NCBI GenBank assembly: GCA_949292215.1
Contig: CASEYW010000114.1
Coordinates: forward strand, 1-64,000
Length of the DNA stretch: 64,000 bases
Source: an uncultured bacterium
GTDB lineage: Bacteria; Verrucomicrobiota; Lentisphaeria; Victivallales; UBA1829
Direction: 5' to 3'
Both the position numbers and the translations under genes were made by a program. The notes beneath the pieces are model-generated. The model saw nothing but the letters and a program-made list of their open reading frames with translations. It was not told the DNA's origin and did no database searches. Shown here piece after piece: positions 1 to 64,000 of the stretch. The first letter of the stretch is position 1; each line of letters starts with the position of its first letter.

Positions 1-20
1 GAAAACATTTTTGATCAAGA

Positions 21-51
21 AGGGCCTGCCGAATTAACGGCGGGCCTTTTT
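21..51 (+). terminator. Rho-independent terminator of an upstream gene outside the window
   Basis: An 11-bp GC-rich stem (AGGGCCTGCCG pairing with CGGCGGGCCT, including G-U pairs) with a six-base loop is followed by a T tract. It would end a plus-strand transcript entering from the left. Confidence 0.75.
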
Positions 52-146
52 CATTTTAAATAAATGCGTAAAGTGTTTTTATCAAATTGAAACAAGAGGT
101 TTGCTCACAAGCGACAGGTTTGCGCAAACTGTTTTTCCCTCCCTGA

Positions 147-410
147 GCAAACCGTTTCGCACTATACACCGGATCGGAGGAAGTCGAACTGACCCAGCGG
201 GAAATCGACCTTCTCCGTCTCTTTGCCGCCCATCCGGACGAGGTTCTGAAACGGCAAACCATCCTGAGGCTGGTCTGGGGATCGGAATCGCAGTGTTCCC
301 GAACCCTCGACCAGCACCTTGTCTCGCTGCGGCGGAAACTCGGAGAAGATCCGAAAATGCCGAAATACATCGAAACCGTCTATGGCAGAGGCTACCGGTT
401 CAAACCATAG
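147..410 (+). pseudogene. Orphan OmpR/PhoB-type winged-helix domain (response-regulator C-terminal remnant)
   Basis: The frame reads as a C-terminal effector domain of an OmpR-family response regulator: an LTQREIDLLRLF segment, a VWG turn, a recognition helix resembling RTLDQHLVSLRRKL, and the closing wing VYGRGYRFKP before TAG. The frame is open only from a TGA at 144-146 and contains no plausible ATG, GTG or TTG start before the domain. No receiver domain is visible upstream, where a terminator lies instead. I read it as a decayed gene fragment. It could be functional only through a non-canonical start. Domain identity is good; pseudogene status is inference. Confidence 0.6.
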
Positions 411-419
411 CGGCTCTTT

Positions 420-2783
420 TCACTTGATTTTCGCCAATCCCATCGTCATATCCTCTCCTCTCCGGAGCGCCTCGGCGAAGGAGAAGTCCCTCCCGGCAAA
501 CAGCTCAAACCGAAAGACCATAAGCCCGTTGCTGTCCGCCGGGAAATTGGTATCCCACGTGTTGTCGAACAACAGCGGCCAGACATCGTGCGTATTCTCC
601 GGAAGTGCCCGCACCTTATCACAGAAGTACGGCTTGCAGAAACTCAGCAGGGCATTGTCCGACTGATACAAGGCAAGCCTTTCCGCACCGTTGGCATAGA
701 GTACGCATCCGTCAACCGCATAATAGTCCATGCAGGATCCTGGTATCTGCTCCACGCCCGGATGATATTCCTCTCCTCCGGAAGAAATCTCCGGCAGAAC
801 ATTTTTCATGCCTCCCAGCGCAATATGCAGCGAAAAGACTTCCGGATCGAAGTCCGGCTTCCGGTCAATCGTCAGGGTCAGGCGGACACGCGGCTCTCCG
901 TTCCAGAACTCCAGTTTCCGGCATCCCGCATACAAAGCCGGATGCGAAAAGAACTGGCGAATCTCAAACATTCCATCATGATCCACCCGTTCTGCCTTCC
1001 GGTAAACAGCTTTCCGGAGCACAACGGATTCGCGGATCATCGATAGGCGCTTTTTCCGGTCCATCTCCCCGAAAATCCTGCGATAACCATCGCGGGGGAA
1101 CTCTCCGGTCACACGTTTGGAAACAAACTCTCCGGTTCCTTTTGTAAACAGCGGGAATCCGATATTTTCAAAACGGGCGCTTTCCGGCCAACCCTTCGAA
1201 TCGCAATTCAAACGCCAGAGCGTTTCCCGGCAGGAAGGTTCCACAGGATCAGCAATCAGCTCAAATTCCCGAACCTCACCCGCTGCGATTTCACCGCTCC
1301 AGAAGCCGCAAAGGGTGTCCGGCACCCGGTCTCCATGAACTCGCGAACGGTTCCAGATGCTGCATTCGGAACGATTGGCCGGGACCTGGAAATTGTTCCA
1401 TCCGGGGAAGGTTTCCAATGCGGCTTTCCGTCCGGTTTTCCGATCAAGCACGGAATGCGGAGTGCCGCGAAGCACATGCAATGGAAATGTCACAAATTCC
1501 GAAAGAGCCTCTCCGGAAGGATTGAACAGAATCATCGTTCCGGAGAGAGGAGAAATCCTCTTCCGTACCGCATCGGCAAATGCGAGATCCAGTTCAGCGG
1601 CAGGAAGAAACGCCCGATTGCTTTTCAGGGCGGCTGTCGCCTGAGACATCTCGCTCCACGGCCGCGAAACGCTGTCCCAGCTGTCCCAGCTGTGTTCATT
1701 GAAGAAGCAGAGGGATTCGAGAGAACGCCGACGCAAATCGTCTGGGAGCTCTCCGCATCCCCTCTGAAAGAGCGTCAGGATCCGTTTCGCTCTCCGTGAG
1801 GCTGCCATTTCCCGTGGCATTGAAACACTTCCACGAGCCCACCAGTCGGTCCATTCTCCAGAGTAAACGGGAATCTTGGCGCAGGCAGTTTCCACCCGTT
1901 CCATTGCAACCGAAGGAACGGTCAGCTCCAGACGAGGTTCCAGGCCAAGCCGATTCCATTCGCGAATGAATTCACTCAAATTCTCCGGCGGAGGATCATT
2001 GTCGTAGCGGTATTGATTCGTACAGGAAACAGGCAGTTCGGGAAAACGGCCCAGGGTATCTTTCTGTTCCTTGAGCAGCATCGTCAGGGCTGCATGACAG
2101 CGCAGGAGATTGGCTTCGGACACGGAAAAAATCTCCTCTGCCTCCGGTGCATGATACAGAAGATCGGACGCCTCCGGAATCGGTCCGATTCTCCAGTTGC
2201 CGTATCCAAGCATGGAGTGAAAGTTGCCATAGCTGTTGTTCACCCAGACCATCACCGACTTCCCCTCTCCGATCTCCCAGCGGAACAGACACGGCAACGG
2301 AAACGGTGCAGCCCCCAGATAACTGTTCGGCCCCATCCAGAAGCAGCGGATTCCACGTTTGACAGCCGCCCGGACCGCCGCCAGTGGAAGCCCGTTCACA
2401 TCAGTCTGCATTCCCACGGAAAACGGGAAATGGCGCGCGATCTCCGGCGGCAGCCATTCCAGCGCGAACTCCCATTGTGAGCGATCCATGCAGGGTGTGG
2501 AACTGAAGGGAAACGCACAGACCTCATACTGTCCTTTCTTCGCACACCGGATCAATGCGTCATGCCGTTCCGGAGTGGAACGTTCCCACCAGTCGCGCAG
2601 CCCCCAGGTCACTTCCTGCGTCCATTTGAAACGGGAGTCCTCCGGAAAATGTTCTGTCCGGAGCATCAAATCAAGAGCCCGGTCAAGAGCCCGGCACTGA
2701 ATCGTTTCCGTCACTGCGGGATGGTCCGTGTACCCGACATCATAATGCGTATGTGCCACAATGTTAATCCGTTTGACTGGCAT
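420..2783 (-). CDS. GH38-like glycoside hydrolase (alpha-mannosidase superfamily, DUF5054-like)
   Basis: A 787-residue protein beginning MPVKRINIVAHTHYDVGYTD. The H-T-H-Y-D run near residues 11-15 matches the metal-binding start of the GH38 catalytic barrel, and D128 in QTDVNGLP is the expected nucleophile position. No signal peptide is visible, so it probably acts in the cytoplasm on short mannosides or related sugars. The frame stays open further upstream, but start 2783 is preferred because AGAGGA lies about eight bases before it and the family motif begins there. It is divergent from an AraC regulator, which suggests local control. The exact substrate is unknown; DUF5054 relatives are poorly characterised. 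Confidence 0.75.
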   Translation of the reverse strand: MPVKRINIVAHTHYDVGYTDHPAVTETIQCRALDRALDLMLRTEHFPEDSRFKWTQEVTWGLRDWWERSTPERHDALIRCAKKGQYEVCAFPFSSTPCMDRSQWEFALEWLPPEIARHFPFSVGMQTDVNGLPLAAVRAAVKRGIRCFWMGPNSYLGAAPFPLPCLFRWEIGEGKSVMVWVNNSYGNFHSMLGYGNWRIGPIPEASDLLYHAPEAEEIFSVSEANLLRCHAALTMLLKEQKDTLGRFPELPVSCTNQYRYDNDPPPENLSEFIREWNRLGLEPRLELTVPSVAMERVETACAKIPVYSGEWTDWWARGSVSMPREMAASRRAKRILTLFQRGCGELPDDLRRRSLESLCFFNEHSWDSWDSVSRPWSEMSQATAALKSNRAFLPAAELDLAFADAVRKRISPLSGTMILFNPSGEALSEFVTFPLHVLRGTPHSVLDRKTGRKAALETFPGWNNFQVPANRSECSIWNRSRVHGDRVPDTLCGFWSGEIAAGEVREFELIADPVEPSCRETLWRLNCDSKGWPESARFENIGFPLFTKGTGEFVSKRVTGEFPRDGYRRIFGEMDRKKRLSMIRESVVLRKAVYRKAERVDHDGMFEIRQFFSHPALYAGCRKLEFWNGEPRVRLTLTIDRKPDFDPEVFSLHIALGGMKNVLPEISSGGEEYHPGVEQIPGSCMDYYAVDGCVLYANGAERLALYQSDNALLSFCKPYFCDKVRALPENTHDVWPLLFDNTWDTNFPADSNGLMVFRFELFAGRDFSFAEALRRGEDMTMGLAKIK

Positions 2784-2814
2784 GATGAAAAATCCTCTTT
2801 TTTTTCTGATTCGT

Positions 2815-2843
2815 TTGCGAATTCCGCTTTTCTCTATTATTAT
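2815..2843 (+). promoter_or_regulatory. Predicted sigma-70 type promoter for the AraC gene
   Basis: TTGCGA at 2815-2820 and TATTAT at 2838-2843 are separated by 17 bases, upstream of the regulator start at 2898 in a short divergent intergenic region. Confidence 0.4.
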
Positions 2844-2897
2844 ACACGAAAAACAGGATGAGAAAATGGAATTTTTCAGAAAAAAAGATGGATTATT

Positions 2898-3707
2898 ATG
2901 AACAAAATCCCGGCAGAATGGAATTTTCCGCAAGAACTTCTTCTGCCGGAAACGCTCTGGAGCACCCGGTCGGAAACGACCATGCTGTATGCGGAGCGCT
3001 TCCGGGGAACTCGAACCTCTCCAGAGACCGATCGACATCCCTTCTATGAGTTGACCGTTGTCCTGAACGGAACAGGAAAACTGCATATCGGAGATCGTGT
3101 GCGGGAACTTCTGCCGGACACCGTTGTCTTTCTCCCTCCGGGGACTCCGCACCGGGAGGAAGCTGCAGGAAGCCTCGACACCCTCTGGATCGGCTTCCGC
3201 TCTCCACTGACCGAACTTACTGCAACCCGTCCCTTCGTTCTGGAATCGCGACGGGCGGCGGAAACGGCTCTCATCGGCTGGAAAACCGCAACGCCCCGAA
3301 TTCCGGGAAGCGGTTTCGAACTCGACGGTATTCTGCTTGTTCTCATCGGTATTCTGCTCCGCAGCCGGGAAGAAGAACACGCATCATGGCAGGAAACCGT
3401 CTTCGATTATCTGGAATCGCACTGTCATGAAGAGTGCTCCATCGGAACACTCGCCCGGAGATTTCACTGCTCCGAGAGTTATTTTCACCGCAGATTCCGC
3501 GCACTCACGGGAATCCCGCCGAACGAATATCTGATCCGTCTCCGGCTGAAAAAGGTGATCTTCCATCTGCATCACACGGACCTGCCGCTCTGCGGAATTG
3601 CCCCGCTCTGCGGATTTTCCGATCCTTACTATCTGAGCCGTCTTTTCCACAGACGAATGGGAATGAGCGTCGGAGAATTCCGTAAAAAGTATGGAAAAAA
3701 AACTTGA
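2898..3707 (+). CDS. AraC-family transcriptional regulator with N-terminal cupin
   Basis: A 269-residue protein. The first half carries a cupin-like sensor stretch (HPFYELTVVLNGTGKLHIGD, then VVFLPPGTPH). The last 100 residues form the double HTH of AraC regulators, with ARRFHCSESYFHRRFRALTG and a second helix pair around IAPLCGFSDPYYLSRLFHRR. It is divergent from the GH38-like gene and probably controls it in response to a sugar. The stop codon overlaps the -35 element of the promoter of the following IclR gene, so that gene is likely transcribed separately. Confidence 0.88.
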   Translation: MNKIPAEWNFPQELLLPETLWSTRSETTMLYAERFRGTRTSPETDRHPFYELTVVLNGTGKLHIGDRVRELLPDTVVFLPPGTPHREEAAGSLDTLWIGFRSPLTELTATRPFVLESRRAAETALIGWKTATPRIPGSGFELDGILLVLIGILLRSREEEHASWQETVFDYLESHCHEECSIGTLARRFHCSESYFHRRFRALTGIPPNEYLIRLRLKKVIFHLHHTDLPLCGIAPLCGFSDPYYLSRLFHRRMGMSVGEFRKKYGKKT

Positions 3708-3731
3708 CTCCCCGGAAAAAAACGGTATTGT
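3704..3731 (+). promoter_or_regulatory. Predicted promoter for the IclR gene
   Basis: TTGACT (3704-3709), 16-base spacer, TATTGT (3726-3731). It overlaps the end of the AraC gene and supports the IclR start at 3769 rather than the in-frame ATG at 3691, which lies upstream of this promoter. Confidence 0.5.
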
Positions 3732-3768
3732 TTCCCTCAAAATCAATCTTTTCACACAGGATTCGACC

Positions 3769-4518
3769 ATGCCCGCGGAACAAACCGGAAAACCGCTGAT
3801 TCAAGTGCTGGAACGCGCTTTCGACATTCTCGAAATGCTCGCCCGGCGCGATACCCCCATGAGAGCAACCGACATCGCAAATGAACTGGGTCTGAGCCTT
3901 CAGACCACCGGAAATCTGCTGCGCACACTCTATGAGCGGGGATATCTCTCACAGGATGCAAAACGATTTTATCGTCTGGGCGGCCAGTGTTTCTATCTCG
4001 GGTCCTATGCCGACCGCTGGAAAGAACTGCGGAAAGCCGCGGATCGCGCAATCCCGGAACTCTGCAAAACAACTGGACTTCTTGTCTTCGTAGGTGTCAT
4101 CGAAAGCGACAAGCTGTTCTGCATCTCCCTCCGAAGGGAAAATGAAATCGACCCACCTTCCCAGAAATGGGCGGACGAACTTCATTCCACCGCCAGCGGA
4201 CGCCTCCTCCTCGCCGGACTCTCCCCGGAAGAACGGAAAAAACTCCTTGCCCGAACCCTTCGAAAAAAAACACGGAAAACCATTACAGATCCCGATCAGC
4301 TGGAACGCATTTGCGCAACCATCCGGAAACAGGGATTTGCGGAGATTCACGGAGAATCCGTCGATCAGATTCACTCCATTGCTGTGCCGATCCGGAACCG
4401 GGATGGAGAAATCATCGCGGCACTGGCGCTCTCCGGCGACAAAACCGAATGGAACAAAACCTCCAGAAAAGAGAAACTCGAACGAATGACCCGGACCGCA
4501 AACGCCATCCGGCTCTGA
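3769..4518 (+). CDS. IclR-family transcriptional regulator
   Basis: A 249-residue protein from the ATG at 3769, preceded by CAGGA nine bases upstream. Residues about 8-65 form the winged HTH of the IclR family (ALERAFDILEML-like start, then RATDIANELGLSLQTTGNLL). The remainder matches the IclR effector-binding domain, including the conserved ELHSTASGRLLLAGL segment and GFAEIHGESVDQIHSIAVPI near the C-terminus. Such proteins usually bind small carboxylates or aromatic/sugar metabolites; the ligand here is unknown. It converges on the GT8 gene, whose stop lies seven bases away. Confidence 0.88.
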   Translation: MPAEQTGKPLIQVLERAFDILEMLARRDTPMRATDIANELGLSLQTTGNLLRTLYERGYLSQDAKRFYRLGGQCFYLGSYADRWKELRKAADRAIPELCKTTGLLVFVGVIESDKLFCISLRRENEIDPPSQKWADELHSTASGRLLLAGLSPEERKKLLARTLRKKTRKTITDPDQLERICATIRKQGFAEIHGESVDQIHSIAVPIRNRDGEIIAALALSGDKTEWNKTSRKEKLERMTRTANAIRL

Positions 4519-4524
4519 AGTGGT

Positions 4525-5475
4525 TCAGAGCGGAACGACCGGAATCTCCCAGTTGATATCCTTTCGCGACCAGGGAGTCTGAAGTTTCGGCTTCTTCACC
4601 CTGCCGTTGAACCATTTCTTCAGCAGAGAACGCCAGCGGAACTCTCCAGCAAACGGAGTCAGTTTCATATACTCCCAGTAATACGAGGAGTAGGGATGAT
4701 GCGTCGTTTTCCCGATCCGCCACGGTTTGTGCACACCAGTGAAGTGAGCAATGCCGGGATGATGGATTGCTTCCAGAGTCTCCGCTTCCGAATAAAGCGC
4801 CGGATTCACCGGATTCCGATAAACAGAAGTGGTCAGATTCCATTTCAACGGCAGCAATTTGTATCCACCGCGATAAGCAATATTCAGAATGTCCTGATCT
4901 GGATATTTCAACTTGTCCATGCAGGTTTCGTAAATCTCCCGGAAGCGCGCCTCATCGCCGGCGGCACGCATTGCAGCAAGATCAAACACCATCACACCGG
5001 AGTTCAAATACGGATTCTCCGCAATGAGCCCGAGCCTGTTTTTATGCTCCGGAGTCACTTTTACGGCAACCGCTCCGGTCCTGCAGGAATCCAGAGAAGT
5101 CCGCCATAGCTCCAGGACATCCGACAGAAGCAGAAGATCGCAGTCCAGGTAAACGATCCTGGAAACATCCGGCAGGAGAGAGGGCAGAATCAAACGGTAA
5201 TATGCCGCTTCAGTCCAGTTGCTCCGATAAATGCGCCAATCAGCAAACGCCGACGCCGGGATCAGAACCGGAATCAGTCGAAAAGCACAGACGGATTCCA
5301 AACTGCGGATTTTTTTTAAATCAGCTTCGTTCAAGTCCCTGTGCAGCAGATAAAGATTCAAGCCGACGTCTCCCACCTTTGAATTGCGGCGGTGCACCAG
5401 CAGAGAAGCAATTGCCGTACAGGCATGCGGCAGATAGTTGCGGTCCGTTGCAAGAGCAATATTGACTGTTTCCAT
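4525..5475 (-). CDS. GT8-family glycosyltransferase (LgtC/GspA-like)
   Basis: A 316-residue soluble protein. The N-terminus (VNIALATDRNYLPHACTAIASLL) is the nucleotide-binding start of family GT8, D111-C-D113 within IVYLDCDLLLL is the metal-binding DXD motif, and NSGVMVFD and HFTGVHKPW are the typical acceptor-site and C-terminal metal-ligand blocks. It probably transfers galactose or glucose from a UDP donor to a lipopolysaccharide or another glycan. It follows gltA on the same strand after 23 bases, so the two may be co-transcribed, although no functional link is obvious. Confidence 0.85.
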   Translation of the reverse strand: METVNIALATDRNYLPHACTAIASLLVHRRNSKVGDVGLNLYLLHRDLNEADLKKIRSLESVCAFRLIPVLIPASAFADWRIYRSNWTEAAYYRLILPSLLPDVSRIVYLDCDLLLLSDVLELWRTSLDSCRTGAVAVKVTPEHKNRLGLIAENPYLNSGVMVFDLAAMRAAGDEARFREIYETCMDKLKYPDQDILNIAYRGGYKLLPLKWNLTTSVYRNPVNPALYSEAETLEAIHHPGIAHFTGVHKPWRIGKTTHHPYSSYYWEYMKLTPFAGEFRWRSLLKKWFNGRVKKPKLQTPWSRKDINWEIPVVPL

Positions 5476-5498
5476 TCAACCGCCCTCCCCGGCAGGAC

Positions 5499-6770
5499 TC
5501 AGAGTTTCGTTTTGCAGCGCTTGCCGACATAAATCTGACGCGGACGGACTATTTTCGTATTCATGCCGATCATCTCCTTCCAGTGAGCAATCCAGCCAGG
5601 CAGACGAGCAAGCGCGAACATCACCGTAAACATATTCTCCGGAATTCCAAGCGCACGGTAAACAATTCCGGAATAAAAGTCCACATTCGGATACAGATGA
5701 CGCGAAATGAAATAGTCATCAGAAAGCGCAATCTTCTCCAGCTGCATTGCAACATCAAGAAGAGGATCCTTGATCTTCATCTTCCGGAGAAAATCGTGAC
5801 ACTCCTTCTTGATGATAACGGCACGCGGATCAAAAGTCTTGTACACCCGATGCCCGAATCCCATCAAACGCGCCGGATTGTTCTTGTCCTTGACCTTCTG
5901 CATGAACTTTTCCACGTTGCCGGTGCGCTCAATGTAGCTGAGCATCTCAACGACCTCCTGATTAGCGCCGCCGTGAAGCGGTCCGGACAACGCGGACATA
6001 CCCGCGGAAATCGTCGCATAAAGATTGACCTGCGCACTGCCGATCGTCCGGACAGTTGTCGTCGAACAGTTCTGCTCGTGATCCGCATGAAGAATCAGCA
6101 GGATATTCAGAATCCGCACCGCCTCCGGAGCAATCTTGTACGGAACAACCGGCGAATCAAACATCATGTTGAGAAAGTTTGCGCAGTAGGAAAGATCCTG
6201 ACGCGGATAGACAACCGGTTCGCCGATACTCTTTTTGTAAGCCATCGCCGCCATCGTGCGCACCATGGAGATCAGCCGCGCCGTGGAAAGCTCGATATCC
6301 TCCTTCATGGAAAGGAGGTCCACATTCGGGTAGAATGCCGCAAGCGCATTGATCATGGTGGAGAGAATGTGCATCGGATGCGCCCCGCGCGGAAAATGAT
6401 CGAAAAAGTGACGCATATCTTCATGAACAAGAGAGTTGCGGTTCAGCAGCTTTGAAAACTCCACCTTCTCCTCCTCACTCGGAAGAGAACCGTGAACCAG
6501 CAGATAGGCGACCTCAATAAAAAGATGCTTGTCTACAAGATCCTCCACAGGAATGCCGCGGTAGCGCAGAATTCCCCGTTCGCCGTCGACAAATGTAATT
6601 TTACTGTAACAGGCAGCAGTATTCATGAATCCGGGATCAATCGTGACATATCCGGTCTGTTTCCGCAACATGCCGATATCCACTCCTTTTTCCCCTTCGG
6701 TTCCGGTGATGACGGGCAGCTGGATTTCTTTGTCATCGATTCTCAATGTGGCAAATTCTGCAGGTTTCAT
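5499..6770 (-). CDS. gltA: Citrate synthase
   Basis: A 423-residue hexameric-type citrate synthase that condenses acetyl-CoA with oxaloacetate. The catalytic residues are visible: H266 in LHGGANQ, H307 in MGFGHRVYKTFDPRA and D364 in NVDFYSGI, plus H231 in ILHADHEQNCST. Length matches the E. coli enzyme. The ATG at 6770 is preceded by GGAAGGAG at good spacing, and a clear promoter lies about 50 bases upstream. A GT8 gene follows on the same strand. Confidence 0.97.
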   Translation of the reverse strand: MKPAEFATLRIDDKEIQLPVITGTEGEKGVDIGMLRKQTGYVTIDPGFMNTAACYSKITFVDGERGILRYRGIPVEDLVDKHLFIEVAYLLVHGSLPSEEEKVEFSKLLNRNSLVHEDMRHFFDHFPRGAHPMHILSTMINALAAFYPNVDLLSMKEDIELSTARLISMVRTMAAMAYKKSIGEPVVYPRQDLSYCANFLNMMFDSPVVPYKIAPEAVRILNILLILHADHEQNCSTTTVRTIGSAQVNLYATISAGMSALSGPLHGGANQEVVEMLSYIERTGNVEKFMQKVKDKNNPARLMGFGHRVYKTFDPRAVIIKKECHDFLRKMKIKDPLLDVAMQLEKIALSDDYFISRHLYPNVDFYSGIVYRALGIPENMFTVMFALARLPGWIAHWKEMIGMNTKIVRPRQIYVGKRCKTKL

Positions 6771-6820
6771 GGGGATGGCTCCTTCCGGTAACAGGATACA
6801 ACTATTTACGAAAACCTGAT

Positions 6821-6849
6821 AATTTAACCTGATTTTCCCAGTTTTTCAA
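6821..6849 (-). promoter_or_regulatory. Predicted promoter for gltA
   Basis: Read on the minus strand: TTGAAA (6849-6844), 17-base spacer, TAAATT (6826-6821), placing transcription start roughly 45 bases before the gltA ATG. The rest of 6771-6880 shows nothing else recognisable. Confidence 0.6.
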
Positions 6850-6880
6850 GCAGATGTCCGTTTTTTCACAAGAATCCCAT

Positions 6881-6913
6881 TTAAAAAAGAAACGGACGCT
6901 TGAAAGCGTCCGT
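6881..6913 (-). terminator. Terminator of the hsp20 operon
   Basis: A perfect nine-base stem ACGGACGCT/AGCGTCCGT with loop TGAA (6892-6913) is followed on the minus strand by a T-rich tract, 35 bases after the last hsp20 stop codon. Confidence 0.8.
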
Positions 6914-6947
6914 CGCTCAGCACATTGGCTCAACAAGAATTCCGATG

Positions 6948-7283
6948 TTATTCCACGGTAATCTTGTGAACTTTAGCGCTGTCGGATTTCGGCAGGACCA
7001 GAGTCAGCACACCATCCTGCGTTTTGGCGGAAATCTTTTCGATGTCGATTCCGTCGGAGAGCTGGAACTCGCGTTTGAAAACGACCGCCCTGCCGTCACG
7101 ACGGAGCGAACTTGCCGCACTCATCGTCATCACTCTGTTTTTGACTTCAATGCTGACTGTCTTGCTGTTTGCACCCGGAACTTCGAACCACATGGTGATT
7201 CCATCGTTTCCCTCCAGAATATCAACAAGGGGCATCAGGACCAGGGTCTCGTTCACAGCATCGTTGGCAAAATCATGATTCAT
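6948..7283 (-). CDS. Hsp20/alpha-crystallin small heat-shock protein (second of pair)
   Basis: A 111-residue protein with an alpha-crystallin fold: a GITMWFEVPGA segment, a KNRVMTMSA strand, FKREFQL, then DGVLTLVLPK near the C-terminus. It is an ATP-independent holdase. AAAGGAGA sits eight bases before the ATG at 7283; an alternative in-frame ATG ten codons upstream (7313) has no comparable ribosome binding site. It lies 36 bases downstream of a larger Hsp20 gene, and the two are probably expressed together and terminate at 6881-6913. The N-terminal arm is short. Confidence 0.88.
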   Translation of the reverse strand: MNHDFANDAVNETLVLMPLVDILEGNDGITMWFEVPGANSKTVSIEVKNRVMTMSAASSLRRDGRAVVFKREFQLSDGIDIEKISAKTQDGVLTLVLPKSDSAKVHKITVE

Positions 7284-7319
7284 GGCAAAATCTCCTTTCA
7301 TCTCAAACTTCATTGTCTT

Positions 7320-7778
7320 TTACTCCACGTTGACGACATGGGATGCCGGTTTTTCGGCTTCTTCGCGCGGCAACGTCACCGTGAGAATACCGTCGACGCA
7401 TTTTGCTTTTGTCTCAGCGCCAACAACCCGAACCGGAATTTTAACCGTTTCCTCATACTCTTCATAGGAACGTTCACGCCGGATATAGCGGCTTGTCTCA
7501 TCCGCCTTGACCTCATCGGAACGTTTTGCACGGATGGTCAGATAATCTCCGACCACTTCCACGCTCACATCCGCGGGTTTGCAGCCGGGAACCGGAAGTT
7601 TTACCGTAACATCCGTCTTGCCGACTTCCAGTTCCAGACGGTTTTCGCTGTGTGTACCGAACAACTCAGGCACAAAGTCCGTCACCTGACCGACCACTTC
7701 GCGGAAAAGATCGTCAAACCCGTAAAGAGTCGGGGGGAAAAGATTGCCTTTCTTCTGCCATCTTGTCAATTTACTCAT
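7320..7778 (-). CDS. Hsp20/alpha-crystallin small heat-shock protein (first of pair)
   Basis: A 152-residue protein beginning MSKLTRWQKKGNLFPP. The alpha-crystallin domain covers about residues 45-145, with VTVKLPVPGCKPADVSVEV and the closing DGILTVTLPR. ACAGGAGGTG lies just before the ATG at 7778, which makes this start preferable to longer in-frame alternatives. It is the first gene of a two-gene hsp20 unit. A sigma-54-like promoter element lies about 60 bases upstream. Paired Hsp20 proteins often form mixed oligomers; that is family knowledge, not shown here. Confidence 0.9.
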   Translation of the reverse strand: MSKLTRWQKKGNLFPPTLYGFDDLFREVVGQVTDFVPELFGTHSENRLELEVGKTDVTVKLPVPGCKPADVSVEVVGDYLTIRAKRSDEVKADETSRYIRRERSYEEYEETVKIPVRVVGAETKAKCVDGILTVTLPREEAEKPASHVVNVE

Positions 7779-7837
7779 TTGTACACCTCCTGTATTTGTA
7801 TCGTGATCGAGTTTTTTCTCTCGACAATCTCTGCAAT

Positions 7838-7854
7838 AGCACACCGCATGCCAA
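7838..7854 (-). promoter_or_regulatory. Candidate sigma-54 (-24/-12) promoter of the hsp20 pair
   Basis: On the minus strand the 17-mer TTGGCATGCGGTGTGCT matches the -24/-12 consensus at 11 of 13 defined positions, with GG and GC separated by exactly 10 bases. It lies about 60 bases upstream of the first hsp20 ATG. No other good promoter was seen in this leader. Confidence 0.5.
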
Positions 7855-7900
7855 CTCTTTCAATCGTTCAAACAGAGATGCACGGCAGATCGGCAAATAC

Positions 7901-7924
7901 AAAAAGAGACTTTTTGTCTCTTTT
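7901..7924 (-). terminator. Terminator of the radical SAM gene
   Basis: A symmetrical hairpin AAAAGAGAC / GTCTCTTTT with a five-base loop, followed by T residues in both directions. It lies downstream of the radical SAM gene that ends at 8003. Confidence 0.7.
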
Positions 7925-8002
7925 ATCAACTTAAAATATTGAGACATAATGACACATGTCACAACAAAAAAACCATCACATCCTTCCCATCACACCATGA
8001 AA

Positions 8003-8965
8003 TCAGCTTTTCTTTTCCGCCCGGTAATAGATTCCGCGCGGACCAGATTCGCTGGAGATCAATCCAGCCTTTTCCATGCGGCGGAGATTTGCGATCAGAT
8101 TCGCCTCGTTGAATCCAAGCGCCACAGCCAGATCCTTTGCCGTACAGGGACGCGACGCGACAGTAGCAATAATTTTCCGGTTGTATTCCTCCGTCGAGAG
8201 TTGTTCCGGCTCGCTTTTCCGCGCCGCACGACCGCCGATCAGCTCCACCGGGGCCGCACGGCGGATGATCTCCGCCATTGCCTGGAGCTTTTCCGCGGAT
8301 GGAATCCCTACGCTGCGTTCGGTCCCGGGACGATCCAGCGTATTCAACTGCACCTTGTCCGGACGGATCATCTCGACCATCCGGCGGAAGCGTTCGGCAG
8401 ACTCCACAGAATCGTTGATTCCTTCCGCAATAAACAGCTCAAGCCACATCTGCGCGTTTGAAATGGTACGGAAATCGGCGATGCCGCGGGCGATTTTTTC
8501 AATGGAAAGCCCCGGAGCGGGGCGGTTCAGCTTCTGAAACTCCTCCTCATTGGAACCGTCGAGAGAAGGGACAATCAATTCCACTGGCGCCAGTTCTTTT
8601 GCAATCAAGGGATCCGTCAGACAGAAGGAATTGGTCAGCAGACATAACTTGACTTCGGGATATTTCGTTTCGATATGGGCGATGATCTCTCCGATGTGCG
8701 AATGCAGAGTCGGTTCTCCCGTTCCGGAAAACGTGATGTAATCAATGCGAGGGTGCTTTTCCAGAGCCTCGTCAATCTGTCGGATCGCCAGGGCGGTCGG
8801 GAAGTACTCTTTCCGTTCTGTGGTCAGATTTGTGGTTTTGCCGCACTCGCAGTAAATGCAGTCCATGGAACAGGTTTTGCAGGGGACAAGATCAACACCG
8901 AGGGAAATTCCGAGCCGCCGGGAGGGGATCGGACCGAAAATACAGCTATCTTTTGCAAGATTCAT
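8003..8965 (-). CDS. Radical SAM protein with C-terminal winged-helix domain
   Basis: A 320-residue protein with the radical SAM cluster motif C32-x3-C36-x2-C39 (TCSMDCIYC), followed by YITFSGTGEPTLHS, which is the usual glycine-rich SAM-binding strand. Additional cysteines C29 and C41 flank the motif. After about residue 245 the sequence resembles a winged HTH (KDLAVALGFNEANLIANLRRME). This two-part layout occurs in a family of uncharacterised radical SAM proteins; the substrate is unknown. GGAG precedes the ATG at 8965 by six bases; longer in-frame starts exist up to 9019. It is divergent from the WecA-type gene. Confidence 0.85.
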   Translation of the reverse strand: MNLAKDSCIFGPIPSRRLGISLGVDLVPCKTCSMDCIYCECGKTTNLTTERKEYFPTALAIRQIDEALEKHPRIDYITFSGTGEPTLHSHIGEIIAHIETKYPEVKLCLLTNSFCLTDPLIAKELAPVELIVPSLDGSNEEEFQKLNRPAPGLSIEKIARGIADFRTISNAQMWLELFIAEGINDSVESAERFRRMVEMIRPDKVQLNTLDRPGTERSVGIPSAEKLQAMAEIIRRAAPVELIGGRAARKSEPEQLSTEEYNRKIIATVASRPCTAKDLAVALGFNEANLIANLRRMEKAGLISSESGPRGIYYRAEKKS

Positions 8966-9039
8966 GGCAAACTCCATTTTAAATTTTCTGATTTTGGCGT
9001 ATAATATAGCATGTTTCATTTAAAAAAGGAGTGAATGTC

Positions 9040-10134
9040 GTGGATTGGGTTCGGATTTATGCCATAATTTTTATCATTGCACTTGTTTTCTCCCTGATTT
9101 TCACTCCTGTCTGCAAAGCAATTGCGAAAAAATTCAATTTTCTTGACGTTCCGAAATGCGAACAGCATAAACTGCACAAGGCGGCAACTCCGCTTCTCGG
9201 AGGTCTTGCCATGTTTGCCGCATGGCTCATCACAATTCTGGGAACAATCGCGGCACGTCAGCTCTTTCCCCACCTTGCGGACAACCGGATTCTGGAGCAG
9301 GCAGACGGGATCTTTCTGGTCTCCCGGGAAACATTTGTTCTTCTGCTCTGCGCCGGACTCGCCACAATGCTTGGTGTCTATGACGACAAATATTCCATGA
9401 AGGCATGGAAAAAACTGATCGGTCAGATTCTCATCGCCATGATTGCGGCAACCTGGGGAGGACTTTCCATTACACTGTTCATCGGAATTCCGATTATCAC
9501 ATGGTGTGTAACCGTATTCTGGATTGTGCTGATTTTCAACGCGATCAATTTTTTCGACAATATGGATGGTCTTGCAGTCGGGACCTGCTGCATTGCGTTT
9601 CTCTTTTTCACGGTTGCGGCGGCAACCAATCAGCAGTATTTTGTCGCGTGTCTTGCGGCGGTGAGCGCGGGAGCTTCTCTGGGATTCTGGTGCTACAACC
9701 GAGCTCCGGCGAGCATTTTCATGGGGGATTCGGGAAGTCATTTTCTTGGCTTCCTCATTGCGGCAGTGAGTGCAAAAGTAACCTATTTCACGCCGGGCGT
9801 TTCCACTACCAGGTTCACGATGCTGATTCCGCTGTTCATTCTGGCAATTCCCCTGCTGGATACGGCAACTGTTGTTCTGATCCGCCTGCACAACCACAAA
9901 CCGATCTATGTTGGAGATCACAATCATATTTCACACCGTTTTCTGCACATGGGACTGACGCGCCCGCAGGCGGTTTCGATGGTCCATCTTCTCACTCTGA
10001 TCGCCGGACTCGGCGCCCTGCCCCTGCTCTGGGGCGAAGCCAGAACCAGCATTCTGCTGATTATTCAGGGACTCGCCATCTTCGCACTGATTACATTTTT
10101 GCAGTTTGCATTGCATAAAGAGGAGAACAAATGA
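9040..10134 (+). CDS. WecA/TagO-type undecaprenyl-phosphate sugar-1-phosphate transferase
   Basis: A 364-residue polytopic membrane protein of the MraY/WecA family, which transfers HexNAc-1-phosphate from a UDP-sugar to undecaprenyl phosphate to start O-antigen or other surface glycan assembly. The family signatures are present: D115-D116 in VYDDK, D173-N-M-D-G in FFDNMDGLAVG, FMGDSGSHFLGF near residue 227, and HISHRFLHMG. The GTG at 9040 is chosen because AAAGGAG lies eight bases upstream, whereas the in-frame GTG at 9031 overlaps that site. A TATAAT hexamer sits at 9000-9005. The stop overlaps the next gene by four bases, suggesting translational coupling. Confidence 0.9.
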   Translation: MDWVRIYAIIFIIALVFSLIFTPVCKAIAKKFNFLDVPKCEQHKLHKAATPLLGGLAMFAAWLITILGTIAARQLFPHLADNRILEQADGIFLVSRETFVLLLCAGLATMLGVYDDKYSMKAWKKLIGQILIAMIAATWGGLSITLFIGIPIITWCVTVFWIVLIFNAINFFDNMDGLAVGTCCIAFLFFTVAAATNQQYFVACLAAVSAGASLGFWCYNRAPASIFMGDSGSHFLGFLIAAVSAKVTYFTPGVSTTRFTMLIPLFILAIPLLDTATVVLIRLHNHKPIYVGDHNHISHRFLHMGLTRPQAVSMVHLLTLIAGLGALPLLWGEARTSILLIIQGLAIFALITFLQFALHKEENK

Positions 10135-12269
10135 AAAACACAATGCGCTTCCAGAAAATCGGCGGAAGCCGTCAGCTGGTTCTGGACAAGGCGGAAAATC
10201 TGGAACAGATCCCTGTTCTGGACGAAGCGTTGTGGGCCGTTACCGCCATGCCGGTCGACTCGGTCATCATGGATAAGGAGTTCCTGACCTTCCTTGATGC
10301 CGACGGAAACGGCAGAATCCGTCCGGAAGAGTTGAAAAATGCCATTCAATGGCTCATCGGAGTGCTGAGCGACTATTCCGGAATCGACAACGCATCCGAT
10401 ACCCTTCGCCTCTCCGCCTTGAATCCGGATCATCCGGATTCGGAAATGCTCCGGGCTTCCGCACTCCTCGCGCTCGGCAATCTGGGGGTGGAAGATAAAA
10501 CACAAATCTCTCTGGCTCAGGTCCGCGATAAAAAAAGCATCATTGCCGCAGGCAACAACAACGGAGACGGCATCATCACTCCTGCAAATACGGAAAATCC
10601 TGCCATAGCGCAATGTATCACCGACATCATCAACTGCTGCGGCTCAAAACAGGATCTCAGCGGTGAACCGGGCATTGACGAATCCATTCTGGACACCTTC
10701 ATCAAAGAGGGGTCCGCACACCTTGAATGGCTGAAAACCGGACGGGAAGACGACAACAACTCCCCCTACGGAGACAAAGCTGCGGACTTTTATGCGCTCT
10801 ATGCCACAATCCGGGAGAAAATCAACGAGTTCTACACCTTCTGCGGCGGACTCGTGGACGACGCCACCGATCCCCGCTTCGGCACCGTACAGAAAGTCGA
10901 TCCTCTGAATATCGACGAAATGGAGAATTTCATCCGCAAGGCACCGGTCGCCATGCCCTCCGCATCCGGACTGCTTTCCGTGGAAAAATGGATGAATCCC
11001 CTCTGGAAAAACAAAATTCTGGACTTTCTCTCCATGGCAAAGGAGCTGAATGTGATCGAAAGCGAAGAGCTTCTGACAGAACCGGAGTGGAGAAATATTG
11101 AAAAAAGTTTCGTCGTCCGCAGCGGATGGGACGCCAGAAAAAACAACGACAAATTCGATTCCCTTGATCTTCCGACTCTGGAGACCTGTCTCTCCGAAGA
11201 AACCATCGCGGCTCTCCGGGAGATGATCACAGCCGATCTTTCCGTCGCCAAGGAGATCGCAGCCTGCGACCTCCTGAAAAAACTGATTCTGTATCAGCAG
11301 AATATGCTCCGTTTCACAAACAATTTCATCTGCCTCAGCGATCTCTTCAATCCGCAGACGCTGTCTGTCATCCAGCCGGGCAGACTGATCGTCGACGGAC
11401 GCTATTTCACGCTTCTCGCCAATGTCTCAAATCTGCCGGAGCATAAAAAAATCATTGCGCGGAGCAACATCTGTGTCATGTATCTGGAGCTGAACACTGG
11501 CAAGGGCGCAGACGCAAAAAAGATGACGATGGCTGCGGCGGTCACATCCGGTTCCATGCGCAACATCTTCATTGGGAAAACAGGGGTGTTCATGACGGGC
11601 GACGGCATCGAATGGGATGCAAAAGTCATTGATCTGATTCAACAGCCGGTCTCATTTTCCGAAGCTCTCCAGATGCCGTTTTTCAAGCTCGGGGAGTTCG
11701 CTGGAAAACAGGCGGACAAGTTCTTCTCGACAAAATCAAAAAATGTCGAAACCGACATCACGAAACAGGTTACAGACGCTGCAAATCAGAAAACGCCACA
11801 GCAGCCTCCCGCACAGACTCCTGCCGTCAGCGGGTCCATGATGCTGATGGGCGGAGGAGTCGGACTGGCAGCGCTGGGGTCCTCCTTTGCCTTCATCGCA
11901 AATACGCTGAAAAACGTCTCCTTCTGGAATGTTGTCGGGGTGTTCGTTGGGATCGCCCTGATCATCAGCGCGCCGGTCCTGCTGGTTTCTCTGTTCAAGC
12001 TCTGGACCAGATGTGTCTCCGATTTCTTCGCCGCAGGCGGATGGGCCATCAACCCCAAAATGCGACTCTCCCGCAAGATGGGACTGCTCTTCACTTACAA
12101 GCCGGCCATGCCGCAGAGCATTCTGCTGCGGCAGGATCTTGTGAAAGTGTTTGCCAAACGCTTTGCCCCCGCGAACAACAATCTCCGGAATGGACTCCTC
12201 ACCCTCCTGCTTCTGCTGCTCGGGATCTTGGCGGGCTATCTGGTTTACCTTAAATTCATTGCTGTTTAA
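10131..12269 (+). CDS. Large EF-hand membrane protein of unknown function
   Basis: A 712-residue protein I do not recognise. Residues 56-67 (DADGNGRIRPEE) form a textbook 12-residue EF-hand calcium loop, and a second degenerate acidic/Asn loop (NNNGDGIITPAN) occurs near residue 145. A long predicted soluble region of about 500 residues follows, then a Gln/Pro-rich linker and three hydrophobic segments at about 570-593, 599-623 and 686-709. No signal peptide is evident, so the bulk may be cytoplasmic with a C-terminal membrane anchor. Its ATG overlaps the stop of the WecA-type gene, so the two products may act together in envelope glycan assembly. Function is not inferable from sequence alone. 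Confidence 0.8.
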   Translation: MKNTMRFQKIGGSRQLVLDKAENLEQIPVLDEALWAVTAMPVDSVIMDKEFLTFLDADGNGRIRPEELKNAIQWLIGVLSDYSGIDNASDTLRLSALNPDHPDSEMLRASALLALGNLGVEDKTQISLAQVRDKKSIIAAGNNNGDGIITPANTENPAIAQCITDIINCCGSKQDLSGEPGIDESILDTFIKEGSAHLEWLKTGREDDNNSPYGDKAADFYALYATIREKINEFYTFCGGLVDDATDPRFGTVQKVDPLNIDEMENFIRKAPVAMPSASGLLSVEKWMNPLWKNKILDFLSMAKELNVIESEELLTEPEWRNIEKSFVVRSGWDARKNNDKFDSLDLPTLETCLSEETIAALREMITADLSVAKEIAACDLLKKLILYQQNMLRFTNNFICLSDLFNPQTLSVIQPGRLIVDGRYFTLLANVSNLPEHKKIIARSNICVMYLELNTGKGADAKKMTMAAAVTSGSMRNIFIGKTGVFMTGDGIEWDAKVIDLIQQPVSFSEALQMPFFKLGEFAGKQADKFFSTKSKNVETDITKQVTDAANQKTPQQPPAQTPAVSGSMMLMGGGVGLAALGSSFAFIANTLKNVSFWNVVGVFVGIALIISAPVLLVSLFKLWTRCVSDFFAAGGWAINPKMRLSRKMGLLFTYKPAMPQSILLRQDLVKVFAKRFAPANNNLRNGLLTLLLLLLGILAGYLVYLKFIAV

Positions 12270-12286
12270 GAAAGGGATCTTTTTTT

Positions 12287-13270
12287 ATGAAACTTTGCAT
12301 GATCGGAAGCCGCGGACACTGCGGGTATGTTTTTGAAAGCATCGCGGAGGTGCCGGAACTGACTCTTGCCGCAGTCTCACCGGGATGCGGGGATGATCCG
12401 TCCCGTCTCCTTGCCATGGCGGAACATGCCGGATTCCATCCGGAGCTTCATCAGGACTGGATAGCCATGCTGGATAAAGTCTCACCCGACGTCGTCTGCA
12501 TCGACGGTCCTTTTGACAAACACGCACAGATGTGTGTCGAAGCCCTCCGCAGAAGCATTCCTGTTTTCTGTGAAAAACCCATTGCCCTGACTCTGGAAGA
12601 TCTGGACCGGATCAGGGAAGCCCAGAAAAACACTTCCGCACGCATTGTTTCCATGGTGGGACTCCGTTATGATCCGGCATTCTATCAGGCGGCGAACATG
12701 GTGCATGCGGGAGCCATCGGAAAAATCAAACTGATCCGGGCGCAAAAATCCTACAAGCTCGGATCACGTCCCGATTTCTATAAAAAACGCGAAACTTACG
12801 GGGGGACCATTCCCTGGGTCGGCAGTCATGCGCTCGACTGGATTCTCTATTTCACACGTGACACCTTCCGCTCTGTAACCGCGGTACAAACCATCGAAGA
12901 CAACCGCGGATACGGCGATCTGGAAGTAGCAGCGCTCTGCCAGTTTGTAACCAGAAGCGGCATTCTCGCCACTGCAAGCATCGACTATCTGCGGCCTTCC
13001 ACGGCATCCTCGCACGGAGATGACCGTGTTCGCGCCGCCGGAACCGAAGGCGTAATCGAAGTCGCCAATGGAAAAATCCATCTGATCAATGCAGACGGAG
13101 AACAACTCATCACTCCGGAACCGCCCGATCGAAAACTCTTTTCGGACTTCATTCTTGAACTTGCAGGCGGACGTCCCGCCATCGTCAGCAATGAAGAAAC
13201 GTTTGAATTGACACGTTCCTGTCTGCTTGCCCGCGAAGCAGCCGACACTGGAAAACAAATATTTTTTTAA
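12287..13270 (+). CDS. Gfo/Idh/MocA-family oxidoreductase
   Basis: A 327-residue protein with an N-terminal Rossmann domain (KLCMIGSRGHCGYVFESIAE), the EKP motif in VFCEKPIALTLEDL that positions the nicotinamide and catalytic lysine, and a C-terminal alpha/beta domain. WVGSHALDWILYF supplies the usual His of the active site. Such enzymes are NAD(P)-dependent sugar or inositol dehydrogenases, or glycosidases acting through oxidation. GAAAGG lies about ten bases before the start. It is followed after ten bases by a second Gfo/Idh/MocA gene, so the two probably share a transcript and a pathway. Confidence 0.88.
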   Translation: MKLCMIGSRGHCGYVFESIAEVPELTLAAVSPGCGDDPSRLLAMAEHAGFHPELHQDWIAMLDKVSPDVVCIDGPFDKHAQMCVEALRRSIPVFCEKPIALTLEDLDRIREAQKNTSARIVSMVGLRYDPAFYQAANMVHAGAIGKIKLIRAQKSYKLGSRPDFYKKRETYGGTIPWVGSHALDWILYFTRDTFRSVTAVQTIEDNRGYGDLEVAALCQFVTRSGILATASIDYLRPSTASSHGDDRVRAAGTEGVIEVANGKIHLINADGEQLITPEPPDRKLFSDFILELAGGRPAIVSNEETFELTRSCLLAREAADTGKQIFF

Positions 13271-13280
13271 GGAGAACAGT

Positions 13281-14435
13281 ATGAAAACCAGAGTGGCACT
13301 GATCGGAATTTCCGGTTATGGCTTCGTACATTTTGAACACATCAGAAGACTTGCAGACAAAGGCATCGTCGAGCTTGCCGCAGTTGTCGTCATCAACCCG
13401 GATCAAGTTCAAAAACAACTGGAAATTCTGAAACATTACAACACAAAAATCTATGCGTCCACCCGGGAAATGTATGCTGATTTTTCCGGAAAACTGGACC
13501 TGGTCTGCATTCCGACCGGCATTGCCTTTCACGAACCGATGACAATTGAAGCGCTCCGGAACGGCGCCAGCGTGCTGGTGGAAAAACCGGCCGCAGGTTC
13601 AGTTGCAGACATCGAAAAGATGCAGAATGCGGAAAAAGAGTCGAACGGCAAATTTGTTGCAGTCGGCTTCCAGCACACGTATGCGCGGGAGTTGCAGTTC
13701 ATCAAGCGCTATCTGCTCACGGGACGCCTCGGAAGCATCCGGAACATCACGGTAAAAGGACTCTGGCCCCGCAACGACTCCTACTATCACCGGAACAACT
13801 GGGCAGGCAAAATCAAATCCGACTCCGGAGCATGGATTCTTGATTCCCCGATCAACAACGCGTTTGCCCATTATCTGAACATTGAACTCTTCCTCGCGGG
13901 AAAAACCTTCCGGACCTCCGCACACCCGACCGGAATCGAAGCCGAACTTTACAGAGCCCGAAAAGAAATCGAGACCTTCGACACCTGTGGAGTCCGTGTC
14001 AAAACCGCTGAAGGCACTGTCATCACCGCTCTCTTCACCCACACAACTCTCCGCAATGACAACCCACAGCTCCGGATTGACTGTGAAAAAGGCAGCATCT
14101 ACTGGAAGGTCGATGAAAGCTGGAACATCCGTTCCGACTCCGGAAAACTCCTCTACTCAGGCGTTGTCGAACAGCCGCACAGCGACATGTTTGCCGATGT
14201 AATCGCACGCCTCAGCGATCCCGAAGTATTCACCTGTTCGCTCGACATTGCGAAAGCGCACGCTGCCTGCATCGAAAAACTGTATCAGGATTTCACCCCG
14301 AAGCAACTGACCGAAGCATCCGTCACCCGGACAGAACCCGACGGACAGTATCTTCTGAAAGATGTCGAAACCGTTTTCGAAACATGCTACCGGAAAAACC
14401 TTCTCCCTTCCGAAGCCGGTGCAGATTGGAATTAA
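13281..14435 (+). CDS. Gfo/Idh/MocA-family oxidoreductase
   Basis: A 384-residue protein beginning MKTRVALIGISGYGFVHFEH, a Rossmann fold, with VLVEKPAAGSVADI as the EKP block and GAWILDSPINNAFAHYLN in the position of the catalytic His. AAGGAGAACAGT immediately precedes the ATG at 13281, so the longer open frame upstream is not used. It lies ten bases after another family member. The substrate, probably a sugar or cyclitol, is unknown. A strong bidirectional terminator follows. Confidence 0.88.
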   Translation: MKTRVALIGISGYGFVHFEHIRRLADKGIVELAAVVVINPDQVQKQLEILKHYNTKIYASTREMYADFSGKLDLVCIPTGIAFHEPMTIEALRNGASVLVEKPAAGSVADIEKMQNAEKESNGKFVAVGFQHTYARELQFIKRYLLTGRLGSIRNITVKGLWPRNDSYYHRNNWAGKIKSDSGAWILDSPINNAFAHYLNIELFLAGKTFRTSAHPTGIEAELYRARKEIETFDTCGVRVKTAEGTVITALFTHTTLRNDNPQLRIDCEKGSIYWKVDESWNIRSDSGKLLYSGVVEQPHSDMFADVIARLSDPEVFTCSLDIAKAHAACIEKLYQDFTPKQLTEASVTRTEPDGQYLLKDVETVFETCYRKNLLPSEAGADWN

Positions 14436-14460
14436 ACACGGCTCTCTGCCGAGTGGAAGA

Positions 14461-14502
14461 AAAAAATGGCGCAGTCCCCGAAAAAGGTCTGCGCCATTTT
14501 AA
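14461..14502. terminator. Bidirectional terminator
   Basis: An AATGGCGCAG/CTGCGCCATT stem with A and T tracts on both sides lies between the convergent Gfo/Idh/MocA and esterase genes and can serve both. Confidence 0.75.
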
Positions 14503-14542
14503 TTTCCGCCGTTCCCTGCAGAATCCGGAACAATCAGACAAA

Positions 14543-15367
14543 TCAGAAAAAGAAGAAGAAGGGTGATTTCTTCCGTTGCTCAAACAACCACTCCCATGTA
14601 CGGGAATCGTTATAGGCAGGAGTCCAGGAATCGTGTCCGCATTTGTAGAGTTCGTGATAGATCACCTTCCGGCTTCCGGCCTCTTTAAGAGCGTTCACCA
14701 TATTCCGGGAACGAATAGTCGGGACCGTCGTATCGCTGTCGCCATGAAAGACATTCAACGGAAGATGTTTCAGGCGATCCGCACACGCAAGATCCGCACC
14801 GCCGCAAACGGGAATCGCAGCGGCAAAGCGGTCCGGCTGCCGGGAAACGAGATCCCACGTACCGTATCCGCCCATGGAAATTCCCGTCACATAAAGACGT
14901 TTTTGATCGACTCCGAACTCTTTGATCTTGGCATCCACCAGCTTCATTACCAGCGCCATCGGCTCAGAGGGCTGTTCGGGAATCGTATGAGATTCCGCGC
15001 TCCACGGAGTATCCACCCACTGTTTTCCGGCAGGACACTGGGGCACGAGAACAATCACTTTTTCCCCATGCTTCCGGATATAATCCAGCATCTGCGAAAT
15101 TCCATGCTTCAACTGGGCGCGATTATCGGTACCCCGCTCACCGGCACCATGCAGAAAAAGAAGCAGAGAATACGAGCCGGGACGATCCTTCCCCTCCACG
15201 GCCTGACAATAGGGCAGTGCAGCCCCTTCTCCATCCTTGAACACCAATTGCTGCATCTTCAGTTTTTCCGCCGGATTATTCGATTCCGCCGCGACGGCAG
15301 AGGTTCCGGCAACAGCGGCAGCGAGCATGGCTCCGGCAAGCAGACTCTTCTTCATCTTCATCTTCAT
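14543..15367 (-). CDS. Secreted alpha/beta-hydrolase esterase (PHB-depolymerase/phospholipase-like)
   Basis: A 274-residue protein with a cleavable signal peptide (SLLAGAMLAAAVAGTSAVAA, cleavage near residue 27). HGAGERG at 73-79 is the oxyanion block, S164 in GISMGGYGTW is the nucleophile, D212 in HGDSDTTVP and H245 in CGHDSW complete the triad. It probably acts outside the inner membrane on ester-linked glycan or polymer substituents. The start is a threefold ATGAAG repeat, so translation may begin at any of 15367, 15361 or 15355; GGAG just upstream favours the inner ones. The C-terminus is an unusual run of five Phe encoded by an AAG-like microsatellite (read on the plus strand). Confidence 0.82.
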   Translation of the reverse strand: MKMKMKKSLLAGAMLAAAVAGTSAVAAESNNPAEKLKMQQLVFKDGEGAALPYCQAVEGKDRPGSYSLLLFLHGAGERGTDNRAQLKHGISQMLDYIRKHGEKVIVLVPQCPAGKQWVDTPWSAESHTIPEQPSEPMALVMKLVDAKIKEFGVDQKRLYVTGISMGGYGTWDLVSRQPDRFAAAIPVCGGADLACADRLKHLPLNVFHGDSDTTVPTIRSRNMVNALKEAGSRKVIYHELYKCGHDSWTPAYNDSRTWEWLFEQRKKSPFFFFF

Positions 15368-15386
15368 CTCCCTGAATCAATTTTCA

Positions 15387-16775
15387 TTATCGGCTGTGCA
15401 CCATGTGCGACAGCTTCGCTTTTCCGAGCGGATAGACTTCAAAACCGATCTCGAACAGTTTCCGGTGATCCAGAATGTTCCTGCCGTCGAAAAGAAACGC
15501 CGGCTTTTCCATGGAATCGTAGAGTCGCTGATAATCCAGTTCGGTAAAGGCGTGCCAATCCGTGATGATTGCGATGGCATGGGCGCCTCTGGCAGCCTCA
15601 TAAGGATCCTCGCAATATTCGATGCAATCCTCATATCCTTTCATATCCAGACGCGCGTTCGGGAGGGCCTGCGGATCGTGAATCGCCAGTTTTGCATGTT
15701 CTTCAATCAGCATCCGGGAAATATAGATTGCAGGCGACTCACGGGTATCTCCGGTATCCGCTTTGAATGCGAATCCGAACAGCGCAATCCGCTTGCCGGA
15801 GAGCGTATTGAACATAGCTTTGACAATCCGTTCAGCGAAACGGCGTTCCTGATAATCGTTCATTAAGACAACCTGCTCCCAGTATTTTGCAACCGCGTCA
15901 AGATTGTACTGCTCACAGAGATACACCAGGTTCAGAATGTCTTTTTTGAAGCATGATCCGCCGAATCCGACTCCGGGACGCAGGAATTTTGATCCGATCC
16001 GGGAATCCATGCTGACTGCCCGTGAGACCTCGGAAACATCCGCACCAGTCCGTTCGCACAGAGCGGAAATGCTGTTGATTGAGGAAATTCTCTGAGCCAG
16101 CATTGCATTGGAAACCAGCTTTGACATCTCGCTGCTCCAGACATTCGTCGTCAGAATCCGTTCCCGGGGAACCCAGTGCGCATAAAGATCAACCAGAGTC
16201 TGCATTGCCTCGTGACTGTCGGGAACCGTCATGGACCCGATCAGCACACGATCCGGATTCTCCAGATCCCGGATTGCCGTTCCCTCCGCCAGGAATTCCG
16301 GGTTGGAAAGCACATGAAACTCAATCCCGCGGGGATTCGATTGCAGAATCCGATGGATCGCTTCCGCTGCACGAACCGGCAAAGTGCTCTTTTCCACCAC
16401 AATCTTTGTGGAATCCGCTGTTTCCGCAATCAAACGGGCACACTTTTCCCAGTATTGAAGATCAGCGGCCTTTCCGGCACCTGCGCCGAAGGTCTTCGTG
16501 GGCGTATTCACGCTGACAAAAATCAGATAGGCATTCCGGATTCCCTGCTCCACATCTGTCGTAAAAAACAGATTCCGTCCCCGGGCCTGCTTCACGACAT
16601 CATAAAGCCCCGGCTCATAAATCGGCAGAGAATCCGAATTCCAGCGGGCAATCCGGTCCGCATTGATATCCGCCACGGTAACTGTGTAATCCGGACACTT
16701 GGCTGCGATCATCGCCATCGTCGGACCACCGACATAACCGGCACCGATGCAAAGGATCGATTTCTTATTCTCCAT
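15387..16775 (-). CDS. ugd: UDP-glucose 6-dehydrogenase, animal/plant-like type
   Basis: A 462-residue NAD-dependent dehydrogenase that oxidises UDP-glucose to UDP-glucuronate. The N-terminal GAGYVGGPT loop (11-19), VEKSTLPV, and catalytic C275 in [18 protein letters not shown] are clear. That last block and the overall length follow the eukaryotic UGDH pattern more than the short bacterial enzymes; the catalytic Cys falls at almost the same residue number as in the human enzyme. It follows guaB on the same strand after about 110 bases. UDP-glucuronate would feed surface polysaccharide synthesis. Confidence 0.93.
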
Positions 16776-16885
16776 AAAACAAACCCTGTCTTAAAAATGA
16801 AAAAACTTCCGCTTCCGGCTCTCGCGCGAAAAACGAACCCGGCGGGGAAAGGGGAAATTTCCAGCCCTTCCCCGAAAATCGAACC

Positions 16886-18385
16886 TCAGTTTTCCGACAT
16901 GTAGTTCGGAGCATCCTTCGACATGATAATGTCATGCGGATGCGCTTCCTTCAGACCGGAAGAGCTGACACGGATCACCTTTGCCCGAGCGGTAAGCTCC
17001 GCAATCGTTCTGGTTCCACAATATCCAAGCGAATAGCGAAGCCCGCCAGCGAACTGATAGATGACTTCCCAGAGCGCACCGCGATAGGGAACCATTCCTT
17101 CCACCCCCTGCGGCACGAGCTTTTTGGTATCATCCACATCGTTCTGTCCATAGCGTTCACGGCTGCCTTTGTTCTTCTTCATGGCCTCCAGGCTTCCCAT
17201 TCCGCGATAGATCACATAACGGCGACCGTTGTGAATCATCTTTTCGCCGGGACTCTCAAGGGTTGCGGCAAGGACGGAACCCATCATAACACTGGTCGCG
17301 CCGACTGCAAAGGCTTTCGCCACATCACCGGACTGCTTGATGCCGCCGTCGGCGATCAGCGGAAGCTCATCGCCGATAGCCTTGCGCACCTGATAAATCG
17401 CGGAGACCTGCGGCGTGCCGACTCCTGCAACCACGCGGGTGGTGCAGATGGACCCGGGACCGATACCAACCTTGACAGCGTCAACTCCCGCATCCGCAAG
17501 CGCTTTTCCCGCTTCGCCCGTTGCAATATTTCCGGCAACAACATCAATGGATGGATAGTTCTTTTTCAGATATTTCACGGTTTCGATCACGCCTTTGGAA
17601 TGTCCATGCGCCGTATCAAGCACAAAAGCGTCGACCTCGGCTGCGGCGAGAAGCTCAATGCGTTTTTCATCGTAAGGCCCGATGGCGGCGGCAACACGCA
17701 GACGGTGCTCCGGATCCCGGTTGTAAGCGGGAGCATCATTCATAATCAGGGTCTTGACATCGGAGAAGCTGTAAAGACCGGTCAGGCGACCGTCTTTATC
17801 AATGGTCGGAAGTTTTCCGATCTTGTTTTCCCGCATAATCTTGTATGCCTGCTGAAGTTCTGTTCCGCAAGGAGCTGTCACAAGATTCTTTGTCATGACA
17901 TCAGAGAGTTTCGCACTGTAATCGGAAAGGTATTTCACATCCCGCGCAGTAACAATGCCGACAAGTTTTCCGTTGCCGTCAACAATCGGGAATCCGGAAA
18001 AAGAGTACTGTTTTTCGTCTTTGACGCGAAGCATCTCCTCCACGGTCTGATCCGGAGAAAAGGAGATCGGCGTCCGGATAAAGCCGTTGAGGTAGTATTT
18101 CACCTTGCGAACCTCCTCCGCCTGACGCTCCGGAGTCAGATTCTTATGGATCACACCGATTCCTCCGAGCTTTGCCATCGCAATGGCCATTTCACTCTCG
18201 GTTACAGTATCCATTGCAGCGCTGACAAACGGGACATTCAAATGGATGTTGCGTGTGAATTGTGTCTCAATATTGGTCTCGGACGGAAGAAAATCCGCAT
18301 ATTGAGTAACCAGTGAGATGTCGTCGAACGTAAGGCCTTCGTGTTTGAAAGTCCCCATGAAGTCGTCCATAAAAGCATTGCCCAT
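16886..18385 (-). CDS. guaB: Inosine-5'-monophosphate dehydrogenase
   Basis: A 499-residue enzyme oxidising IMP to XMP, the committed step of GMP synthesis. The catalytic loop [11 protein letters not shown] places the nucleophile at C314; two CBS domains occupy about residues 105-215 between the two halves of the barrel, and the flap carries ERYGQND. GGGAGA lies before the ATG at 18385. The leader contains two hairpins and a good promoter. The gene is followed on the same strand by ugd. Confidence 0.97.
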
Positions 18386-18409
18386 TTCGTGTCTCCCTTA
18401 TAATGGTGG

Positions 18410-18439
18410 GCCGCATGCGCGGCAAAAGTTCCTTTTGCC
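18410..18439 (-). promoter_or_regulatory. Double hairpin in the guaB leader
   Basis: Downstream of the predicted guaB promoter, the minus-strand leader contains GGCAAAAG/CTTTTGCC (18421-18439, three-base loop) and directly after it GCCGC-GCAT-GCGGC. Neither is followed by a T run, so they are not obvious terminators; a role in mRNA stability or translation is possible. Confidence 0.35.
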
Positions 18440-18444
18440 TCTGA

Positions 18445-18472
18445 AATATAGCTTCTTTTACCGTTTTTTCAA
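18445..18472 (-). promoter_or_regulatory. Predicted promoter for guaB
   Basis: Minus strand TTGAAA (18472-18467), 16-base spacer, TATATT (18450-18445), about 60 bases before the guaB ATG. The remaining gap to 18835 is AT-rich with no other recognisable gene; a TTGACA hexamer at 18781-18786 may belong to the next gene but lacks a good -10. Confidence 0.55.
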
Positions 18473-18835
18473 GCAGGATTTCATAAAAAAACGGAGTTCC
18501 TGTCTGCCTTTTGCTCCGGGAAAGTTCCCAGCGGCGAGTCGAGTGCGGAACGAGAAAAGAGCCCTTCTTCTTTCCCTGTCCGAACTCCTGCTTCCTTCCG
18601 GAGAAGATGCTGCGTTTTTACATAAATAAACAGAAATCCAATCATCAAAAAAATGTTTTTCAGTGACAAAACAGGAAAAAATCTGAAAATTTTCTGAAAA
18701 GATTCTGTTCCCGGCTTTTAAAATGAACAAACCCGGATATATTTTGTCTATCTAGGCGGAAACGATGAAATAAACAGAATTTGACAAACAAACGAAGCAT
18801 CCGGAAATTTCGGAAAAAGCAACGGAGACCAAACG

Positions 18836-19531
18836 GTGAAAATTACGCCTGAGATCATACATGCTTTACAGAAAAGCATCGACCATCACGGCAATGTGAC
18901 CCAATTTGCCAAATCGCTGGGAATCGCTCACAGCACCGTGCTTTTCTGGCTGAGCGGAAAAACGACGGAAATCAACGGACGCATCTGGGCACAGAAACTC
19001 CGTCCCGAACTGACGCCCTTTCTGGAGCAGGAAGCCGCCGTTCCGCCGGAGCTGTTTCCATATCAGCTCGGAGAACCGCGGGGAGAATACACCCGGACCT
19101 TTCATCCGGACCGACGGGAACGGGCAGCTGTCATTCCCTGGGAACGGATTGCCGAACTCGACGTCACGGTAGAACCGGTACGGGAATTCATTGAACGGCT
19201 CGCCCCCGAAAAAACCTTTGCTTTCGCCGCACCGCTGAAGGATTCCTATTTTGCAGTGGAATTCACGGTCCCCCAGCTGCCCTTCAAGCTGGCAATGCTC
19301 ATTGCGTCTGGGGAATATCCCCGGCAGGGAGATGTGATCCTGGCGAAACTCCGCGATAAGGAACGGATCGTCGCCGGACGATTTTTCAAGGAAAACAATA
19401 CCCTGACCATTGAACTGCTCTTTCCGCCCGAGCGAGAAATCCTGACATGGAATTTCCGGGAACATCCGGGATTTCTCTGCTGGATCTTCCCGGTCGTGGA
19501 AATTCAGTCGGACCTGCGGGGAGAACTTTGA
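18836..19531 (+). CDS. HTH regulator with S24/LexA-like C-terminal domain
   Basis: A 231-residue protein starting at GTG 18836 with GGAG eight bases upstream. Residues about 10-45 (GNVTQFAKSLGIAHSTVLFWLSG) form a lambda-repressor-like HTH. The C-terminal part, with ASGEYPRQGDVILAKL and ERIVAGRFFKENN, resembles the S24 signal-peptidase-like fold of LexA/CI proteins, but I cannot identify the Ser-Lys dyad or an Ala-Gly cleavage site with confidence. It may be a ligand- or stress-sensing repressor. It sits directly upstream of gyrB and recA, which makes a link to DNA damage or supercoiling control attractive but unproven. Confidence 0.65.
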   Translation: MKITPEIIHALQKSIDHHGNVTQFAKSLGIAHSTVLFWLSGKTTEINGRIWAQKLRPELTPFLEQEAAVPPELFPYQLGEPRGEYTRTFHPDRRERAAVIPWERIAELDVTVEPVREFIERLAPEKTFAFAAPLKDSYFAVEFTVPQLPFKLAMLIASGEYPRQGDVILAKLRDKERIVAGRFFKENNTLTIELLFPPEREILTWNFREHPGFLCWIFPVVEIQSDLRGEL

Positions 19532-19561
19532 TTTTTTCCCGATTTAATTCCTCCGGAACCG

Positions 19562-22271
<2,710 letters not shown>

Positions 22272-22351
22272 ATCAAACAAGCCCGGCGGGAAGCAGTTCC
22301 GATTCATCCGGCCCGCCGAACTCAAATACACAGTATAGAATGGAGAACAAA

Positions 22352-23467
22352 ATGGCAGAGGACGCAAAAGTCAAAAGAACCGGCATCGATCCGGCAACGC
22401 GCGACAAAAATCTCGGTATTGCGCTGGCGCAGATCGAAAAGGAATTCGGCAAGGGAAGCATCATGAAGCTGGGCGACAATTCCGCCGCGGCGGATGTCTC
22501 CGTCATCAGTACCGGTGCGCTCTCCCTTGACATCGCGCTGGGCATCATGGGGGTTCCGCGGGGAAGAATCGTGGAAATCTTCGGTCCGGAATCCTCCGGT
22601 AAGACGACCCTGTGCATGCATATCATTGCCAATGCGCAGCGGGCGGGCGGCGTCGCGGCAATCATCGACGCGGAACATGCGGTTGATCCGGCATACGCGG
22701 CAAAAATCGGCGTGAAAGTGGATGATCTGCTTATCTCCCAGCCGGACTGCGGCGAGGATGCGCTGAACATTGCGGATATGCTTGTCAGAAGCAACGCGGT
22801 GGATGTGCTGGTTGTCGACTCCGTTGCAGCCCTTGTTCCCCGTGCGGAAATTGAAGGACAGATGGGCGATTCCTTTGTCGGTCTTCATGCCCGCCTGATG
22901 TCGCAGGCGCTCCGGAAGCTCACCGGCGCGATCAGCAGAAGCAGAACCTGCTGCATCTTCACCAATCAGATTCGCGAAAAAATCGGCGTCATGTTCGGAA
23001 ATCCGGAAACGACCACCGGCGGTAACGCCATGAAGTTCTACAGTTCCATCCGCATGGACATCCGCAGAATCGGAACCATCAAGGAAGGAGATGATGTCGT
23101 CGCCGCGAAGACCAGAGTCAAGATCGTCAAAAACAAGCTTGCGCCGCCGTTCAAGTCCGCTGAATTCGATATCAACTGGAACGAAGGCATCTCCCGGGTC
23201 GGCTCCATCGTCGACGTCGGCACCGATATGGGAATCCTCGAAAAACGCGGCTCCTGGTTCGCTTTTGAAGGAGAGCAGATCGCTCAGGGACGCGAACAGG
23301 CTAAAGCCGCCATCGCAGAACGAAGCGACCTGGAAACCAGAATTCTCGCCCGCATCCGGGAAAAACTTGCGGAGCGCAAAGCCGTTGCGGCAGGGCTTCC
23401 GCCTCAGCAGCCATCGGCCCCCACGCCCGCAGCAGAACCCAAAGCCGATACGGATAATAAATCGTAA
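22352..23467 (+). CDS. recA: Recombinase RecA
   Basis: A 371-residue homologous-recombination ATPase. Walker A is GPESSGKTT at 78-86, the Walker B strand is [20 protein letters not shown], and the DNA-binding loop region contains [15 protein letters not shown] and [20 protein letters not shown]. The ATG at 22352 is preferred over that at 22340 because GGAG lies six bases before it. No SOS box that I recognise lies in the 80-base gap after gyrB, so co-transcription with gyrB or use of a non-standard LexA box is possible. The C-terminal tail is Pro/Ala-rich. Confidence 0.97.
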
Positions 23468-23486
23468 TCCCCCGGCGGAGACGCGC

Positions 23487-26030
23487 ATGAACCGGGAATC
23501 GCAAATCGGAACAGTTCTTCAAGGGAGAGGCGCCAAGTGCTTTCTGGCACTGGCGTCCGCGCTTCTCCTGCTGCCGGTTTTTTCCCAGGATATCGCCGTA
23601 TATCGGAATCGAATCTCCGGCGACCAGTCTTTCGCCGCCGGAGATTATCCCGTTGCCGCCAGCTTTTACGCGCAGTATGCGAAAGAGGCCGCCGACGCTG
23701 ATGACAAAAACTCTCTGCGCGACGCCTACGAGCGTCAGATCGACGCCCTGATTCTGGGACGGATGCCGGAAATGGCTGAACGGATTCTCAACGAATATGA
23801 AATGAGATATCCCGGAGTCAATTCTCTTTCCCTTGCCATGTGGAAAGCCGATCTGAATCTTCTTCAGGGGCATCCCGGAGATGCGATCCAGATCCTTGAA
23901 CGCATCATGCCCGGCCTGACTGCGGAAGACCCGAGGAGACTGCGCGCCCTCTCCTCTCTGGCTCATGCTCATGAACAGAACAGGAACTTCTCCGCCGCTG
24001 CCGACACCTATCAGGCCCTCATGACAGCAGCAGGGAAATCAGAACTTGCCAGAACAGCATTCGAACGCCGGATTCTCTGTCTGGCTTCCACTTCCACACC
24101 GCGCCGCGCGCTGGAAGAACTCCTGAACCAGCCGGAACCCGTGACTGGAACTGATCGGGAAGTTCTGCGCCTTCTGACCATTTTCGCGCTGATCAGAACG
24201 GAAGGGTTCACCAACATTGCAGCCCCCTGGCGGGATGCCATCACGCATCTTCCTGCCGTACAGACTCCCGTCCTCTACGCCGTTCTTTCCGCCATCGGAG
24301 ACGAAGCGGCAAAAGCAGGAAAATTCGGACTGGCACAGGAAGCATATCGAGCGGCATTCTCGCAGGCGGGAAACAAAGGGTATGCTTATGAAACCCTTCA
24401 GAAACTTGTCGATCTCCTGGATCGGACGAAGGAACCTGCCAAAGCTGCCGCGCTTGCGCTGAAGTCGTTCGAACTCTTCAAGGGACCGTACGCGACTCCG
24501 GACATCAAACTGAAAACAGCGCGAATTCTGCGTTCCGCCGGTAAAAACCGGGAAGCAGTTGAACTCTATAAAAACATCGCAGCCGATCCCTCCGCCGGAG
24601 ACACTGTACGGAAAACAGCCGTCCTTGAGTGTGCCTATCTCCAGAATTCCGTAAACGATGCCAAAGCTGCCGAGGAAACTCTGCGCGGATATCTCAAAAC
24701 ACCCGCACAGAAAGGAGAATTTGATTTCCTCTCGGCGGATCTTCTCTTCCGGCGGAAAGAATTTGTCAAGGCGGCAGAAGCCTTCCAGCAGACGGCAAAG
24801 CGGTATCCGGAGTTCCGCCAGAAAGCGCTTTATCAGAGCGCCCTCGCCTGGTTCTCCGCCAAAAACTATGCAAATACCATTTTGAATGCGGATGAACTTG
24901 GGAAAACCGATCCGCGCAGTGAATATGCCATCAAAGTTCTTTATCTGAAAGCCATGGCTCAGGAAGCCGCCGGAATGCCGGTCCAGGCGCAGAAATCCTA
25001 CGAGGATTATGCCGGACAGCCCAAAGCGAATCCCGCATATGCAGCAAAAGCACTTTTCCGAGCGGCAAAACTTGCATTTGCCCGGAAAAATCCGCTGGAA
25101 GCGGAACGGCTTTTCCAGCTTCTGATCTCCCGGTATCCGAAAGATCCGCTGGCGCCGCCGGCCGCTTACTGGCGTATCTACTCCTTCCAGTCCAGGGGCG
25201 ATGAGATTCTGGCGGAACGGGAGACCTGGCTGCTGGTTGATAAATACCCGAATACGCGCTATGCCATCGACGCCCTCTTTAATCTGGCGGCACACTATGC
25301 GGATTCCGGTGCGGCTCCGCGTGCCAACGCGGTTCTCGATGATCTGCTGAAGCGCGTGAAATCCGATTCTCTGAAAGCAAAAGTTCTTCTGGAAAAAGCT
25401 CTGATTGCCTTCAAATCGGGAGAAAACAGCACCGCGCTGTCTCTGCTGGATCAGCTCTATACCAGGTATCCGAATGTTCCCGCCCTGCCGGAGGTCTATT
25501 ATCTGAACGCCGATATTCTGCGGAAAAACGGCGACAATGAACGTGCGCTTCTTCTTTACAACAAGGTTCTGGAACATCATCCGGATCCGGTTCTGGAAGT
25601 TGCCACGGAAGGCTCCATCGCCGATACGCTGTTCACACTGGCCTCGACCCGGAACGACGCAAACCTTTACAGAGACGCCCTTGCCAAATACGATCAGATT
25701 CTGGCGAAAGACGGTCTCCCCGAACCCATTCGGACGATGGCATGCTACAAAAGCGGCCGCTGCGAAGAGATCCTCGGCAATGATGACAAAGCGCTGGGAC
25801 ATTATAAAATTGCGGTTGCCCATCTGAGCCCGCAAGCGGCATCGGCAACCATTCTTTGGGGAACCAAAGCAGCGGAGGCAATCGCCGCCATGACGGAAAA
25901 GCGTCCGCTGAAATCCCATGTGGAGGCGGCAGTCGCCGCCCTTCAGAAACTCGCCGATCTGGATCTGATGGAACCGGAATTCATCGACGAACGAATCCTG
26001 AAAATGGAAAAGTTGAAATACAAACCCTGA
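23487..26030 (+). CDS. Secreted TPR-repeat protein of an Exb/Tol-type operon
   Basis: An 847-residue protein with an N-terminal signal peptide ending near residue 34 (CFLALASALLLLPVFSQ), followed almost entirely by helical TPR-like repeats, for example AGDYPVAASFYAQYAKEA, GKNREAVELYKNIA, ARKNPLEAERLFQLLISRYPKDP and NGDNERALLLYNKVLEHHPDP. It resembles periplasmic scaffold proteins of the YbgF/CpoB and BamD type in composition but is much longer. GGAG lies seven bases before the ATG, 19 bases after the recA stop. It is the first gene of a unit encoding ExbB-, ExbD- and TonB-position proteins, so it probably scaffolds an energised envelope complex. Confidence 0.82.
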   Translation: MNRESQIGTVLQGRGAKCFLALASALLLLPVFSQDIAVYRNRISGDQSFAAGDYPVAASFYAQYAKEAADADDKNSLRDAYERQIDALILGRMPEMAERILNEYEMRYPGVNSLSLAMWKADLNLLQGHPGDAIQILERIMPGLTAEDPRRLRALSSLAHAHEQNRNFSAAADTYQALMTAAGKSELARTAFERRILCLASTSTPRRALEELLNQPEPVTGTDREVLRLLTIFALIRTEGFTNIAAPWRDAITHLPAVQTPVLYAVLSAIGDEAAKAGKFGLAQEAYRAAFSQAGNKGYAYETLQKLVDLLDRTKEPAKAAALALKSFELFKGPYATPDIKLKTARILRSAGKNREAVELYKNIAADPSAGDTVRKTAVLECAYLQNSVNDAKAAEETLRGYLKTPAQKGEFDFLSADLLFRRKEFVKAAEAFQQTAKRYPEFRQKALYQSALAWFSAKNYANTILNADELGKTDPRSEYAIKVLYLKAMAQEAAGMPVQAQKSYEDYAGQPKANPAYAAKALFRAAKLAFARKNPLEAERLFQLLISRYPKDPLAPPAAYWRIYSFQSRGDEILAERETWLLVDKYPNTRYAIDALFNLAAHYADSGAAPRANAVLDDLLKRVKSDSLKAKVLLEKALIAFKSGENSTALSLLDQLYTRYPNVPALPEVYYLNADILRKNGDNERALLLYNKVLEHHPDPVLEVATEGSIADTLFTLASTRNDANLYRDALAKYDQILAKDGLPEPIRTMACYKSGRCEEILGNDDKALGHYKIAVAHLSPQAASATILWGTKAAEAIAAMTEKRPLKSHVEAAVAALQKLADLDLMEPEFIDERILKMEKLKYKP

Positions 26031-26049
26031 AAAGAGCAAGGATGCAATC

Positions 26050-26715
26050 ATGGAATATCTTTCAATGATCAAAAACGGCGGACCGGTGATGTTCATCATT
26101 GTCGGATGCAGTATCGTCGCGATGTTTATTTTTTTGGAAAAATGGTTTCAATTCCATCGAGCGCAGGTGAACGTACGGGAGCTGGTCAACGGATTGATCA
26201 ACGTTCTCAAACGCGACGGCATGATTGAAGCCATCACGCTCTGCGACCATACCCCCGGCCCCGTAGCACGCCTGCTCACAGCAGCAATACAGGCGTATCA
26301 GAACGACGACGATGTACGGCAGTCAATTGAAGATGCCTCCATCGTTGAAGTTCCGCGTCTGGAGTCCCATCTGAACATCTTGGCAACCATCTCTTACATT
26401 GCGCCTCTTCTTGGTCTGCTGGGAACTGTGGTCGGCATGGCGGATGCCTTCGAAGCCATTCAGGCAAAACAGGGAATCTCTCTGACGCTGGCGGATCTTT
26501 CCGGCGGCATCTATCAGGCGCTGGCGACCACGACACTGGGACTGGTTGTCGCAGTAATCAGCCATATTGCCTACAACTATCTGGTCTCCAGAATTCAGTC
26601 GTTCTGCGTGGAAATGGAAAAGGCTTCTTCCGAAATTCTTTACTTCTTCAAACATCACAAGGCGTCCAGAAATGATGAAATTCGAAAACAGGATGAAAAT
26701 ACAAACAAGGCTTAA
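26050..26715 (+). CDS. MotA/TolQ/ExbB-family proton channel protein
   Basis: A 221-residue inner-membrane protein. The first hydrophobic segment is GGPVMFIIVGCSIVAMFIFL near residues 9-29, and the two later helices enclose the family core (YIAPLLGLLGTVVGMADAF and YQALATTTLGLVVAVISHIAYN). It forms the proton-conducting stator with the ExbD-like product encoded next. AAGGA precedes the start by eight bases. The gene end overlaps the start of the exbD-like gene, indicating translational coupling. Confidence 0.92.
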   Translation: MEYLSMIKNGGPVMFIIVGCSIVAMFIFLEKWFQFHRAQVNVRELVNGLINVLKRDGMIEAITLCDHTPGPVARLLTAAIQAYQNDDDVRQSIEDASIVEVPRLESHLNILATISYIAPLLGLLGTVVGMADAFEAIQAKQGISLTLADLSGGIYQALATTTLGLVVAVISHIAYNYLVSRIQSFCVEMEKASSEILYFFKHHKASRNDEIRKQDENTNKA

Positions 26716-27136
26716 AATCCATCAGGGTTGTCCGGATCTGGTTCCGTTTCTCTGCCTGTTTTTCCTGCTGCTGATCTTTTTTATGATCGGAAGTTCCTTC
26801 GTACAGGTGTCCGGAATCCCTGTGGATCTGCCTGAAATTCAGGTAAGAAGCAGTTTCGGAGCGAAAAAAATCGTCATTACAATCAACAAAGGCGGCAGAA
26901 TTTTCCTTAACGACATCGAGGTTTCCGATCCGGCGAAACTGAAGGCAAAGCTCCTGGATCTGGCAACGACTTCCCAGGACAGGACCACGATCATTCTCCG
27001 TGCAGACGCGGCGGCGGAATATGGGACTGTCGCCCGCATCATGTCACTGGCGGAAGACCTGAAAATCAATGTCTTTCTCCTTACAACACCGCCCGCGTCA
27101 CGCGCAGGCGGAATCCGGTTCTTTGATGCGGAGTAG
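26672..27136 (+). CDS. ExbD/TolR-family biopolymer transport protein
   Basis: About 154 residues. A single transmembrane helix (LVPFLCLFFLLLIFFMIGSSF) near residues 24-44 precedes a periplasmic domain with the TolR-like strand pattern KKIVITINKGGRIFLNDIEV and TIILRADAAAEYGTVARIM. In ExbD/TolR an Asp at the start of the helix carries protons; PDLVPF supplies it. Three close in-frame ATGs (26672, 26675, 26693) leave the start uncertain; all overlap the exbB-like gene. Confidence 0.87.
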   Translation: MMKFENRMKIQTRLKIHQGCPDLVPFLCLFFLLLIFFMIGSSFVQVSGIPVDLPEIQVRSSFGAKKIVITINKGGRIFLNDIEVSDPAKLKAKLLDLATTSQDRTTIILRADAAAEYGTVARIMSLAEDLKINVFLLTTPPASRAGGIRFFDAE

Positions 27137-27139
27137 ACC

Positions 27140-27940
27140 ATGAACGCGGCGAATCCCGGCTTGGACAAATCCGAATCCCGCGAAGGAGGAAAACTCAAAA
27201 TCTTTGCGGCGGCGCTTTTCATAGCCCTTCTGCTTCATGTTCTGCCGATGCTCATTTTTACTCCGGTCAAGAAGGTTCCGGAAAAAGAGCAGACGGGCCG
27301 CCGTTTCACTGTCATGGTCAACAATGTGCCGACAGCCCAGTACGATCCGTTCGATCTGTACTACTGGCTGAAATTCGGCGATCCCACCCTCTTTGCGGTT
27401 CCGGATTACGATTCCGGCTTTTCCGCCGCACAGAAAAGCCGCCAGTCGCCTCTGGAGGCGGATGATGCCATTCACCCCATCCAGCTCTCTCTGACCAATC
27501 CGATGGCTTTCCCGGAAAACCGTTATCTGTTTGCATCCAGAAGCATGGAACACCTTCTTCAACCGCTGACTCTTCCGATGCCGATACCTCTTGCGTCCGC
27601 CGGAACCGGGCCGGAAATTCGGAAAGAAGCCTTCCCGAAATGGACAGCCGCAGACGGGACCTCGCTCGGCAATCTCTTTTCCGACCGGGAAAAAATCCGT
27701 TCTCTGGTCGCCAAGCTTAAACCGAAACACGCAACAATACTTCTGCTCTCGCCGGGGAGCGAACCGGAAATGCCGCCGACAATCAAAGTCGGCCGCTCCT
27801 CCGGAACTCCGGAACTCGACATGCGAGCCTCCGGTGCACTGGCAGCCTATGCGGGCAGCGATAAAAATGCGACGCTTCTGAAAAAACTGAAATATGTCAT
27901 TGTGGACTGGGGAACCACCGGGAGGACTCCGCAAAAATGA
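27140..27940 (+). CDS. Single-pass membrane protein in the TonB/TolA position
   Basis: A 266-residue protein with a short cytoplasmic N-terminus, one transmembrane helix (IFAAALFIALLLHVLPMLIF, about 21-40) and a long extracytoplasmic part containing proline-rich stretches such as LPMPIPLASAGTG. Topology and operon position match TonB/TolA energy transducers, but no C-terminal TonB domain is recognisable, so this is positional inference. It starts three bases after the exbD-like stop and overlaps the next gene by four bases. Confidence 0.72.
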   Translation: MNAANPGLDKSESREGGKLKIFAAALFIALLLHVLPMLIFTPVKKVPEKEQTGRRFTVMVNNVPTAQYDPFDLYYWLKFGDPTLFAVPDYDSGFSAAQKSRQSPLEADDAIHPIQLSLTNPMAFPENRYLFASRSMEHLLQPLTLPMPIPLASAGTGPEIRKEAFPKWTAADGTSLGNLFSDREKIRSLVAKLKPKHATILLLSPGSEPEMPPTIKVGRSSGTPELDMRASGALAAYAGSDKNATLLKKLKYVIVDWGTTGRTPQK

Positions 27941-28182
27941 TACCGCTGACCTTCGGACAGTTCTTTTCCGTCTATGTTTCCTTCTGGATCATCATCCTTG
28001 CCTATCTATGGTTCCGGGATGAACGCAAGCGTTCATCCGTCGACTGGACCATTGCCAAGGAACACCTCTACATCTGTTCCCGCTGTCATCTCTCCTTTCT
28101 TGCAAAAGACGACAGCGCCAACATCACCCGCTGTCCGCGCTGCAATGAAATGTGTTTTCTGAAACGGAAAAAACGGTTCTGA
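27937..28182 (+). CDS. Small membrane-anchored zinc-ribbon protein
   Basis: An 81-residue protein with one N-terminal transmembrane helix (about 8-26) and a rubredoxin-like knuckle pair C47-x2-C50 and C66-x2-C69, followed by a basic tail KRKKRF. The cysteine pairs should bind zinc. I know no named family for it. It is the last gene of the TPR/ExbB/ExbD operon, joined by an ATGA overlap, so it likely works with that complex. The next 119 bases before glmM hold no gene; a weak TTGTTT/TATTTT pair lies there. Confidence 0.78.
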   Translation: MIPLTFGQFFSVYVSFWIIILAYLWFRDERKRSSVDWTIAKEHLYICSRCHLSFLAKDDSANITRCPRCNEMCFLKRKKRF

Positions 28183-28301
28183 TTTCATTCCTCCGCCGGA
28201 ACATTGCCAAAAAATAAGGTTTGCGAAACTTGTTTTCGCACTTTTTCGCGCTATTTTATTTGGATATCAGTTTTACAGAATAACGAAGGAGCATTCAGCA
28301 G

Positions 28302-29639
28302 ATGGCAAGATTATTCGGAACAGACGGAATCCGCGGCAAGGCTAATACCTATCCCATTACCCCGGAAATTGCACTGAAGGTAGGCAAAGCAGTCGCCCGG
28401 ATCTACGCGAGAGAAAACGGAACGGCAAAAGCTGTCATCGGCAAAGATACCAGACTCTCGGGCTATATGCTGGAAACGGCACTCACCAGCGGCATGCTCA
28501 GCATGGGCATGGATGTCCTTGAAATCGGCCCTATGCCAACTCCTGCGGTCGCCCATCTGGTCCGATCCATGGGCGCCGATGTCGGGGTGATGATCACGGC
28601 ATCGCACAATCCCTCGGACGACAACGGAATCAAAATCTTCAGTGCCGACGGCTTCAAACTTCCTGATGAAGTCGAAGACCGCATCGAACAGCTGATGAAC
28701 GAGGATACCTCCACCCTGCCTCCATCGAAAATTGGAAAAGCCTATCGAATCGAAGACGCACGCGGAAGATACATCGAATTTGCCAAGAGTTCCATTCACA
28801 GCAAAAGTCTCCGGGGAATCAAAGCTGTTCTCGACTGCGCCAACGGAGCCGCTTATTATATCGCACCCCTGATTCTGAAGGAACTCGGTGTTGAAGTCAT
28901 CCCCGTTTCCGTCACGCCGAACGGAACCAACATCAATGAAAACTGCGGAGCCACGCATCCCGAACAGATGTGCGAACTGGTGCGCAAACATCAGGCAGAC
29001 GTCGGCATCTCCCTCGATGGAGACGCTGACCGCGTCATCTTCTCCGACTCGAACGGAAACGTGGTCAACGGCGACCGCATCATCGGACTCTGCGCCCTTG
29101 ACTACAAGGCGGAGGGAAAACTTGCCTCCAATTCCATTGCGGTCACAAGCATGAGCAACATGGGACTCATCGCCGCCATGAAACAGGCAGGAATCAATGT
29201 GGAAATCACAGCGGTCGGAGACCGTTACGTTATCGAGCGCATGAAAGAAAAGAAGATCAATCTCGGCGGTGAGCAGTCCGGGCATCTGATCTTCCTCGAC
29301 TATGCAACCACCGGAGACGGCATCATCTCCGCACTCCACGTTCTCAAGCTTATGAAAGAGAAACACATGACTCTGGCGGAAATGGCAGCCTTCATGGAAG
29401 AATATCCGCAGCATCTTGTCAGTTTCAAGGTGCGGGAGAAGAAACCTGTCGCGGAAATCAACGGGCTTCCCGCCCTGATCGCCGAAGCGGAAAAGGAATT
29501 TGGAGAAACCGGACGGGTCGTCATCCGCTATTCAGGCACGGAAAACAAGATCCGCGTTCTTGTCGAATCGAAATCGCAGGAACTCGCCGACAAATGGATC
29601 GAACGCCTCTGCAACCACATCAAACAGGAGCTCTGCTGA
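28302..29639 (+). CDS. glmM: Phosphoglucosamine mutase
   Basis: A 445-residue enzyme converting glucosamine-6-phosphate to glucosamine-1-phosphate for UDP-GlcNAc synthesis. The phosphoserine S101 lies in ITASHNPSDDNGIK, the metal loop DGDADR is at 239-244, and the phosphate-binding RYSGTE is near 409-414. The N-terminus RLFGTDGIRGKAN is typical of GlmM rather than other phosphohexomutases. Length is normal. The next gene, one base after its stop, encodes a GlmU-like protein, consistent with a UDP-GlcNAc operon. Confidence 0.96.
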   Translation: MARLFGTDGIRGKANTYPITPEIALKVGKAVARIYARENGTAKAVIGKDTRLSGYMLETALTSGMLSMGMDVLEIGPMPTPAVAHLVRSMGADVGVMITASHNPSDDNGIKIFSADGFKLPDEVEDRIEQLMNEDTSTLPPSKIGKAYRIEDARGRYIEFAKSSIHSKSLRGIKAVLDCANGAAYYIAPLILKELGVEVIPVSVTPNGTNINENCGATHPEQMCELVRKHQADVGISLDGDADRVIFSDSNGNVVNGDRIIGLCALDYKAEGKLASNSIAVTSMSNMGLIAAMKQAGINVEITAVGDRYVIERMKEKKINLGGEQSGHLIFLDYATTGDGIISALHVLKLMKEKHMTLAEMAAFMEEYPQHLVSFKVREKKPVAEINGLPALIAEAEKEFGETGRVVIRYSGTENKIRVLVESKSQELADKWIERLCNHIKQELC

Positions 29640-29640
29640 A

Positions 29641-30540
29641 ATGATGATTTTCATCTACCGGAATGAGGATCGTGACACTTTAGCCCCCCTCTGCTGCAAA
29701 AGTTCCCTTGCGGACTTGAAAATGGCGGGAACCACCGTCAACGACATCGTCACCACACGATGGGAAGCGGCGATCGGGGATTTTTCCAGCAACCGAATGC
29801 TTTCCGCTCCTCTTGCCTTCTGGCCCTCGAAAGAGCTGCTTGCGAATCTGGCGAAGATCAGGGAAAACTACATTCTCGTGGATGCAGAGGGAAAACCGCT
29901 GGCGTGGGTCAATGACGATTCCTCCATTCCGGAAGGTGTTCAGACAATCCCGGTCGATGAAAACAGCTTTCAAATCACCTATCCCTGGCATCTGCTCAGG
30001 ATTCATGAGGAATTGCTCGCGGAAATCAAGGAAAGCAGAATCGAAGGAACGGTCCGGGAAGGAGTTTTCATTGACGGAACCCTGATCCTCGGCGAGGGCT
30101 CCGTAATTCTGCCCGGCGTCTACATCGAAGGAGTCGCTGTGATCGGGAAGAACTGCAAGATCGGACCGAACTGCTACTTCCGCGGGTATACGTCTCTGGG
30201 CGACAAATGTCATGTAGGACAGGCGGTCGAAGTCAAGAATTCCATCTTTATGGACAAGGTGGCTGCGGGCCATCTGAGTTACATCGGAGACTCCATCGTC
30301 TGCTCCAACACAAACTTCGGTGCGGGAACAATCACCTCAAATTTCCGACATGACGGAAAAAATCACCGAAGTATCGTCCGAGGCGAGCTGATCGATACCG
30401 GCAGACGCAAATTCGGAAGCATCATCGGAGAGAATGTCCATACCGGCATCCACACCTCAATCTATCCGGGACGGAAGATCTGGGCGGACGTCTCCACTCT
30501 CCCCGGCGACATCGTCAAATACGATATTGTCAACGGCTGA
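29641..30540 (+). CDS. GlmU-like left-handed beta-helix sugar nucleotidyltransferase/acetyltransferase
   Basis: A 299-residue protein. The N-terminal part (IFIYRNEDRDTLAPLCCKSSLADLK) resembles the reduced nucleotidyltransferase domain of GlmU-like proteins described in Bacteroidetes (NTP_transf_4 type). After about residue 140 the sequence follows hexapeptide periodicity (GVFIDGTLILGEGSVILPGV and so on), with NTNFGAGTITSNFRHDG resembling the acetyltransferase core of GlmU. The N-terminal domain is shorter than in E. coli GlmU and I see no clear pyrophosphorylase signature. Immediate linkage to glmM suggests it supplies one or both GlmU activities. AGGAG precedes the ATG. Confidence 0.8.
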   Translation: MMIFIYRNEDRDTLAPLCCKSSLADLKMAGTTVNDIVTTRWEAAIGDFSSNRMLSAPLAFWPSKELLANLAKIRENYILVDAEGKPLAWVNDDSSIPEGVQTIPVDENSFQITYPWHLLRIHEELLAEIKESRIEGTVREGVFIDGTLILGEGSVILPGVYIEGVAVIGKNCKIGPNCYFRGYTSLGDKCHVGQAVEVKNSIFMDKVAAGHLSYIGDSIVCSNTNFGAGTITSNFRHDGKNHRSIVRGELIDTGRRKFGSIIGENVHTGIHTSIYPGRKIWADVSTLPGDIVKYDIVNG

Positions 30541-30564
30541 CAGCCCTGATCTGATACAAGACGG

Positions 30565-30612
30565 ACGGACCGGCACGAACAGGACAAAACGTCTTACCTG
30601 CCGGTCCGTTTT
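30565..30612 (+). terminator. Terminator of the glmM operon
   Basis: A perfect 11-bp stem ACGGACCGGCA/TGCCGGTCCGT with a 23-base loop is followed by TTTT. The 3' arm overlaps the end of the convergent FAD oxidoreductase gene. Confidence 0.65.
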
Positions 30613-31889
30613 CCATTCCACAGACTGATCTTCAAAATCTCCGGTTCGCTGGAAATCTTCAGATCACGTACCTGACAGCGACGTTTTACGCACAGACCGG
30701 CGGCTCTGCCGGCAATTTCTCCAAGTGTCATAATCGTCCTGCTCAGACGACAGCTCGACGCGGCGATGTGCGAAACCCCGAGTCCGCGCGAAGCCACCAG
30801 AAGATTTTCGCACCCCCGCGGAAGCAGGGAACGGAAGGAGATCCCGTAACCACATGTCAGTTCCCGGCATTTTCCACTCGCATGGTCGTCCAGAGGATGG
30901 TCACAGGTTGCGACAATATCATCGTGCAGGAAATCCGGACCCGCGATCACATCATTTTCATTTGTCACATACTCCGCCGCAAGACGGTATGTCTCGCGGA
31001 TTCCGATTCGGGGAGCAAACCCGAGCAGCTGCAGTTTTTTCCCTGCTGCGAACACATCCCAATGCCAGCACAAATATGCCAGCTCACGGGCGGAACGGAC
31101 TCGATCCGCAAACACCTCCGGCTCCTCATCCGGGTCAAGATGCGTGGTTCCGCAGGGATTTACAAGGAGATCACCATTCGGCATCGTCACGCAGAATTTC
31201 GGTCGATCGACACAAGCAGACGGATAATCCGGAAGTCGATCTCCGCAAAACGATCCGGCCCCCTCTCCGGGCCGTACCCGGTAACACCAGTTTGCAGCGT
31301 TCAGCGCAGAAGGATCGGGACATCCCGGTGCGGAAGGCTCTCCGTACTCGGTCAAACTCTCCGCACCTTTGCAGAACGGACATCCCGCAGCTCGCGCAAG
31401 AACAATATCTCCCGTGGAATCCAGAAAGAAACCCGCGTGAATTTCCAGCATTTCAAAGGGAGTCTGCACAACGATGGATTCGATCCGACCGGAATGCACC
31501 CGGCAATCACAGAAAACCGTATCACAGAGAAGTCTCCGGACTCCGCTTTCCGCAAATTCCCCCTCCACCGCACGCAGAAATGCCCACGGCTCGAACGGAA
31601 GCGGCGGATTCCGCGTGCCTTCCGGATTCAAACGGGAAAGAGAGTTCGAATAGACCGCATCCGCTCCTCCCGGCATGAACCGCATCCGTTCGTACAAACG
31701 GCGACAGAGCTCCGAAGTTCCGCACACAGGTTCCCAGTTGTGAACCCATGCGGATACAATCGTGCCGCCAGGCCACGGATCACGCTCAATCAGCAGGACA
31801 TCTGCTCCGGACCGCGCAGCACCAACCGCAGCGCCGATTCCGCCGCTGCCTCCGCCAACCACACAAATGTCACAGACAACTCGCCTCAT
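30594..31889 (-). CDS. FAD-dependent oxidoreductase (FAD_oxidored/PF12831 type)
   Basis: A 431-residue flavoprotein with the dinucleotide-binding motif CDICVVGGGSGGIGAAVGAARSGADVLLIE at the start, GFFLDSTGDIVLARAAGC in the middle, and a C-terminal GCENLLVASRGLGVSHIAASSCRL segment that closes the FAD site. This family is common near carbohydrate-degradation genes in Lentisphaerota and Planctomycetota, with unknown substrate. It lies 24 bases downstream of an SDR gene on the same strand and is probably in its operon. Confidence 0.85.
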   Translation of the reverse strand: MRRVVCDICVVGGGSGGIGAAVGAARSGADVLLIERDPWPGGTIVSAWVHNWEPVCGTSELCRRLYERMRFMPGGADAVYSNSLSRLNPEGTRNPPLPFEPWAFLRAVEGEFAESGVRRLLCDTVFCDCRVHSGRIESIVVQTPFEMLEIHAGFFLDSTGDIVLARAAGCPFCKGAESLTEYGEPSAPGCPDPSALNAANWCYRVRPGEGAGSFCGDRLPDYPSACVDRPKFCVTMPNGDLLVNPCGTTHLDPDEEPEVFADRVRSARELAYLCWHWDVFAAGKKLQLLGFAPRIGIRETYRLAAEYVTNENDVIAGPDFLHDDIVATCDHPLDDHASGKCRELTCGYGISFRSLLPRGCENLLVASRGLGVSHIAASSCRLSRTIMTLGEIAGRAAGLCVKRRCQVRDLKISSEPEILKISLWNGKRTGR

Positions 31890-31913
31890 TTACACATCCT
31901 GCTGTTTGATTCA

Positions 31914-32633
31914 TTACATCGGGGAAATATCCTGAATCATCGGCTGAATTGTAAGATCCGGAATCGCCAGATGATCCGGAGTCTCCAGAATCTCAAGGAC
32001 CAGCTGTCCGAGTTCCTCCGGAGCGGTGCATTTCCGGCTCAGCTGCGGGTCTTCCGAAGCACCTTGTATGTGAGAAGCGGCATTGAAACCGGTCTGTCCC
32101 CAGGAAGGTGTCAGGCAGGTAACACGCACCCCGAACGGACGCAGCTCCGTATACAATCCATGGGAAAATTTGGCAAGCCCCGCTTTCGCCGCAGTATAGA
32201 CACTCCAACCAGGCCAGGCATACAGTGCACACACGCTGGAAATGTTGATGATCGTTCCTTTTTTCCGCTCCATCATGAGCTTCGCGGCGCGACGGCATCC
32301 AAGAATCGTCCCGGCAAGATTTCCCATGACAGTTGAAATGATCTCCTCGTCAGACTGTTCCGCCACCGGAGCGATCTTTCCCCCGAACCCGGCATTGTTG
32401 ACCAGCACATCCACCGGCCCGGCAACCTCGAAAACCCGATCCCAGTCAGACGGAGAAGCAATGTCCCCGCGGACCGTGCGTGCCCCAAGCGTCTCTCCCG
32501 CCGATTCCAGCTTCTCCCGGTTGCGCCCCGTAATAACAACTTCCGCTCCCGCTCGCTTCAGGACTTTTGCAATCCCGAAACCGTAACCATCTGATCCGCC
32601 AGTCACAACAACAACCGCATCTTTCACATTCAT
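31914..32633 (-). CDS. Short-chain dehydrogenase/reductase
   Basis: A 239-residue Rossmann enzyme with cofactor loop TGGSDGYGFGIA, NNAG motif in VLVNNAGFGG, and catalytic Ser-Tyr-Lys (INISSVCALYAW, YTAAKAGL). The Arg of VVITGRNREK following the second strand suggests NADP preference. AAAGGAGC lies just before the ATG at 32633, so the longer open frame is not used. It is followed by an FAD oxidoreductase and preceded by a well-spaced promoter with an overlapping operator. The substrate is probably a sugar or polyol. Confidence 0.87.
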   Translation of the reverse strand: MNVKDAVVVVTGGSDGYGFGIAKVLKRAGAEVVITGRNREKLESAGETLGARTVRGDIASPSDWDRVFEVAGPVDVLVNNAGFGGKIAPVAEQSDEEIISTVMGNLAGTILGCRRAAKLMMERKKGTIINISSVCALYAWPGWSVYTAAKAGLAKFSHGLYTELRPFGVRVTCLTPSWGQTGFNAASHIQGASEDPQLSRKCTAPEELGQLVLEILETPDHLAIPDLTIQPMIQDISPM

Positions 32634-32664
32634 TTGAAAGCTCCTTTCTTCAATTAGCAGCAAT

Positions 32665-32693
32665 AGTATATCACACATGAAATAATATTTCAA
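32665..32693 (-). promoter_or_regulatory. Promoter and operator of the SDR-FAD oxidoreductase unit
   Basis: Minus strand TTGAAA (32693-32688), 17-base spacer, TATACT (32670-32665). A perfect inverted repeat TGAAATA-A-TATTTCA (32678-32692) overlaps the -35 box, as expected for a repressor site. Confidence 0.6.
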
Positions 32694-32840
32694 ATATAAA
32701 ACACAAAAAAAATCTTTTCCGTTTTTTTGTTCTCATGGAACATCATGAAACAAGTTTTGCATTCCCGAATCGAAACTGAAACTTCTCTCCTCCGGCATAT
32801 TCTTTCGGCAGACAAGATTCCGATTTTCCGCAAAACCTTC

Positions 32841-32878
32841 TTGACTTTTGTTTATCATATGTTATATTTTACTAAACA
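32841..32878 (+). promoter_or_regulatory. Promoter and inverted repeat upstream of the glycerol-3-phosphate operon
   Basis: TTGACT (32841-32846), 16-base spacer, TATATT (32863-32868), with a TGTTTA...TAAACA inverted repeat (32849-32878) around the -10. Transcription from here would cross the doubtful reading frame at 32908 before reaching the operon at 33419. Confidence 0.5.
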
Positions 32879-32907
32879 TTTCAATAAACAAAAAAACTAA
32901 CTTCATG

Positions 32908-33429
32908 TTAAAACTGCAGAAAATTCAGCGGGTATTTCTGGAAATGGACGAAAAGAATCCACAGGCGGCAATCACTGCATTCGATCGAAATCTGACCTCC
33001 GAGACACTTTGCCGGACAGTCTGTTTTCTCCGCCCGGGAATCCCGGGGTATGCAATCCGTTCGAACGTTTTCTGTCCGACCGGCCGGAACACATGCCTCG
33101 TCGAGAGCGGAGTCTTGATAAAAGGGATGGAGAGTACAACAAATACAAAACCAGGAGTTCTCGGCAAGCCGGATTCAGGACTGCTGAAGATGGTGCCAAA
33201 ACGATGCGGAGTGAATCCGCACCAAAGCCTATGCCTGATGACGGGTGACAGGCTCGGAATCGATAACACACTCGACAGAAATGCGGCAACGTTCACCTGC
33301 TGGGCTCTCTCATCGGAAAGTGATCGGATTCCGATGGAAAGAATCATTCCGGATTACCGTTCACGATCTCGAAAAACTGCAGACAATGGGAAAAACACAA
33401 TGAAACAGGGAGTTTTTTATGATGTATGA
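32908..33429 (+). other. Doubtful open frame in a 785-base gap, possibly a decayed gene
   Basis: A 173-codon frame fills most of the gap between the SDR and the glycerol-3-phosphate operon. The predicted protein (starting MLKLQKIQRVFLEMDEKNPQ) matches no family I know, has no ribosome binding site before 32908, and uses codons unlike its neighbours. It is preceded by a good promoter and overlaps the next start codon. I read the region as a decayed regulator gene or a long untranslated leader. A minus-strand frame across the same bases is no more convincing. Confidence 0.25.
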
Positions 33430-34885
33430 CGTTGCAATCATCGGTGCCGGAGTAACGGGAGCTTCGACCGCATGGCAGCTCTCCCGGTATCAGCTGAAAG
33501 CGATCCTCCTGGAACGCTGGGCGGATGTCGGATTCGGAGTTTCCAAAGCGAATTCCGGTATTATCCACGGAGGATTTCATCATCCGGTCACAACGCTGAA
33601 AGCAAAACTGGAGATTCGGGGAAATCTGATGTTTGAACGACTTCAACACGAACTGGGCTTCCCGTTCAAACGAACCGGAATCCTCGTAGTGGCTTTCTCG
33701 GAAGAAGAGATGAGCACCGTGCACAAGCTCTACGAACAGGGGCTTGAGAATGGAGTCTGCGGACTTGAAATGTGCGGCAGGGAACGACTGCTTCAGCTGG
33801 AACCGAAATTGAATCCGGAGGTTGTCGGCGGATTTTTCGCGCCCGGCGGAGGGACGATCGAACCCTACCGCTATGTCTTCAGCCTCGTCGAATCCGCGCG
33901 ACGGAATGACGTCGATCTGAAATGCAATTTCGAAGTTTCTGCAGCCTGCCGCGAAAACAATGCCTGGATCATCCGTTCCGCGAACGGGGAAGAGATCCGG
34001 GCGAAGTACGTTGTCAACGCGGCGGGACTTTTCGCCGACCGCGTCTCGCGGATCTTCGGAGCGGAAGAGTTCACGATCCATCCCCGAAAGGGAGAAGAGT
34101 ATCTTCTCGACCGCAACAGCACCGCCCGGCCGCAGCGTGTTATTTTCCCGGTACCGACGAAACACTCAAAAGGGGTCCTGGTCATTCCGACCGCGGAAGG
34201 AACCACCATGATCGGACCGACCGCGGAAACAGTCGAAAACAAACTTGACACCACGACAAGCGCAGACAATATGAAACGAATTCTTTCCCACGTCCGGAAC
34301 ATGGTCAACGGAATCTCTCCGCGCGATCTGATCACCTCCTTTGCCGGACTGCGGCCGGTCATGGACAATGAGGATTTCTACATTGCGCTCTCCGAAAAAG
34401 CGCCGGATTTCGTACAAGCGGCTGGAATTCAATCCCCGGGACTGACCGCCTCCCCGGCCATCGGAGAATATGTCAAGGAATTGCTGAAGAGCGCCGGATT
34501 GCCTCTGCTGGAAAAGGTCCATATCGTCATGGAACTTGCCACGAAACATGAAATCCGTCATGAAACGCTGGAGGAGATGGAGCGCCTTCATCGCGAAGAC
34601 CCGGCCTGGACACACATCATCTGCCGCTGCGAAACAATCTCAGAGGCGGAGATCGTCGAGGCCGTCCGCAAAGGACATACGACTCTTGACGGCGTCAAAT
34701 TCTACACCCGGGGTGGCATGGGCCGCTGCCAGGGTGGATTCTGCACGGCAAGAATCATGAAGATCATCAGCAGAGAAACCGGAATTCCCCTGGATGAGCT
34801 GACAAAAAAAGGCGGGAACAGCCGTCTCGCCGCCGGACGCCTGGGCGATCTGAAAGTCGAAACGAATCAAACATGCGAGGCTTGA
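33419..34885 (+). CDS. GlpA-like FAD-dependent glycerol-3-phosphate dehydrogenase with BFD-like Fe-S domain
   Basis: A 488-residue flavoprotein: FAD-binding GAGVTGASTAWQL near residue 9, KANSGIIHGGFHHP, and LRPVMDNEDFYI match the GlpA/GlpO-like DAO fold. The C-terminal BFD-like domain has C402-x-C404 and C437-x4-C442, ligands for a [2Fe-2S] cluster. CAGGGAG precedes the ATG. It is followed within one base by a pyridine-nucleotide-type flavoprotein and then a DUF1667 protein; this three-gene set is known in Thermotogae and Firmicutes as an anaerobic glycerol-3-phosphate dehydrogenase complex. Confidence 0.88.
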   Translation: MMYDVAIIGAGVTGASTAWQLSRYQLKAILLERWADVGFGVSKANSGIIHGGFHHPVTTLKAKLEIRGNLMFERLQHELGFPFKRTGILVVAFSEEEMSTVHKLYEQGLENGVCGLEMCGRERLLQLEPKLNPEVVGGFFAPGGGTIEPYRYVFSLVESARRNDVDLKCNFEVSAACRENNAWIIRSANGEEIRAKYVVNAAGLFADRVSRIFGAEEFTIHPRKGEEYLLDRNSTARPQRVIFPVPTKHSKGVLVIPTAEGTTMIGPTAETVENKLDTTTSADNMKRILSHVRNMVNGISPRDLITSFAGLRPVMDNEDFYIALSEKAPDFVQAAGIQSPGLTASPAIGEYVKELLKSAGLPLLEKVHIVMELATKHEIRHETLEEMERLHREDPAWTHIICRCETISEAEIVEAVRKGHTTLDGVKFYTRGGMGRCQGGFCTARIMKIISRETGIPLDELTKKGGNSRLAAGRLGDLKVETNQTCEA

Positions 34886-34886
34886 C

Positions 34887-36152
34887 ATGATACAGGAAGA
34901 AACATTCGAAGTTGCCGTCATCGGTGCGGGCGCAGCCGGACTCGCCGCCGCTGCGGTCACGGCTGCGGCGGGAAAAAGCACCCTTGTCATCGACCGGGAG
35001 GACCGTCCCGGGGGAATCCTCCGCCAGTGCATCCACAACGGATTCGGGCTCCGTTACTTCAAGGAGGAGCTGACCGGACCGGAATATGCGGAACGGGTCA
35101 CGGAAAAAGCGGAAAAGGCTGGAGCGGAGCTGCGTCTCGGCGCAACGGTTATCGAACTGACAAAGGAAGCGGACGGCTCCCTCCTGCTGATCGTGCTTTC
35201 CCCGAAAGAGGGGGTCCGGAAAATCCGTGCGCGCGCGGTAATCCTTGCCATGGGATGCCGGGAACGGAATCGCGGAAACCTTGCGATTCCGGGAAGTCGT
35301 CCTGCCGGAGTATTCACTGCGGGAGCCGCACAGAAACTGCTGAACATTGAAGGGCTCCTGCCTGGCAGAAAAGCTGTGATTGTCGGTTCCGGAGACATCG
35401 GACTGATCATGGCGCGCCGTCTGCGCTGGTCTGGAATCAAAGTGGAAGCGGTGGTTGAAATCATGCCGTATCCCGCAGGACTGACGCGCAACATTGTCCA
35501 ATGCCTGCACGACTTCCAGATCCCGCTTTATCTGGAACACTCGGTGGTCAATATTCTGGGAAGGGAACGGGTCGAAGGGGTCGAAGTCGCTCCGCTTCGT
35601 GACGGAATGCCGCAGACAGACCGGAAATTTCATATCGAATGCGACACCGTACTGTTTTCCGTCGGACTGATCCCTGAAAACGAACTCTCCAGAAGCGTCG
35701 GCGTTGCCCTGAATCCGTCGACAGGCGGACCGCTGGTCGACTCCAACTACGAAACGAACATTCCGGGAGTCTTCGCGGGAGGAAACGTTCTGCATGTTCA
35801 CGATCTCGTGGATTTCGTCTCCGAGGAGGCGGAACACGCGGCGGAAATGGCAGTCCGCCGTCTGAATGGAGAACCCTCCGGCGTTGGAACCAGTCCTGTG
35901 ACGGTCGAATCGAACCTGAAATATGTGGTTCCGAACCGCTGCCGTCACGGACGCGACACCCGGTTTGCATTCCGCTCCCTGATTGTCAGCAACAACGCCG
36001 AACTGGAAGCGGAACAGAACGGAAAGATTCTCTGGAAACGCCATTACAACTACATCCGTCCGGCGGAAATGCTGATCGTCGACCTGAAAGCGGAACTGCT
36101 GAAGGAAGAAGGCGAACTGCTCTTCCGTTTGAAAAAAGGAGAAGAAAAATGA
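34887..36152 (+). CDS. NAD(P)/FAD-dependent oxidoreductase subunit of the glycerol-3-phosphate dehydrogenase set
   Basis: A 421-residue protein with an FAD-binding GAGAAGLAAAAVTAAAGKSTL loop at the N-terminus, a second Rossmann site around VIVGSGDIGLIMARRL for NAD(P), and GVFAGGNVLHVHDLVDFV, the typical late FAD motif. CRHGRDTRF follows. It is the expected electron-acceptor partner of the GlpA-like subunit. Spacing to the upstream gene is one base, and it overlaps the DUF1667 gene by four bases, so the three are translationally coupled. Confidence 0.87.
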   Translation: MIQEETFEVAVIGAGAAGLAAAAVTAAAGKSTLVIDREDRPGGILRQCIHNGFGLRYFKEELTGPEYAERVTEKAEKAGAELRLGATVIELTKEADGSLLLIVLSPKEGVRKIRARAVILAMGCRERNRGNLAIPGSRPAGVFTAGAAQKLLNIEGLLPGRKAVIVGSGDIGLIMARRLRWSGIKVEAVVEIMPYPAGLTRNIVQCLHDFQIPLYLEHSVVNILGRERVEGVEVAPLRDGMPQTDRKFHIECDTVLFSVGLIPENELSRSVGVALNPSTGGPLVDSNYETNIPGVFAGGNVLHVHDLVDFVSEEAEHAAEMAVRRLNGEPSGVGTSPVTVESNLKYVVPNRCRHGRDTRFAFRSLIVSNNAELEAEQNGKILWKRHYNYIRPAEMLIVDLKAELLKEEGELLFRLKKGEEK

Positions 36153-36511
36153 AACGGGAACTGATCTGCATCCGCTGTCCGCTCGGCTGCCGGCTCTCAG
36201 CGGAATGGAACGGGAAGTTCGAAAACCTGACTATCGCAGGCAACCGCTGTCCCAGAGGCGCGGAATACGCGAAACAGGAGTTGTGCGATCCGCGGAGAAT
36301 CGTAACCGCCGTTGTTCGATGCAATTCCGCCGTCCAGTCCTGCATTCCCGTCAGGACCGACCGGGAACTGCCGAAGGGCCTGATCGACCGTCTTTTAAAT
36401 ACTCTTTATCAGATCAGGGTTGAAATTCCGGTCCGGAGAGGCGATATTCTCATCAAAAACTTTGAAGACAGCAATGTCAACGTTATTTTTTCAAGCACAA
36501 TCACGAGGTGA
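36149..36511 (+). CDS. DUF1667-family cysteine-rich protein
   Basis: A 120-residue protein with an N-terminal cysteine set (LICIRCPLGCRLSAE) and NRCPRGAEYAKQELCDPRRIVTAVV, the DUF1667 signature. The cysteines probably bind an Fe-S cluster that passes electrons between the two flavoproteins encoded upstream. Start and length fit the family, and it overlaps the preceding gene by an ATGA. Confidence 0.88.
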   Translation: MKRELICIRCPLGCRLSAEWNGKFENLTIAGNRCPRGAEYAKQELCDPRRIVTAVVRCNSAVQSCIPVRTDRELPKGLIDRLLNTLYQIRVEIPVRRGDILIKNFEDSNVNVIFSSTITR

Positions 36512-36514
36512 AAC

Positions 36515-37276
36515 ATGACAAAACAAGTAGAATGGATCTCACACAAGGGAGAGTCGCTCGACGCTCCTGAAAACACAATGAGTGCCTTCCAGCTCGCCAT
36601 GAAACGCGACACAGACGGCATCGAAACGGATATTCATCTGACCGCCGATGGCATCCTTGTCTGCATTCATGACAACGACACAGGACGCGTCGGCGACCGC
36701 AATCTTCACATCGAAACCAGCACCTTCGCCGAGATCGAAACCGTGGACGTCTCCAACGGAAAACCGGAATTCAAAGGGGAAAAAATCCCGACCTTCCGCT
36801 CTGTTCTGGAGATTCTCAAACCAGGCAAACTCTTCTACGTCGAAGTCAAGGAAAATGATGAACGGGTGCTTTCCGCCATGCGCCGGGAGATCGACGCAGC
36901 CAAAGTCCCGCACGAACAGATCGTCATGATCTCCTTTCACAAAGCCATCGTTACCGCAAGCAAACACTATATGCCCGACATCAAAACCCTCTGGCTGACC
37001 TGCTTCGAAGAAAATAAAACCGACGGCTCCTTCTCGCCCACCCCGGAAGAGACCATCGCCTTCCTCAAATCAGCAAAAGCCGACGGAATCGACGCCTGCG
37101 CATTGGAAAAAGCCTTCAGCACAAAGTATATTAAAGCGTTGAAAGACGCCGGCTTTCTTGTCGCGATCTGGACCGTGGACCAGGAGGATGCCGCAAGACG
37201 TTATCTGGAATACGGAGTCGATTCCATCACAAGCAACTGCGCGGCAAAACTCTGTAACGCAATAGAAGGACGATAA
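36515..37276 (+). CDS. Glycerophosphodiester phosphodiesterase
   Basis: A 253-residue cytoplasmic-type GDPD (UgpQ-like) that releases glycerol-3-phosphate from glycerophosphodiesters. H10 in SHKGESLDAPENT and H52 in CIHDND are the catalytic histidines; E37 and D39 in IETDIH are metal ligands. There is no signal peptide. Its place directly after the glycerol-3-phosphate dehydrogenase genes makes biochemical sense: it would feed their substrate. A cupin regulator follows five bases later. Confidence 0.92.
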   Translation: MTKQVEWISHKGESLDAPENTMSAFQLAMKRDTDGIETDIHLTADGILVCIHDNDTGRVGDRNLHIETSTFAEIETVDVSNGKPEFKGEKIPTFRSVLEILKPGKLFYVEVKENDERVLSAMRREIDAAKVPHEQIVMISFHKAIVTASKHYMPDIKTLWLTCFEENKTDGSFSPTPEETIAFLKSAKADGIDACALEKAFSTKYIKALKDAGFLVAIWTVDQEDAARRYLEYGVDSITSNCAAKLCNAIEGR

Positions 37277-37281
37277 CCACA

Positions 37282-37863
37282 ATGAACCTGCTGGAACTCT
37301 CTCAAACGATACGCAAGGTGCGCCTGACTCAGAAAATGACCGTCGAACAGCTTGCCCGGCGGAGCGGTTTCAGCAAGGGATTCATCTCCCAGGTGGAGAA
37401 TTTCCGCATCACACCTTCCCTGAAAGCCCTGGTGAAAATCGCCGACGCCCTCGGAATTGACGTCGGCGATCTTTTCCGCAAAAACAATGAAGGCGAACAG
37501 TTCACCTTCAGCCGTCTCGACGAGGGAGAAGAACTCCAGAGGGATGACAATACCCAATATGGAATCCGCTATCTCGCCCTCGCCTATCGGCAGCTCGGCC
37601 GGAGGATGGACCCCTTCATTCTTGAATACACCCCTGCCGAACCGCGGGATCTGATGCTGCACGAGTCCGAAGAGTTCTTCGTCGTTCTGGAAGGCTCGCT
37701 GGACTACTGCATCTACGACGACAAACATCCGCATAGAATGAATCCCGGCGACACACTCTATCTCAAGGCGAACATCCCCCACCGCGCCTCTCTCGCCCCG
37801 GGATGCAGCTACGCCAAAGGACTGGTCATCTATTCGGAACCCTCCGATCCGTCCATCCACTGA
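37282..37863 (+). CDS. XRE-family regulator with C-terminal cupin
   Basis: A 193-residue protein. Residues 1-65 form a Cro/CI-type HTH (LARRSGFSKGFISQVENFRITPSLKALVKIADALG), and the C-terminal half is a cupin (ESEEFFVVLEGSLDYCIYDDKHPHRMNPGDTLYLKANIPH). Such regulators sense small ligands through the cupin. As last gene of the glycerophosphodiester operon it is the likely local regulator, perhaps acting on the inverted repeat at 32849-32878. A strong terminator follows. Confidence 0.88.
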   Translation: MNLLELSQTIRKVRLTQKMTVEQLARRSGFSKGFISQVENFRITPSLKALVKIADALGIDVGDLFRKNNEGEQFTFSRLDEGEELQRDDNTQYGIRYLALAYRQLGRRMDPFILEYTPAEPRDLMLHESEEFFVVLEGSLDYCIYDDKHPHRMNPGDTLYLKANIPHRASLAPGCSYAKGLVIYSEPSDPSIH

Positions 37864-37870
37864 TCAGAAA

Positions 37871-37905
37871 AAAGAACCGCTCCCGGAAAAGGGAAGCGGT
37901 TCTTT
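37871..37905. terminator. Bidirectional terminator
   Basis: AAGAACCGCT-CCC / GGGA-AGCGGTTCTT stem flanked by A and T tracts, between the convergent cupin-regulator and DUF6159-like genes. Confidence 0.8.
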
Positions 37906-37927
37906 CTCATATCCCCCCAAAAAACAT

Positions 37928-38800
37928 TCATTGCTTTTTCGACCGGAACGCTCCGGCAAGTTCTTCCGCCGAAAACATGTCAACCTCCATCCCATCCGCA
38001 TACTGGTACAGTGCCGCGCGGTAGATCGCCTCCGCAACCTTGACCAGATAACAGAACAGGACATAGGCTATCAGAAGAGAAGCCCCCATAATCGCCACAA
38101 GAATCCAGCAGACCGCCGATCCCGCCAGAAGACCGAGAACAATCCCCGCGAACACCAGAAGAATGAGCAGAAACGACGCCATCCAGGTGATCATATTGAT
38201 CCCGGCAAAACCGATCAGCGATTCCCCCCACGTCCGCTTAATCGCCGACGCAGAATATTTCAACGCCTGGAACGGATTGTTCAAATCCCGATTGCAGACA
38301 ATCGCAGGAATCGCAAAGCAGGATGCCACCGCCCAGACCACCCCCAGCAGCTTGATCACAATCGCTCCAATGATCCCGGCACGGCGCTCCAGCATGCTGA
38401 GAATCAACCCCACCGTGGATGCCAGAAGCGACCAGAGGAAAATCGCTTTGAAACGGGAAAACGCTTTGCGGATTCCCCGGGTAACCTCTACTGAGTCGCC
38501 GTTCAATCCGCGGAAAATCTCACTGAAAAATGCCGCCATACACAGATTGGAAACCAGCATCGTCACAAGATACAGCACAAAGAAAACTGCAATTTCCAGA
38601 ATTTCCGTCCCCGTGCCGCTTTCCACCGCTTCCGGGTCTCCCGTCAGAAGTGCCCATGTCAGCAGCCCCGTGATGATAAGCGCAATCAGGACAATCATTG
38701 CAAAGGCGGAAATCAGCGGAAAAATCAGCAGTTTCTTTTCCGCCATAATCAGGTCAAGCGCCTTGAGAAAAATGCTCCAGCTTCGTTTGAATTTACCCAT
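37928..38800 (-). CDS. Polytopic membrane protein (DUF6159-like)
   Basis: A 290-residue protein with five to six hydrophobic segments, beginning with FKRSWSIFLKALDLIMAEKKLLIFPLISA and containing FAIPAIVCNRDLNNPFQALKYSASAIKRTWGESLIGF, a pattern I associate with DUF6159 proteins. Function is unknown. The C-terminal tail is soluble. AAGGAGAAG precedes the ATG and a good promoter lies just upstream, so it appears to be a single-gene unit. Confidence 0.75.
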   Translation of the reverse strand: MGKFKRSWSIFLKALDLIMAEKKLLIFPLISAFAMIVLIALIITGLLTWALLTGDPEAVESGTGTEILEIAVFFVLYLVTMLVSNLCMAAFFSEIFRGLNGDSVEVTRGIRKAFSRFKAIFLWSLLASTVGLILSMLERRAGIIGAIVIKLLGVVWAVASCFAIPAIVCNRDLNNPFQALKYSASAIKRTWGESLIGFAGINMITWMASFLLILLVFAGIVLGLLAGSAVCWILVAIMGASLLIAYVLFCYLVKVAEAIYRAALYQYADGMEVDMFSAEELAGAFRSKKQ

Positions 38801-38858
38801 CTTCTCTTCTCCTTATTTTTTGAAAGATGTTATTGTCGCGGGAAAGCGCCTGGGAAAC

Positions 38859-38886
38859 ATTATATCACGGATTTATGCGGAAACAA
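38859..38886 (-). promoter_or_regulatory. Promoter of the DUF6159-like gene
   Basis: Minus strand TTGTTT (38886-38881), 16-base spacer, TATAAT (38864-38859) preceded by TGA (extended -10). Confidence 0.55.
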
Positions 38887-38932
38887 GAGATGTATTCCAT
38901 TTTTTATACAAAAATCCGGACTGCAAGAAAAC

Positions 38933-39820
38933 TCATCCATGCTTCCGGAACTCTCTGGGCGACATGCCGAAATGATCCCGGAACTGACGGTTGAAATTCG
39001 AAAGGCTGTTGTAGCCGCACTGCAAAGCGACTTCCAGGATCGAACGGTCTGAATTTTTCAGCATCGTTGAAGCGACATTCAAGCGAATCCGCATCAAATA
39101 AGGCATGGCGGCACACCCCATTGCCTTGTGGAAGAGCTTCCGGAAGTTCGATTCGCTGGCAAAGCAGAGTCTGGCAAGACAGGGAATGTCGATCTCCTCA
39201 TTGTAATGCGCGTCAATGTAATCCAGAGCCGGCATAACCCGTTCGATGTCACGATAATCCCGGCCGGTATCCTCTGATTCATCCGCATCATAATAGCGGT
39301 TGAGAAAAAGCATCAGCTGCCATGTCAGGCTCCGGATCATGGAGCGGTACCCTTTCGGACGATCCCGTATCTCGAAGAGAATGTTCCGGATGCACCCCGC
39401 GATCTCCGGATACTCCGTGCCGTCGATGATGTTTTTGAACGAGGAACCGCAATACTGCGACAGCTTCAGGCAGTCGGAATAGCTTCCGACATTGTCGGCA
39501 AGCAGGCGGATCGGGTCCAGAAACAGAAAACCCCAGCTTGTCGTCCCGCCCGGATTGCCCTTTGCAATATGCACCTCATGCGTATTGATCACAACCGCAT
39601 CCCCTTTTTTGAACGGAAAGATTTTTCCGCCGACAATGAAAATCCCCGTTCCATCAAAACAGTATCCGATTTCGAACAGATCATGAATATGCGGAGCAAT
39701 ATCCGGATGCTCCGTGCGTGTATTGAAATCCGGCTGCGAGACGGGAAACTCCGGATCAACAGGGATACGTTCCACGCGACCGGATTGAAATAATGTGGTA
39801 TTTTTTGATTGATTCCGCAT
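38933..39820 (-). CDS. AraC-family transcriptional regulator
   Basis: A 295-residue protein with an N-terminal cupin sensor (HIHDLFEIGYCFDGTGIFIVGG, then FKKGDAVVINTHEVH) and a C-terminal double HTH (LARLCFASESNFRKLFHKAMG and VALQCGYNSLSNFNRQFRDHFGMSPREFRKH). The start at 39820 is the first codon of the recognisable sequence; no strong ribosome binding site is seen. It is divergent from a Gfo/Idh/MocA gene, its likely target. Confidence 0.88.
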   Translation of the reverse strand: MRNQSKNTTLFQSGRVERIPVDPEFPVSQPDFNTRTEHPDIAPHIHDLFEIGYCFDGTGIFIVGGKIFPFKKGDAVVINTHEVHIAKGNPGGTTSWGFLFLDPIRLLADNVGSYSDCLKLSQYCGSSFKNIIDGTEYPEIAGCIRNILFEIRDRPKGYRSMIRSLTWQLMLFLNRYYDADESEDTGRDYRDIERVMPALDYIDAHYNEEIDIPCLARLCFASESNFRKLFHKAMGCAAMPYLMRIRLNVASTMLKNSDRSILEVALQCGYNSLSNFNRQFRDHFGMSPREFRKHG

Positions 39821-39861
39821 AGTTTTTTTCTTGTTTACCGGAAGATGAATCTTTTTCAATA

Positions 39862-39870
39862 TGATATAAT
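39862..39870 (+). promoter_or_regulatory. Extended -10 element upstream of Gfo/Idh/MocA gene
   Basis: TGA-TATAAT lies 41 bases before the ATG at 39912, with no good -35 at normal spacing. This fits an activator-dependent promoter under the divergent AraC protein. Confidence 0.45.
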
Positions 39871-39911
39871 ATAGTCCTAAAAACAAAATAGCAAACAAAC
39901 CGGAGACAGGA

Positions 39912-41009
39912 ATGGAAGAAAAAATCAGATTTGCAGCTCTGATCGGGGCGGGAGCCATGGCGGAATACCACATCCGGGGATTCCGGGAAGCCGGAGCCGA
40001 CGTCTCGGCCATCGTCGATCAGAATCCGGAACACGGCAAACAGTTCGCAAAAAAATGGGGCTTCCCGGGACAATCCTATCTCTCTTTGGAAAAACTTCTT
40101 GCCGCGCGTCCTGAAATACAGGCGGTGTCGGTCATTACGCCGAACAAATTCCATAAGCCGCTGGTATTGGAGGCGCTCTCGCGCGGGCTCCATGTCTTCT
40201 GCGAAAAACCCCCAGCCCTGAACGCTGCGGAAGTCAGCGAAATGGCGGCCCTTGCCAAAGAAAAAAAGCGGATGCTGATGTTCAATCTGAACAACCGTGC
40301 ACGTCTGGACTCACAGTTCATCAAAAAAGAGATCAGCGGAGGAAAAATAGGACGCATCAACTCCGCACAGGCAACGTGGATGCGCCGGACCGGAATTCCG
40401 GGATTCGGCGGCTGGTTCACCACAAAAGCGATCGCGGGAGGCGGTCCGCTGATTGATCTTCTGCACATGATCGACCTGGCGCTCTGGTTCATGGACTTTC
40501 CTGAACCGGATACCATTCTGGCACAGACCTTCAACGACTTCATCAGCGATCCGAATTTTCACGGAAGCTGGGGAAAAATCGTTTCCACCGAAGGGACCAC
40601 GGATGTCGAATCCGCCTGTCATGCGTTTGTCCGCTTCAAAACGGGACAAGTCCTCACGATTCACAACTCCTGGGCGGAACTTGTCAAAGAAGAGGACACC
40701 TATGTCGCACTTCAGGCGACGCATACGGGAGTCCGCATCCGCACGGTCAACAACCAGAACAGCTGTGAACTCTACTCCCAGAAAAACGGATTCTCCGCAG
40801 ACCGCAGCTACCGCTTCCAGCATGACCATGACATGGGACGCACCCGCGCCCCGGAAAACTTCATCCGCGCCCTCAATGGCGAAACAAAACCGCTTACGAC
40901 TCCGGAACAGGCAATCGCCCTGATGCGGATCATCGACGCGGTCTATCTTTCCGCCGCATCCGGAAAACCGGTCCGGATCACATCAAACGGCAAATACAAA
41001 CCCCTGTAA
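39912..41009 (+). CDS. Gfo/Idh/MocA-family oxidoreductase
   Basis: A 365-residue protein with Rossmann start RFAALIGAGAMAEYHIRGF, HVFCEKPPALNAAEV as the catalytic-lysine block, and GGGPLIDLLHMIDLALWF with the active-site region. GGAGACAGGA precedes the ATG. It is followed after 20 bases by a zinc-type dehydrogenase gene, suggesting a two-step sugar or polyol oxidation. The divergent AraC gene probably regulates both. Confidence 0.88.
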   Translation: MEEKIRFAALIGAGAMAEYHIRGFREAGADVSAIVDQNPEHGKQFAKKWGFPGQSYLSLEKLLAARPEIQAVSVITPNKFHKPLVLEALSRGLHVFCEKPPALNAAEVSEMAALAKEKKRMLMFNLNNRARLDSQFIKKEISGGKIGRINSAQATWMRRTGIPGFGGWFTTKAIAGGGPLIDLLHMIDLALWFMDFPEPDTILAQTFNDFISDPNFHGSWGKIVSTEGTTDVESACHAFVRFKTGQVLTIHNSWAELVKEEDTYVALQATHTGVRIRTVNNQNSCELYSQKNGFSADRSYRFQHDHDMGRTRAPENFIRALNGETKPLTTPEQAIALMRIIDAVYLSAASGKPVRITSNGKYKPL

Positions 41010-41029
41010 CAGCATAAGGAGGGATTTTC

Positions 41030-42013
41030 ATGAAAAAAATCGTCATGACAGGTCCGCGCAAAAGCGAGATCGTCGAAGCACCAATTCCGAAAATCAAGGA
41101 TAACGAACTCCTGGTAAAAGTCACGTACACCGGGATGTGCCATTCGGAATGGTATCCGTGGAGTGTCGCGGCACCGGGAGAGGAATTCGGTCACGAAACG
41201 GTCGGAGTCGTTGCCGAATGCGGTTCCAAGGTTACGGATTTCAAACCGGGCGACCGCGTCACAGGTCTCGGCGGAGGAGGCTACCGCGAATATATCGTCA
41301 TGGAACCGGACAAGACCTGTCATGTACCGGACAACCTCAAGGACGAAGACGCCATCGTCGAACCGCTTGCCTGTCTTCTAAGCGCCGCGCTCAAAATGAA
41401 ACCGGAGATGCTCGGCGACTCCATCGCGGTCGTCGGCACAGGATACATGGGACTCGGCATGATCTCCCTCTTCAAAGCCATGGGATATGCCGACATCATC
41501 GCAGTCGATCTCCGCCCCGAAGCGCGCGAAAATGCACGAAAAATGGGCGCAACTGAAGTCTATTCCCCGGATGAGCTTCCCTCGTATTACAGGCTCGACT
41601 GGGATGCCATCGGCTGTCCCGATCTCAAGCGTGATGGACATAAAACCGATATCTTCGGCATCGGGTTTCCCAACGTCATGGAATTCACCGGAACGGAAAG
41701 CGGCCTGCAACTTGCTGGGGAACTTGCCTGCGCACACGGCAGACTGGGAATCGGCGGCTATCACAACGACTCTCTCCGCACCATCGACTACAAACTCTGG
41801 AACTTCAAGGCCATCACCACAATCAACTGCCACGAGCGCAGGATCATGTACGAGGCGGGCCTGTGCAAACGCTGTCTCATGCTCCTTTCCCGGGGAATCT
41901 GGAAATTCACCGGAATGACAACCCATGTCTACTCCATGGAAGAGTTCGACAAGGCAAACGAAGACATGGAAAACCATCGGGGCAACTTCATCAAAGGAGT
42001 AGTCAAAAGCTGA
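41030..42013 (+). CDS. Medium-chain alcohol/polyol dehydrogenase (zinc type)
   Basis: A 327-residue MDR-superfamily enzyme. C37 in YTGMCHSEWYP and the EFGHETVGVV segment supply catalytic zinc ligands; VVGTGYMGLGMISLFKAMG is the NAD-binding loop. The four-cysteine structural zinc loop of classical alcohol dehydrogenases is missing. AGGAGG precedes the ATG. It lies in one transcription unit with the upstream Gfo/Idh/MocA gene and ends at a bidirectional terminator. Confidence 0.87.
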   Translation: MKKIVMTGPRKSEIVEAPIPKIKDNELLVKVTYTGMCHSEWYPWSVAAPGEEFGHETVGVVAECGSKVTDFKPGDRVTGLGGGGYREYIVMEPDKTCHVPDNLKDEDAIVEPLACLLSAALKMKPEMLGDSIAVVGTGYMGLGMISLFKAMGYADIIAVDLRPEARENARKMGATEVYSPDELPSYYRLDWDAIGCPDLKRDGHKTDIFGIGFPNVMEFTGTESGLQLAGELACAHGRLGIGGYHNDSLRTIDYKLWNFKAITTINCHERRIMYEAGLCKRCLMLLSRGIWKFTGMTTHVYSMEEFDKANEDMENHRGNFIKGVVKS

Positions 42014-42042
42014 TCTCCCCGAAAACGGTTTCCTCAATCTCT

Positions 42043-42090
42043 AAAAAAAGAGGCGATTTCTCCAAGATTCGGGGATACGCCTCTTTTCTT
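42043..42090. terminator. Bidirectional terminator
   Basis: AAAGAGGCG/CGCCTCTTT stem with flanking A and T tracts, between the convergent MDR and SDR genes. Confidence 0.75.
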
Positions 42091-42097
42091 AAGCAGA

Positions 42098-42850
42098 TCA
42101 ATGGAAATTCATGCCGCCATTGATATCCAGACAAATTCCAGTCAGATAACGTCCGCCTTCTCCGGCAAGGAATGCGGCGGCAAGCCCGACATCACGCGGC
42201 TTTCCGAGTCCGAGGGGAACCGTTTTCGCCAGTTTCTCAACACCTTCCGCGCCATGCGTTTGGAAAAGCAGTTCCGTCTCAATGATTCCCGGGGCCAGCG
42301 CATTCACTGTGATATTGTACGGTGCTCCGGTCCGCGCCAGAGTCCGGGTAAAAGAGAGAATCCCGCCTTTCGTCGCCGCATAATGAACATGTCCGAACAA
42401 AGCGCCGCGATAGGCGACAATGGAAGTCATATTAATAATCCGTCCGGATTTCTGAGCCCGCATGATCTCCATTGCCGCTTTTGACATCAGAAACAGACTC
42501 TTTAAATTCGTCTTCAGGATAAAATCCCAGTCTTCTTCCGAGGTTTCGAAAATATCCTGAGCCTTTGTCGTACCGGCATTGTTCACAAGAATATCAAGAC
42601 GTCCGAATTCCGAACGGACAAAATCAAATAATTTTGCGACATCGGTGCGTTCGCTGACATCCGCCTGAAACGGAACGGCTTTCCCGCCTTTTTCCTGAAT
42701 CTCCTGACAAATGCTCTCCGCATGAACCGCATCGGTACGATAATTCACAATGACACAGGCTCCTTTTTCCGCAAGTACAGCGGCTATGCCACGCCCAAGA
42801 CCGCGAGAAGCTCCGGTCACAAGTGCAATTTTCCCTTCAAGTTCCCTCAT
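42098..42850 (-). CDS. FabG-like short-chain dehydrogenase/reductase
   Basis: A 250-residue SDR with TGASRGLGRGIA cofactor loop, NNAG in DILVNNAGTTKA, catalytic Ser in INMTSIVAYRG and Y-x3-K in HYAATKGGIL, ending GGRYLTGICLDINGGMNFH as in FabG/glucose dehydrogenase relatives. It appears to stand alone. The isolated context argues against the fatty-acid FabG and for a sugar or polyol reductase. The 356-base gap to 43207 holds only a weak terminator for the tsaC operon and no gene I can support. Confidence 0.86.
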   Translation of the reverse strand: MRELEGKIALVTGASRGLGRGIAAVLAEKGACVIVNYRTDAVHAESICQEIQEKGGKAVPFQADVSERTDVAKLFDFVRSEFGRLDILVNNAGTTKAQDIFETSEEDWDFILKTNLKSLFLMSKAAMEIMRAQKSGRIINMTSIVAYRGALFGHVHYAATKGGILSFTRTLARTGAPYNITVNALAPGIIETELLFQTHGAEGVEKLAKTVPLGLGKPRDVGLAAAFLAGEGGRYLTGICLDINGGMNFH

Positions 42851-43130
42851 GACAACTTCCTTTCCGAATGAATATTCCTCTCAATCTCATACGATAATGT
42901 ACAGAAGAATCCGGGAAAATACAATCCGGGAACCATCCCTTCTCCGGAAAAACTGCTTGACCTTCACATTACATCCTTCCATTCATAAAAAACAACACAA
43001 TGTGAACGGCAACAGCCTTCTCACAGAGGAAAAAGAATGCAGCATTTTTCCGGACGGTCGGACTGCTTCCCCGCGTCGCAGCCCGACGATGTGATGCCGG
43101 ACGTGCAAAGCGCACCCCGACATTCACAAT

Positions 43131-43173
43131 AAAAAGATACCGGCCCGAGCATAAGGTAAACTTGCGAAGCCGG
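43131..43173 (-). terminator. Possible terminator of the ribF-tsaC operon
   Basis: A CCGGC/GCCGG stem with a large loop is followed on the minus strand by a TATCTTTTT tract, 35-75 bases downstream of the tsaC stop. Confidence 0.4.
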
Positions 43174-43206
43174 AATTCCCCTCAAACGAGGTCTTCCGTT
43201 ACGAAC

Positions 43207-43800
43207 TCAAACCCGTTTCAGAGCGGCATCAATCATTGAGCCGGTAATGACCCCCTCGCGCAGAATCTTATAAGAATTATCCGCATTGACAAGGACGACC
43301 GTAGAGGCAATGGAATTCTTTGGCAGAGGGCCTCCATCCATTGTGAAATCGGGCTGTTCGGCGAGCGTTTCGAGCGCATACCGGATCTCCAGTGCGGGAG
43401 GCTGGCCGGAACGGTTTGCACTGGTTGAAGCCAGCGGTCTGCGATACGCCTTCAGCAGCGAAAGAATCCATGGATGATCCGGAATACGGAAACCGAAGGT
43501 GGAACCGCCGGCATCGGGGACGACAAGAGTGATCGGGCCGGGCATAAACGCATGCGCCAGTTTCTCAGCGTTTTCCGGAAGAGGACAACCGCAAAGAATT
43601 TCCGCATACCGGATCTCCGGCAGAAAAGCAGCGAGAGGTTTGTTCTCCGCCCGATGTTTCATTGCGTAAATCCGGTCACGCGCTTCGGAATCCTCCCAGT
43701 CGCAAACGAGTCCGTAAACGGTTTCCGTAGGGACCAGCAGCACAGCGCCCTTCCGTTTCAGGGCTGCGAGAGCCTTCGAAAGTACAGGTTCCGTGATCAT
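43207..43800 (-). CDS. tsaC: Threonylcarbamoyl-AMP synthase (Sua5/YrdC/YciO family)
   Basis: A 197-residue YrdC-fold protein, the enzyme making threonylcarbamoyl-AMP for the t6A modification at tRNA position 37. LLVPTETVYGLVCDW, AMKHRAENKPLAAFL, PGPITLVVPD and ASTSANRSGQPPAL are the conserved nucleotide-binding blocks. There is no C-terminal Sua5 domain, so it is the short TsaC type. It overlaps queD by four bases at the tail of a minus-strand operon that starts with ribF. Confidence 0.93.
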   Translation of the reverse strand: MITEPVLSKALAALKRKGAVLLVPTETVYGLVCDWEDSEARDRIYAMKHRAENKPLAAFLPEIRYAEILCGCPLPENAEKLAHAFMPGPITLVVPDAGGSTFGFRIPDHPWILSLLKAYRRPLASTSANRSGQPPALEIRYALETLAEQPDFTMDGGPLPKNSIASTVVLVNADNSYKILREGVITGSMIDAALKRV

Positions 43801-44168
43801 TCTTCAAAATAGCTCGCACCGGAGCTCTGATTTTCCCCGACGCGGACCCGATGGACCTTGATCCCGTTGCCATTCAGCTTTTCGCCGAGAGTTTTGTAAA
43901 TGTACATGGCGAGATTCTCGCTGGTCGGATTGATTTTATCAAACGGAGGAACCGTATTGAGATCCTTGTGGTCAAGCGTCAGGAGAAGGGCATCCAATTC
44001 CCGTTTGAGCGCTTTGAAATCGACGGCAATGCCGATTTCATCCAGTTTTCCCGAGCGGATAAAGACCTGAACGCTCCAGTTGTGTCCATGCTTTTCCGAA
44101 CAGTTTCCGCAATACCCTTTCAGAGAATGTGCGGAAGAAAATTCCCTGATGACATCCAATTCAAACAT
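43797..44168 (-). CDS. queD: 6-carboxy-5,6,7,8-tetrahydropterin synthase (QueD/PTPS family)
   Basis: A 123-residue T-fold enzyme. REFSSAHSLKGYCGNCSEKHGHNW carries the catalytic Cys and the zinc-binding His residues, and DFKALKRELDALLLTLDHKDLN is the family helix-turn. It makes CPH4, the second intermediate of queuosine/7-deazaguanine synthesis. AAGGA lies seven bases before the ATG at 44168. The gene is two bases downstream of the MerR-like membrane protein and overlaps tsaC. No queG or queA lies in this cluster; the QueG-like genes at 55 kb look different. Confidence 0.92.
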   Translation of the reverse strand: MFELDVIREFSSAHSLKGYCGNCSEKHGHNWSVQVFIRSGKLDEIGIAVDFKALKRELDALLLTLDHKDLNTVPPFDKINPTSENLAMYIYKTLGEKLNGNGIKVHRVRVGENQSSGASYFEE

Positions 44169-44169
44169 C

Positions 44170-45249
44170 TTATTTTCCTTTCTTCGCCTCATCCGCGGGA
44201 CGTGCGGATGATTCTGTTTTACCATCCTTTGCCGAAACAGCCCTGTCTTTGAGAGCAGCCTCAAGTTCTTTTCGAACCCGGGAACGCTCCGCTTCCATAT
44301 TGCGCAACTGTTTTTCCTGCTGCTGGATTCGAGCTTCCAGGTCTTGAATCATCTTAGCTTTTTCGTCGCTGCGGATCAGCTCGGACTGATGGTTCAGTTT
44401 TTCTGTCAACTCGCGGACAACTTTCTCGTTATCCCCGTTCAGTTTTTCCAGTCTTTCCAAAAAACTCTTCTTTTCTGCGGCGAACCGCTCTTTCATCGCG
44501 GCGACCTCTGCATCCCGGGAAGACTTCATCGCGGAAAGTGCCTTGTCAAACTCCTGTTTTTGAACGGAGAGTCCCGATTTCAACTCGGCAATTCCTTTCT
44601 TCAACTCTTCTGCGGACCCGGTCAGACGCACAGTCCGGTCCTCCACGGAACGGATCGCAACGCCGTGTTCCGCCGTCTTCCCCGCATTGAGCAGATTCTG
44701 CTCGGTCTGTGCCCGAATCCCAAAAAACAGAAAAAACGATAGCACACAAAGCAAAAGCAGCAGAACAAAAACAATTCCATATCCGATATACAGTTTACGC
44801 TCCGCTTTCCCCGCTTTGTTTTCCAGTGTTTCGATCCGGTTGGCCATATTCTGGAAGCTCTCGGCGAAGAGACGTCCGATCTCATCGGACTGCCGCTGTG
44901 CGATCAGCGCAAAATCCTCGCGGGGCGCCCCTTCCGACGCCTCAGAACGAGGGACTGGAACATTCTCTTTCGCGGCTTGTTCCGTTTTCTCCTGAAGATC
45001 CGCCGGTTCCGCTCTCATCGGGTGCTTTTTGGCAAGTTCCGTTTCAATATCGCCCGAAGCCAGACCTTTGTTGCGGAGCTCGGAAATCTCTTTCAACACC
45101 TCGACCGCCGCCCCGGTATAGACCCGGCGTCGCCCGACTGTTTTATAATCAATATACGGAGAATATTTTGAAAGCCAGTCGTTGATCGTGGTTCTCGCGA
45201 CTCCGACCGCTTCCGCAAGCTCCATTACGGTATAGGTTTTGTCATCCAT
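44170..45249 (-). CDS. Membrane-tethered MerR-like HTH protein with coiled coil
   Basis: A 359-residue protein of unusual layout. Residues 5-70 form a MerR-type winged HTH (YTVMELAEAVGVARTTINDWLSK, then VGRRRVYTGAAVEVLKEI). A hydrophilic linker leads to one transmembrane helix at about 154-178. The remaining 180 residues are charged and heptad-like (for example ELTEKLNHQSELIRSDEKAK, MEAERSRVRKELEAALKD), a long coiled coil that would lie outside the cytoplasm. The ATG at 45249 has AAAGGAG nine bases upstream; it overlaps ribF by eight bases. A DNA-anchoring role like that of B. subtilis RacA, or a membrane-bound regulator, is conceivable; neither is shown. Confidence 0.75.
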   Translation of the reverse strand: MDDKTYTVMELAEAVGVARTTINDWLSKYSPYIDYKTVGRRRVYTGAAVEVLKEISELRNKGLASGDIETELAKKHPMRAEPADLQEKTEQAAKENVPVPRSEASEGAPREDFALIAQRQSDEIGRLFAESFQNMANRIETLENKAGKAERKLYIGYGIVFVLLLLLCVLSFFLFFGIRAQTEQNLLNAGKTAEHGVAIRSVEDRTVRLTGSAEELKKGIAELKSGLSVQKQEFDKALSAMKSSRDAEVAAMKERFAAEKKSFLERLEKLNGDNEKVVRELTEKLNHQSELIRSDEKAKMIQDLEARIQQQEKQLRNMEAERSRVRKELEAALKDRAVSAKDGKTESSARPADEAKKGK

Positions 45250-46216
45250 GCAAATCATCTCCTTTCAAAAGATCCGCGGCGACGGCGATATCCGCGTGAA
45301 TCTGTTTTTTCAGCTCCTCAACGGAATCGAATTTCAACTCTCCCCGCACACGTGCGACCAGCTCCACCGACATTTCTCTGCCATAGAGTTCCGGCGAACG
45401 ATCGAACACATGCACCTCCACCTTGGGCTGCGGGTGCTCCTCCTTCCGGATGGTCGGCGCCACACCGATCGAAGTGATGGACGGCAACACCGTCTCATCC
45501 CCCTTCACCCTTGCCAGCGTCGCATAGACTCCATACGGCGGAAGAACTCCCGCATCCAGTTCCAGATTGGCAGTTGCCGCCTCCAGAAGTTTCCCTGCAA
45601 GCCCCATTCCGTGCACCACAGTCCCGAACAGACGGTACCGGCGCCCCATCATCCCGGAAACGATCTCCAGATTTCCCTCTGCCAGAGCACCGCGGATTGC
45701 CGTGCTGCTGACAATCCGGTGCTGAAACATCACTTCGTCCACCGGACGGAACTGGAATCCATCCTGCTCCGCCCTTCGCATCAGATCCTGGCGCGATCCT
45801 GCAGCCCGGCAGCCGAACCTCCATTTGCTTCCGACACAAAGCCCTTTCAGCTCCACTCCCGGAAAATTCAGGCACTGATCCAGAAACGCATCCGGGGAAA
45901 GGGATGCAAACTCTTTCGTAAACGGAATCCGCACCAGCGCCGCCGCTCCATAACAATGAATCAAACGCGCTTTTTCATACTGCGGGAACAAAAGACGCGG
46001 CGCATGCTCCGGCGTTAAAACAGACCGGGGATGCGGATAAAATGTCACCACGACGGGAACCGTCCCGTTCTCCGCAGCAAGTTCGACCAGCTCCTTCAGA
46101 ACCCGCTGATGGCCAAGATGAACACCGTCAAACACGCCGATGGCGGCAGAGACACGCGAAATACCGGAATCTCTCAGCTGCCCGAGATTCTGTGTAATGA
46201 TAAAAGGTTCGGACAT
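45242..46216 (-). CDS. ribF: Bifunctional riboflavin kinase/FAD synthetase
   Basis: A 324-residue enzyme making FMN and FAD. The N-terminal adenylyltransferase domain has IGVFDGVHLGHQ (26-37), TFYPHP and SSTAIR (170-175). The C-terminal kinase domain starts at GRRYRLFGTVVHG and ends with ELYGREMSVELVARVRGELKF. The usual GFPTANL motif of the kinase reads LEAATANL here (P to A at residue 214), a departure at a nucleotide-binding site. It heads the operon with the MerR-like gene, queD and tsaC. Confidence 0.94.
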   Translation of the reverse strand: MSEPFIITQNLGQLRDSGISRVSAAIGVFDGVHLGHQRVLKELVELAAENGTVPVVVTFYPHPRSVLTPEHAPRLLFPQYEKARLIHCYGAAALVRIPFTKEFASLSPDAFLDQCLNFPGVELKGLCVGSKWRFGCRAAGSRQDLMRRAEQDGFQFRPVDEVMFQHRIVSSTAIRGALAEGNLEIVSGMMGRRYRLFGTVVHGMGLAGKLLEAATANLELDAGVLPPYGVYATLARVKGDETVLPSITSIGVAPTIRKEEHPQPKVEVHVFDRSPELYGREMSVELVARVRGELKFDSVEELKKQIHADIAVAADLLKGDDLHG

Positions 46217-46297
46217 TTTACGTTTCGTTCTTTCTGTTTCTGAACGGATAAAGTAGCATAAAATCAGTTTTTTTCAATTCCGGAAGGAGATTTCCGG

Positions 46298-46330
46298 AAA
46301 ACAAAACGGGACGGCATTTGCGCCGTCCCG
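46298..46330 (-). terminator. Terminator of the sugar oxidoreductase/isomerase unit
   Basis: CGGGACGGC/GCCGTCCCG stem, nine bp, six-base loop, followed on the minus strand by TTTTGTTTT, 28 bases after the Gfo/Idh/MocA stop. Confidence 0.8.
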
Positions 46331-46357
46331 GAAGTTCCGAACGTACTGCGGATCTTC

Positions 46358-47479
46358 TTATTCGTCGAGGTCCCCTTCTTCAAGTCCGAGCGGAAGCGGA
46401 GCAGGACGTTCGCACGTTGTCGTGAGTTCGACCTTTCTGCCGAGCTTGCTGGACTTATCAAAGGAAAGCATGATCTCAAGAACGTGATTCGCCAGTTCAC
46501 CGTTCGCACGGTGCTTGCGTCCGCTCTGCAGGGCGCAGCCCATATCGGCAGCACCGATACTGCGGCTGTTCTCCGTGTAGTTGTAGGCCAGAGGCACATC
46601 CTTCCACTCGGAGTAACCCGGACGGAACAGGCGGACCGGCCCGCCGAAGGTGTTCGGATCGGGCACCTGCAGAGAACCGTCGGTTCCGTAGATTTCGATC
46701 GGAGCGTGTCCGTGCTTCCAGACATCGAAACTGGCAATCATGGAGATGATCGCGCCGCACTGGAACTCGATCACGCCGGCAAGATGCGTATTCACCGTCA
46801 CAGGATACCTGTCAAACGGTTTATATTTGTCCTGATACTGCTCCGCGACTTCGGGACCGAAGGTGCGGTAGTCGTACCCTCTCGAAGTGATCGCCGTCAC
46901 ACTCTTTGCAGGTCCGAGCATATTGACAAGCGAAGTCACATAGTAGGGGCCAAGATCGAGCATCGGGCCGGCTCCGTAATCATAGAAAAAGGGAGCCTGA
47001 GCCCATTTTTCAGGACCGCGTCCCTGAACAATCGCAGTACCGGAAAGGGGTCTTCCGATCCAGCCGTCGTCGATCATTTTACGGGCAGTCTGCTGTCCGC
47101 CGCCGAGGAAAGTATCGGGAGCACAGCCGACGCGGAGCCCTTTTTCCTTTGCCAGAGCAATCACTTTCGCCGCATCATCAAAATCGACTCCGAACGGTTT
47201 TTCGGAATAAGCGTTCTTGCCCGCGTTCAGGGTATCCATTGCGATCTTGGAGTGAACCTGCGGGGGGGTCAGATTCAAGACGATGTCAAGATCCGGAATG
47301 GCGAAAAGTTCGTCATTCGTCATATTGGGGACACCGTGCTTTTCGAATTTGGCCTTCGACCGCTCGGGGATAATGTCGGAACAGGCTACGACTTCCAGCA
47401 TTCTGAATTTTTTGGACGCATTGAAATACGTCTCGCTGATCATGCCGCATCCGACAATACCGACTTTGATTTTTCTCAT
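46358..47479 (-). CDS. Gfo/Idh/MocA-family oxidoreductase
   Basis: A 373-residue protein from ATG 47479 (a TTG nine bases upstream is an alternative). The Rossmann motif is VGIVGCGMISETYF, the catalytic block is NAYSEKPFGVDFDDA, and YYGAG-like FYDYGAGPMLDLGPYYVTSLVNML carries the active-site region. It resembles family members that oxidise sugars in glycan breakdown. It lies 24 bases downstream of a sugar phosphate isomerase/epimerase gene, a frequent pairing, and upstream of a strong terminator. Confidence 0.88.
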   Translation of the reverse strand: MRKIKVGIVGCGMISETYFNASKKFRMLEVVACSDIIPERSKAKFEKHGVPNMTNDELFAIPDLDIVLNLTPPQVHSKIAMDTLNAGKNAYSEKPFGVDFDDAAKVIALAKEKGLRVGCAPDTFLGGGQQTARKMIDDGWIGRPLSGTAIVQGRGPEKWAQAPFFYDYGAGPMLDLGPYYVTSLVNMLGPAKSVTAITSRGYDYRTFGPEVAEQYQDKYKPFDRYPVTVNTHLAGVIEFQCGAIISMIASFDVWKHGHAPIEIYGTDGSLQVPDPNTFGGPVRLFRPGYSEWKDVPLAYNYTENSRSIGAADMGCALQSGRKHRANGELANHVLEIMLSFDKSSKLGRKVELTTTCERPAPLPLGLEEGDLDE

Positions 47480-47503
47480 TTTCTGCAACTCTTTATCAGA
47501 AGA

Positions 47504-48298
47504 TTATTTGTTGCCTGCAGCGAGTCCGTTTTCCGTCATGAACTTGTAACTCTGTTCAATCGCGGAAACCATTTCCACATTGCAGAAATCGAGTTCAACG
47601 ATAACCGCCTGTGTCGCTGCCGGTGCATTCGCAATCAGATCCTTGATCGGAAGGGTTCCTGTTCCCAGAGGCATGAGTTCGACTTTGCGGTCGAGGATGC
47701 CATTGACCATCTTGTCACCACTGACGTTCTGGCTGGCGACGCCGTCCTTCATGTGAAGGAGAATCGTCTTGTCCGCAAACTTCTTGAGCATTTCCACCGG
47801 ATTCTCTTTGCCGAGATTCGTGGACCAGAAGCAGTCGAGTTCCAGTTTGACATTTGGACAGAGTTCCAGATAGGACTCATATTTGAGTTTGCCGTCGATG
47901 CGCTGGAACTCAAAGTCATGGTTGTGCTGGAACAGAGTGAAGCCGTTTCTCGCAAGGATTTCCTGCATTTTGCAGGTGGCTTCAGCGGTCTGTTTGATGG
48001 AATCCATATCTTTGAACTCATTGGGACCGTATCCGCAGACAATCTTGTCGAGGCCGAGAATATCCGCGATTTCCATCACTTCCCCGATGTTGCCGCTGCG
48101 GGCCCACGGTGAATGGGAGGAGATCATTCCAAGTCCAAGATCACTGATGATTTTCTTGAACTCGGAGGGACGGAGATTCCAGAATCCCGCAGGTTCCACA
48201 AGTTTGTAGCCGATATCGGCAACTTTTTTCAGGACGGCGACGAAATCTTTCTGTGCAAGATCTCTGAGTGAGTAGAGCTGTACTCCGATTGGAAGCAT
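47504..48298 (-). CDS. Sugar phosphate isomerase/epimerase (xylose isomerase-like TIM barrel)
   Basis: A 264-residue TIM barrel of the AP endonuclease 2/IolE superfamily. GVQLYSLRDLAQKDFVAVLKKVADIGYKLVEPAG, HNHDFEF, LELDCFWS and LLHMKDGV supply metal-binding residues at strand ends. The substrate is probably the 3-keto or isomeric sugar produced by the neighbouring oxidoreductase. It is transcribed first in the two-gene unit and is divergent from an AraC regulator, with a 162-base shared control region. Confidence 0.88.
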   Translation of the reverse strand: MLPIGVQLYSLRDLAQKDFVAVLKKVADIGYKLVEPAGFWNLRPSEFKKIISDLGLGMISSHSPWARSGNIGEVMEIADILGLDKIVCGYGPNEFKDMDSIKQTAEATCKMQEILARNGFTLFQHNHDFEFQRIDGKLKYESYLELCPNVKLELDCFWSTNLGKENPVEMLKKFADKTILLHMKDGVASQNVSGDKMVNGILDRKVELMPLGTGTLPIKDLIANAPAATQAVIVELDFCNVEMVSAIEQSYKFMTENGLAAGNK

Positions 48299-48460
48299 GG
48301 CATCATTCCTTTTTTTTAGTTGATTCCGAGCGTTTCGCTCTTGATTTCATAATTAACTGAAAGTATTTTACTCTGGAATAAGTATATCACGCGAATGAGT
48401 CGCGCACAATTGATAAAAGATATTTTCTTTTGACGAAAAATCTCTTTTGGAAAGGATTCT

Positions 48461-49237
48461 GTGTTTGAACATATCCGAAAAGTGAAAGCGGTCAGTTATT
48501 TTGCCGCGCCCGGTGGACGAAAAGTTACGCCGGCAACCATCGCCCTGAGTTCGGAAAGCATCGAGCTGGTCACGGGAGGCACCATTTTCTTTGAGATTGA
48601 CGGCGAGCGCAGAACCTTTCACAAGGGCGCCATGTTCTGGCATGTTTCGCGCGAGAAGACGATCTGGGACACCCCGCCGGACGATCCATACCGATGCTAC
48701 GTCTTCCACTTTGAAGCCCGCCCGCCAACCAGGAGTGTTCCCCGTGTCACGGTCTGGAACAATCCGGACGAAGCACTCGAATTCGCATCCGCCATGTTCA
48801 AGATTTTTCACTCCGGAGATTTCGACCAGGATGCGCTGACCGCCTACCTTTATTCCACTCTGCGCTGGCAGGCGCTTGCTTCGCTCCGCCAGCCCGCGGC
48901 CCAGCTTCCGGACGCCCTTTCCAGAGCGTTGAAGTATCTGGATGCCAACTGCACCTCCAACGTCACTCCGGAAGATGCAGCTGAATATGCGGGAATCAGC
49001 CGTCCGTATCTCTTCCGGATGTTCCGCGACTCCCTGCGGACAAGTCCCCATCAGTACCTGCTGAAACGCCGTCTGGATAAAGCAAAACTGCTTCTTGCAG
49101 GCGAAACGTTTTCCATCAAGGAGATCGCCGCTGACTGCGGTTTTGAGTCCATTGAAGTCTTTTATCGACAATTCAAATCCAGTTTCCACACGACCCCGGC
49201 AGAATACCGGAAACAATATTCGATTCACCGGGGATAA
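48461..49237 (+). CDS. AraC-family transcriptional regulator
   Basis: A 258-residue protein with GTG start and AAAGG upstream. The N-terminal cupin-like part (ESIELVTGGTIFFEIDGERRTFHKG) senses ligand; the C-terminal double HTH includes AAEYAGISRPYLFRMFRDSLRTSPHQYLLKRRLDKAK and EIAADCGFESIEVFYRQFKSSFHTTPAEYRK. It is divergent from the isomerase/oxidoreductase unit and probably controls it. Confidence 0.88.
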   Translation: MFEHIRKVKAVSYFAAPGGRKVTPATIALSSESIELVTGGTIFFEIDGERRTFHKGAMFWHVSREKTIWDTPPDDPYRCYVFHFEARPPTRSVPRVTVWNNPDEALEFASAMFKIFHSGDFDQDALTAYLYSTLRWQALASLRQPAAQLPDALSRALKYLDANCTSNVTPEDAAEYAGISRPYLFRMFRDSLRTSPHQYLLKRRLDKAKLLLAGETFSIKEIAADCGFESIEVFYRQFKSSFHTTPAEYRKQYSIHRG

Positions 49238-49288
49238 CAGAACTTGCGCCGGTTTCGTCACCGGTTTGAAAAAGATTGCGGATCGGAT

Positions 49289-50812
49289 TCACCTCATTCG
49301 CAGGAAATAAGCGGGAGCACAGCTCCACGCATGACAAGCACTGTTGATCCGGGGATCGGTCCCATAGGGTGTGAGACGCTCATTCTCTTCAACAAAGACT
49401 TCCGGAAAGACAGTCATGCCTTTTTTCAGCATGGCACCCCAGTAGTTGTGAAGATGACGCATCATCTTTTCCTGTTCTCCTGCAACGCGGTATGCCTCAA
49501 GAAGGTGATGATGAAGATATGGCGTCACCGGTTTGACGATCGTTTTGCAGTGGTCCATTTTTTCCAGAAGGATTCGTGCCTCGGCGCCTGTAACGACTTC
49601 GGCAAGAATCATCCAGATCTGGGAAGCGCAGGAAATCTGATTCCGTTTCCCGCTGACGAACAGCCCTTTTTTCGCATTGAATCTACGGTGTTTCAGTTCA
49701 TCCGACAGGAATCCGGCTTCCTGTTCAAAGCGTTTTGCTTCGGAATATTTTTTCAGCAGCCGGGCAATTTTTGCCAACTTCCGGAGCCCGAAAATATAAC
49801 AGCCCTCGCAGGCGGTTGTTCGGTCAAGATCGTCGCACCAGTCGATAAAATTCCATGCGGGGAGTTCCTCCTGAGCCACGCCGTTCCGGTAAAACTGCCG
49901 AAAGAGTTCAAATTGTTTTGCTGCAAGAGGATACATCTCCTTCAGCAGCTCCCTGTTTCCCGTCTGTTCATAATGGAACCAGAGGAGATCGGCAAAGAGA
50001 AAGGCATAGTCCGAGATAAAGGTTCGGGAATCGCAAGGTTCCGGTCGATCAAAAACGCACGCGGGAATCCGTCCGTCGTCCTGCGGAAACGCTGCCAGGA
50101 GATAGATGCTCCGTTCGATGATGTCGAAGCGGCGGAAGGTCACGGCATTGACCTGGGCTTCCAGGCGGAGATCGCCGAGCCAGAGTCGCCGGTCGCGTTT
50201 GGGGCCGTCGAGCAGCACCCCCTGCATGCAGTTGCGGAGGGTCCGCTGGGCGGCCCGATCGAGTTCCGTCTCCTCCGGAGAAAATTCAGGAAGGGGCGGA
50301 ACAAACTCACGGACGGCGGAACGGGCGGTAAAACGGATGTCCTCAAACACAAGACGGTTCGGTGTGGCAATGACTTCCACAAACAGATAACGCATCGCAT
50401 AAACGCGGGGAAGCGTATAGGTTTGCGGCATGTCGTCAAGAGTAATGATTTCATCCTGAATCCACGCCCGGCTGAGGGTTCCGGTATAACTCCGGTTCCG
50501 TTCTGCGATTTCCAGAGGGAACTCCGCGAAAAGGAGTCTCAGTCGAACCGGAGAATCATTGTAATTTTCCTTTGAACGAAGAGTCAGTTTGAGTTTGCCG
50601 ACCAGTTCTTCTCCAAAATCGAGGATGAAACGGTCTCCGTTTTTGAATGATCGCTCTGCAAGAGGCTTGCGGGGATGGAGCGTTTCCATTCTCCATCCCT
50701 GCCATGCGGAGGAGTCCCGGACTGTCTTCACAAGGGCGAGAGGTGTAACGTCCCAGCGCCTGCTGACAGGGATTCGTTCATCGGTTTTCTCCAGAAAATC
50801 CCGGTTTTCCAT
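49289..50812 (-). CDS. Alpha-L-rhamnosidase-like (GH78-type) glycoside hydrolase
   Basis: A 507-residue protein. The N-terminal third is beta-rich (FILDFGEELVGKLKLTLRS), followed by an (alpha/alpha)6-type core with GVLLDGPKRDRRLWLGDLRLEAQVN, which matches the catalytic acid region of GH78 enzymes, and FPEVFVEENERLTPYGTDPRINSACHAWSCAPAYFL near the end. No signal peptide is visible. AAAGGGG lies before the ATG at 50812. It is downstream of an SGNH hydrolase gene, suggesting deacylation followed by deglycosylation of a decorated glycan. It is shorter than typical GH78 enzymes, so the substrate is uncertain. Confidence 0.75.
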   Translation of the reverse strand: MENRDFLEKTDERIPVSRRWDVTPLALVKTVRDSSAWQGWRMETLHPRKPLAERSFKNGDRFILDFGEELVGKLKLTLRSKENYNDSPVRLRLLFAEFPLEIAERNRSYTGTLSRAWIQDEIITLDDMPQTYTLPRVYAMRYLFVEVIATPNRLVFEDIRFTARSAVREFVPPLPEFSPEETELDRAAQRTLRNCMQGVLLDGPKRDRRLWLGDLRLEAQVNAVTFRRFDIIERSIYLLAAFPQDDGRIPACVFDRPEPCDSRTFISDYAFLFADLLWFHYEQTGNRELLKEMYPLAAKQFELFRQFYRNGVAQEELPAWNFIDWCDDLDRTTACEGCYIFGLRKLAKIARLLKKYSEAKRFEQEAGFLSDELKHRRFNAKKGLFVSGKRNQISCASQIWMILAEVVTGAEARILLEKMDHCKTIVKPVTPYLHHHLLEAYRVAGEQEKMMRHLHNYWGAMLKKGMTVFPEVFVEENERLTPYGTDPRINSACHAWSCAPAYFLRMR

Positions 50813-50837
50813 TTTGTACCCCTTTCCCGGCAAAGGC

Positions 50838-51479
50838 TCAGATCAGATCTTTCGTATACTTGATCCACGTATCTGCAATGAGCTGGAATCCTTCCGTTGT
50901 GGGATGGACTCCATCCTTGAGCCAGAAGTCGGCCGGAGCCTTTTTGAGAGCGGCATTGAAGATTGTCTGCATGGGAATAAAGGTCAGTCCATATTCCCCG
51001 GCAAGTTTTTTGACAACTTTTCCACGCTCCTTCATTTCCGGCAGCCAGGCGTCGGCCACGGCGCCGAAATTCAGGACAAACGGCTCAATAAGAACAATTT
51101 TCGTTTTCGGCAGATCTTTTTTTGTCCATTCAATCAGCATGCGGAGAAACTGTTCATATCTGGGAACCTCGACTCCGTTTTTGCAGCTGAACTCATGCCA
51201 GGTGTCATTCACGCCGATCAGGATGCTGAGCAGATCGGGTTTCAGATTGATCGTGTCGATTTTCCAGCGGGCATAAAGATCGACACTGCGGTGCCCGCTG
51301 ATCCCCCGGTTCAGAATCACATAGTTTTTTTCCGGATGATCGCAGCGAAGACGGGCAGAGATCAGAAACGGATATCCAAGACCGAGATCATGGTTGAAAT
51401 CCTTTGCGAGTCCGCGTCCGGCATCCGTGACGGAATCTCCCTGAAACACGATGGTGAAATCTTTTTTCTTCGGCATCAT
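50838..51479 (-). CDS. SGNH/GDSL hydrolase
   Basis: A 213-residue cytoplasmic-type SGNH hydrolase. G14-D-S16 in VFQGDSVTD is block I with the nucleophile, NRGISGHRSVDL block II, LIGVNDTWHEF block III, and D189-x2-H192 in KDGVHPTTEG block V. Relatives remove acetyl or acyl groups from sugars. It is transcribed just before the GH78-like gene (25-base spacing). Confidence 0.9.
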   Translation of the reverse strand: MMPKKKDFTIVFQGDSVTDAGRGLAKDFNHDLGLGYPFLISARLRCDHPEKNYVILNRGISGHRSVDLYARWKIDTINLKPDLLSILIGVNDTWHEFSCKNGVEVPRYEQFLRMLIEWTKKDLPKTKIVLIEPFVLNFGAVADAWLPEMKERGKVVKKLAGEYGLTFIPMQTIFNAALKKAPADFWLKDGVHPTTEGFQLIADTWIKYTKDLI

Positions 51480-51554
51480 TCAGCTCCTTTTTATGGTTTT
51501 ATGATCACGATGGATCTGTTTTCTCTTTCGCTCTGACAAAGTATGGCAATTTTT

Positions 51555-53273
51555 CTATTCCTTGTACCACTTCGGCATACCTTTTGCCCGCAGTTCCGCG
51601 ACATGCCTGACGCGGTCCGCCAGAATTTCCTCCCGGGTCCAGCGCAGCAGCGGATCGCGGTAAGGAGTTCCGGCTGTGGATCTTGTGGCAATCAGAATCT
51701 CCTTTTCCCCCATCGGAGGCAGAATCGGCGCGGAGTCCAGAGCAGCCACAGTCCCGCCGCGCCTGCGTCCGAATGGTTTCGATTCGTAAAGATGAAAACC
51801 CAGTTTCAGAAGCGCACCCTTGAACGGATAGGCGCCGCAGTAGGAGGCAAGAAATCCTTCCGGTTTCAAACGGTCCTTCAGTTTTTCCAGAAAATCAATG
51901 GTCCAGAGCTCCGGGTTGGTATCCGGAGTAAACCCATCCAGAAAAATATAATCAAAGTGCGAAGAGAGGTAGCGGACCGATTCCCGGGCATCGCCGTGCA
52001 GGATTTCCACATACGCGCGCCGCGATTCATACTTGCCGGTCTCCTTCAGAGATTTTACAATTCCGTATCCTTTGCGTTCGGGCAGACGAAGAGCCGCATC
52101 AATGGCGCTCTCGTCCGCCTCCAGCGTAGTGATGTAGAGCCGGGCATTGCCTTTGAGACTTTCGGCAAGTTCCACCGCCGCACAGACATTGAATCCCATC
52201 CCGAAACCGACATCCAGAATGGACGCATTCTTTCCACTTTCCAACCGGGACTTCACTCCGCAGGGCTGAAGGTATTTTTTGTCGGATTCCGACCATGCAC
52301 CCGCAGTACTGTGAAAATGCTGACGATATTTCGGATGATAAAACGTATAGGACCCGTCACCGGTCCGAACCGCCTTCATGCAGTCCGGAGAGACTTCCCC
52401 GGACTCATACATCTTCAGGAACATGTCGGTAAATGCCGTTTTTCCCATCCACCAGTTCGGCGCAATCGTTTCCTGTTCCGGTGCATCGGCACAGAGACGC
52501 ATCACAATCCAACCGTCAGGGAGTTCCCGCAGAAAAGCGGCCAGCTCATTGGCATATTCGTATTCACTCATAGGTACGACCTGACCGTCATGGAACATCC
52601 GCTCCATGCGCGTCCCCTTGAGAACCAGAAGGTTGTGAACCTTGATCCCGGAAAACGGAAGTGCGGCGAGCTTGCGCGCCGTCCGGAGATAATCGGTGGA
52701 ACTTTCTCCGGGAAGCCCCAGAATCACATGCGCGGCAACCTTGATGCCTCGCTCATGAAGACGCGTCACCGCGGAACGGACAGCTTCAAAATGGTGTCCG
52801 CGGTTGATGAAATCCAGCGTATCGTCATTCGCGGTCTGGACACCGAGTTCCACCCAGACATCATAGTTTTCATTCAGCTCCGCAATCAGATCGACTGTCT
52901 CCTCCGGCAGACAGTCGGGCCGGGTCGCAAGGATCACCGTATTGAACTCTGCCATTTCCAGGACTTCGCCATAGAGCTTCCGAAGCGTCGCAACATCTGC
53001 ATTTGTCGCTGTAAAAGCCTGAAAATAAACGGCATATGGAGGTTTCGCCCCGTAACGCCCCATAACATACTCTATTCCGCGCTCCACCTGTTCGCGCAAC
53101 GGCATTCCCGGCCTGAGATGCCGGGCCCGGCTGCCATCCGCCGAACAGAACGCACAACCGCCTCCCCCCGCCTCCCGGTGCGGACAGGATAACCCGAGAT
53201 CAATCGGAATCCGCTGGATCGCCAGACCGTATTTGCGGATGAAATAATCCTTGAGCGTGATAATCTTATTCAT
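51555..53273 (-). CDS. Fusion of radical SAM (YhcC/YtqA family) and MnmD-type tRNA methyltransferase
   Basis: A 572-residue two-domain protein. Residues 1-305 are a radical SAM domain of the TIGR01212/YhcC/YtqA family, with cluster cysteines C30, C40 and C43 in SCPHREAGGGGCAFC and ELGVQTANDDTLDFINRGH. From about 310 a Rossmann methyltransferase begins: ILDVGFGMGFN (352-362) binds SAM and FLDGFTPDTNPELWT (444-458) is the signature of MnmC/MnmD methyltransferases, which make mnm5(s2)U from nm5(s2)U at the tRNA wobble position. No FAD domain is present. In B. subtilis, YtqA-type enzymes have been linked to the step before this methylation (my recollection), so the fusion joins consecutive steps. 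It overlaps rpe by four bases. Confidence 0.88.
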   Translation of the reverse strand: MNKIITLKDYFIRKYGLAIQRIPIDLGLSCPHREAGGGGCAFCSADGSRARHLRPGMPLREQVERGIEYVMGRYGAKPPYAVYFQAFTATNADVATLRKLYGEVLEMAEFNTVILATRPDCLPEETVDLIAELNENYDVWVELGVQTANDDTLDFINRGHHFEAVRSAVTRLHERGIKVAAHVILGLPGESSTDYLRTARKLAALPFSGIKVHNLLVLKGTRMERMFHDGQVVPMSEYEYANELAAFLRELPDGWIVMRLCADAPEQETIAPNWWMGKTAFTDMFLKMYESGEVSPDCMKAVRTGDGSYTFYHPKYRQHFHSTAGAWSESDKKYLQPCGVKSRLESGKNASILDVGFGMGFNVCAAVELAESLKGNARLYITTLEADESAIDAALRLPERKGYGIVKSLKETGKYESRRAYVEILHGDARESVRYLSSHFDYIFLDGFTPDTNPELWTIDFLEKLKDRLKPEGFLASYCGAYPFKGALLKLGFHLYESKPFGRRRGGTVAALDSAPILPPMGEKEILIATRSTAGTPYRDPLLRWTREEILADRVRHVAELRAKGMPKWYKE

Positions 53274-53977
53274 CGTGCAGGGAGATATCCCGAATAACCA
53301 TGCAGAGTGCGAATCGCTTCAGCAGCTCCTTCCTTTGCCCGGAACACAGCCGTTCCCGCCACAAGCACACCCGCTCCGGCACGGATGATGTCCGGTGCCG
53401 TGCGTGCATCTATGCCGCCATCGACTTCGAGAAACCCGGCGGGATTCTTCTCCCGGAACATCGCAAAGATTTCCGAAACCTTCGGAATCATGTCCGCCAT
53501 AAAGGACTGTCCCCCGAACCCCGGCTCCACCGTCATGACCAGCACCATGTCAATCAGCCCGATGTACTTCTCCAGAGCCTTGGCCGGAGTTCCCGGCTTC
53601 ACGGAAATTCCCGCAGAACATCCCTGTGCACGAATCGCTTCAATCACTTCCAGTGGATCATTTTCCGATTCCACATGAAATGTGATCGAATCCGCCCCCG
53701 CTTCGGCAAACGGCTTTACATACTCCAGCGGATTTGTCAGCATCAGATGCGTGTCAAATAGAAGATCGGATTCCTTGCGGATCGAGGCAACCAGCGGCGG
53801 CCCGAATGTCAGATTCGGGACAAAATGACCATCCATAATATCCAGATGAAGCATGTCACAACCTGCATCCTCCACTCGCTTCACCTCCGCCCCGAGACGC
53901 GAAAAATCCGACGCCAGAATCGACGGAGAAACCAATACCCTGTCCCTGTTCAAATCCCCTAGCAGACGATGTCTCAT
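53270..53977 (-). CDS. rpe: Ribulose-phosphate 3-epimerase
   Basis: A 235-residue TIM-barrel epimerase interconverting ribulose-5-phosphate and xylulose-5-phosphate. VSPSILASDFSRLG, MLHLDIMDGHFVPNLTFGP, HLMLTNP, VMTVEPGFGGQSFM and EVDGGIDARTAP are the conserved metal and phosphate sites. The ATG at 53977 is preferred over one at 53992 because AAGGA lies six bases before it. The product is translationally coupled to the radical SAM fusion by a four-base overlap. Confidence 0.95.
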   Translation of the reverse strand: MRHRLLGDLNRDRVLVSPSILASDFSRLGAEVKRVEDAGCDMLHLDIMDGHFVPNLTFGPPLVASIRKESDLLFDTHLMLTNPLEYVKPFAEAGADSITFHVESENDPLEVIEAIRAQGCSAGISVKPGTPAKALEKYIGLIDMVLVMTVEPGFGGQSFMADMIPKVSEIFAMFREKNPAGFLEVDGGIDARTAPDIIRAGAGVLVAGTAVFRAKEGAAEAIRTLHGYSGYLPAR

Positions 53978-54024
53978 GAAATATCCTTCCATCCAATCCG
54001 GATTTTATTTTTCCATTTGCGGGT

Positions 54025-54053
54025 ACATTACCTCATTTCATGAAAAATTGCAA
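54025..54053 (-). promoter_or_regulatory. Predicted promoter of rpe and the radical SAM fusion
   Basis: Minus strand TTGCAA (54053-54048), 17-base spacer, TAATGT (54030-54025), about 48 bases before the rpe ATG. Confidence 0.45.
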
Positions 54054-54089
54054 GGTCTCTTTTATCGGATTTGTTTTTTCAGGTTACGA

Positions 54090-54350
54090 CATTCACTCCT
54101 GGAAGAAAGTTGAAGACTTCTCGCACTCTGCACTCCCAGCTCCTTTTGTTGCCACGCAACGTGAAGTTGCCGATAAGGATGAGGGGGTCCAGGGGAAAAA
54201 CCATTGGCGGTCCCCCTGATCGACAGGTGTCGAAAGAATCATGGGAGCAAAAAGAATGAATTTTTTGCCACGGGCGCAGGGTCTGTACTCCTGCCGAGGG
54301 GTGTTGGAGGCGAAGAGACACCAACTTGAACCAGAAAGCTTCACAGAATT
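54090..54350. other. Non-coding block of unlike composition upstream of the Fe-S operon
   Basis: About 260 bases that differ in texture from neighbouring genes. They include an imperfect hairpin built on AGGGGG/CCCCCT arms (about 54180-54220). Short open frames on the minus strand have no recognisable product or ribosome binding site. I think this is a decayed repeat or a non-coding RNA region; no identity can be given. Confidence 0.3.
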
Positions 54351-54356
54351 ACCCTT

Positions 54357-54473
54357 ATAACTGTCTACGATAGCCGTTTATCCAAAAATTAATTGTTGAG
54401 AAAAAATCATTTTTTTTATTTTAACAAATTGATTTTTTCATTTTCAACTATAACTTATATCGAAGACAGTTAT
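54357..54473. repeat. 16-bp inverted repeat flanking an 85-base AT-rich segment
   Basis: ATAACTGTCTACGATA at 54357-54372 and TATCGAAGACAGTTAT at 54458-54473 are inverted copies matching at 15 of 16 positions. The segment between them is almost entirely A/T. The right arm ends 23 bases before the U32-like gene and the presumed promoter must lie within or beside it. It may be a two-site operator that loops DNA, or a small MITE-like insertion. Confidence 0.6.
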
Positions 54474-54496
54474 TCTCAGAGAGGAAGCAAAAAGCG

Positions 54497-55519
54497 ATGC
54501 GGTACATGATAGGTTATCAGCGGATGCGGGATGATCGTCTCAAGGAAGTGATTCTGCGGAACAGGGAATTCATCCATGAAATCTATTTTTCCTGGGGAGA
54601 CATGCCTTCCGGACGGGGTACGATGGAAAAAACCGGGGATTCGTTTCCATTTGAAATTCAGGGAGCAATGCTTGCCGAGCTGGAAGAGTATTCGCGGGCT
54701 GGAATCGGGATGAATCTGTTATTGAATGGGAACTGTTACGGGAGGATGAGTCAGTCTCGCGCTTTTTTTGAGAAGATCGGAGAAACGGTTGAGTTTCTCG
54801 GAGGACATCTATCTCTTTGCTCGGTAACGACGACCTCTCCTCTGATTGCGAAGTTCATCAAGCAGAATTTTCCCGAGCTGGAGACACGTGCATCGGTGAA
54901 CATGGAGATCGGCACGGTTCAGGGAATGGACTATCTGGCGGAAAATTTTGATGGTTATTATATGAAACGGGAGCTCAACCGGAATCTGCAGAAAATCCGG
55001 AAACTTCACACATGGTGCAGGAAGAACGGAAAAAAGCTCTATGGACTGGCGAACAGCGGATGTCTCAATCACTGTTCCGCGCATGTGTTTCACGACAATC
55101 TGGTGGCGCACGAGAACGAGATCCGGGAAATGGACAATGCCTATGATTTCCGGGGAATGTGTCATGACTATCTGAAAAAAGAGGAAAAGCGGATTCACTT
55201 TCTCCGTGACACGAATTTCATCCGTCCGGAAGATGTCGCTCTGTATGAACCGTACTTCGAAGCGCTGAAGCTGGCAACGCGGGTGAATCGGAATCCGGCA
55301 GCAGTGGTCGAGGCATATTTGACAAATCATTACAAAGGAAATCTTCCCGATCTGATGGAACCGGATCATGCGGAGGCATTTTATCCTGATGTGATTGAAA
55401 ATTCCCTTCTTCCTCCGGATTTCGGTTTGCATACGCTGAACTGCGCTCACAACTGCGATGAGTGCTCCTACTGTGAAGAGGCATTGTCGAAAGCGAGAAT
55501 CCGGCTGGATTTCAACTGA
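54497..55519 (+). CDS. U32-peptidase-like (UbiU/UbiV-type fold) Fe-S protein
   Basis: A 340-residue protein that looks like a diverged member of the U32 family, TIM-barrel proteins that include the oxygen-independent hydroxylases UbiU/UbiV and RlhA. Core cysteines are C189-x3-C193 in NSGCLNHCSAHVFHD, with C174 and C222 nearby; a second set C316, C320, C323, C326 closes the protein (NCAHNCDECSYC). These could bind one or two Fe-S clusters. No protease motif is apparent. AGAGGAAG precedes the ATG. Three QueG-like Fe-S genes follow closely, so a shared reductive or hydroxylating pathway is likely. Family assignment is tentative. Confidence 0.68.
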   Translation: MRYMIGYQRMRDDRLKEVILRNREFIHEIYFSWGDMPSGRGTMEKTGDSFPFEIQGAMLAELEEYSRAGIGMNLLLNGNCYGRMSQSRAFFEKIGETVEFLGGHLSLCSVTTTSPLIAKFIKQNFPELETRASVNMEIGTVQGMDYLAENFDGYYMKRELNRNLQKIRKLHTWCRKNGKKLYGLANSGCLNHCSAHVFHDNLVAHENEIREMDNAYDFRGMCHDYLKKEEKRIHFLRDTNFIRPEDVALYEPYFEALKLATRVNRNPAAVVEAYLTNHYKGNLPDLMEPDHAEAFYPDVIENSLLPPDFGLHTLNCAHNCDECSYCEEALSKARIRLDFN

Positions 55520-55555
55520 GTTTCAAGATTCAATTTTAAGATCATGGAGGCAGAT

Positions 55556-56623
55556 ATGCTGACGAGTCAAATGGTGAAAGATGCGGCGATCGCGGCGGGA
55601 GCCGACCTTTGCGGCATCGGTGACATGGCGCGGTTTGAAGGCGCTCCGCCGGAAATGGATCCGCGTCATATTTTCCCTGAGGCGAAAACGGTCATCGGGA
55701 TGGTGTTCCGGATTCCGCGTGGGGTTCAGCGGGGCATTGAGGAGGGTACGCAGTTCTATCAGTATCCTTCGATGGCATACGGCGGAATCAACGAAATCTA
55801 TGCGCCCGCGGTGCTCTATCATGTGGGGAAGCTGATTGAGGATCATGGATACGAGGCCGCTGTCTATCGCAACACTGGCGCACGCGGAGTGGTTTCCGAT
55901 ATGGATGGCTCTCCGGGCAACACGCTCTCGCCGGAAGAGCAGATCGAGATCAACGAACAGGCGAAAACGAAAACGGCGCATCACCGGTCCGTTCAGTATA
56001 CCCGTCCGACACGCGAAGGCAATATCGCGCCGGATCTCCAGTTTCATTTTCGTCTGGCGGCGGTTGCCTGCGGACTCGGAGAGATCGGCTGGAGCAAGAT
56101 GTTTCTCACGCCCGAATTCGGACCTCTCCAGCGCGTTGCCTTCCTTTTTACGGACGCGCCTCTGGAACCGGACCCGATGTATTCCGGTCCGCCGATCTGC
56201 CGCCGGTGCATGGCATGTGTCCGGGAATGTCCGGGACAGTGCCTCAGCAAAACGGAAAGCATCAAAGTCACAGTCGGCGGAAAAGTCTGCGAATGGGGCA
56301 AGCTCGATGAATGGAAATGCTATGCGTTCTATACGCACGGCGGACGCAAGTTCAATCCGTTTGTCCCGAAAGAGGTCTGGGACAAAAATGAAAACGGCGA
56401 TCTGAATCTTCTGGAAGGCAAATGCAAAGCAGGAGAAGCGGAGATCATGAAAGTCTACGGCGCTCTTGAGAAATACTTTCCGTCCTGGGTCGGCTATAAT
56501 ATGGCGAAATGCGGCGGCTGCATCCGTGCCTGCGTCTCCATGCTGGAGAAAAAAGGAGGATGTATGGAGCACCGTTTCAAAACCCGTTTGCGCACAGGCA
56601 AGGCCTGGGTCATGGATCGATAG
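55556..56623 (+). CDS. QueG-like Fe-S oxidoreductase, paralogue 1
   Basis: A 355-residue protein related to epoxyqueuosine reductase. C215, C218, C221 and C225 (CRRCMACVRECPG) plus C319, C322 and C326 (CGGCIRAC) form two cluster motifs as in QueG, and CGLGEIGWSKMFLTPEFGP corresponds to the QueG core. The QueG DYH catalytic motif is not seen; the region reads GTQFYQYPS. A roughly 55-residue stretch after the first cluster is absent from the other two copies. GGAGG lies five bases before ATG 55556, and this start aligns with paralogue 2. Confidence 0.8.
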   Translation: MLTSQMVKDAAIAAGADLCGIGDMARFEGAPPEMDPRHIFPEAKTVIGMVFRIPRGVQRGIEEGTQFYQYPSMAYGGINEIYAPAVLYHVGKLIEDHGYEAAVYRNTGARGVVSDMDGSPGNTLSPEEQIEINEQAKTKTAHHRSVQYTRPTREGNIAPDLQFHFRLAAVACGLGEIGWSKMFLTPEFGPLQRVAFLFTDAPLEPDPMYSGPPICRRCMACVRECPGQCLSKTESIKVTVGGKVCEWGKLDEWKCYAFYTHGGRKFNPFVPKEVWDKNENGDLNLLEGKCKAGEAEIMKVYGALEKYFPSWVGYNMAKCGGCIRACVSMLEKKGGCMEHRFKTRLRTGKAWVMDR

Positions 56624-56634
56624 GAGAAACCAAT

Positions 56635-57543
56635 ATGCTGACAGCTCAACTCATCAAGCAGAAAGCAAAGGAATACGGAGCGGACATCGTCGGCATCGGC
56701 GATATTGCCCACTATGCAGGCACGACTCCCCAGCGGAATCCGAAACAGATACTCCCGAATGCGACCTGCGTCATCGGTTGCGGATTCCGCGTTCCCCGCG
56801 CCCTCTACCGGACAATGGAACGCGGAAGCCAGTACTTCAATTATACACAACTTGGAGTCAAACTCATTGATGAGGAACTTTCCGAAGTGTTCCTGCTCAA
56901 AATGGGCGCGCTGATCGAAAACGAAGGCTATGACGCCTGTCTTCAGCGCAACATCTCGAATCTCCGGATCAAAGGCGATCACACAACGAATCCCGAACTG
57001 ATCGACACTTATGAACTGGTTCATGCGGAACCCGTTGCTCCGGGGAAACCTGTCCCGGATATCATCATGGACTTTGCGGAATCCGCCCGCATCTGCGGAC
57101 TCGGTTCAGTCTCCTGCAAAGGCAATGTGATTGTCCCGAAATACGGACCGTTCATCCGCTTTGTCTTCATCGTGACGGATGCACCGCTCGAAACGGATGC
57201 ACCTTTCGAAGGAAATCTCTGCGACCGGTGCGGCGAATGTGCAAAAGCCTGTCCCGGGCATGCCATCGGTGCTGACGGAAAACTCGATACCTGGCAGTGC
57301 GCAGTTTACTATCGCGGCGCGCACCGCTCGAATCCGTTTCTCACCGACGACTTTCTCAAGGATGATCCGCGACGGGAGGCGATCCTCGACGGACATGAAC
57401 GCTTCAATCGCGAAAGTGCCCGGGCGCTCTACCCAAAACTGGACTTTCTGCCGTCGCATGCCACCGGATACGCGCCTTGTCTCTGCGGGAAAAAATGCGA
57501 TACGGTCTGCTATCACCATCTCAAGGAGAAGAATCTCTTATGA
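56635..57543 (+). CDS. QueG-like Fe-S oxidoreductase, paralogue 2
   Basis: A 302-residue protein with C196, C199, C202, C206 (CDRCGECAKACPG) and a second set C282, C284, C288, C292 (CLCGKKCDTVC). CGLGSVSCKGNVIVPKYGP and VFIVTDAPLETD match the other two copies. The position of the QueG Asp motif reads GSQYFNYTQ. TAGGAGAAACC precedes the ATG, 11 bases after paralogue 1. It is likely cytoplasmic and oxygen-sensitive. The substrate is unknown. Confidence 0.82.
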   Translation: MLTAQLIKQKAKEYGADIVGIGDIAHYAGTTPQRNPKQILPNATCVIGCGFRVPRALYRTMERGSQYFNYTQLGVKLIDEELSEVFLLKMGALIENEGYDACLQRNISNLRIKGDHTTNPELIDTYELVHAEPVAPGKPVPDIIMDFAESARICGLGSVSCKGNVIVPKYGPFIRFVFIVTDAPLETDAPFEGNLCDRCGECAKACPGHAIGADGKLDTWQCAVYYRGAHRSNPFLTDDFLKDDPRREAILDGHERFNRESARALYPKLDFLPSHATGYAPCLCGKKCDTVCYHHLKEKNLL

Positions 57544-58493
57544 ACACTCTGAAAGAACAGATTATCGACCTCTTCAAACGCTGCGGCGCGGATCTGGTCC
57601 GTTTCGGCAATGTGGAGCGGTGCGGAGATCCGGCCGTCAAAACGATTTTTCCGCAGACAAAAACCGTTATCTGCGCAGCATTCCGTCAGCTCCGCGGAAG
57701 TCGCCGCGGAATCGAAGAGGGATCGACCTACTACCAGTACACAACAACTGCGGTTGAGGTCCTGGAAGAAAATGTCATGCCGACCGCTCTTCTGCGGGTC
57801 TGTGCACTTCTGGAAGACAACGGCTTCGAGGCTCTCCCCCAACGTCGGAACCAGACCGTCATGCAGGAGGAGGGCAGCACGAATTTCGAGGTTGATTACC
57901 GGGAAATCTATCGTGGCAGAAAAGCGGAAAACCAGCTTGATTTCGAACGCTGCGCAGTCGACTGCGGCCTCGGCGAACGCGGACTCTCCGGTTCCATTCT
58001 CACCGATGAATTCGGCCCCTGCCAGCGTTTTGTCTTCATTCTGACCGATGCCGTGATCGAACCCGATCCGATCGTCGAACCCCATCTCTGCGACCATTGC
58101 GGCGCGTGCGTCAAAGCCTGTCCCGGCCATGCGCTCGATCCGGAAAAAGGGCGCGACTCCTGGCAGTGCTCGGCTTACTACATCGGCGCCAACATGACGA
58201 AAAATCCGTTCATGCCGCCGGAAGCCTTCGCGGATGATCCGGAACGTCTCGCCATCATCACCGGAGAGACAAAACTCTCTCCGGAACGCGCACGGGAAAT
58301 CATCGACCAGGTCATCTTCTATCCTCCGATCAAACACAGCTACTGGTCCAGCATCTGCGGACGCGCCTGCGACACGGCGTGCTACATCCATCTGGAAGAG
58401 AAAAATGTCCTGACCAAAAAATTCCATACGCCGTTCCGGAAACGTCCTGAATGGCACCTGCCCGTCACCGAACCGGATCAGGCTAACAAATAA
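57540..58493 (+). CDS. QueG-like Fe-S oxidoreductase, paralogue 3
   Basis: A 317-residue protein with C184, C187, C190, C194 (CDHCGACVKACPG) and C273, C277, C281 (CGRACDTAC). CGLGERGLSGSILTDEFGP and FILTDAVIEPD repeat the shared core, and GSTYYQYTT stands where QueG has its catalytic Asp motif. The ATG overlaps the stop of paralogue 2 (ATGA), so the last two are translationally coupled and probably equimolar. A strong terminator follows. Confidence 0.82.
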   Translation: MNTLKEQIIDLFKRCGADLVRFGNVERCGDPAVKTIFPQTKTVICAAFRQLRGSRRGIEEGSTYYQYTTTAVEVLEENVMPTALLRVCALLEDNGFEALPQRRNQTVMQEEGSTNFEVDYREIYRGRKAENQLDFERCAVDCGLGERGLSGSILTDEFGPCQRFVFILTDAVIEPDPIVEPHLCDHCGACVKACPGHALDPEKGRDSWQCSAYYIGANMTKNPFMPPEAFADDPERLAIITGETKLSPERAREIIDQVIFYPPIKHSYWSSICGRACDTACYIHLEEKNVLTKKFHTPFRKRPEWHLPVTEPDQANK

Positions 58494-58510
58494 AAAGCAG
58501 CACAGCAAAC

Positions 58511-58551
58511 AAAAAAAGACACGGACCGAAAATACGATCCGTGTCTTTTTT
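58511..58551. terminator. Bidirectional terminator
   Basis: AAAAGACACGGA/TCCGTGTCTTTT, a 12-bp stem with flanking A and T tracts, between the Fe-S operon and the convergent dehydrogenase gene. Confidence 0.85.
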
Positions 58552-58576
58552 GTTCTCAGCTCTTTGAAAAAGAGTC

Positions 58577-59542
58577 TCAGTTCTCCGTCATGGTCAGTAC
58601 GACCTTGCCGATGTTTTCCGCCCGGCGGAGTACTCCGTGAGCCTTCTCGACCTCACGAATCGGGAACACGGCATGAATGTTCGTAATGAGTTTGCGCGCG
58701 CTGAAGAGCGGCCAGAGATTCTTGTAAAGAGCCTGAAGAATCGCGCTTTTCTCCTGCGGCGTACGGCTGCGCAACGTACTGCCGATGAGACGGATGCGTT
58801 TGCGCCAGACCGTTTCCAGATTGATACACGTTTCCGCGCCGCCCATTGTTGCAATCATGATCCAGCGTCCGCCGAAGACCATGTTGCGGAAACACTCGCC
58901 CATCAGCTTTCCGCCGATGCAGTCAAGAGCAACGGTCGGGGGATGCGCTTCAATTACAGGACGCACATCCTCGGTCCGGTAGTCCAGCACATAATCCGCG
59001 CCGAGCTTCCGGACAAAGGCCGCCTTCTCGGGGGAATCAATCGTTGTAATGACTTCCGCTCCAAGCTGTTTTGCATACTGAATCGCAGCAAGCCCGACTC
59101 CGCTGGCACCCGCCTGCATATAAAAGACATCACCGGGCTTCATGCCGCCTGCCTCCAGCTGCAAATTCAGATAAACCGTACACCAGACCTCCGGAAGAGA
59201 CGCCGCCTCAATCATCGAAAGCCCTTCCGGGATCGGAATCACCATTCCTGCAGGAACTGTCACGAGTTCGGAATATCCGCCGCCGCCCAGAAGCGCGCAG
59301 ACCTTGTCACCGGGTTTAACAGCCGCATCGACAGGCGCTTCGAGCACCTCGCCGGAAACTTCGAGTCCGCACCACTGCGGCCAATCCGGAGGAGACGCAT
59401 AGCAGCCGTCCTTCTGCATCAGGTCGGCTCGGTTCACTGCCGCGGCATGGACTTTGATCAGCACTTCGCCCTCTTTCCGGACCGGATCGGGCACTTCCGT
59501 CCAGGCAAAATTGAGTTTGTCGTCAAGAATCATCGCATACAT
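58577..59542 (-). CDS. NAD(P)H:quinone oxidoreductase-like MDR protein (PIG3/QOR type)
   Basis: A 321-residue MDR protein of the zinc-free quinone oxidoreductase branch. RADLMQKDGCYASPP, QAGASGVGLAAIQYAKQLGAEVITT (NADPH-binding) and ALDCIGG are typical of the TP53I3/QorA group. GGAGGTG lies eight bases before ATG 59542. It is eight bases downstream of a Gfo/Idh/MocA gene in a minus-strand run of sugar-type dehydrogenases. Confidence 0.86.
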   Translation of the reverse strand: MYAMILDDKLNFAWTEVPDPVRKEGEVLIKVHAAAVNRADLMQKDGCYASPPDWPQWCGLEVSGEVLEAPVDAAVKPGDKVCALLGGGGYSELVTVPAGMVIPIPEGLSMIEAASLPEVWCTVYLNLQLEAGGMKPGDVFYMQAGASGVGLAAIQYAKQLGAEVITTIDSPEKAAFVRKLGADYVLDYRTEDVRPVIEAHPPTVALDCIGGKLMGECFRNMVFGGRWIMIATMGGAETCINLETVWRKRIRLIGSTLRSRTPQEKSAILQALYKNLWPLFSARKLITNIHAVFPIREVEKAHGVLRRAENIGKVVLTMTEN

Positions 59543-59550
59543 GGTTTTCT

Positions 59551-60570
59551 TCACCTCCATCTAGTGTATCCGGCGGCGGCCAGCGTGACCTCGTGCACCA
59601 GATAATCGTGTTCGTATGTACAGGGATTTTTCATCTCGCCGCGAATGATCTTCGCCAGTTCGATGAGCTGATTTGCATAGCGGTCGGACTGCGGCTGGAA
59701 GCGGAGCGTGTGCTCTCCGGCGGGGAATCCGCTGGAATCCTTCGCCAGAGAGAGCGTGATCTCGACCGGCTTGCCGTCGAACCGTTCCACCGGACTGAAA
59801 ACAATCGACCCATCCGTTCCGGCGATCCGGATGCGGCGGCCAGACGTATTCGCACGATCCCTGCTGCAGGAGCGGAGCGTCACGATCGCATGCGGGTACT
59901 CCAGAACCGACATGCAGTTGTTCCGGATGGAAGCCGGATCGCCCGGTGCCGAATGCAGGAACGGCGTGACATTCTCCGGACGCCCCATTCCGGCAACCAC
60001 AAAGTCGATCAGGTGACAGCCGAGATTGTACATGATTCCCCCCGGGAATTTGCCGATGTATTCCTGATACTCCTCTCCGCCGTAGCAGTGGTTCATATCG
60101 GCTTCGATCTCGAAGACCTCGCCGAGCAGCTTCTCCCGGATCGCCCGGATGCAGAACTGAAACGCGGGATTGCCGCGGAACATGTACCCCATCTGAAAAG
60201 GAAGATTCCGTTCCCGGCAGCCGTCGAGCAGTTTTCTGTAGAGCGCCGGATCCTCGCCGGCGGGCTTGTCCATGTGCATGGGAAGATTGCGCTCCATGCA
60301 GCGCAGCGCGACCGGAACCAGATCGTTGTTCGGCACCTCCACGACCACGGCATCCAGATCCGGCGTATTCAGGACCTCCTCCTCGGTCATCCACCTCAAA
60401 TCCTTGTAGAAATCAAGGTTCGGAGTACCGCACCTCGGCGTTTTCGAGGTCTCCATGTCGTTGACCACGCCGACGATCTCGAAAACATCCGGCAGACGCT
60501 TCAGGGAAAGAATCTTCCCCGACGCATGTTCATGACAAATCCCGATCTGGGCAATTCGAATCTTCTTCAT
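59551..60570 (-). CDS. Gfo/Idh/MocA-family oxidoreductase, tandem copy A
   Basis: A 339-residue protein starting KKIRIAQIGICHEHASGKI. The EKP motif is replaced by MHMDKPAGEDPALY (DKP), and MGYMFRGNPAFQF and YNLGCHLIDFVVAGMG occupy the active-site blocks. It shares these unusual blocks with the next gene, so the pair arose by duplication. It lies between copy B and the MDR gene in one probable operon. The substrate is unknown. Confidence 0.87.
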   Translation of the reverse strand: MKKIRIAQIGICHEHASGKILSLKRLPDVFEIVGVVNDMETSKTPRCGTPNLDFYKDLRWMTEEEVLNTPDLDAVVVEVPNNDLVPVALRCMERNLPMHMDKPAGEDPALYRKLLDGCRERNLPFQMGYMFRGNPAFQFCIRAIREKLLGEVFEIEADMNHCYGGEEYQEYIGKFPGGIMYNLGCHLIDFVVAGMGRPENVTPFLHSAPGDPASIRNNCMSVLEYPHAIVTLRSCSRDRANTSGRRIRIAGTDGSIVFSPVERFDGKPVEITLSLAKDSSGFPAGEHTLRFQPQSDRYANQLIELAKIIRGEMKNPCTYEHDYLVHEVTLAAAGYTRWR

Positions 60571-60576
60571 TCTTCA

Positions 60577-61629
60577 TCACCCCTTTCCTTCCTTTTCATT
60601 TTTTTCCCATTCCATATACCCGGAAACAGCGAGGACCGCCTTCTGCACAAGATACTCATACTCGAACGTATACGGATTCTTCTTTTCTCCGCGTACATAC
60701 GCTGCAAAATCCTCCAGCTGATCAATATAACGATTGCGCATGGGACCAAACGAGAGCTCATGCTCTCCAGCCTCATAGACGTCATTTCCTTCGCGCAGGA
60801 AGAAACGGGCTTTCAACGGAAGATCATTGAATTTGGGATATGCGACATACGACTGCTCCAGGGGACGGAGTTCAAAAGTCGCTTTGGTTCCGCTGACAAA
60901 GAGACGACGCGAATTCTGACTGTCCGCCTGCTGCAGCGCAGTCTGAATGGTCGCAAAGGTTTTCGGATAGAGCAGGATGGCATGCCCGTTGTCATTGAGC
61001 CCATCCCCATCAATCTGTTTCTGAAATGAGACAATCCTCTCCGGAGCCCCCAGCATCGAAAGAATAATATCCACCAGATGAGACCCGAAATCATAAATTC
61101 CACCGCCCCGATATCCGGAAAGCCATTTCCGAAACTCGCCGGAATCGCGTGCACGGCTCATGGAGGTGTAGACCTCGAAAATCTGTCCGAACCATCCTTT
61201 CCTTGCGGCTTCAATACAGAACTGAATGGCTGGATTGCCGCGGAACATGTACCCCATCTGAAGGATCACATTCCGCTCTTTGCAGAGTGCGAGAAGTTTT
61301 CCGAATTCCGGAAGCATCTCTCCACCCGGCTTGTCCATGTGCATATGGAGCCCGCGTTCCGCACAGAGCATTGCAGTCGGAACCAGATCGGTCATTTCGG
61401 TTTCAACCGCCACGGCTTCAAGGCCGGGAAAGGCAAGAAGCTCCTCCCGCGACATCCAGGTCAGATTCTCATAACAGGGACGTTTGCCGAACGTCTCGCG
61501 GTCGGCGGGCGATTCCGCGCAGATTCCGACGATCTCAAATTCATCCGGCATCGTCCGCAAGGTTGCCATTTTACCGTCGGCATGTTCATGGCGGACTCCG
61601 ATCTGAGCAATTTTGATCCGTTTTTTCAT
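60577..61629 (-). CDS. Gfo/Idh/MocA-family oxidoreductase, tandem copy B
   Basis: A 350-residue paralogue of copy A: KIAQIGVRHEHADGKMATL, MHMDKPGGEMLPEF, MGYMFRGNPAIQF and YDFGSHLVDIILSMLG align directly. The two genes are six bases apart. The HEHA/D and DKP variants are shared by both and differ from the other family members in this window. Different C-terminal lobes suggest related but distinct substrates or sequential steps. Confidence 0.88.
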   Translation of the reverse strand: MKKRIKIAQIGVRHEHADGKMATLRTMPDEFEIVGICAESPADRETFGKRPCYENLTWMSREELLAFPGLEAVAVETEMTDLVPTAMLCAERGLHMHMDKPGGEMLPEFGKLLALCKERNVILQMGYMFRGNPAIQFCIEAARKGWFGQIFEVYTSMSRARDSGEFRKWLSGYRGGGIYDFGSHLVDIILSMLGAPERIVSFQKQIDGDGLNDNGHAILLYPKTFATIQTALQQADSQNSRRLFVSGTKATFELRPLEQSYVAYPKFNDLPLKARFFLREGNDVYEAGEHELSFGPMRNRYIDQLEDFAAYVRGEKKNPYTFEYEYLVQKAVLAVSGYMEWEKNEKEGKG

Positions 61630-61661
61630 TGTTTTTCCTCGTTTGTTTACCCCATTCTGAA

Positions 61662-62684
61662 TCAGCAGTCATCCGACCGGCCGCAGAGCTCTTCGATGAT
61701 CCGCGCTCTGCCGAGAATCGCCTTGTCATGAGCGCCTGTCCGGGAGGTCAGCACAACCGCGGCAAAGTGATTTTCGGGATCTGCACAGATCGTCTGTCCC
61801 GTATAGCCGGTATGATAAATCGTCTTTTCGGAAAGATTCCGCGGCCGCTGAAACGCCCGCATATCCCAGCCGAACGAACGGCGATCACCGTTTTTCTCGA
61901 ATCCGCATGTGGTAATCAGATCGTAATACGACTTCGAAAAGCGCTTCCGCTCCAGAATGTCCTGCACAAACAGGAGCATATCTGCGGCAGTCGAAAAACA
62001 GCTTCCGCTCCCGATCGGGAAACCGCAGTGGAAACAGACGCCGTCGTTATGCTGCCCCGCAGGACGGTTCGGATCCCAGTGTTCCACCTCATCGGGTCCT
62101 TCTCCGGGAGCATTCCACCGCGTGCGTTTCATGCCGAGCGGCTCCCAGATCCGGCGTTTTGCCGCTGTTTCCAGATCCGTTCCGTCGATCCGCTCGATAA
62201 TCTTCCCCAGCAGGATGAAGTTGAAGCATGAATACTCGAACGCCTCCAGACGCGGACGGACCGGGCGCTTATGATACAGCTCCCGGTAAAATATTTCCGG
62301 GTCCTCGGAGTCGTACGGTTTGCTGTTGTCGAATCCGCTCACATGCATCGCAAGATCCCGGACCGTAACATCGCACGCCGCATCGCAATACTCCGGCAGA
62401 TAGTTCACAAAAGGAGCATCCGGATCCAGCTTTCCTTCCGCGATCAGCTGGGCACAGCAGCCCGCAGTAAACACTTTTCCGACTGAAGCGATGTCGAAAC
62501 GGGAATGCTCCGTCATCGGCTTTTCCGCAGGATGAATGCACTGTTTTCCAACCGCAACCACTGGCAATCCGCCTGTTGCCGTGAAAACAGCCCCCTGAAT
62601 CAATCCGGAAGCCATCTGCCGCAAAGCTTCGTTTTCCGCGTTCCCGATCCCGCCTTCCGACCATGTTCTGTTTTGTTCCAGCAT
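61662..62684 (-). CDS. Serine hydrolase of the beta-lactamase/D-Ala-D-Ala carboxypeptidase fold
   Basis: A 340-residue protein without a signal peptide. S67-V-G-K70 in FDIASVGKVFTAG is the catalytic SxxK, Y151-S-C153 in FEYSCFNFILLG takes the place of YxN (Asn replaced by Cys), and HTG in TIYHTGYTGQ is the third motif. It probably acts as an esterase or amidase on a small substrate rather than as a lactamase. AAGGA precedes ATG 62684. It lies 17 bases after a dehydrogenase gene. Confidence 0.85.
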   Translation of the reverse strand: MLEQNRTWSEGGIGNAENEALRQMASGLIQGAVFTATGGLPVVAVGKQCIHPAEKPMTEHSRFDIASVGKVFTAGCCAQLIAEGKLDPDAPFVNYLPEYCDAACDVTVRDLAMHVSGFDNSKPYDSEDPEIFYRELYHKRPVRPRLEAFEYSCFNFILLGKIIERIDGTDLETAAKRRIWEPLGMKRTRWNAPGEGPDEVEHWDPNRPAGQHNDGVCFHCGFPIGSGSCFSTAADMLLFVQDILERKRFSKSYYDLITTCGFEKNGDRRSFGWDMRAFQRPRNLSEKTIYHTGYTGQTICADPENHFAAVVLTSRTGAHDKAILGRARIIEELCGRSDDC

Positions 62685-62701
62685 AGGAAATCCTTCCTGT
62701 T

Positions 62702-63706
62702 TCACTTTCTCATGTTCGACCAGTCGAACACAATGCCGACCGGAGGATTTTCCGAATCGGCAAGACGCGCATACACCTCTCCGGCATCCGCCGGTGAAAC
62801 CACCTCCGAAAGAAACGGAGCGATCCGCAGCCGTTTTCCCGAAAGAAAATTCAGGAATGCACGATAGTCATCCAGCTCCGTCCACGCATCCGGACGCGAA
62901 TCCACCCGCGGCCGCGTCATCGTATGCGTTCCCACCAGCGTCACCCCCCGGAGATGCACCGACTGATAAAAATCAATGGGCACATCCGGAATCCGTGTAC
63001 ATCCCAGCAAAGAGATCCGTCCCAGCCGGGAGACATACTCCAGCGCCTGCTGAAGCGCCGCCGCAACTCCGGTCACTTCCACCACGGCATTCACGCCCCC
63101 GTGCGTCACGGCACGGACTTTTTCGACGAACCCCTCCTCCCCCGGAGAAAACACATAGTCCGCCCCGAGTTCCAGCGCAAGCGCACGGCGCTCCGGTGAA
63201 AAATCCGCAGCAATCAACGGATACGCTCCGGAACAACGCGCAAGCTGAAGAGCAATCAATCCAAGCACTCCAAGTCCCGCGACCATCACACTCTCGCCAA
63301 GTCGGAGATTCAGACGCCGCACCCCCAGAAACGAAAATGTGGCAATGCGGGCAAACGCCGCCTCCCGACCGTCGATCGATTCATCTTCGATCCGAACAAG
63401 CTCACACTCTTTCTTCAGATGATGAGAACAGTGACCGCCCCAGGAAACCACACGGTCGCCAACCTTGAACGCCTTGACCGCAGAACCGGTCCGGAACACA
63501 TGTCCGCAGGAGCTGTATCCGGGAAAATACGGAAATGAGCCGCTGGTATTCGGCAGTCCGCAATAATTTGCCAGTTCGGTCCCCGCACTGAGAGCGGAAT
63601 AATCGTTCTCAATGAGCAGCTGATCCGACTCCGGGTCCGGCAGAACTTCCCCTGTCACAAAGACAGCCCTTTTCAGAGATTCAAACTGAATCCGGGAACA
63701 AAGCAT
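62702..63706 (-). CDS. Zinc-type sugar/polyol dehydrogenase (MDR), tandem copy
   Basis: A 334-residue MDR protein. The N-terminal catalytic domain includes ALSAGTELANYCG, YFPGYSSCGHV and VSWGGHCSHHL; VAGLGVLGLIALQLARCSG is the NAD-binding loop. The C-terminal block ends in NPPVGIVFDWSNMRK, repeated almost exactly in the next upstream gene, so the two are tandem duplicates. It probably oxidises a sugar or polyol related to the Gfo/Idh/MocA substrates downstream. Confidence 0.86.
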   Translation of the reverse strand: MLCSRIQFESLKRAVFVTGEVLPDPESDQLLIENDYSALSAGTELANYCGLPNTSGSFPYFPGYSSCGHVFRTGSAVKAFKVGDRVVSWGGHCSHHLKKECELVRIEDESIDGREAAFARIATFSFLGVRRLNLRLGESVMVAGLGVLGLIALQLARCSGAYPLIAADFSPERRALALELGADYVFSPGEEGFVEKVRAVTHGGVNAVVEVTGVAAALQQALEYVSRLGRISLLGCTRIPDVPIDFYQSVHLRGVTLVGTHTMTRPRVDSRPDAWTELDDYRAFLNFLSGKRLRIAPFLSEVVSPADAGEVYARLADSENPPVGIVFDWSNMRK

Positions 63707-63735
63707 GTGTTTCTCCTTTCCGCAAAAGACAGGAT

Positions 63736-64000
63736 TTATCCGATTTTTGTCCAGTCGAACACAATTCCGAGCGGAGGATTCTTGTTTTCCGCAAGCATCC
63801 GATACACATCGTGCGCCTTCTCCGGGGAAAGAATCTCGGAGATGATCGGACTGGCTTTCATCTTTCCGTTGGCCAGCAGTTTCAGAAACGCCCTGTAATC
63901 ATCCTGCTCGGTCCAGTGGTACGGCGAAGATTCCTGTTTTCCGCGACTGAACGTGTGCGCGCCAAACAGCTGAATTCCCCGGCGGTGAATGTATTTATAA
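63736..64000 (-). CDS. Zinc-type sugar/polyol dehydrogenase (MDR), C-terminal part, cut by the window end
   Basis: The last 87 residues of a gene continuing beyond 64000. LFGAHTFSRG, WTEQDDYRAFLKLLANGKMKA and ENKNPPLGIVFDWTKIG align with the C-terminus of the preceding dehydrogenase throughout, showing a tandem duplication. Its stop lies 29 bases before the next start, so both are in one operon. Confidence 0.85.
   Translation of the reverse strand, partial: YKYIHRRGIQLFGAHTFSRGKQESSPYHWTEQDDYRAFLKLLANGKMKASPIISEILSPEKAHDVYRMLAENKNPPLGIVFDWTKIG

Follow-up and report, generated by a model that had tools for sequence, protein, structure and literature searches.

A four-gene operon encoding three diverged reductive dehalogenase/QueG-like proteins and a U32-fold Fe-S protein

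Described systems and layout of the operon

To our knowledge, the Class III cobamide/Fe-S enzymes have only two established functions, namely dehalogenation by reductive dehalogenases (RDases) and the reduction of epoxyqueuosine by QueG. Class III enzymes are without any cobalamin-binding sequence motif, and further families may exist that would not be recognisable by one (PMC4646009). In the pocket above the cobalt, QueG has Tyr101 (within D100-Y101-H102) and Asp130, while PceA has Tyr246, Asn272 and Arg305, the last of which has no equivalent in QueG (PMC4646009, PMC5500849). The U32 oxidases carry out O2-independent hydroxylation, and those characterised share the cluster motif CX6CX15CX3C (PMC11574389).

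The window (the whole stretch of 64,000 nucleotides analysed here) contains at 54497-58493 an operon of four co-directional, tightly packed ORFs that encode a U32-fold Fe-S protein and three diverged RDase/QueG-like proteins. The ORFs, together with the structure and profile matches given below, bear out the original prediction of four adjacent plus-strand genes for one U32-like and three QueG-like proteins; searches of an open-access library found no description of the four-gene cluster. Gene 1 (54497..55519, plus strand) encodes the U32-fold protein, which is assigned from an AlphaFold2 model, Foldseek and cysteine conservation. Gene 2 (55556..56623, plus strand) encodes an RDase/QueG-like subunit with an insert of about 50 residues and the residues Y70, D160 and R193, and genes 3 (56635..57543, plus strand) and 4 (57540..58493, plus strand) encode two further RDase/QueG-like subunits, the start of gene 4 overlapping the stop of gene 3. 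For gene 2 we prefer the start at 55556 over that at 55544 because a GGAGG ribosome-binding site sits within the longer ORF. A strong terminator-like hairpin with a 17-bp stem (58512..58551, minus strand), flanked on both sides by T/A runs, separates the operon from a convergent gene at 58577-59560. A search for mobile elements among plasmid and phage records gave no match to the operon, and an Rfam scan of its surroundings for a cobalamin riboswitch returned nothing relevant.

Family, fold and active site of the four proteins

The proteins of genes 2-4 score 26, 44 and 30 bits against the QueG model TIGR00276 (cut-off 200) and 46, 48 and 36 bits against the RDase model TIGR02486 (cut-off 160), which is their best NCBIfam match. 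When a joint profile of the three is used, the best solved matches are RDase 8q4h (E 6e-17), QueG 5d08 (4e-15) and PceA (4e-15), and the profile scores are better for RDases than for QueG. The top 46 Foldseek hits of the gene 2 model, which is weak at residues 109-149 (the insert), are without exception RDases or QueG (E<1.5e-5; TM ~0.4), and the next match is the B12 chaperone MMACHC (E 0.07). Genes 2-4 all carry the two-cluster module C-x2-C-x2-C-x3-C ... C ... C-x2-3-C-x3-C, with the last motif being Cx3Cx3C in genes 3 and 4, and its eight cysteines are conserved at 100% in each of the three subunits (81, 72 and 66 proteins aligned). In a tree whose reference set was twelve DYH-bearing QueG or QueG-like proteins, without full RDase sequences, genes 2, 3 and 4 form three separate clades, of which those of genes 3 and 4 are sisters. 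All three lie outside the QueG clade (100% SH-aLRT; stem of about 3 changes per site), which answers the QueG part of the phylogenetic check put forward with the original prediction. Each clade spans PVC bacteria and Bacillota; therefore, the triplication is old and every copy is under its own constraint. The three copies represent anciently separated clades and did not arise by a local triplication. Gene 2 encodes the most conserved protein (mean identity 80%, compared to 50% for gene 1) and is probably the main catalytic subunit.

Profile alignment places Arg193 of gene 2 with Arg305 of PceA and Lys488 of NpRdhA, and this residue is conserved at 100% in all three subunits (~220 proteins). 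Asp160 lies 12 residues before the GLG motif, the same distance as Asn272 of PceA, and Asp130 of QueG lies 13 before; the position is Asp in 100% of gene 2 proteins, Asp in 87% and Glu in 12% of gene 3 proteins, and Glu in 96% of gene 4 proteins. Tyr70 lies where the helix before the Asp160 strand begins, as does Tyr101 in QueG, an equivalence by topology only because no profile alignment fixes Tyr70; across the 81, 72 and 66 aligned proteins, the position is conserved at 100, 98 and 98% in genes 2, 3 and 4. The RDase pair Tyr246 and Arg305 (Lys488) therefore has counterparts in genes 2-4, the Arg by alignment and the Tyr by topology only. Of the QueG residues, the Tyr and the acid are kept but Asp100 and His102 are lost. 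The original prediction had noted FYQY, YFNY and YYQY segments where the QueG DYH motif was expected. These segments are real, by topology they lie at the DYH site, and the Asp and His are indeed lost; however, the catalytic segment has not simply been replaced, as 98-100% of proteins retain the last Tyr, and for this reason we rejected the idea that the segment marks a lost catalytic Tyr. We know of no description of a QueG-type acid combined with an RDase-type Arg. Given the conservation of the Tyr, the acid and the RDase-type Arg, genes 2-4 appear to have a third type of Class III active site.

These data bear on whether genes 2-4 form a tRNA-modification (queuosine) cassette that replaces QueG where it is missing. 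No QueG scores above the cut-off in the window's genome and genus, which would suit such a replacement, but the DYH motif is lost, the C-terminal helical-repeat domain is absent and the proteins form a separate branch; moreover, presence is sporadic and the LacI/AraC control described below is of catabolic type, so that we regard this role as highly improbable. The expectation that the paralogues would not be epoxyqueuosine reductases is upheld by the same separate branch, by TIGR00276 scores of 26-44 bits where 200 are needed and by the DYH motif not being kept.

Genes 2-4 probably hold a base-off cobamide. CobS is present in 8 of 12 carriers among the relatives, which is uninformative for co-occurrence, and all eight carriers tested contain a domain of B12-dependent methionine synthase, seven above the cut-off and one below. 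A supply of cobamide in the carriers is plausible, and the presence of CobS or methionine synthase does not prove its use. B12 boxes were not enriched upstream of 81 operons (3 observed, 3.2 expected). It is unlikely that the complex is the same but genes 2-4 are cobamide-free and constitute a cobalamin-free Fe-S reductase. The four of 12 carriers without CobS and the fact that no binding motif exists would both fit such an enzyme; against it, each of the three subunits retains the Tyr/acid/Arg set found around the cobalt of RDases and QueG, and the next structural match is a B12-chaperone fold.

For gene 1, the AlphaFold2 model (pLDDT 93.7) has as its top solved-structure match by Foldseek the U32 protein 5d88 (E 1e-9; TM 0.70 on target; next match E 6.7e-5). 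The score against Pfam PF01136 (E 0.061; 13 bits) is below the gathering cut-off of 22.4 and because of this we class the protein as U32-fold rather than as a member of the Pfam U32 family. Four cysteines, C80, C189, C193 and C222, are kept in 71 of 71 orthologues and form an obligate set, and a second, C-terminal set (C316, C320, C323 and C326) is optional and kept in about 75% of the orthologue alignment. Together with the eight invariant cysteines in genes 2-4, these two sets agree with the prediction of two Fe-S motif sets per protein. The prediction of a hydroxylating pathway fared less well. Under this explanation, the U32 protein would be the catalyst of an O2-independent hydroxylation, as in UbiU/UbiV, RlhA and TrhP, and the RDase-like proteins would be its electron-transfer partners. 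The confirmed U32 fold with its four invariant cysteines, the oxygen-free hydroxylation known from U32 oxidases (PMC11574389) and the existence of U32-only tandems without RDase-like genes (L134) make such a pathway possible. However, the analogy with UbiU/UbiV extends to the U32 fold only, as the cysteine spacing of gene 1 (C80...C189-x3-C193-x28-C222) differs from CX6CX15CX3C. In addition, gene 2 and not gene 1 is the most conserved, and a full Tyr/acid/Arg site would be unexpected in mere electron carriers. Hydroxylation is thus without specific support, and we consider it unlikely.

Recurrence, paralogous systems and genomic context

We scanned the gene 2 protein against 84,980 species genomes, found 226 relatives and kept the best 80 loci. 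The gene set recurs in these best 80 loci of 226 relatives, far more than chance would produce: all 80 have gene 3 after gene 2, gene 4 comes next wherever the contig continues (genes 3 and 4 overlap in 52 of 56 loci), and 72 have an adjacent gene 1 (downstream in L044). Two of the remaining loci end at a contig edge just upstream, and six have no gene 1 nearby; all six of these genomes carry a U32 homologue elsewhere (39-55% identity). As given in database records, the phyla are Lentisphaerota, Verrucomicrobiota, Planctomycetota, Kiritimatiellota and Bacillota, and many carriers come from plant-fed gut habitats. Bacillota stand apart from the remaining phyla in the gene 2 tree, so old vertical or early lateral spread would both fit. 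Among the 70 genomes of one clostridial family, six have a gene 2 orthologue, and in five of these gene 1 is directly adjacent; in the sixth, gene 2 already begins at base 4 of the contig. Gene 1 occurs without gene 2 in none of the 70. The four proteins have correlated pairwise distances (0.65-0.88; no more than 0.16 across 500 permutations), in part because of shared ancestry. The co-occurrence in anaerobes that had been anticipated is therefore found, and the distance correlations and separate clades show the paralogues to be distinct, co-evolving subunits, as either a heteromer or a fixed pathway would need. The named strain Oligosphaera ethanolica DSM 24202 has genes 2-4; therefore, their function is testable.

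The same protein families also occur in paralogous systems that differ from the operon in having IclR control, one to three RDase-like subunits and a U32 protein that is present or absent. For instance, two further loci in the window's genome (L124 and L125) each pair a single gene 2-like protein with a U32 protein and an IclR regulator. Relatives have IclR genes together with RDase-like genes in tandems of two or three (L126-L128, L136), and proteins of ~790 residues in which two RDase-like modules are fused (L128, L137). Their genomes contain up to 19 matching stretches each, which correspond to fewer genes. Tyr70, Asp160 and Arg193 are invariant in 20 aligned proteins of these systems, including those from single RDase-like and U32 pairs. 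This minimal pair suggests that an RDase-like protein and a U32 protein make up the functional core, on which genes 3 and 4 elaborate. Presumably, the paralogous systems act on a different substrate.

The regulatory context of the operon is of catabolic type. About half of the loci have a regulator no more than 500 bp from the operon, with 29 of AraC type (nearly all divergent) and 14 of LacI type. The window operon has no adjacent regulator, and is preceded by a predicted LacI-type operator, ATAACTTATATCGAAGACAGTTAT (54450..54473, plus strand), a 24-bp imperfect palindrome with a central CG that ends 24 bases 5' of the gene 1 start and to which a LacI-type protein would bind. A second, inverted operator-like copy, ATAACTGTCTACGATA (54357..54372, plus strand), is 94% complementary to 54458-54473; the genome has no other good intergenic match, and a site with one mismatch falls within coding sequence. 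With at most one base different, the 24-mer also lies upstream of the operon in four other genomes (G002, G003, G013 and G020), and a LacI gene is directly upstream of the operon in L041-L043; the operator is thus common to the window and to genomes with an adjacent LacI gene. The orthologue of this LacI gene in the window's genome (270 bits; next 116) is away from the operon, at C117:22698-23687, among neighbours that look housekeeping. An operator search for a wider regulon found the exact 24-mer at the four-gene operon only, with other matches being weak or within coding sequence.

Co-directional, tightly linked genes vary by lineage and belong mostly to sugar or glycoside metabolism. Six Lentisphaerota loci contain a GH63/MGH1-like enzyme, and five Clostridia contain DUF5696 proteins; GH43, GH116 and GH127 are each linked once, and aldose 1-epimerases twice. 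Other operon-mates are Gfo/Idh/MocA oxidoreductases, xylose-isomerase-like proteins, MFS transporters and a ROK regulator, and in seven loci a cupin separates gene 2 from gene 3. The window's own operon contains no sugar gene. Glycoside hydrolases abound in Lentisphaerota genomes, as do sugar and glycoside genes in PVC genomes generally, and part of this neighbourhood signal may therefore be background. As supporting evidence, regulators and operon-mates point to a role of the operon in inducible sugar or glycoside catabolism, and they argue against RNA modification and organohalide respiration.

Two other explanations can be weighed against this context. In the first, genes 2-4 would be divergent RDases acting on natural organohalides, consistent with the RDase-type Arg193, with profile scores that favour RDases over QueG and with TIGR02486 as best NCBIfam match. 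We judge this improbable given that the three proteins reach 36-48 bits where the cut-off is 160, that an acid occupies the position of PceA Asn272, that regulators and neighbours are of sugar type, and that no RdhB/RdhC-type gene was recognised in the recurring neighbour set, to some members of which family models were applied. In the second, the cobamide would be a methyl acceptor in O-demethylation or methyl transfer, with O-methylated sugars or aromatic glycosides as substrates. The sugar-catabolic context and the plant-fed gut habitats of many carriers would suit this activity; however, the recurring operon-mates included no recognised methyltransferase and a two-cluster redox chain fits reduction better than methyl transfer, and we hold methyl transfer to be just as improbable as dehalogenation.

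Proposed function and comparison with known systems

Based on these data, we propose, at about even confidence, that the operon represents a new branch of the Class III (RDase/QueG) superfamily with a U32 Fe-S partner, and that it is an inducible catabolic operon of anaerobes. Genes 2-4 would each carry two [4Fe-4S] clusters and a base-off cobamide, with an active site of Tyr70, the acid at 160 and Arg193. Because of the strict synteny, the coupled start and stop codons and the co-evolution, we infer that they form a heteromeric complex, in which gene 2 would be the main catalytic subunit. Low-potential electrons would reach the cobamide by way of the clusters, and the leaving group would be protonated by the Tyr/acid/Arg set. 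By analogy with epoxide reduction by QueG, the likeliest reaction would be reductive C-O cleavage in a sugar- or glycoside-derived metabolite. The U32 protein may activate the substrate, hand it over, or perform a partner redox step. Operator and neighbouring regulators suggest that a substrate-responsive LacI or AraC regulator controls the operon. It is possible, though somewhat doubtful, that the proteins constitute a third functional class, a heterotrimeric RDase/QueG-like enzyme with U32 whose role in gut anaerobes is the reductive deoxygenation or cleavage of a sugar- or glycoside-derived compound and which has many substrate-diversified paralogous systems in Lentisphaerota.

If this proposal is correct, the operon would be a concrete and recognisable third Class III family, with a residue signature, a catabolic setting and a constant partner from U32, itself an Fe-S family about which little is understood. 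The presence of several paralogous systems in single genomes of relatives suggests that much of anaerobic metabolism of this type is still unannotated, and the four-gene system may point to oxygen-free chemistry of a new kind.

Compared to the RDases (PceA, NpRdhA; TIGR02486), genes 2-4 have in common the nitroreductase-like domain, two [4Fe-4S] clusters with the same order of eight cysteines, the FGPxxR Arg that corresponds to PceA Arg305/NpRdhA Lys488, an AGLG-type motif and a conserved Tyr; they differ in scoring far under the family cut-off and in the acid that replaces Asn272, and their operon differs in its three subunits with a U32 partner, its glycoside-type neighbours and, with family models applied to some of the neighbours, no recognised recurring RdhB/RdhC. 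Like QueG (TIGR00276), they have the two-cluster ferredoxin module, a Tyr at the same helix start and an acid at the Asp130 position, but they have lost the DYH Asp and His, have Arg193 where QueG has none, are without the HEAT-like C-terminal domain, and form a separate branch under catabolic regulation. Lastly, gene 1 shares the U32 TIM-barrel-like fold and four invariant cysteines with the U32 oxidases (UbiU/UbiV, RlhA, TrhP) and with 5d88, and differs from the oxidases in cysteine spacing, a Pfam match below the cut-off, an optional C-terminal four-cysteine set and its RDase-like partners.

Cupin genes and related gene sets

In relatives of the four-gene operon, a short gene, for a cupin protein of about 120 amino acids, separates genes 2 and 3, the first two of the reductive dehalogenase (RDase)/QueG-like genes, at seven clostridial loci (for example L098:11062-11412, and six similar loci). 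At an eighth locus, L093, the cupin gene lies directly before gene 1, which encodes the U32-fold protein.

The RDase-like and U32 families are also found apart. At the loci L126-L128 and L136, two to three RDase-like genes lie in tandem with a gene for an IclR regulator and the U32 gene is not adjacent, and some relatives carry up to 19 stretches per genome that match gene 2. We identified two fused proteins of about 790-800 amino acids (L128:5305-7659 and L137:3-2420), each of which joins two RDase-like modules in a single polypeptide and is encoded beside an IclR regulator; the L128 protein matches TIGR02486, the reductive dehalogenase family, at 107 bits (cut-off 160 bits). The gene 1 family occurs in 4-5 tandem copies without RDase-like genes at L134:6295-12297 (genome G027), near a gene that looks like a cobalamin-dependent methionine synthase. 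One related genus has similar U32 tandems in many of its genomes.

QueG and tRNA-related genes

No QueG scoring above the family cut-off (TIGR00276, 200 bits) was found in the window's genome or its genus, and only one of the 41 genomes searched has one. The window encodes a tRNA-Arg with anticodon GCG (29034-29112, minus strand), which is unusual among bacteria, where CGN codons are normally read with ACG. Lastly, a minus-strand gene (window 51555-53273) encodes a radical SAM part identified as the tRNA modification protein MnmL/YtqA (TIGR01212, 280 bits, above the cut-off) and, on the same chain, an MnmC2/MnmD-like methyltransferase (Methyltransf_30). This single fusion protein may carry out the final two steps of mnm5s2U synthesis.
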